Assembly: GCA_963965975.1 (NCBI GenBank)
Contig: OZ014412.1
Span: forward strand, 12,104,849 to 12,168,848
DNA length: 64,000 nucleotides
From: Xestospongia bergquistia
Taxonomy: Eukaryota; Porifera; Demospongiae; Haplosclerida; Petrosiidae
Reading direction: 5' to 3'
Shown here one piece after another: positions 1 through 64,000 of this stretch; the stretch's first letter is position 1; every line of letters starts with the position of its first letter. A program made the translations under genes and the position numbers. A model generated the notes under the pieces. That model did not search any database. It was not told where the DNA came from and saw nothing but the letters and a program-made list of their open reading frames with translations.

Positions 1-44
1 GGAAACCACATTACTTTCAATATAAACTATATCACTATCTTTAC

Positions 45-2097
45 CTGTCCACCTTGAAAGATAAAGAATCCTACATCACGACCGTGATGTACTTCATTAC
101 GCCTAAAAATTGGAGATGAGTAATTTTTAATCCAAACTCCAGCTAATTTGTTGTTATGAATATTATTATCTTCAAAACGTCCCTATATGGAATACAACCA
201 TCAACTGTAATCCATATATTAAAGTATTACATACCCTAGCATGATCATCAACAAAAATACCAACATTATTAGCATTGGCTATTGTACAATGACTAATGAC
301 TGGATTGGCATCTTTGCCATGAACATAAATACATGAACCACCTAAAAAGAAGTCAAAATACAATAATATTGAAATAGTAGCCTTACAAAATGAAGTATTA
401 GTAAAATAACAATTGTGTAGAATGGGTTGTGCTCCCTCAGGTATATTAACACAGTACTGTCTAAGATTGGGCATGTCATCTGGAGCATCAAACTAAAGCA
501 AAATAAAGAGAAAAAGAGAAAGGCATGACATATAATATACTTATTTGGGAGTTTATTTAAATATTAAACTGTTTATATTCAATTATCCATTCAGCATGTC
601 ACATTTGTCATCAATTTAGAGTATGGAATTTATCATATTATCTGCATACATACCTTGATCTCCATATTAGATATTGTAACATTCTTAAGTTGGAGAGCAG
701 TTTCTATTACTGTATGTGATACACTAACTAATAGAACACGTTCTGGACTAGATCCAATTAATGAAACTGGTTTGTTTAAAAGTATAGATTCAGTATAGAC
801 ACCAGGATGAATCAATATTCTCTCATTATCTGTTGCATTCTCAATAGCTTCCAGTATAGTTAAATAATACTATAGGAAGAAGAAGGTAAATATTATGTTA
901 GTAATGTGCGTGTGTATGTGCATGCGAATCTACATACATTATTAGTGCGTGTGTGTGTGTGTAGTAGAGTCTTCAATTATTATAGTGGTCAGGTCCTTAT
1001 ACATATAAATAGTGATTTAATAATAACATTTACTACAAGCAGCTGACCTTGACACCAGGTGCCTCTGTTCTAAGAGGATGTGTACTGGGTAATGATGCTA
1101 GTCTTGGGAACACATGAGAACAGCCATACTAAAAAAATCATTACAACTTCAATTAATGATCTATTTTTATAGTGTGACCTTCTCTATGGTAACATGGTAT
1201 ATTTGCAGGTGCATTGAAGTAGATATATTACATGATTCATTTCTATAATATGTATAGCCACAACAAGAAACCAGTTATATTAATATTCATAATATAAATT
1301 AGTTATCACAAACACCCTAGAAGGACCTGTTGTATAATAATAATTATACAAAAATCTATTTTATCCAGTTATAAAGCAAAACAAATGGAGACAGACTGCC
1401 TTGAGCAAACTAATAGAATATGTATGTGTTCCTTGTTTATTTCTTAGGCCATAACTATTGATTGTATATAGTTTGGTATGATGTAGGTGGACCTATCAAC
1501 AAATTTGTTCTGAAGGGAACTGATTAAGTTGGCGACAGTTAGTGGCATACACAGAAGTCACATAAATAAATACATTCATATATTAATTGTGATTTAATTT
1601 AGTACTACAGTTAATATAAGTTTAAACAGTCTCAGGTAACACCCTTGAAATTGATATATGCTTTGTACAATAGTAGCTAATGTATACAAGCTCTCATTAC
1701 TTGAAAGAAGGGAATGTATGCATACTATTTTAATATGTAATAAAATTTTAATTTCCATTTATTATTACAGCACATTCCTTGTATTAACTTGAGCGTACAC
1801 TATCCCACAACACACTACAAACATGTACATGTACTTGTACATGTACATGTACAAGTACATGTACAACATTCTTTGGTTTCTAATATACTATGGCATCATC
1901 AATTTTCATTATAAGACAGAATGCACATATAATATATACAGTACAAGTTTACCATAATTGAGAATTGAGATTTCCAAGATAGACCCTCTATTGATGAAGA
2001 ATGTCCTTCTATTGAAGGTGGAACAAATGCATGATCCATTTCAAATACTCTATGAAATAGATCTTTCCTATAATGAAAGAAAAGTTGTAATAGCAAA

Positions 2098-2142
<45 letters not shown>

Positions 2143-5100
2143 TTTCTTTCCATCCTGCAACAAACAAAAAAAGAGCACTAAATTACAGAATCCTCACTGT
2201 ATTTTTACAGAGACAACAAACAGCTATTGAATTATTCATAACATGTAAATCTTTTCAACAAAAAAACATTTATGCAAAATAATATTTGTCTTGCATATTG
2301 ATTTTACAAGCTTTCTCTCTTGATAATATGCTTGCTAATAACATAATACAAAAAAGGCTATAGCTATCTGTGTACAACTGGTGGCTTTGAGTCATGGCTA
2401 CTTTAAGTGCTTTACCATAGTAACATACTGTAACCCTGGCCAAGCATCAATAAACAAACTACTGATGTCCTAATAGTTTACCATAATTTTTCCATTGAAG
2501 AAACTTGACTGAATCTTCGGCAAACTCTGCTAACATTACACAAATCTCTTTCCCTTAGAAATGAGAATATATGTTGTAACACTTCACTGGGTAGTCTCTC
2601 TTGAAAATAAGGTGTGTCTAAAATAAAGAGAACAACCTTCATTAGTTATTCCAATCTACATGTAATAGTTAGTGCACCACTTTTTGGCAAAGAGGTTTAT
2701 TTAACCCACTCTAACAATGGCACTTTTATACTGTGCCTATCATGTACAATATCCTTTTTATTGCAGCCAATCAGGTGCAGTCAGTTGATACAGCCAACAA
2801 CTACCCCAGAGAGAACAACACATGAATAACAGTTGTGGTCTAGAAACTACTCTACCATGAACAATATTCATATTACAATACACCTTAAGGCAGCAGATGA
2901 GTTGTGTAATGTTATCCACATTATGATGTGGTTCATTTATCTTATCTCTGTTAATGACTCATCTTTCTTAATATGTTATAAGGCACATATGACCACAGGA
3001 TGTTTGTACTAAGATCAAACACGTTAACTTGTAATTCTAGAAAGTATTATTATTCAATATAAAGAACATCAGCTTAATTATATGTATTCTCTTCTGGAAT
3101 TTTACCACAAATCATATCGTATTAATATGCAATTTAAACTAATCAACTACTAGATATGTGAGTACTATAAGCCACAATGCCATATGCTATTACATCAATG
3201 CTAGAAACCCTTGTTATTGCAATTACCAGTACACTTGTTCATACACATACAAATTAACAAACAGACACAAACACACCTGTACATACAAACTACCACATAC
3301 AAGGTTGCTGAGATTAATAAACCTAACAATTATACTATATCACCAATAAAGGATATTCATAGAAAATCACTAGACAGTAGAAATATATTCATGACAGTCA
3401 TGATAATAGAATTCATAGTGGTTTATTGAAGTATAGTAACCTTCATTAGTGAAGACCTCCTCTTTTCCATCATGTCCCCATATAAAGTGTGTGAGTTTTG
3501 GCATAGTAGTTGATTTAACAACATGGTGATGAAATATATCTCCAATCAAAAACATAGCCAGACACACACCCATTTACTCAATGGTTACTCAAACTCTACT
3601 AGTAGCTATCTATTATTTTGATTTTGCATAGTAATACCTGCCTTCATTCTGCCTTAAGACTTTAAGTAAGACATGCATATAACTAAATGCACTATATATT
3701 ATATGTGTTAGTATTGGACCTTTTATTATGTTACGACAAAACTAATGTGAACATCTATAAGTGAGCTATGAGTTTACGCATAATAGATAACTATTGTGTT
3801 TCATAAACTTTCTCTTGGCAAAGGCTCTGATTGTATTGAGAATATTGGAAGACTATAGCAGCTAAAGTAATGTAAACAAATACATAAAATGGTATGACTA
3901 TATCGATAGTAAACCATTATGTGGTCTGTTTAATACTCTTATGTGAAATATATCTTTACTCAACGATGCACTAATAACTAATTCAAACATATCCCATTAT
4001 ATACATGTACTACAACAGAATAATTACAAATACATGTACATACAATAACATATAAAGTAATAATGAATGGCAAATTGTTACAGAGAAGACTTCTACATTG
4101 AAACATTCTAACAATAAACAAAATACCTATCTATTATTCATTACAAGTAATTCATAACAAATGTGGTATATACAAATACAATAGGGTATTCTTCATAAAG
4201 AAACATCAATGAATACAGTTTTAATTTAAAAGCCAGAAAGCTCCCACTCACCCAATCATATCCCACACAACATGAATTCCCTCAAAGGGCTGGCTACCTA
4301 CACAAAAAGACCTGCCCTTCACCTACTATCCTTAATGGATATTACTAGCTTTTCCCATACTCTATGGATGAGATTGGTCTTCAAAAAGGTCACAAATGAT
4401 AATAACTATCTATCTATTAAACATATTACTACACAAAGTGACCTCAACTTGTATTCTTACAATACTCATGAGACACTTACAAACATTGTCTTGTGAATTA
4501 ATGTCCGGTCTTCTTTTACGACGTGGCATCTGTAATATATAGATACAAAATATTATTATTACTATAAACTGATCATATAATATCCTATTGTGTGTAATAT
4601 ACCATACTTTAATTGATACAATAAACTGACATAATGGTTTTGCCTTAGTTCAAGAAGGAGGGCTCTTGGTTCAAGGATTACTCATTCAAATTTGAAGTGT
4701 TAAGCAACCACAAATCAATGTAACAAACAGTTGCAGATGTGGTCTTAAACAAGTCTTTGGATTCCCAAGAAGACAGAGGCTGGGTGCAGAAAACCACCTC
4801 AAAACAACCTGATGTCTATATTATCCCTTTCTATAGTAACCTCAGAAATTATAGCAGGTTATTTTGTTGTCAAAAACTGGAGTTAAGAAGCCTCATACCA
4901 AGTACTAGTCAAAGTCATGTCTACTACATTTACTGTGTACAAATCTCTATAGATTGTTGCATATTGACAATCATCTAGAAGTCATATCATGGATAGTATC
5001 AAATTACTGTCCATGTTTTAATTTTGGCCAAGGATTAATCAAAAATTTGCAGATAAAGGGTTATATTTTAGTACACAAAACTTACAACAGCCAAGCTTTT

Positions 5101-5821
5101 TACTAAACAATGCTACAATGAAATTCTGTGGCAAGATTTGAGGCAAACAAATCAATTAAAAAATCGTTAAACAATACCATAATACTAGAAAAGTGATAAC
5201 AATTATAGTACTAATATCCTAATGAGGTCAATTTTGTCATTAACTACCTCAAACTGTACATGTATATGTGCATGTACATGTACACATATAGCATGTACAT
5301 ATACATGTGAACATGTAGCAAGTACATTGTCATTATACATACATGTACATAGTCATAGTACTGAATTAGTACTACAGTTTGTAGTACTTGACCATTAATT
5401 ATCTTATAGGTAGTTATTTATTCCAAGCAATAGTATAATGCTCACTGATCTTCTTATCACTAACTAAACCAGTTTTTAAAACCAGATTTGGTAGGTAATA
5501 TGAGATGACACATGTGTGGTAACATCATCTATTAAGATGGTATCAACTAATCCATTCAATACATGCAGTTAGTGGTTAAGGGTTAGTCTTTAGGTTAGAA
5601 GCTAACAAAAAGGCTGAATTGAAGAGAGAAGACTAAGCAATAAATCAAGCTAAAGGATGTGGTGTGAGTGTTCTGTATGTTCAATATCAACCCACCTCAA
5701 ACTGGCAGGATATGACAGTTAGAAAATAATGAAACTTAATAACAATTTTAATAGAACTTACCAGGTCAACATGAACTCTCTGTCTTGTGCGTTTTATACC
5801 TGCTTTCATAGGAGCCTCCAT
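45..5821 (-). CDS. FBXO11: F-box only protein 11-like, 5' part of gene (runs off left edge)
   Basis: Substrate receptor of an SCF (Skp1-Cullin-F-box) ubiquitin ligase. Coding exons, high to low: 5821-5762, 4529-4481, 2617-2482, 2067-1953, 1128-1048, 869-654, 492-387, 341-235, 182-45; all junctions keep phase and give 336 residues. A short basic N-terminus ([23 protein letters not shown]) is followed by an F-box at about residues 44-84 ([13 protein letters not shown], then [13 protein letters not shown] and a conserved Trp). Right-handed beta-helix (PbH1) repeats follow: [47 protein letters not shown]. The last phrases match my memory of vertebrate FBXO11 closely. The rest of the beta-helix and the expected C-terminal UBR zinc finger lie outside the window. 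The ATG is the first in an exon whose acceptor at 5829 implies an upstream non-coding exon. Head-to-head with the 6714 gene. Confidence 0.9.
1822..1865. repeat. TGTACA palindromic tandem array
   Basis: Overlapping ACATGTAC/TTGTAC units, self-complementary. A looser copy lies at about 5249-5346. Related TACATGTA words are scattered through many introns. Confidence 0.8.
2100..2137. repeat. (TC)n microsatellite in FBXO11 intron
   Basis: About 19 uninterrupted TC units, 33 bp upstream (in gene sense) of the exon at 2067-1953, reading GA in the transcript. Confidence 0.95.
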
Positions 5822-6422
5822 ATCCAGTCTAATTAAGAAACAAACTACATAAACATACTAGTGCCCCCGCAATTAAAACCCTATGCCAAATAGGAAATTA
5901 ATAAAACACTAAACTGCTTTATTCTTAGGTCCTAAATGCACACTAATTTTCATTCATGTTGGCTAACAGTAGACATCATGCCTACACTATAAACCTTCAT
6001 ACAATCATTATCCATCTCTGAAATTTGAAAATGCCCTAAATGTTTATATAAACAATGGCAACACCTATCTATTGAACTGTATAGCTGTCAAAAAATCACA
6101 CTGAAAATGTGACTTAACTTGAGGTCAACACAACATTGTCAACACATTTTCACCTTTCATTTTGCAAAAGTTAGACATCTTTGTCAGTAGCCACCTAACA
6201 TTCTAGACAGTTTTGTATCAATCATTGATACCATGGTTGGTTCATCATCTTATTATTATTATTTTATACAATGTTACTATTCTAGAAAAAGTTACAATAA
6301 GAAAAGACATCGTATATCGCAATATAAATAATGAAAAGAGAATGATGGCTTAAAGTTATACCATCATCAGACCGCTTCTTTATAAATATAGCAAGAAACT
6401 TTTATTATTAATACAACTACTC

Positions 6423-6713
6423 ACCAACAAATGTTTCAATTGATGGAATGTCTTGTTCGTGCCTCGTCTCCTTTTCTCCCTCTCCCTTCTCGGTGTGTGT
6501 GTGTACAAAGCCTCGGGCGTTATGGGCGTTATAATAAAGTGTTTTTAGCTGGCTTCAGTCAATCAGTTTAAGAATGGCCCTCCTCAATGTTTAAGTAGAC
6601 ACTTTGCGGTTTCCTTGACCTTCTTTCATACTCGAGACTGTGAATATAGTTTAATCTTGCACGCTTTAAATTCGAAATTCCCGCATCCTAACGACTAAAC
6701 AGTTGATTGGTTC
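6423..6713. promoter_or_regulatory. Divergent promoter region between FBXO11 and the 159-aa gene
   Basis: On the minus strand a GTGAGT donor at 6424-6419 would end a non-coding first exon of FBXO11 and splice to the acceptor just before 5828. On the plus strand the 159-residue gene starts at 6714. The stretch is GC-richer than its surroundings, has a short TG run and two copies of GGGCGTT (6515-6521 and 6524-6530). I see no TATA box I would defend. The shared promoter is inferred from the divergent layout. Confidence 0.5.
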
Positions 6714-7543
6714 ATGTCTAAAGGTTGCCATGGTGGCAAACACACCTCCAACACTGCTATGGAGAAGTTGACACAGCAGAATCTAGACAAACGTTCTCAA
6801 TTCTTGCGACAGAATCCACGATTTATTAATGAACCAATATGCAGTGTCAATTTTACTATAGATGGTGGAGCAACAGTGGCTGAATGTATGAAATGGTACA
6901 ATCATGACAGCAGAAGTCAACCAGCTAAGATTTTCAAGTGGTATGCAAATTGATTGTCATAATATCTATGATATAATATATAAGTCTTATATACACAAAT
7001 GTGGTACTATATAAATATGCAATTTAATGTTTTGCTGGGTGTCAACTAAATTCTTAAACAATCTTTCTACAATTAAACTGCTTGTTTACTGTAGCTCTGC
7101 AATGTCATTGTCTTCGTCTTCAAGACAGGACTATCAACAACCATCAAAAATTGTAAAGCACTTCCACAAAGCTCCTAAAACTATTATTCAAAGTTTATTA
7201 GGTATATCCCACTTATTTCAATGCAACCATTTTGTTGTATATATAATATATTTTCATTCAGTACTAACTAATCTATCAGTCTCATTCTCACTGATCCTTC
7301 CAGTCTAGTGAAAATAATTTTATTATTATTATTATTATTGTATATAGAACCTGACCTGGAAAGAAGTAAAAGTGCAAAAAAAGAATATATTTCATTCAAG
7401 CACCAATACAATTGTCGTAGTGATCCAAATGAACCAATCAAAGGAAAGGTTAGTATTATTATGTATACAGAAAATATTCATTATACATGATATTATAGCT
7501 TCACGGCAGTTTTGTTTGGGAACTGAAAAAAAATAATCTTTGA
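6714..7543 (+). CDS. Unidentified 159-residue protein, possibly ciliary
   Basis: Four exons (6714-6940, 7095-7201, 7348-7448, 7499-7543) join in phase to 159 residues ending in TGA. I do not recognise the family. Visible features: a basic, Gln-rich N-terminus; an NPRFINEPICSVNF segment; VNFTIDGGATVAECMKWYN; a Ser run (LSSSSRQD); a conserved-looking C-terminal part (EYISFKHQYNCRSDPNEPIKGK, shown here only as positions about 122-145); and a final HGSFVWELKKNNL. There is no signal peptide, membrane segment or long coiled coil. Small basic or aromatic proteins of this kind are common among axonemal microtubule-binding proteins, and an X-box-like motif overlaps the start, so a ciliary role is a guess. 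Convergent with the next gene, which ends 82 bp downstream. Confidence 0.7.
6724..6737 (-). promoter_or_regulatory. Degenerate RFX X-box-like motif at start of the 159-aa gene
   Basis: Plus-strand GTTGCCATGGTGGC. Read on the minus strand it is GCCACC-AT-GGCAAC, which fits RYYNYY-N(1-3)-RRNRAC. It begins 10 bp after the A of the start codon and lies in coding sequence, so it may be coincidence. Confidence 0.3.
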
Positions 7544-7624
7544 TATTGATAAAGGCACTGTGATTATTACATCTAATAATATAATGTTGTTACTCTTAGT
7601 CAGTTCAGTACTTTTGATTTCTTT

Positions 7625-10600
7625 TTACACATCAGTTTCCAATCCATTTTCAACTTCACAAATAAATGGCATTGCCTTATCCAAATCATTATGTTCCTCT
7701 CCAGTGTTGTCATCATTTTCTGATTTGATACTTGTCTTTGTTTCATAATCATTTGAAAAGTTGTTGGTTTCTTCTACTATGGGATAAATAGGTAGGCTCA
7801 GTGTCTGTGATGTCCAGCTTAATTCAGAAAGCTTTTTGTGAAGAAACCCTTTCTCTTTATAATCAAGGGGTGAGATTGGTGGCTCAATGCTGTGATTGGA
7901 GTCATGAGGAGACATTATATCTGGAAAGGCAAAATGTTGATTATTGTGTAATGATAATGGTGGAGCACTAATTGGTAGGGTAACAGTTGAGACTGATGTC
8001 TTATTAAGAGGGTCAAGAACAGAGTCTTCCATGAAAGATGTCACAAACGATGGCCTCCTATGTTCAGGTCTCTTTTTTGCTTCTAATGGTGACTTTGGAA
8101 TTGATGAGACACTAGTAGTAGATGATAGGACACCAGTATCTAATTCAGGACTGGTTGAAAGTATATACTTGTTACCCTGTAATGCAACAATATCTAATTC
8201 TTTAGGTGACAATTGTAAATATGAGGTATTATCAAGTGATGCCTCTTGTTCTATTTTCTTCCATTGCCTAATACGCTGTTCTATAATCTGTGAACTTAGA
8301 TTCCCACTTCTTTGAATTCTTCTTCTAGGTTTGGTGAGCATGGAGGTGTCATCACCTGGGGATATAATGCCATGATAACTATTGACACGCTGTAACAAAG
8401 TCCTCCGCCGAACTTCAATATTATCATTTAAACTCAAGATTGACAATCTTTTACCAGGTCTCCAAACATCATGCTCTTTTCCCTCATGTAACATCAACGA
8501 GGAGCTACGATTGCCTATCCTTTTCTGAAAGGCTGGAATGTTGATGTCTAGTTCAGAGTATTCTTTGAAGACACTGTCATCTTGGGATAATGTTGCATTT
8601 GTTTCTGACTGCTTTTCATCACAATACACTGAAGAGGATAAGTCATCATCAAAAGATCTTTTTTTCTCAGTAGGCATTTTTATATCATGGTATCCAATAT
8701 TTTTGTCTTTCCTAAATTTATTGAAAAAATTGGTTTCATTTTTGGCATGATGCTTTAGTCTAATTTGTTAGTCTTTAAAGTAAATAATTAACTATTATAT
8801 ACTCACTTATGTTGCTTAATGAGGCTTTTGAAGAAAGATGTAGCTCTAGGAACAAAGAGAGAGTGTCGGAGCAAAAGGGCAACCCAAGAGAGAAGTACCA
8901 ATGATACTGTCATTATCTGAAGCAACTTTAAGGAAAAACATAATAAACTATTCTTCAAAAGTAAACACATAATGTATACTAGCTCTGTACAGGAGTTCAT
9001 GAACATGTGCCACTTTGTATACTATTGAGCTCCTGATATACATAATATTAGACAATAAACTTACCAAAATATTTAGCGTAGGATTAATATTGTGTAGACT
9101 AAAATAGCTTAGCAGGTACTCTCCTGTGGAAGGGTAACACTCAAGAGAAGACTGATATTCGCACTTTGGTGAGATGTCTTGAAGAATCACACGGATCATT
9201 GCAGAAAACCCATAATAATTAGGATTAATGTAGAACAGCCATGCATACCTATAATAAAAGATAAGGAAAATAATTCATGTCTCTATATTGATTCAAATCA
9301 AATAAACTGCCATTGATTTCTACCTGAATGACAATGTAAAGATGGACAAGTATTAGTCCTAAAATACATTGTCTTTATTGTATATACATAATTATATAAT
9401 TACATAATAAACACTAACCATTTTGGCATGAGACTAGGTGGAACAAAGAAACCACCTGAAAAGCCAGCTATGGCTGATAAAACAGGTGAAATTCGATGAG
9501 CATAAGTTGGCACAGCAGTAATAACAAACATCAACAAACCAATCCAAGTATGATTAAGTGCCAAGTTAAAAATAACTGTCTCTACATATGCTATTAAATT
9601 ATATTGGGAATATGGAATTATCTAAAAATGAAGTAATCATTTCATATAACTAATACATAGTAATAAGTACTAACTAGTAAATAGGCTATTGTGGCTCCAG
9701 TTGTAACTGGTATAGCTGCTAAACTGACAAATCGAATGAAAGTCTGTAAAACTAACTCGTGTGCTTGACCAATTCCATCTGAATATTCCAATGAAAAAAT
9801 CTATAGATTGAATAGGCATTTGTTATTATAGCTATATATAATTGTAGGTATACCAATAGATCTCAACATATTATATGCATCAGCATCACAACTACTACTT
9901 ACATTCATTGCTTGAAGAAGATAGTTGTAAATGGCTGGAAACATAAATAGTCCACTAGCACAAATGAATACACCAAAACCAGTTAAAATAGATGTAGCAT
10001 TTTGTGTTTGTAAATAAACTGTCCCTATATAATTATACAGATTTCGTAACCTTATTAAGTACATAGACTTTCTAATTATTACATACCTAAAAGTAATCCA
10101 TATATAGCAAAAATACTCGGCAAGTAAAAAGTCTGTCCAATTTGAGCCCTCTTCTTTGCCCTTCCCTCAAGAGCTGCTATGTGGTTAAATAGGCCAGCTC
10201 TCTTAGATCTGAATCCCATTGCAAAGAAAGCCAAGTAGTTGAGATGCATATTTCTATTAAACTCAATAACTCACTTCTTTTTTTGTTCATGCATTTCTGA
10301 GAAACTAACATGAGCTGCTTTTACAGCATTTTTCACCTTTTGACTCTCTTGAGTTTCAGTAAAATGTTTAAGAATAGCTAAACGTGATTGTTCACTTCCT
10401 AACATATCCATAATTACATCTAAACAGGAGTAAATTCTAATTAAAGAATGGAATGAACCAATTGATGGATAGATTGATGGATGGATAAATTGGATGAAAA
10501 TATGACTTCTTTTGTGTCAGTATTGAATGACCACAACTACTTTACCAGCTGGGTTTGTAGAGTCTTGGATTTTTTTAATGGCAAGGTTAGCATTCAAATG

Positions 10601-13600
10601 AGCATTAACAAAAAACTGATAGGCATTTTCAGGGACACCATGATAAGCAATCTATAACAATATTATATCAATGTTGTTAATTTAGGATTATAAAATACCT
10701 GTCCTTGACAAAGAAGAAGAATTTGGCTGAACATATGAAATATTTCCAATCTTGGCTGATGAATGGTTAAAATTACTGTTCTGTTTGATGCTGCAATGTG
10801 GTTTAAATGATGTAATAATTCAAGAGAGGAAGCTGCATCTAGACCTTATATATCCAAAATGTAATGTCATAGTTGAACATAATTATTATGTACCTGAAGT
10901 TGGTTCATCTAAGAATATTAAACTTGGCATATTGAGCAGTTGTAGAGCAACACATAATCTCCTTTTTTGACCTCCACTGAGACCAGGTCCAACATTTGAT
11001 CCAACAGGTGTGTCTGCAAGCACAGTCAATCCAGTCTGAGTAATAATAAAAATTACAACAATATTTGTGTTCCCTGGCTCATCTATTCAATCATGCTACA
11101 ATGAACTTTAGTCAAACCTCTTTAAGAATTTGTTCAACTCTCTCTAGTTTTTCTTTCATTGAAAAATGTTTTGGAAGTCTCATTTGTGCTGCAAATGTTA
11201 AATTTTCTCTAACAGTAAGAGTTGAGTAGTAAGGTGTTGCCAACTGCAAGACGTATCCAGTGTTTGCAATATACCATCCTCTGACTTTCTCTAAGGAAGT
11301 CCCATTCACAAAAATATCTCCCTGATATGATCCAATATCATGACGTCCAGCCAGCAAGTCAAGAAATGTTGTTTTCCCACATCCTATACAAAGGAAGTTT
11401 ACATTTTAGGTTGACTACCTTTTCCTAATTACCAGATGGACCAAGAATTGCTACTAATTCTCCAGGGTTAAAATAAGCAGAAACCCCTCTAATAATTTCT
11501 TTTTCTTTTTTCTTTTTGTTACCAATAAATGGAACATTGGCTACATGCAATCTCTTATTTTGTAGTCGTTTTCTATGCTGGTACTGTTGCTGGAATTGCT
11601 GTATTGTTTGAATCATATCTGAAACAATAATGAAAGAATAATAATCATGCATTATTTCTCACAGACCTCCACTAGAAGTACTAGCTGTTACAGATTGCCC
11701 AGTTTCAACATCCATTGTGCTCCTCTTCATCATTCTCTGCCTACCAGGTAATTGCAATGTATCATCTTCATCAGTATTACCAGCTGAGATAGATAAGAGT
11801 CTCTTATACATTTGCCCACCATCAGGACTATTGGCAGCTTTCTTTAATGCTGATTTAGTTAATGTCACTGAATATCTGAAACAACATAACTTTCATTAAT
11901 AGGATGATAGAGCCTGAGATCTATAGCATTTATTAATAAATGATTTTAATGGTATTTAAACCATTATGGTGGCTAATATTATAATATAGATATATATGGC
12001 TATAACAAAATACTTAATTGAAATCAACATGTCTCAGAATTTAATACATTGTGGCATTTAACACAATTTGTTCATTAATAAATACCTCAGATTTAGACAG
12101 GCAACAGAAATGGCATTTTTCTCATCACAATATGGGAACTGTAAATAAGTGAGAAAAGAAGAATCTAAACTGACAGTAACAACTATTAGTTAATTAACAA
12201 ATTCTTCAATTTAATATAATGTATTCCACTATTGTTTAGTGTTATTTCTTACATTAGATTTCATTCCTTTATAAGGATCAGTCTCAGCGTATTCAATAAT
12301 TATTTTCTGTCTTTTTTTCAGCAATTTATAGTGGAATAGTAAAACAATCTTTATAATCACAGACACAATAGTTAGAAATATTACCAGCATTGCTGGTAAT
12401 ATTTGTGCTGAAAAAGGCCATAAAACTCCTAATTCTCCAAGTACTATTTCTTCAGGACACTGAGAATTACATCTTGGTCCAGAGCAATTGTCAGAGTACA
12501 TTATTACATCGCCATTGTATCGAACATGTAACCATTCCTCAATTGCTTGTGCTATAGTTATAGTATTTCTATGAGATGAGTTAGAAATGTCAGGAAGTAG
12601 AAGACCAAAGGATGTCCAGATATCACTGTGTACTTTGTGTCTATAGAAGAAGGAATGTCATATAAAGTCAAATTAATGAATAATGAAAATATAATATGAC
12701 TCACGTAAATTCATTGTTTTCATATGCCACATCAATTTGTTCATCTCCTAATATGGATGAAGGATTCCCCCACAAATCACTAGTTGCAAAATAAACATGT
12801 TGAAAACAAGAAGTGACAAAATAACTCAAATTTGAATTATGCCACACAGCATCTTGAAGACTTGTATTCATGGAACCACTATACTCAGAGACTATACGCA
12901 TTATTTCAATGACCCCAGTATTCACTGTAACATCAAGCAGTGATTGACTAAGTATATATAAGTCATATTGACTAAATATTGCTAGAGTAGGAATATTAGG
13001 ATAAATGGAATTGTTAGCCAGAATAAGAGGTGCTGATATGCACACAGAAGGATTTTTAATGTTATGACAGACACTATCATCCAAACTCAGTTGGACATCA
13101 TTATTGGAGAACTGTTTGTTAATTGTATTTTGAAAGTCAACGAACCATGCAGAGTCAGTTATGACAGACAAACGAGCATCTGTTGCTCTTGAATTCAATG
13201 TGTCAAGTGTCCATTGAGCATGATTTAATGAACCTACTCCTCCAGCACTAGTACCACCCAAAATGACATCACTTGCTTTGCTTAGATTGTGAAACTCAAA
13301 CAAATCTAGGATAACACTTTGATAAATAGCTGCACCACGAAATGTAAATTGATTGGCTGTTGCTTGAGGGTCAAAACTGAAATGAAAGTCAGTATTCAGT
13401 GCAAATTTGTAATTGTTGGTAGCACGTAGCCATAAATCACTGCTACAATAGGGTATTAGAACATGATTGTAATTATAAAACACTGGATTAGACACTTGAT
13501 TTTTTGATAACAAATCTCTGCCCTCTATTATCCATGCATTTCCACCTTTTGGTATATTAGCAAAACGCCAAAGAGAAGTCATAAGTCGAGAAGATGCAGT

Positions 13601-13927
13601 GAGTGGATCATTCATGTAGGTGTTCCAGGCTTCAATAACATTAACAAATATAGTTCCATTTTCTTTGAATGTGAATTTCCTTCGAATTCGTTGATCAATA
13701 TATCTTTCATTACATTTTCTTGGATTGTTACAACCACCACCACCTTCTAAGAAAATCACCCAATTTGAGCTGCCAGGAGTTTTATGAATGAAGTAGCCAG
13801 CCGGAGTAAAATCATTGCAAAGAGCTCCTCGATCAAAAGGTCTTGTAATATTATACCATTGCAGACAATTCGCAAAAGAGAATAAAAATGCTGTCAGAAG
13901 ATGAATGGCATAAAAAGTCAACATCAT
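7625..13927 (-). CDS. NOTUM/pectinacetylesterase-ABCG transporter fusion, 1627 aa
   Basis: Seventeen exons, high to low: 13927-12705, 12640-12253, 12138-12086, 11875-11667, 11618-11433, 11383-11118, 11035-10894, 10853-10699, 10651-10546, 10419-10275, 10208-10087, 10024-9903, 9800-9675, 9621-9419, 9248-9065, 8925-8807, 8759-7625; total 4884 nt, divisible by three. Residues 1-21 look like a signal peptide. Residues 22 to about 470 are a PAE/NOTUM-type serine hydrolase with oxyanion segment [10 protein letters not shown] (59-68), nucleophile GGTSAGG (Ser227), probable acid Asp322 (SQYDLY) and base His377 (SCFQHVYF). A membrane helix lies near 486-511. The ABCG half follows: [12 protein letters not shown], Walker A GPSGCGKT (684-691), LSGGQ (794-798), Walker [11 protein letters not shown], then about six TM segments. 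From about 1250 a Ser-rich cytosolic tail runs to 1627. Cargo unknown. The one doubt is whether a shorter hydrolase-only isoform also exists. Confidence 0.85.
12139..12252 (-). other. Fusion-joining intron (114 bp)
   Basis: The hydrolase/TM exon ends GGAATGAAATCTAAT before GTAAGA. The next exon starts TTCCCATATTGTG after TTTACAG, and the phase is 0 on both sides. If the intron is retained, the chain adds VRNNTKQ and stops, giving a membrane-anchored hydrolase without the transporter. I see no in-frame ATG before the next exon that would start an independent ABCG protein. Confidence 0.75.
12705..13927 (-). other. Exon 1 of the fusion: hydrolase catalytic domain
   Basis: A single 1223-nt exon carries the signal peptide and almost all of the serine hydrolase, including Ser227, Asp322 and His377. 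The ABCG half is split among many small exons instead. This contrast in exon structure fits joining of two genes. Known NOTUM removes palmitoleate from Wnt and plant PAEs deacetylate pectin; which activity this domain has cannot be read from sequence. Several N-x-S/T sites and paired Cys residues fit an extracellular domain. Confidence 0.85.
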
Positions 13928-14817
13928 ACTGAATGAAATGTATGTCTAAAAACTGCCCTTATATTAATACTAATAACAAATTGTGCAAAGAGTCTGGCTT
14001 TATGACAAAGGTTGACTTCAGGTGATAATCAATAATTTGTTTGCTCATATCTAAACTCCCTCCTATAAATGATACATTGATGTTTCATTTATGTCTAGCT
14101 CTCTACTCTTAACAGTTAACTTCAGAATAAGTATATTTACACAGCATGCCTGCAGGCTAAGAAGCATGTCATTATATTAAGAATGAAGTCACACAAGTCC
14201 AGTTGTCTCAGATGCCAGTTACATACACAGTTGCAAATTGGTTTACAATAAGGAAAAGGATTTGTTTGTTGTATACAAAATTTACTGTCTAGTTATCTTT
14301 CATTGTCTATGTAACTAAATTAAAATTAAGAAATGATTATAATATTTATACCTCATAAATAGAAATATTTTCTTAACCACCAATACATAATTGTATAAAT
14401 AGAAAGTATTTATACACTAGTGTCATAAGTGCTTGCTACATATTTAGTGGTGAAGTGTTAAAACAACTTAATAATTAACTAAGTGTTAATTGTTATAATA
14501 CCCTCAAGGTATAGCACCCTATTACTCATGGGCTCTCATAGTATGAAAATATGTGGTACTTGAGATTGAAATTCAACCCTTTATAATAAGAATTTTCACT
14601 GCTTGAAAGAATTAAAAATCGAAAATCTTTAATGCAATTACAAATTCATTTATCATATATTTTATTTGATCATGAGTATGAATATTCAGAATATCTTTCA
14701 TGGACAAAACATATTTACAATAAGTAAATATTTTTCCAGACAAATCAAAGAGAATTTGACCAATGTTACTTTAAAAATATAATGCAACATTAGAATTGTG
14801 ATATAGTGATATATGGG
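13928..14817. other. Intergenic, upstream of fusion gene and downstream of IFT43
   Basis: About 890 bp with no open frame worth reporting and no recognisable RNA. A minus-strand AATAAA (plus TTTATT at 14661-14666) lies about 155 bp after the IFT43 stop and could be its poly(A) signal. The part next to 13927 should hold the fusion gene promoter; I see no distinctive motif in it. Confidence 0.5.
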
Positions 14818-17753
14818 TCATAATGCTCTAGGTGTAGGCAAAGATGAAGAGGAACCAGAAGACATCATTTGAACACCTTTCTCAAACCTCCAGGTATCTT
14901 CAATATCAGATGACATCTCAGTAAATAATCGTTCCCACTCCCATCCTTTGTCTTCCTACAATAGAATGAAATGCATCAATTGCCTTAAATAAAGAGAGCA
15001 CGATATTGGTTTATACAACCAGGGTTGAGGTCAATTACATGAGAATGATTATGATTACGGTTATAGTGATTACGAAAGGTGATTACAATTACGATTATAG
15101 GGAAAAAAGCATAATTACAATTATGATTACAATTAGAGCCATGATTATGATTATGATTACAGGTTACAGTCTAGCAGTGACAGTATATATAGGCTTTTTA
15201 CATTCAGCTGCAAATATGCAAGGTGTAATCTCATGTTCTTTCATGCATCATTTCATAATATACATCAGCAGATGCTAACACAGACAACATGTACTTGTTT
15301 CATGTACTACTTGCAAAGGCTACTGTAATTACTGTAATCACTTGCGATTATTTTGTCTGATTATAATTATGATTACTGATTACACTGTTTCCGGAAAGTT
15401 GATTATGAGTACAATTGCGATTACAGTAAAAAATGTAATTGATTGTAATCAATTACGTTACGTTTACGATTGTAATCGGCCCTAACCCTAACTACTAAAG
15501 ATTAGGTATGATAATGTACCTCTTGGATTTCATCTTCTGGAGACATTACTTTGGCTAAAAGTTTTAAATCAACCTCACCATCCTATAAGATTATAATTAT
15601 ATTAACAAAAGGTAGAGTACTAAACAAAGTACATGAGCCATTAAGTATCATTTTTAGTTGAATTATTGTCATTTTAACAACTATTTTTGTTGTTATATAT
15701 TTAATAAGAAAAAAGGAGCCAAACTTATTTATAAATTGACATATACTACATTCCTGTTGATTACAACTTTAGTGTATAATATGAAAATATTCAGCAGAAA
15801 ATTCAGTGAGGGTTTAAAGTTCTTTAGGTGATTTCACAAATTGCTAAACTAAACAAACCAAATTTTCATTAAATTGTTTGTCCTAGCCAAAATAATTAAC
15901 CTGACTATACAATATGGTTAAGTTGTTGAGGGGTTAAAAAACCTTACAAGATACCATGACTAATGAAGATTGTATGTCGAATATTATGACATGATATGTG
16001 ATGTAAAAAGTAGAATATTGTGTTAAGCAATCTTAAGCAAAAATTACTATTACAAAAACTATTCAGACCACTTTGTTCATCGTTAATTTTTTGTGCACTA
16101 TAAAAACTTAATCTTCTCACCATTATAAACAGACCAGCATGTTTTAATAGATCACTATCTAATTGTTTGTAGGTGGTGTTGACATGAGTGGGAGTAACAC
16201 TACATAAGAAAGAAAAACATCAACATTTTTGTTACTATCAAACAAAATAAACTACTCAATAGCATATGTCTATATAACATGTACTTTGGAGGAGCTGCAA
16301 CTTGTGTTGTCAGTTCTTCTTCACGAAGTTCATCAATATCAGGAATTTGTAATACTAAACAAAGTATAATATTAAACATATTATAATTGTTTATTTAGAG
16401 TAATTATCTGATTATAATGATTATCAAAAGTATAATAACTGTTCATCCATCGTCATAAAATCAAGAGTCAGTACAATAATATGATCAAAGTATTATTGCA
16501 TTGTCAATCTCACTTTCATCAATATCATTATCTTGATTCAACCTCTCACTATTAAATAAATAGTCATTATTATGTATACTGAGTAAACAGTAAATAAACT
16601 TACTCTTCTACTTCAAATGAAGTTTCATCATGTTTTCTGTGGACAATACAAAATAAAGTGATACATGAGCTAACTTCTATCAAATCACAGATTTATAAAT
16701 AGTGTAGGTTGAGAGATTTCAGTTAGATTGGTAAGTACTCCTATATTTGTCAGAAGATAAGTACTTAGTTTGTGTAAGTTCTTTCAAGAATATTACTATG
16801 CATAGACTTTACAGTTGTATTATCACCAACTGATATAAAGTAAGTAATATAGAAAATATTACTGACTATAATACTTTATGCTAGTGTCAAAGAAGTTAAC
16901 AAGTCATAACATATGTTTAAAATGCTATCCTGAAAAACATAGAGCTTTACAGTAAAAGTTACATTGCTACATTGATTATTAATAGTGCTGACACAGCAAG
17001 TACGTGTGGTCACTTGTCCAAATGCTGGTTTATGATATATAAAGGTGTATTTTTCTATTCTCACTGACATAATTTTATTGTATAAAGAAAATGAGAAGCT
17101 AAATGAAGAAATTAAAAGCAAAGGAAAGAAGAAATATATTTCTTGTTTGAATAAAAGTGTTATTACTAATTCAACTATCTTTCATGTCACATTGTCACAG
17201 CAAAATAAGAAAATGTAACAAGTTAGTGGTTTGTCTATGATTATTGACTAGTTTTTTTTAAGTAAACAGTACAAATATGATTAATAAATATTGTACCTCT
17301 TTCCTTTCCCTTGTCCAACAGGACTCTCCTCAGTCCATCGTCCAATACGTACCGAGCCACCACCCAAATCTGCCTATAGATATTGAAAATTTTGGTTTTG
17401 AACATGATAGAGGATATTGATTAAACATGTACATCCTTTATTATTAATTTTACTTCCTATAATTACTTTACATTAGTTGCCATGGCAACATATTAATAGA
17501 CACTATTGGTCAATTCAAGGAAAACAATGAAGGAAAAAATACTTGATTGTACACTATTTGTATAATTGTAAATAAAACAAAGGGAATTACAGAACCAAGA
17601 TCAGTTGTGTCTTCAAATCATTCCTTGAATAAAAAGGCCGGTCCTTTTTCGAAGTTTCACAAAACAGGAAAGCATTGTTTATGAGTTTAGTAAGAACAGT
17701 TTCAAATAATGATAAATACAATTACTCACTTGTGCCGCACTGCTTGACTCCAT
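14818..17753 (-). CDS. IFT43: Intraflagellar transport protein 43
   Basis: Subunit of the IFT-A complex, which drives retrograde transport and membrane-protein entry in cilia. Eight exons: 17753-17730, 17373-17297, 16636-16604, 16548-16514, 16354-16285, 16199-16121, 15582-15520, 14955-14818; 172 residues (human about 208). The conserved C-terminal half is clear: IPDIDELREEELTTQVAAPP, then YKQLDSDLLKHAGL, then DGEVDLKLLAKVMSPEDEIQE, then GWEWERLFTEMSSDI. These match my memory of vertebrate IFT43 nearly block for block. The N-terminus is acidic and low in complexity, as in the family. A perfect X-box lies in intron 1 and a foldback repeat in the last intron. The start codon is 88 bp from that of PPP1R14 on the other strand. 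Confidence 0.93.
15021..15489. mobile_element. Candidate MITE-like foldback element, GATTAC-rich
   Basis: About 469 bp in the last IFT43 intron. The left end AGGGTTGAGGTCAATTAC (15021-15038) and the reverse complement of the right end, AGGGTTAGGGCCGATTAC (15489-15472), match at 14 of 18 positions, and all four differences are transitions. The left arm is rich in GATTAC/GATTAT and the right arm in its complement GTAATC, as expected for a decayed foldback. The right end carries two CCCTAA units (15481-15491). No coding sequence; a 90-codon open frame here is low-complexity noise. Target-site duplication not resolved. Confidence 0.45.
17476..17489. promoter_or_regulatory. Perfect palindromic RFX X-box (IFT43 intron 1)
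   Basis: GTTGCCATGGCAAC, the ideal palindromic form of the X-box bound by RFX factors, which control ciliary genes in animals. It lies 265-280 bp downstream of the IFT43 start codon and 353 bp from the PPP1R14 start codon on the far side. Confidence 0.75.
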
Positions 17754-17841
17754 TTTGAACGTAGAAACTCACAAAAGGGCGTTGGCACTTCACTACAAAA
17801 TGTTGTGGGTGTGGTTGACGACTTCACAGCTAACACTGTAA
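17754..17841. promoter_or_regulatory. 88-bp divergent promoter, IFT43 / PPP1R14
   Basis: Only 88 bp separate the two start codons, so the genes must share regulatory sequence and have very short 5' UTRs or overlapping transcripts. A GGGCGTT motif is at 17777-17783. No TATA box seen. Confidence 0.7.
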
Positions 17842-20184
17842 ATGGCAAGCAGTAAAGATCCCGCTACTCCTACTCGAGTACAATTCTCAGACGAGATTTT
17901 TCCGAAAACTGAATCCAAACGTCGAGTGGAATTGACTCAGCGATACGATCGTGATGCTGTTCAGAAGAGATTAGATATAGAAAGCTGGATAGATGAACAA
18001 TTAAAGTTGCTTTTTGAATGTTCAGTGAGTAGTAGATTATCATTATGACAATGATTAGTTATACTAACATAATTTAATATTAGTTCATCTCTTAAGACAA
18101 TAGTTATTACTAATAGTCATGGCAAAGTGACTATACAAATTATGATACATGTAGTAACATGTACTTGACTTACGTTATATTAATGTACAATAAATGTAAA
18201 TGTGTATTATAATTATGTTCGGGGGTGTTATTTATTAAACTGTGACTACTGACAAACACTCCAAGTACTATCTAGCTTCTTACTTGTTTATGAACACCTA
18301 CAACATTACTTAGCACATAATTTCAGAACCTCCTTGTTCATAAACATTAATCTACATATTGTTTGACAACTATTACAATTATAATCTTGTACTCTTGCAA
18401 TTGACATCTTGAGGTTCTTGTATTAGTTGTGTTGTAAATCATCAAATGTTATGATCAGGATGGTTGGTTGTTTCCTTCCAATAATTATCTTAACAAGTAA
18501 GGTGTGAGCAGTTCTCTTTGACATGTTTTTGAAATATTTGTTAACACTAAATCATTTCTAAACACTTTCTAACAAGTAAATTTTATAAGTGTCAAACTAT
18601 ATCTACAAGTTACAGTTCTCTAACTAGTAATTAGATTATAATATAAACATATATTACCTGCCTACACACACAAGACCGTCCCATATTAATGCATCTAATA
18701 TTGAGTAAGTATACACTAAATACTTTATTGCATTGTTATATTATTATGATTGCATGTAAAAAATGTCATCAAGATGACAAACATATAGAAGTCTTAGTTG
18801 TTCTAAGTACTTCGTTGCTAGGCAACCATTCATGTATAAAGTTTATTTGATGGAATTTTTGAACCTTTGATGAACAAAATGGGAGTAATTATCAACTATG
18901 TGTTATTAGATATTGTTGACTAATTAATTAGTTATATTGTATTGTTGTACTAAAACTTGTTATTAAATAGTTTGTCATTATAATCCTTACTATGACATTA
19001 TTACTTGTTATCATTGAATTTTTAGTGTCAATGTACTATTTGTAATCTATCAAAGCTTTCCTTGTTATAATAGGTAATCTGCTAACTCACAGTTTACATA
19101 CTGATATAGTTATTATTATTGTTACTGATAATGACTCACACCTGTGTGTGTGTGAATGGAAATTAAAACAAGTTGTCATTAACCACATTGTGTACCTCTC
19201 AGAATGATACCTTACAAATTATTTTTTCATTTAGGATGATGACTCTCCTATGTTAGATCTTGATGATGTACTACAAATTGATCCAGATAAGAGAGAAGAA
19301 AGACTACAGGTAAAAGTTATAATATTATTATTACATTTTTATAAACTATCAACATGAAGTGAGTCTAACAAACAACTCTTTGTGTACCAACTAATAAGAA
19401 GCTACATTAATTTTATTCAATCAATGTTTCTATATAATACTTGTTTATGTTATTCACTTTTTGTTTATACAATATAATAATGTAGTGTTAATGTTTTACA
19501 GGAATATCTAAAAGATGCCAAGAAACCCACTGAAGTAAGTTTTAATGAACAGTTATTAGTCTTTCTAAATAATTGCAAAACTTAGAGACAAGACAATTAA
19601 CAGTCTTTTTTCACACAAGGAATGCATCTGCTATCTCTATGTGTACATGCATATCTGATTTAGGAATATAACTCTTAGTCTAACAATATCATGAAAATAC
19701 TGACACTAAAAGTTTGCATCGTCAAACCCAGTCCATTGACTCCATATTCAATGTTATACTTAGTGGTTGAAATTTTGAAAATAAGCACAATTAACAATAA
19801 TTACAGAATTAGAAATATAATTTGTGCATACAATATAATATGTAATGTTATAGTATTGTATTGTCTATAGTTTCCTAAAAATTACTGTAGAAGCAAAATT
19901 GTGTTCTTAAATTATCATGCTAAAGTAGGTTTGATTGGTTAGCTTGAAGTTTCATAAAATTAAACTAGAATTACAAAAAATGTCCCTTTTCTTATTGATA
20001 ATGGGCTGTTGAGTATCTAAAGTGTATTATAGTTTATTATAATTTTATAATTTAAAGCTGAGGTACAAATAATCACTGCTATAGTGTTATGATTCTAAAT
20101 GATCTAATAATGTTTTATTTTCTTCTTCAGGATTTCATTCAGAAACTTTTAAAGAAGGCAGCATCTGTTAACAAAAGTCATTAA
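17842..20184 (+). CDS. PPP1R14: Protein phosphatase 1 inhibitor, PPP1R14/CPI-17 family
   Basis: Small phospho-dependent inhibitor of PP1, notably of myosin phosphatase. Four exons (17842-18024, 19235-19309, 19502-19534, 20131-20184), all phase 0, give 114 residues. The PHIN core is clear: VELTQRYDRDAVQKRLDIES, then WIDEQLKLLFE, an acidic stretch with LDLDDVLQIDPDKREERLQ, and EDFIQKLLKKA. Thr32 (LTQRYDR) aligns with the activating phospho-threonine of CPI-17 (VTVKYDR, Thr38), so the regulatory site is kept. The family has four human members and I cannot say which is closest; an ancestral single copy is likely. AATAAA at 20328-20333 is a probable poly(A) signal. Confidence 0.92.
18814..18826. 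promoter_or_regulatory. RFX X-box consensus (PPP1R14 intron 1)
   Basis: GTTGCTAGGCAAC, two inverted half-sites with a one-base spacer. It sits in intron 1 of PPP1R14, about 1.06 kb upstream of the IFT43 start and 1.9 kb upstream of the DNAH1 start, so its target is unclear. Confidence 0.5.
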
Positions 20185-20327
20185 TTGCTATAATTATATC
20201 CTAAGTAGCCCCTATGACCAAATTTTATTTATCATTTATTTTGGTTTTAATACTATATTTGTTAAACAATGTTTAATAGTTATAATATAATTATGTATAA
20301 TTTTGTTTTATTATAATTAGTGTTATG

Positions 20328-20333
20328 AATAAA
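20328..20333 (+). promoter_or_regulatory. Probable poly(A) signal of PPP1R14
   Basis: AATAAA 144 bp after the stop codon, before the DNAH1 promoter region begins. Confidence 0.5.
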
Positions 20334-20731
20334 TCAGGATTTATCTATAGGAGTCAGACTTCAGAGTGAAATTCTAACTTCTAATGGAAGTATGTATAGA
20401 TGATGCTTTCCAATTTGTCTTTTTGTGTCAGTGATGATTACTTATGTTACATCTACAGTTATGCAATCTAAGAGAGAGGAAAACCACACCTCTAAATAAC
20501 TATTCTTATAAAGGCGCTGTTTCACTTCCGGTTAAAAAAGCGGGCGTTGCAACTACAGGTTGCTAAGTAACGAAGCAACTACCGACTGTGTCTTATTAAG
20601 TTATTTAGAGATCGTTCAATAGTTTTACTATTACAAGATTTATCAATAGTTTGAACCATAATCGTTAATATAAGTTGCATTATTAATTCGCTTTCACAGT
20701 GATTTTTGGATTAGGTCACACAGCTGGTACC
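20334..20731 (+). promoter_or_regulatory. DNAH1 upstream region
   Basis: About 400 bp between the PPP1R14 poly(A) signal and the DNAH1 ATG. It holds a GGGCGTT motif at 20542-20548 directly followed by repeated GTTGC/AAC half-sites and an X-box at 20559-20571. No other gene seen. Confidence 0.6.
20559..20571. promoter_or_regulatory. RFX X-box 161 bp upstream of DNAH1 ATG
   Basis: GTTGCT-A-AGTAAC fits RYYNYY-N(1-3)-RRNRAC. Another GTTGC-AAC pair overlaps at 20546-20553. Position close to the start codon is typical of functional X-boxes in ciliary genes. Confidence 0.65.
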
Positions 20732-45793
<25,062 letters not shown>

Positions 45794-45816
45794 TTGATAA
45801 GACAACTCCAAAAACT

Positions 45817-45822
45817 AATAAA
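45817..45822 (+). promoter_or_regulatory. Probable poly(A) signal of DNAH1
   Basis: AATAAA 24 bp after the stop codon; the 3' UTR would be very short. Confidence 0.5.
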
Positions 45823-47059
45823 TTAATAGCTATGTTAATAATACCATAATACATGTATTCATAATTATGTTGCTGTAACTGTAGGGGTTTACCATTATCT
45901 GCATAATTGACACTTTTCTGAAAAATACCCCCCTTTTTGAATGTTTACATAACTTATGTCAATGTACTTCACTGTATGATGGATACTTCTCAATACAAGA
46001 TAATAGCATTGACATATAGAGCAACGATTAAAATGGTGGAGTTCATATATGTACTCAACATCATGATGATCATGATGTGATCAGTTGCTGTGTCAATTTA
46101 TGAATGAAGGTAAATATCTAGTAATGTAATATAGATGAGTATGCATTGATCATGAGTATCTACAAACAATTTGTTAAAATATATGATTGTGATGAGACAA
46201 CCTCATTTAACTATATTAGTTTTTCTGCTTTGACCTAATTTTAAATTAAAAGACTTTATATTAATTGCAATTATTAGTAAATAGAGCTTTCTTAGAAATA
46301 ACTTGTTACAGTTAATCCCATTGGATATTCTGATAATGAGTACAACAGCAGCAAAAAGTTAAGTAAATTCATTAGGAAGTATTTTGATATGTGTGGTGAT
46401 GGTGCAGGTTGATTTTATTATATCCATTGATAAGTACTGTAATGTTATGTGTGTCAAAGAAAAATCATCAGATAGGATTACTGTTTGAGCAAGATTTAAA
46501 AGTATAGGTATCCACTGTACGATGACAATCCTGTGAACAGTTATACATGCCACATTTTAGTAGCACATAATGTACAATAATTATATCCTATTATTCATGG
46601 ACTAGAATTGTCTGTATTAGACTGGTGTTGCTGAGTCAATAAGTCAATACAATAGAAAACATGGGGAGACACATATATGAGTACAAATAATCAAAGTTCT
46701 TTTATGTTTATAGTAGTCAAACACATAAACAATGATCATAATATCATCCATAACTCAAACAGTCTTGTCACAACATTACAAAATTGTACAGTGACCGTGT
46801 CTATTTATCACATACCATAACTTTTATAGACAGTCTCAGTATATAAAGGGAAAGTCTGTGACTTATCGTTGAACTTCAGCTAATCCATTTCTTTCAGGTC
46901 TAGACTCTGGACATTAATCTCTTCTGGCATAGAATGCCTCATATACTAACTCCACATGCTTAGTTTTAGCCTTGATCTTGTTTTTGGTAATAATCAATAT
47001 TTTACTAAATAAATAATAATAACTTTCTTGCTGACCAATACATTTCTCTGTCATACACA

Positions 47060-48065
47060 TCTACAGGTCCATTTCTGCCAAAAGGAGAGCTAGATTACTT
47101 ATCAGCTAACTTTCCATTTACCTGCTGGTCTCTGGTGGACCTATAACTCAAGTTTATCTTCCCTAGCCCTTGCTGTAGGAATATTTCACCATCATTTACA
47201 AGTACATACATCATAAGGTGTAAAATCTACAATTAGAAGTAAAAACAGTAAGTAGCCTTCAGCACAGGTTTCAGTTATAGTGCTGTCACATTCCATATAA
47301 TTTGTGTCACTTACAGATTTCACCATTTGATTCAGGGCCCTCACATTTTGACTCTGAGTAGCATTATATGAGTCATCATAATCTGAACCTTGTCTGAGAG
47401 ATACACATTCATTGTATGTACAGAAGGTAAATAGTCAAAATATTTGCAATCAATAGTCACTGGTAGAAAGTGAAGCTTTTAGTAAAACCAGCAAGTTTAC
47501 ATTATGATGACGATATCTATATCTCAAATGGCAATGGAGATGTAGTTCTACTGCCAGGAGGTGACTCCCTGTGTTTCTAAGAGACAAATACTTTGTGTTC
47601 CACCTCATACACATTGTCAAACTAATGCTTAATGCACTCTTCATACAAGATATTAACAGGACTGTATGGATGCTCTCTACTAATGGCTGCCAATATTCCA
47701 GCTATTGATTTTACTGCACACAAGATGATTGTCAATAGATGACACAATAATAATGATGATCAAAGCAAAGTTCTTATTGAAATTGCCTCACTTGGATTGA
47801 TATTCACAGTTGAGCATATTGGTAGTCACTTAGATATTCTCCTTTGAAGTATCTGACAAACTTATAGCTTTCATGGACTCCTGGGTCAATTCTTCTCCCT
47901 TGGGCACAGCATTGATGCAATTAGAGGTCTGTTTCTTTCTGATAATTATCAACATATATACTTGTGATGAGATATCCTTTTGTGGAGAGAAAGGGTAGAT
48001 CGTCTGTTTGTTATGCTAGATGGCTATGACCACTGTGCAAGGAAAAAGACTTATCTTGTTTAGAC
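47060..48065 (+). pseudogene. Possible decayed coding relic, family uncertain
   Basis: Protein-like stretches in changing frames: PFLPKGELDYLSANFPFTCW (from 47072), IPAIDFTAHKMIVNR then SKVLIEIASLGLIF (47690-47810), and ILLWRERVDRLFVMLDGYD (about 47970-48031, followed by stop at 48060). The last piece resembles a Walker B strand of STAND/NACHT NTPases (hydrophobics-DGYD), a group greatly expanded in sponges. No intact frame, no Walker A seen, no splice structure found. Weak evidence. Confidence 0.2.
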
Positions 48066-48428
48066 TATGTTGTCTCTATACTGACTGATATCCCCATATA
48101 TAGATTCTAGTGATTCAAGATAAAACTTGTAAAATCATTGGGGTAGATTCTCAATTGATCATTTCATATATGTTCTTTACATTTTTATAAATATTTTTGC
48201 AAAACAATTATATAATATTAATTACTGCATACACATCATTCTAACTTATTATTTAATTATAATATTGAAAGTGGTACAACATAAATATCGACAATCACGT
48301 ATCACACACCCAAATTGCCATTGAGCTGTAACACAAGAGAGAGTCTTCAGTAAGATTAAGAGTATTGTCTTTTTTACGTTTTTGACCTTTGAACTGAGGT
48401 GGGTAAAGGGGTGTGTTGTTTTTGTAAC

Positions 48429-51400
48429 ATGGCTCTATCTGTTCTTTCTAAACGTACCTTGACACTTGTTACTGGTAATGCAAAGAAGCTTGAGGAGGTA
48501 AATCATTATTAATTCACAGGTGAATTAATGATTATTTTTATGTTGCAGGTGGTTTCTATTTTAGGAGACAACATCCCATGGGAGCTGATATCTCTTGATG
48601 TTGACTGTGAGTGTGTGTGCGTGCGTGCATGTGCATGTGACCCTCTAGAAAAGATTGAGCAGCCAGGCAGACATTGGTTCGTTAGTTATTTACTGCTGCA
48701 GTTAAACTAAAATTTAAGTAAATACTGAAAGTTTGGCGAGAGTTTTAATTATGCAGTTTGACAATTTTTGGCAAATAATTGGCAAATTAAACCTACCACC
48801 AAACAGCATTCAAACCAATTCACCAAATTTTATCTTCAACACCTGACATATAGTCAACTATGTGAGCTTGCACATTGACATGTCTTTAAACATACTTGTC
48901 TGGCTGGAAAATTGGGCAGATAATAAATTGGCAATTTGGAAGATCTAGTCAGACACTGCTAGCTAAATCAGTTTATTTCAACCAATATTAATTGTTAGCA
49001 TATAGTGCTTGAAGTTTGATACTAAAGTAGTAAATAACAATATAGTATCAATGAAAAATGCAAAAGTGCAGAAGCCTCTCATCTATAGCTATCTATACCA
49101 AGAAGGCAACCCTCTAAACCAATATTTACATTCATACCACAATGAATGTAATTAATTAGAAAGGATAGTGCATAATGTATTACTCTACAGCTTATATTGG
49201 TGGTTTGAAGAATAACTTGTAAACAATAATTGTGTTGGCCACTCTCATAAAAAAGCAATTGCATATGTGTTACAAGTTCTTGTAATTATAGCTGCAATGT
49301 TTAACGTATTACTACAACAGTGATTGCTTGTACTGAAAAGTACAGCTTATTTTGTTACTATGAGAGTTTCATAATGGGTAGTGGTTGCTTCAATGTGACA
49401 CTGACAAACTGACTGATGAGCTTATAGCAGTGACTAAACAGTCAATGACACACTTACTTTTGAACACTAGACAAGCATAGAAGGTTGTTTAAGTAATCTA
49501 TGTTAGCAGCTTATAGCCACGTCTACTATATTTCCATAGTTAAAACTCACCAATATGTTTGACTTAGCTTCTTTTGCTCCATATACATTATTTATTAAGT
49601 TAGATGCACCACTAGGTACATTGTAATTTTGTTAATAGTAGACATCTTAACAAAGAAAGCGAGTTGATCATGAAGTCAGAAATGTCACTAGAATCAAAAG
49701 CTATAATGAAAATACTTACATATTTTTCTTTTATTGTTCTATCTTGTATTAGCTGGCAAGTTAGTTTTGATGATAGCACTTTTCATTTTTTTGGCATATA
49801 TCTAAATGTTGTAAGGATGGTACACTTTATATTGCTATAGAAACTTTTTTTATATGTGCACAAAGCTGAATTGTTATTAATTGTACAGTTTACAAGTTAT
49901 GGTAGTTTTAAATGCTTTGTCAGGATATATAACAGAGACAAACAGACTATGTGCTGTAACCCTTGCCCACACAAGTTAAGAGGCTTAGCTTTTAGATGTG
50001 TATTTAAATATCTTTTCCACAATCAGTTCTACAATTGTTTTGTGCTATGTGCATATGTTTGTGTGCATGTATGTGTACACTGTACATAGGTGACAAATGA
50101 AAACAAATCATGTATGTTAACTACCAACACACATGGTAGCTGATATCGATGAATCTTATTAGCCTTTACAAAAAGCACTATCACAATAAGTATGCATTTG
50201 AAGCATCTTCATTTTATAATCTCTCTGCTAGCTATTAATTTCAAAACTTAATTGTGAAAGTGGGAATTTTAAACGATGATAGATAATTTCTTACAAATAT
50301 AAGTTCATTTAAAGAGAAGCCGCCATGGATCTGCAACTTTTTTTTAATACGCACTTTTAGTACTTATGGATTGTTGGAGACAACATTCTTTCAAACACTT
50401 CTTATGAGTTTAATGCAAGAAAATTACAAATAGGAGGCTATAACCAAACATCTATAGTAGTTGAAAGACAAGGTTGACTGTACAAACTAGCTCTGCCTAA
50501 ATAAGGGCTCCATATCTTTTGCAACAGTGATGGCTTTGAACAGAGCTTTTGATAGAGATTATTGCGAATAGAATAGCAAACACAATTTCACTGCACAACT
50601 ATAGGTAGATGTTGCTGCAATTATGCAAGATCAATCTGCCAAAAATAATTACTACCAAATTTCCAGCACTTGTATTCAATATCATCTAATTATGTGATGT
50701 CCAGTATATCCACTTCCTGTCCTCAATGTAGTATAATTTTGATAAGGTCCTCAATAACACTCTTTGTTATAATCTAATCAAAATATAATGTACTTGACAT
50801 AGCTATTTACATTGATAATCATTTTCTAGTGCCAGAGTTACAGGGAGAACCTGATGACATTGCAAGAAATAAATGTAAATTAGCTGTAGAAAAGGTCAGT
50901 AAGATTTATAATTACATTGATAAGCTCACAAATGGTACACTAAGCTTTGAATCTAAGACATAGGTTTAACATGTGAGACATAAAACCTAACATTACAATA
51001 CATAGGAAACATATGTTGTAGACATTATAGCCTACACTGTCCAATCAAAGAAGTGGTCATTAGTTCTAGATCTTGTCTATATGCTTATTGGTCTGACCTC
51101 ACTGGTCCATTATAATTACAGTATATTTTCATAGAATTTTAATATACTTTTTATGCAAAATCTAACCACTTAAAAGTTCCAAATGCTTAATAATCAGAAC
51201 TTATGTCTTTTACAACCTCATGAAGAAACCATAAATACATATGAAATGGTGTCTCATTCTTTTTTGGTTGTGTACTCATCATTGACTAAAGAAAGAGGCA
51301 GCATATACCTTCTATTTTTGTTATAGAAAGAAAGGCCTCGAAATTCTGTGTAAACTTGTCAACATATTTCAGTGCAGGGCATCCCTACAAAGGTAGTGCT

Positions 51401-52732
51401 ATTACCTACCTGATTATACTGGTTTTTTCAGGTTCAAGGTCCTGTTATGATAGAAGACACTTGTTTGTGTTTTAATGCACTTAAGGGACTCCCTGGACCT
51501 TATATGTAAGTGTATTTTTACAATTTTGTGTGAAAACAGTTTTTTGTATTTTCTTAGAAAATGGTTCTTGAAAAAGCTAGGGCATTCAGGTTAGTTTATA
51601 TAATTCATGATAATTTGTTTATTATTTTATAAGACAATTGAGCATTCATTGTAGTGGGTCTTGTATTATTATGGATGGCAAGTTAAAATTTTGTGATTTA
51701 TGAACTTAACATAATGCAATAATTATAGATGCACATAGATATATTGATAATTATATTACTGTGACGTAAAATTGCAAGCTCTTCCACTACAACATAAGAA
51801 ACTTTTTAACCAAAAATTGATACTTTTTCAAAATTACAATCCTTACCAAACAATGAATGTACATATTAGATCACTATTATTGAAGAATTAAATTATAATC
51901 ACAATAACTACACTACTTTCTGTATAATAGACAGTATAAAGAGTAAGCCAACTGACTAGCAAATAATATATTTGTGGATTGCTTGAACCAGTGGATGTAA
52001 CCAAGCCATCCTCCATACTACTGGTATTTGACTGATTGTAACAGTAATTGTTTAGGAAGAGTGTAGTGAAATGTACATACAGAACTGAAACATTTGACTC
52101 ATAATAATATCTCAATATTGAACAGGTTTAAATCAATTGCTGACAGGATTTGATGATAAATCAGCATATGCATTGTGCACTATTGCTTTTTGTGATGGTC
52201 CTACTAAAGAAGTTCAATTATTTCAAGGACGAACTGATGTCAGTTATTAAGTAGACAAAATGTTATCTTACTCCATATTGTCACACAAATATTCCATAAA
52301 GTTACTATGTTGTTTCTACCATATACATTTGTTCTATTGTATATATACTATTTGTTCAGTAGTAACAAGACACTTGTATCTACATTTGATCATATTCCAC
52401 ACCTACAATTATTTTTACTGACTTTACACTTTTATATTTCTAGACAGCTTGGTCCTTTACTAATTAATGCCCTTTCTTTCATAATAATATGAATCTTTTT
52501 TTAGGGAATGATAGTTGATGCTCGTGGTCCTCATACATTTGGTTGGGATCCAATTTTTCAACCTACTGGATTCACTCAGACATATGCAGAAATGGAAAGT
52601 GAAACAAAAAATGAAATATCCCATCGTAAAAAAGCTATTAAGTCTTTACAAGAGTTTTTCATGTCAAGTGTTAACAAGGAGGATGACTTACTTCCTCAGG
52701 AAAAACGTCCAAAAGTAGACAGCGAGACTTGA
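48429..52732 (+). CDS. ITPA: Inosine triphosphate pyrophosphatase
   Basis: Cytosolic house-cleaning enzyme that hydrolyses ITP, dITP and XTP to monophosphates and pyrophosphate, keeping deaminated purines out of nucleic acids. Seven exons: 48429-48497, 48549-48606, 50830-50894, 51432-51505, 51558-51589, 52126-52238, 52505-52732; all phases fit, 212 residues (human 194). Family signatures: [13 protein letters not shown] (substrate loop, residues about 11-24), [25 protein letters not shown] split over two exons, FGWDPIFQP and TYAEM with [10 protein letters not shown]. The extra length is a Lys/Asp-rich C-terminal tail ([16 protein letters not shown]), which looks like a possible nuclear signal but may be meaningless. 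Intron 2 is 2.2 kb and appears empty. Convergent with RING1/RNF2, 449 bp between stops. Confidence 0.95.
48607..50829 (+). other. ITPA intron 2 (2.2 kb), nothing recognised
   Basis: By far the longest ITPA intron. AT-rich with short open frames only; no RNA gene, repeat family or nested gene that I can support. Confidence 0.5.
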
Positions 52733-53181
52733 TCTTGTTAAGGTGTGTTCATATTAATATACCATACTGTGCGTTGTTTGTAAACCTTTATCTTTAATTA
52801 TTTATTAAATATCACAGTGGCATATATATATTTACTGTCTCTTAAACACAGCTGGCAAAACTAAATTTACAACATGCTTTCCTCAATTTAAAAGCTTGTC
52901 ACTATGGCTAACTTAACATGAGCACTTATGTCTAGATATGTATCCCTAGCATAGTCGTGCAGATGACACATGTGAGAGTAATTCTGAACATTACATGTCT
53001 TCACTGAAAGATGCAAAACAAGATTATTATGGAATAGTGTACAGATATATATCAGTTTCTTTTGCACAGTTAAGTAACATATTAAGATTTTCTCAGAAAT
53101 AGACTTGATATAAAGTATTTAATTAAGTTAAACAATATTAGTGTCTACACAATTAGGCCAACTGCTTGATCTGACTGGATA
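52733..53181. other. Convergent 3' region of ITPA and RING1/RNF2
   Basis: 449 bp between the two stop codons; must hold both 3' ends. AT-rich, no canonical AATAAA that I could assign with confidence. Confidence 0.5.
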
Positions 53182-56100
53182 TTAAGAGGAATAGGAGTTG
53201 GCTGAATAATAGAGCTTCATCTTTTCTCCAGGAGTCCAGTGCTAAATATACAGAGAGTGAGAGAGAAATTCATGAGCATTGATTGTTTAAAGCAAGAATT
53301 ATTATGAACAATTTTAAGATCATAAAAAATAGTTGTAGGTATATGATAATGTAACTTTGTTCACTACCAAATTTAAAGTCTCACTACATACAACATAATT
53401 CCCATTATATAGGAGCATTATGTCCATCAAAAAGATCTTAACTGCCATAGCAATGTGTAGTTTACTATTATACAGTATATCATATGCATTTGGTTTAATT
53501 ACTTCACTAATTATGTAAGAATACAAATACATCGTTTTGATGGTTAATAACAACTAGTAATAAATGACCTATAATTTTACTAAGGCCATTTTACTTTTTA
53601 CTTTATGACTGGTAAAAAAATGGGAAAAACTAAATTCAACCAAGGTCTATCTTGAACCCTTGCCTTTTGCTGTAAGATTGTTGTGATACTTAGGCATTGA
53701 AAATTAAACAGTGAATGTCTTCAGAGAATGAGATACATTCATATATGCAAACCCACTTCAGTGAACAACATGCCTATATACTTTATGCCTGATATGTTAA
53801 TCACCATAAAGAGGGTAATTTGGAAGGAGATAATTAGCAAATTCATAAAAAGTGGACTTTGGTGAATTAAATTTGGCATTCCACCTACTATTACTACACC
53901 CCTAATTAAAGAATTGAAGGATAAAATTTCAGCAAATGAAACCCTATTGCTAACATTTTATTCCTCCAAAATTACCCAATATACAGTATATTCATAAGAA
54001 GATTATGTGTGATAAGGCATATGTATTTTCTCACATTATCACAGATCTCCTTCAGACTGGTAGTACCTTCAAGTGTCTACAAAAAAGACAAGGAAATAAC
54101 ATTTAACTTATGATTGCATTTAATACACATGTTTTTTTGTATCTACTCAATATTTGGTATTTATGTTGCAAATAATAAAGTAAAGTTTGTACTCACTACA
54201 TAGCTTCCTTCATCTGAGCTGCACGACGTAGAAATACTAAACTTGTCTAGACCTGAAATAACAGAAACAAAATATACATACTGTAAATAAAGAAATCTTC
54301 CTTGTTGATAAATTTTGTGGTTGCTTATAATCAAGAAAATTGCAACCACAAACACTGGTATAAATTATATTCATAACCAATAAAACCACAAAAAGAAATT
54401 AATTATGCATACAAGACTATGATAAACAATTCGAACTACTATTATCATATATTGGGGATGTTCCCACTAATTACTTGAGCCTAGTTTACAATATAATGCA
54501 AACTATACATTGTGTTATGAGATGTAAATAAGAGGTAAACTTTGGAATATTTTACATAAGGTGACTTCACACAATATTGACTTGACTTCAATAAGTATTG
54601 CATTTAAAGTGTTGGAGTAATCAAAATAAAGGTTTGGAGTTTCACAGGAAAACATAATGCAAGTGCATGTATAAATCGTAAACCTAGCCTTAAACCAATA
54701 AACTATTAAATTGTTGTCCACAATGAACATGCTTGTAATGGAAATGAATATAATAAAACCACTTCACAATATAGCTTACACATTTGAATAAGCTCTCAGA
54801 TAAAATACATCTAAAAGTCAGTTTTGTATGATAAGTCTGAACAAATACCCAACACCCTATTGTTACTCATTAAGATATAATCTGTCTAATCCACAGATGA
54901 TCATCCTAATTTAATATTGTTAAGTAATTAATATATTTCATACTAGTTTGCATTTTCTCTCCAGTATTTCCAGTAGGATTTTGAATGAGACCAAGAAATT
55001 TCACAAGATGAGCCACTATATAATGAGATAAAAATGATTAAAATTACCCTCTGATTGACTTGCTGGTTAACTAAAAGATAGGAGCTCAGAGTTTTTGAAT
55101 TAACAATTGTATATGAATGGCTTACAGTAGGATTATATGTAGCATGTGACTATTTACCATACAAGAGTTTAACATCACAAACCTGTAGCATCTGGAGAGG
55201 TGGCAAGAGTACGAATATCAAAACCAGATACAGACTCATCACAGGGGTGTGGCCTCAACTGAAACTCAATACGAGACTAAAATAAATAAAAAATATTGGA
55301 TAATACTAAGTACACAAGTAAAATGATAGTATCTCTTGGCATCTTTTCACATGACTTAAGATAAATAGGTGATTGTATCTGGTACTCAAGTATATAAAGC
55401 AATGCTTATAAAGGAACAATCACATCAAATAGAGCATGACATAAATGTATCTAAATATATCTTACTTCTTCTTCTTCTTCATCATCTCCTTTACTTCCAT
55501 TATCCTCAGGATCCAAGTCAGAAAGATCTGAAATGCAGGTGGAAACATCAAATAAAAATCAATATTAGTCCTTGAACAAAGTTTATGGTACTTAGTTTAT
55601 ATTTTATATATATGGTGCATATATAGTGTAGAGATTGCTCTCCCTCTCTCTCTCTTCTATCATCTTTATCTAATTGCAATAACTATTGACTACTAACCCA
55701 TTTCATCTTAGTATAATATTGTAATAAGATGCAGTATCAAAATATTTATGAAGATATGCCAGTTACGATGGCAGTTATACCACAGGTGTGGCATAGTTTA
55801 ACCACAATGGATGTGTCATGCAGTCTTGTGTTCATGAGACTTTTCACATCAAATTTGTAGATAATTGTATTTTCTACACACAATAACTTTTTGAGAGCAA
55901 TAAACTCTACCATATTGTCTGTTCTTTTTTAAACACTAAGATAGACAGACAAAGCAAGTACTGTAACCCTTGACTACACAGATAATGGTGAGGGTTAATA
56001 ACATTGTAATAAACTACCTTCTTCTGGATAGAGTTTAGGCTTTTTTTCATCAGGTGAAGGAGATTCACTTGAAACAGGTACATCTAAAGTGATGACAAAA

Positions 56101-59100
56101 AATTACAATATTGTATAGCTGGAACACAGTCTATGAGTCAATCTAAAGAACCAAGTGAGACACTAAAAAGAAGGTTCTAACTTTTAGGGTAAGCATGGTC
56201 AAGATTGCATCATTGCTCTTTGGTAATGACGTAAAGAGACAACAAATGGTTTCCCTTTCTTTGAAGGACAGTTGATTCTAGTTCAAATTGTCAGCTTTGA
56301 TGACAATCACTAGCATTAAGTAAAATTAAGTCCAATCTATGGACTTACTGAGTGTCCACAGATTTGATGACTAGTTAACTACAGATCATTCCAATTAAAA
56401 CATTGTTTTGTTCTTTGCTTACAGAAATTACATTACTAGCACCAATGATAAATACTAAGGACATGGCATAAGATCCCTGACTTTAAATATCAAGCCACTA
56501 TACAGTACACGACAAGAATATTTAATGTACATTAGTATCTTACCAGCTTGAGTGTCATTCCCTCTCTTGAAGGTGACATGAGAGAGAAAGAGAGAGAGAG
56601 ATAATTATTGATAAAACTATATACAACTATCACGTATGTAACTATTCAGATTACAAACACATAGTTTGAAAAATTGCCTATGTTATTCTCTAGATAGAGT
56701 GAAAACTATTCAAGCTAGAAAATACTGTATTTCTCAATCATGTATAATTTGTTATTATACAGTAATCATGTTTGTGTATACAATTCTGCAGACTCTGCAA
56801 AAATGAAATTGTAAACTGATTCAAAGCAGTAGGTACATTATATACTAGAATTATGATGTTAATCAGACACCAGTTTCAAAGATGACTACATCAATTAGCT
56901 ATTCTCAAGATCCTTATCTTTGTGTTACTACTCACTAGCATAATATGGAAATGTAAACCTAATAAATTACTTAACATGTGTAACAGTATGGTTTGTAAAT
57001 ATTTTTTTAAAAAAAACATACTTTTCGTCTTGCCAATTGATGTAAAGGAGGATGTGGTGGCCGAAACTTCTCCTAGATTACAATTTACAAATAACAACAA
57101 TGTTAGCCATACAAAAATTTAAAGGATGAAATAAAAGTCAAATGTTACATTTCCAAACAATTGTCCAATCTAGTGCTTGGTTGGATAAATTGTTCAAAAA
57201 ATTATTTCATGCATGCAAAAAATCAATAATAAAGTAATCCTTACTATATTTCATAAAATAGCAGCTTCAAACAATAAAATTAAGAAAAATAAAACATAAT
57301 TTAAATAGTCAATTATTTCATCCCCTGTCAAACATTTGCAATCATAACTAAAGACAGTATACAATAGACTAAGTATCATGTACTGTTTAATAACCATTCA
57401 ATGACAACAGTAAATATCCACTATACATTATCGTCACAAAATAAGTCTTCTAGTGTATTGTTACTCAATTGATTTACTAACCTGTTGTTGTGTTAATTCA
57501 TCTCTGTTGGGATAAATCTAAAGAAATGCAACAAAAGTTACATGTATATTATACATGTAGTTACACTTAATTTTGTGGCTAATGAATGCAAATAATACTT
57601 ATAGACCACTTTTATATCATTGTTAAATTCAGTGATAGCATTTATAGTACACATATTTACTCAATAAAATTACAATTTGAGTAGCAGAAATATGTATGTA
57701 CACTTGCTTCATGCTCGCATTTGTATGTAAATAGTACCTTAGCAATGAGGGCATCAAAGTTGGGGTCAGATCTAAGAGATCGTTTTGACACTAGTTTTTT
57801 ACGGCAAGTAGGACATTCTTTGTTTCTAAACAAAGTTATTACAATTAATACATTATAACTTCAAGAACTATAAAAAGTACACAGTCCATGTGAATTAATT
57901 CATTTACCCGCTTCGCAAAGCAGTGATTATACATTCTTGACAAAATCTGTGCAGACACTAAAGAATATTAGAGAGAAATATTATAACTAATATTTGCAGC
58001 AATCCCCTCAATATGCCATTTCCTATAGAAATAGCCATATAATTAGAGCTACTGAGAAATTCTTTTGGGTCTATACACCTGGTTTATAAATTTGTCCTTA
58101 ATATTAAGTAGATCAAGCCTCCATTTAAAGAACTGATGGCTACAAAATCAAAATCTCTGTGACTGTTTTTTTGTAATACTCCTATTATTGACTTTTCTTG
58201 GTAATAAGTACTACTATAAGCACGTACTACAAACCTTTTATATCTATTATGCCACTAACTACACTGAGATGAAAAAATACTTACATCTACAACACCAACT
58301 AAAATGAAATATTAATACAGGATTTGCATATTTTAATAAATATTGCCTTACTTACTCCACAAAATCATTAAAATCTTTAGAGTGGAATCAATGCAACTCT
58401 CCTATATGCCAACAACAAGATGTGGCAAAATGTGATGTACAAACAAATTAGAGAATTAAATATAGTCATAGTCACTGAAACATTCCAGTGTCCATTGTTG
58501 TAAAGGCTGAGTATTTACTCTATACTAAAACTCTAGACAAATATTTTTGATGTCATAACAATCAGCACAAATTAAAAGTCAAATGTATGTTAACCTATAA
58601 CTCTGTATGTCCATTTTGCTCTGTATGGGCATGGTCAATAATTATTGCAGATTAAACAAAGGTAGAAATTGTCCAAAGATTATTTTCATGGTACTGATAC
58701 TGCTGTAAGAGACAGTATTATTGCTAACTTTGAAGATTGAAAAGTTGGCAGAAACTATGGAACTACTCAAAGAAGTTTTTTCAGAAGCTTTGATCAGTTA
58801 ATTCAATTCAAAGTGTTCACGATAAAAGTAATGTTATTTATTGGTTGCTTTGTGCATCAGCAGTTACTGTATGCAAGTTAACTTTATCAGTTGGCTTTGA
58901 AAGTCAGCATACAACAATACAATAAAACAATGAAATTAGACACGTAAATATAGTTAACACATGGTCCACACCATTCTTAGTTAGGACCACCTGACATGTG
59001 CAATGTACCAGGTGGAAAAATAGATTGTTATCATTACATTCTGTTCAACTATAATATTGATGATGTTATAACAATTATTATTATGATGATGATTACAATG

Positions 59101-62100
59101 CTCACTTCTTTAGTAGTTTGTGCATTCTTCATAAGATCCAAACAAATTGGACACATGAGTTCAGAATGAAGAGCTCGAGGACTAACTCCAATTAGGGAGT
59201 CATCAGTAACAACCTCATGAGGTTTACGATGTACTTCATATAATGACAGATCTAAATAAAGATAAAATAGATTCTTCATTGGTATTAATAGTAATATTCA
59301 TCACTTCAGTTTTGTGTGTGGGGGGTATTTTCTGTTGCTATTACTTTAAAGTAGAATTTTATTATAATAATGAGTATTCACTCCAGCCTGTACTATATAA
59401 TTTGGCATAAGTTTTACATGTAACTTGGCAATTTGTCAAATTCAACAAATTTTTGCTACTATGCCCACAAGTATTATATACATTTCTAATGGAACTAATT
59501 AATTCATCGATCATCATTTTTTCATTAATTAGTTCAAATATTCCTTTATATGGAACTGTCTAGTGAATATTAATAGCAATGAAAATATTTGATGTTTTGT
59601 CATGAAAATAATAAAACAAATTTGGCAGGTTTATAAATCAATACTTTAATTAATAGTGGGTGGTGTTATCACAACATACATATAAACTAAACTAGATGAT
59701 AAGATAACTAGTTCTGTGAGACAGTTTTAGTACATATATTTAGAAATGTTTTGGACATTATGTTGCTAATAGTTTATTATACTAGATTGGTAGTACAACA
59801 ATGTGACACTATAGTGACTATTTGACTTCACAGTTTTTTTTGTAATTGTTGATATGCCAAATTAAATTTATTACAATAAAATTTGCTAGATGGTATATTT
59901 CTTTCCTGTTTATATACCAGATACATTTAACAGGTTGAAATACACACAATTATCTAAGGAAAACAAATTTTGTGGTTTGGTTACTAAAATTCCCTAAAAT
60001 TAACTTTTGTGAGAAAATGTTTGTGATTTTATGAAATTTTGGAGTGTTAGCTAACTACACAGCACTGCATGAACACTTGGAAGTAGCTGTACAATGACAT
60101 AGAAATTTCTTTCTCTTTCTAACTCTGAATACATTGACAAGATTATGATGGCAAAACTCAACATGGCAGCTTCATATAAGCATATGCATAAGTGATTAAG
60201 ATTCATCCATTCATTTCTCAACCGTAGGACTAAAATGGAGCTATATGGTACTGTACATTAAAAATAGTTCTTTACTTATGAATACAGAGTTAAATATATA
60301 TCAACCAAGCAAGACTTACAGCTAGGGTCATGTAAGAAGCTAGTCTTTCTGAGTTCAGTTGGAAAAATGAGATATGCACACAAAAGTGTTCATATTAGTG
60401 AAGTTAGATATACATGTACAATTTAGGTGGTCCACTGTACTGAATACACTTAACATGTTTTGATTAGCTTTCAGTATAATTTAGTAAGCAACAACAGTTA
60501 GTCTTTCATTTTCAAAGTAGTATTGGGCTACACTAAAGTGTGTTAAGTCTGTTCAAAATTTAGTATTTTAGAAACTATTACAATAATTTCTACAATCTTC
60601 AAATGTTAAAGTTTAATTTTATAAGTATGCTACAAGGTAGAGTCCACTAAAGTTAATTGCTAAGTCCAACTATTAAATTTAGTAGATACAATTAACAGTA
60701 CACTGAATATATTTATAATAAACAAAACAAACATATTATTTAACTTTAGTTTTGAGTCCACAACTAAAATAAAGAAAATGTCTAGTTCTTCGTTTTACCT
60801 CATTTCATTTTGCACTCATAAAAAATGTTTGCAATTATTAAAAATGAAAATCAATTACAGTACACTATGTATTAAATGTTTGTAATTTATATATGTAGAC
60901 CTATCCATTTAGAATCCTGGTGCAAGGGAACAATAGTGTCAACAAACTGAAGGGATAGTACCAAAACATCACAATCAAGACCATGATAGGAATGAATCCT
61001 AACATAGCAGCCACATAATAATACAATAAACATAGCATTACATTACACTAGGGTTAAATTTAAAAATATCCTATGTTTTGTGTGATAACCATGTAGAGAT
61101 TATTATACTACTATTCTTCTACGGTCTTGTTTGTATTTTTGCTCACATCTATACACTTTATTATTATTTAAAAATTGTCTATTTTGGTTGCCTTGTCTTG
61201 CATATAAATATAATGCAGTTCTAAATAGACCAGATGATAATTATACAGTTAGCAATCATTGTCTATATTGATAATCATATTATATTATTGTATGTCACTG
61301 ACAAATACTCATACTGACAACTAAAGTATTAGTCTCATACCAAGACATAATGTGAGAAAGTACATCTGGCTACTTTAGTCTAATATCAACCTTTTTATTG
61401 GCTAAACAATCAGAATGCTCGAAATGTATAACATTATTAGCCACACGAATTACTATCAATAAAACATAGAAAACAACCTTTCTTACTTTAAGCGAGTGGG
61501 TGTTTGGGTACGAGACTATTGATGCATATGTGAATTTAATCATACTGCAAGTTTTGTGAGGTTAAAGAAGTATTCATCAAGAAAAACCAAAACCCTATAG
61601 GTTACCATTAAAATAATCAAGCATCAATGAGTTTTTCTACCTGGCAAGCTTTGCTTGCATGCCTGGTGATTCTAAGATCATTCTGGATAAGTATACATCA
61701 ACTTTAAATTAAAATTATTATTGAATGCAACTGTCAATGAAATTAATCCATACTTCTGTAACCACTGATGAACATCACAAGCAATGAATTTAATTTATTC
61801 TTACAAGTAATATTTGCATATAACTAATCAAAGTTATTATGTCTTTGATACTTGATTGTGCATAATCTGGACTATTATCAACTCTAAATAATAGGAAAGC
61901 TCTAATTTTTTAAAGCAACAATAGCATCATCAAACATTAAGATGATTTTTACACTTGTTATCTATCTAAAATTATTTTGTCTATAGCCAGTCAAAGCCAA
62001 CTATATGAGTTTTATATTGTAGGACATGAAATCTTCATTGGTTAGTTCAGAAGGTTTTTTAACAGTGAATATACATATTTTTAGGTTAATAACTATAAAT

Positions 62101-63341
62101 GGAAGAGGATATTAAGTCTTCGAGATTACTTATTAAGGAAATATCCTTAAAACAAAACATAATGACCATTCAAATGTAAATATACTAGCAAACCTAATAC
62201 ATCTACACGTATATTTTTATGTACATATTTTATCACACTGACTGATTCGTTTTTTGAGGTTTTTCAAAAACTACATAAAATATGACTGTGGTTTTTGTCA
62301 GAAAAAAATTTTACACTCCAAATCAAGTCATGTTTTTTTCTGAGCTGTTTAAACTGAAATAGAAGAATATTTTCCCTATCCCTACATACAAGTAGATAGT
62401 GTTACTCACTGGCTGCTGGTTTAGTAATGTTGTTTCAAAATGTTATGTCAAAGCATTACTAAAGTTGTAAGCAGTTTTTATAATCACCCAAGTCAAATAT
62501 ATAAGCATATAAATGAAAACGATAGCCTGCAAATTAAGAAAAGTCCTTTTTACAGAATGCTGTTAAAAGACACAGGCATGGTAAACTAACATTATCCTAG
62601 TTTAGTTATCAAGGAACCAATCTAACTTTCTTTTTACTTCGCCAAATATTGAAAAAATTATTTTTGAATATTCTTAGCTGCAGTGCACTATAATTTGTTT
62701 GCTGCATCCTCTCTTTTAGCTACATGTAGAACAGTAAAGTTAACGAACTGTCATTTTTAGAGTCACCATTTACATTATAACTATGACATCAATGGATTTT
62801 AACACGCTAAAAATATGATACATGTGATCAGGATGTGTTAAATATGGTGGATAGTTAAACATCTGGATTACTATAATACAAGGATTATAAAATATTTATT
62901 ATATTTGTCAAATATCCCTTCTAACTCTATAATATGCAAATTAAAGAAGTCCACAGGAAGCTACAACATATAGATTTACTAAAATATTGAGGGGTTCCAC
63001 AAAACATGACTTCAAAGTTATCTTCTTCACACATACAGTGAATTCATCTTAATGCAACAAAGCCTATCTGTTGAACAAGTGTCAATTACAATAGCACCAT
63101 CAGTAGTAGTACTTTATGATAGAAACTGAGTATCAAACAATTTGCTCAGTGATGGGACTATAAACTATGCTTAACACTCATACAAATGAGGGTGAGCCAT
63201 GATCATCCCGTTCCTATATCACCTCTATAGCTTAGCCCAGCCATTTACGAGTTTGGAGGGACAAAACACTCAATGTACTGCAAGATTAAACTTCTTACCC
63301 CAAATAGAGCCACTCTGTTGTCCTCCTAGCGTAGTAGTCAT
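53182..63341 (-). CDS. RNF2: E3 ubiquitin ligase RING1/RNF2 (Polycomb PRC1)
   Basis: Catalytic subunit of Polycomb repressive complex 1, which mono-ubiquitinates histone H2A. Fourteen exons, high to low: 63341-63299, 59251-59106, 57957-57908, 57825-57738, 57517-57482, 57072-57022, 56565-56544, 56083-56018, 55527-55466, 55276-55183, 55015-54944, 54252-54197, 54076-54035, 53241-53182; 888 nt, 295 residues (human RNF2 336). The N-terminal [13 protein letters not shown] and [38 protein letters not shown] and [15 protein letters not shown] form a complete C3HC4 RING with flanking helices. An acidic, Ser-rich linker follows. The C-terminal RAWUL domain is recognisable ([45 protein letters not shown]). 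The RING half is highly conserved; linker and RAWUL are more divergent. Likely one copy ancestral to vertebrate RING1 and RNF2. Confidence 0.93.
59252..63298 (-). other. RNF2 intron 1 (4.0 kb), nothing recognised
   Basis: Longest intron in the window. No open frame, RNA gene or clear repeat that I can support. It may hold regulatory elements; no motif stands out by eye. Confidence 0.5.
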
Positions 63342-64000
63342 CTTTGCACTACTTTCTGTAAAAGACTGACTTGCGTGTTTCTGCAATGCTCTTCCGTCGC
63401 TCCACCCCTAACCACGCCATTATTGTTTGTATGCCCCACCCCAAGTCGCGTGAAAGTGCATGAGACATGCACCAGCAATGACAAAAACAATACAAACTAT
63501 ACCGTCAGTACCATGTGTGATATGCAGATCATGAAATAGGCTACCCTTTGCCTTGGGGCATACTGATTTGAAGTCAACTGCGAAAATGTAACATTTTAGT
63601 TAGACTTTGACAATTGCAAGAGATAATGAATCATGAAATTAAATAAAAATTATCAATATTAGTAACAAAAATTTTAGAGAATTTTAATATCTGATTGGAT
63701 ACGATCTCGAGAGTCTAACCTTGAGGTTCTTTGTTGACCCAAGGAAAAGAATATATACAGCTAAATTGGATACTTCTTGCTGGCATGCTTCACAAACTAA
63801 ACAGTGCATGATCTAATTAAACATATTCTGCAGAAGCATGCAGTTCACTGTGAAATACGAAATCATAATGGTACAATGTTTAAATTTGATGAAAAATCTG
63901 CAATTGCTCTCAAAATCAAATTGAACATGCACATGAATCTAAAGCTATATATGCATGCAAATATTTTGTTCAGCAGTTCAGTCATGCATGCCACATGTGC
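63342..64000. other. Upstream region of RNF2
   Basis: The first 100 bp upstream of the RNF2 ATG are GC-richer (around 63395-63450) and likely hold the promoter. Beyond that the sequence is AT-rich. No start of a divergent gene is visible before the window ends. Confidence 0.45.

What the first reader, a model, noticed from the sequence alone, without database searches (positions are those of the whole stretch)
7625..13927. Secreted hydrolase fused to an ABCG half-transporter
Seen: 17 exons with matching phase at every junction encode signal peptide, NOTUM/PAE-type hydrolase with Ser227, Asp322, His377, a membrane helix near 486-511, then an ABCG nucleotide-binding domain and about six TM segments. 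Known: ABCG half-transporters have a cytosolic N-terminal ATPase followed by the membrane domain; NOTUM/PAE enzymes are normally stand-alone and secreted. The topology is coherent: enzyme outside, ATPase inside. Inference: the enzyme may process a lipidated or acylated molecule that the transporter exports or flips, loosely like the protease-ABC Tag proteins of Dictyostelium. I do not know whether this architecture has been described.
Basis: partly seen in the sequence, partly recalled or inferred. Interest (0 to 1): 0.9.

Follow-up and report, generated by a model that had tools for sequence, protein, structure and literature searches.

The report
Esterase fused to an ABCG transporter
A sponge gene encodes one membrane protein that joins an outward-facing, Notum-like esterase to a half ABC transporter; the same fused protein occurs in other sponges, corals, a hydrozoan and a comb jelly, so it looks like an old animal protein for which we found no description.

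The parts
7625..13927 (-). whole coding region, 17 exons, 1608-residue PAE-TM0-ABCG fusion
12705..13927 (-). exon 1: signal-like segment (residues 1-19) and most of the PAE/NOTUM-type esterase
13247..13249 (-). codon of Ser227, nucleophile in GTSAGG
   Evidence: Ser in 19 of 19 fusions and 5 of 5 NOTUMs given
12962..12964 (-). codon of Asp322
   Evidence: Asp in 19 of 19 and 5 of 5
12797..12799 (-). codon of His377 in CFQH
   Evidence: His in 19 of 19 and 5 of 5
12253..12640 (-). exon 2: end of esterase with Cys 460/465/469, then TM0
12334..12390 (-). TM0, membrane helix residues 492-510
   Evidence: long helix at the matching place in the model of homologue P0126 (463-506)
12139..12252 (-). 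intron 2 at the esterase/transporter junction, phase 0; acceptor at the same place in three paralogues
12086..12138 (-). exon 3: first strand of the nucleotide-binding domain ([16 protein letters not shown])
   Evidence: strand 534-545 in the P0126 model
11433..11875 (-). exons 4-5 (with the intron between): variable insert and start of the NBD core up to GPSG of Walker A
10546..11383 (-). exons 6-9 (with introns): rest of Walker [26 protein letters not shown]
8807..10419 (-). exons 10-16 (with introns): connecting part and ABC2 membrane domain
7625..8711 (-). exon 17: long C-terminal tail with the motif GKEHDVWRP, found in other fusions, mainly demosponge ones
   Evidence: motif in 8 of 20 tails, 0.02 expected by shuffling; the motif was chosen by eye from these sequences, so the contrast is after the fact

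Best explanation
This is a member of an apparently undescribed, old animal family of ABCG half-transporters that carry their own outward-facing NOTUM-type carboxylesterase. Two copies presumably pair, as other ABCG half-transporters do. The cytosolic ATPase drives export or flipping of an acylated lipid or lipid-modified molecule through the membrane domain, and the two tethered esterase domains above the exit remove its acyl group, releasing the product and making export irreversible. Shown by sequence: one reading frame, order of domains, intact catalytic and ATPase motifs, esterase outside (by glycosylation sites), occurrence in three animal phyla. Inferred: dimer, transport activity, esterase activity, and coupling of the two. 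The architecture is about 95% sure; the confidence below is for the coupled mechanism.
Against: No RNA, enzyme or transport data for any member. Coral paralogues P0015, P0016 and P0128 keep the triad in the esterase (P0016 and P0128; P0015 lies in the 34-row alignment where the triad is invariant) while NBD motifs have decayed, so the esterase can be kept without ATP-driven transport. The ctenophore protein P0243 ends part-way into the membrane domain and has no ABC2_membrane match, an incomplete model or a real truncation. Only 27 of the 90 dual-domain rows reach from the NBD to near the end of the membrane domain (one search counts 29; P0137 and P0151 owe this to spurious matches). Some annotated models hold the ABC half alone (P0231, P0232, P0236): split models or real separate products. 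dN/dS in the PAE zone of the tandem pair is 0.55, on few changes, and 0.63 in the linker (coding parts came from my own splice script). Hydropathy also flags segments inside the esterase zone of several members, e.g. L010 and L011. The substrate is unknown.
Confidence: 0.5

Rival explanations
1. The ABC half serves mainly to bring and hold the esterase at the cell surface (as reported for TagC in Dictyostelium); the enzyme acts on molecules made elsewhere and no coupled export takes place.
For: Coral paralogues with intact triad but decayed NBD motifs. [quoted passage not shown]
Against: All four genes here keep NBD motifs, and the NBD is the most constrained zone of the one pair measured (dN/dS 0.115); a single helix would be enough as a mere anchor.
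Confidence: 0.27
2. It is this animal's NOTUM: a membrane-tethered Wnt deacylase.
For: The own genome has three Wnt loci, and two exon-level searches found no stand-alone NOTUM-type gene, only the four fusions and a cluster of plant-type PAE genes. Closest solved folds are NOTUM.
Against: Oopsacas minuta has the fusion (P0003) although wnt, wntless and dishevelled were not found in two glass sponges (PMC5684314, abstract and passages; porcupine was found in O. minuta, so an acylating enzyme remains there). Protist-like rows have it too. The hydrozoan Clytia has the fusion (P0124) and separately described NotumA and NotumO (PMC4169000, passages), whose four primers give no full match in P0124, one sharing four residues by chance (primers may lie outside the coding part). 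In the rooted tree the fusions and bilaterian NOTUM are separate clades.
Confidence: 0.13
3. The protein is made as a fusion but cut or shed, so that esterase and transporter work apart.
For: A Cys cluster and a short stretch precede TM0, where shedding would be possible; inference only.
Against: The order is kept over three phyla, which separate products would not need.
Confidence: 0.07
4. Artefact: two adjacent genes joined by a false intron.
For: If intron 2 is not spliced, the frame ends shortly after TM0 (VRNNTKQ stop), so a short esterase isoform is possible. ABC-only gene models exist in corals and Clytia.
Against: Four genes in this genome with the same junction acceptor; database proteins with both halves, many apparently in one uninterrupted frame; contigs hardly longer than the frame, hence transcript-like (P0001: 1574 aa on 5377 bases; P0010: 2169 aa, longest contig 6805; P0006 named after an assembled transcript).
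Confidence: 0.03

Closest known systems
NOTUM, palmitoleoyl-protein carboxylesterase (Pfam PF03283)
   Different: NOTUM is stand-alone and secreted; here the enzyme is tethered to a transporter and forms its own clade beside the bilaterian NOTUMs given
ABCG half-transporters (ABCG1, ABCG2, ABCG5/8, plant ABCG16 and ABCG25)
   Different: Extra N-terminal helix and an esterase on the outer side, insert between the first strands of the NBD, long tail
Dictyostelium TagA/B/C protease-ABC proteins
   Same: General plan: a hydrolase and an ABC transporter in one chain
   Different: Protease domain and abcB family there (PMC3743828 passages); PAE and ABCG here
Other ABCG proteins with a helix before the NBD, mostly without organism names
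   Same: One hydrophobic segment before Walker A and no PAE match in 25 of the 119 rows of the transporter-half search; five rows have 16 or more Cys ahead of that segment (P0251, P0288, P0289, P0294, P0333)
   Different: No PAE match in the nine non-fusion rows given to Pfam (P0251, P0252, P0254, P0256, P0257, P0260, P0266, P0269, P0300)

Membership tests
PAE/NOTUM family PF03283 | Match above the curated cut-off | tested here: met
   133.8 bits, cut-off 26.6
PAE/NOTUM family PF03283 | Ser-Asp-His triad | tested here: met
   19 of 19 fusions and 5 of 5 NOTUMs given
NOTUM proper | NOTUM fold | tested here: met
NOTUM proper | Falls in the NOTUM clade | tested here: not met
   20 fusions one clade 99/97, 5 NOTUMs beside it (88/86), rooted with plant-type PAE of the same genome; long branches meet
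NOTUM proper | Soluble secreted enzyme | tested here: not met
   Same frame continues through TM0 into an ABCG transporter
NOTUM proper | Removes palmitoleate from Wnt | not testable with these tools
   No assay
ABCG half-transporter | ABC_tran followed by ABC2_membrane | tested here: met
ABCG half-transporter | Walker A, LSGGQ, Walker B, TIHQPR | tested here: met
   All four in the window's protein
ABCG half-transporter | ABCG fold | tested here: met
ABCG half-transporter | Works as a dimer | not testable with these tools
   No complex was modelled
Tag protease-ABC proteins | Serine protease domain | tested here: not met
   The enzyme part is PAE; no protease family among the six Pfam matches

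The most novel reading that the evidence does not exclude
A class of self-processing lipid exporters that arose before animals split (perhaps before animals), in which an ABCG pump hands each exported acylated molecule to its own NOTUM-type esterase; kept in comb jellies, sponges and cnidarians and lost or replaced in bilaterians.
Probability: 0.4. Interest if true: 0.9.

Novelty: new variant of a known kind. Interest (0 to 1): 0.78.

Why it matters
An enzyme of the NOTUM family welded to a lipid-type transporter appears in three early animal branches and in protist-like sequences, yet our literature searches found no description of it. It offers a route to an unknown acylated product of early animals, shows a NOTUM-type enzyme kept in a lineage reported to lack Wnt, and gives a ready test of whether export and deacylation are coupled in one molecule.

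Tried and rejected
Idea that NOTUM arose by splitting from the fusion: the rooted tree puts NOTUM beside the fusions, not inside (long branches, outgroup rows joined by eye). Idea of two separate origins (animals and protists): the transporter trees put the protist-like rows P0168/P0186 apart, but one clade is not rejected (p-AU 0.445), and the esterase trees hold all fusions together; left open. Idea that the outer part of P0251 is a phospholipase A2 (motif recalled from memory): Pfam and PDB searches gave nothing; dropped. A bacterial outgroup for the esterase: no relative found with NOTUM as query. That no bilaterian has the fusion was not tested fully: only the best 120 of 227, of 156 and of 6851 hits were listed; the named bilaterian rows seen there with PAE were PAE-only.

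Literature: ten searches (one search was about Tag proteins) showed no paper describing the fusion. They return titles and starts of abstracts, and two lists were cut (10 of 278; 15 of 125). The library holds open-licence PMC papers only. Papers opened: PMC6278862, PMC4649718, PMC3743828, PMC5684314, PMC4169000, PMC12221298, all by passages (PMC5684314 also the abstract).

Rows left out: the esterase tree used 33 of the 90 dual-domain proteins, the transporter tree 26 fusions with 20 chosen others, the rooted esterase tree 20, the NBD tree 19 with 20 others. The paralogue at 14.95 Mb was cut short and completed. The spliced alignment of eight further own-genome loci with this script gave mostly nonsense at their 5' ends and was replaced by a DNA comparison.

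Full report
What is there. The minus strand from 13927 to 7625 holds 17 exons with GT-AG introns of 47 to 210 bases, frame kept at each junction, giving 1608 residues. Pfam finds PAE, ABC_tran and ABC2_membrane in that order, each over its cut-off. Hydropathy shows a signal-like segment at 1-19, one strong helix at 492-510 between esterase and transporter, and five segments in the membrane domain. The window's protein keeps Walker A, LSGGQ, Walker B and the TIHQPR stretch typical of ABCG proteins (typical by recall).

Is it one gene. The same genome (146 Mb, 21 contigs) has three more loci where a NOTUM-type esterase exon is followed by the same helix and transporter exons, at C2 10.58, 10.59 and 14.95 Mb. 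Spliced alignment recovers the same kind of protein at each, with the exon after the junction starting at the same residue and phase (the 14.95 Mb copy completed). A full-length protein search gave 16 proteins at the top of the list with esterase and transporter domains; a profile search added more, among them Clytia, Geodia and Montipora; a search with the transporter half alone brought up Bolinopsis, a comb jelly (PAE 126.9 bits and ABC_tran 84.1, no ABC2_membrane match; it ends part-way into the membrane domain). Screened with two profiles built from nine of the fusions, 90 of 353 proteins on hand (86 from databases, 4 own) match both. In 48 of these 90 the chain runs from the esterase through the helix to Walker A and stops soon after, many ending in a few unrelated residues as at an intron read through. 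I read these, bar the annotated coral model P0132, as intron-blind predictions on genomic contigs, so that the junction lies in one uninterrupted frame there; that reading is inference. Of the 90, 27 reach from the NBD to near the end of the membrane domain (after setting aside two spurious rows). Three full-length rows of 1572-1574 aa come from ENA contigs of 28 to 430 kb (P0002, P0005, P0121), and P0001 and P0010 from contigs hardly longer than their frames. A false joining of neighbours cannot well explain all this.

Who has it. Named sources: Ephydatia muelleri and Geodia barretti (demosponges), Oopsacas minuta (glass sponge), Oculina, Porites, Stylophora and Montipora (corals), Clytia (hydrozoan), Bolinopsis (comb jelly). 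Rows named scpid/scgid are, by recall of that naming, the calcareous sponge Sycon. In the esterase tree 33 fusions, protist-like rows included, stand against 8 bilaterian NOTUMs, 100/100; rooted with plant-type PAE, 20 fusions are one clade, 99/97. In the transporter tree 24 fusions are one clade, 100/100, with the two protist-like rows outside it; in an NBD-only tree 17 are, 98/95. Both main trees recover the corals (98/92 and 100/99), the Clytia-P0010 pair, and the demosponge-glass sponge group (91/97 and 99/99). The window's gene stands apart from its three paralogues: in the transporter tree the latter group with Ephydatia, Geodia and glass sponge genes to its exclusion (99/96), so the duplication is old or the branch misplaced; the esterase tree (85/28) does not settle it. 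P0168, P0172 and P0186, without organism names and unlike the animal rows in make-up, look like protist fusions; one origin with the animal ones is neither shown nor rejected. No bilaterian fusion was among the listed hits, but the lists were cut at 120.

How it most likely works. ABCG half-transporters work as dimers and several move lipids; NOTUM removes acyl groups in the outer space (both established knowledge). Placing two such enzymes above the exit suggests a pump that exports or flips an acylated molecule and deacylates it there. Against tight coupling, three coral paralogues keep the triad while their NBD motifs have decayed, which favours, at least in them, the rival that the transporter part is now only a holder; TagC is a precedent for a transporter activity needed to present its enzyme (PMC3743828, passages). 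For coupling, all four genes here keep both halves, and in the one close pair that could be measured the NBD is the most constrained part (dN/dS 0.115, others 0.41 to 0.63).

Is Wnt the substrate. The own genome has three Wnt loci and no stand-alone NOTUM-type gene by two exon-level searches, only the four fusions and a cluster of plant-type PAE genes. That invites a Wnt reading. But Oopsacas has the fusion although wnt, wntless and dishevelled were not found in it (PMC5684314, abstract and passages read), protist-like rows have it, and Clytia has separately described NotumA and NotumO (PMC4169000, passages read) whose primers give no full match in the Clytia fusion. Porcupine was reported in O. 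minuta, so an acylating enzyme persists there without Wnt, which fits another acylated substrate but does not show one. So Wnt is at most one substrate in some animals.

Known or new. The esterase is a member of the PAE/NOTUM family but not of the bilaterian NOTUM clade; the transporter is a member of ABCG. Their union is annotated in databases as hypothetical protein, ABC transporter G family member or the like, and the literature searches found no description (two of these lists were cut). A survey of eukaryotic ABC structure (PMC4649718, passages) has no occurrence of 'sponge', 'Amphimedon', 'extra domain' or 'additional domain' in its main text. I rate it a new variant of a known kind: known parts in an apparently undescribed, old and widely kept union.

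Noticed in passing
P0172 residues 1246-1699 and about 1845-2025: A protist-like PAE-ABCG protein carries an intein-type insertion with homing endonuclease inside Walker A (Pfam Hom_end_hint and Hom_end) and a second insertion after LSGGQ with intein-like ends (by eye) that Pfam does not name.
   Followed up: partly
own genome C7:3.40-3.95 Mb (L001-L008, L013, L014): A cluster of stand-alone plant-type PAE genes (YCDGASF motif); no convincing ABC motif in the two stretches inspected.
   Followed up: partly
own genome C2 13.45-14.82 Mb and C3 (L015-L022): Eight dispersed partial copies of the 14.95 Mb fusion locus, mostly 90-97% identical, without the esterase exon in the stretches fetched and without a PAE hit there; perhaps spread by a mobile element or segmental duplication.
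   Followed up: partly
L010 and L011 (C2 10.58 and 10.59 Mb): The tandem pair has dS 0.04 in the esterase zone but 0.50 in the NBD, which suggests gene conversion limited to the esterase exon.
   Followed up: no
P0015, P0016, P0128 (corals): Fusion paralogues with an intact esterase triad but decayed LSGGQ and H-loop motifs, so perhaps esterases on a dead transporter.
   Followed up: partly
P0251, P0288, P0289, P0294, P0333: Other ABCG-like proteins with a Cys-rich part and one helix before the NBD, of unknown kind.
   Followed up: partly
window about 25741-45732, plus strand: The neighbouring gene encodes a dynein heavy chain (Pfam DHC_N2, AAA_8, Dynein_C); ordinary.
   Followed up: no
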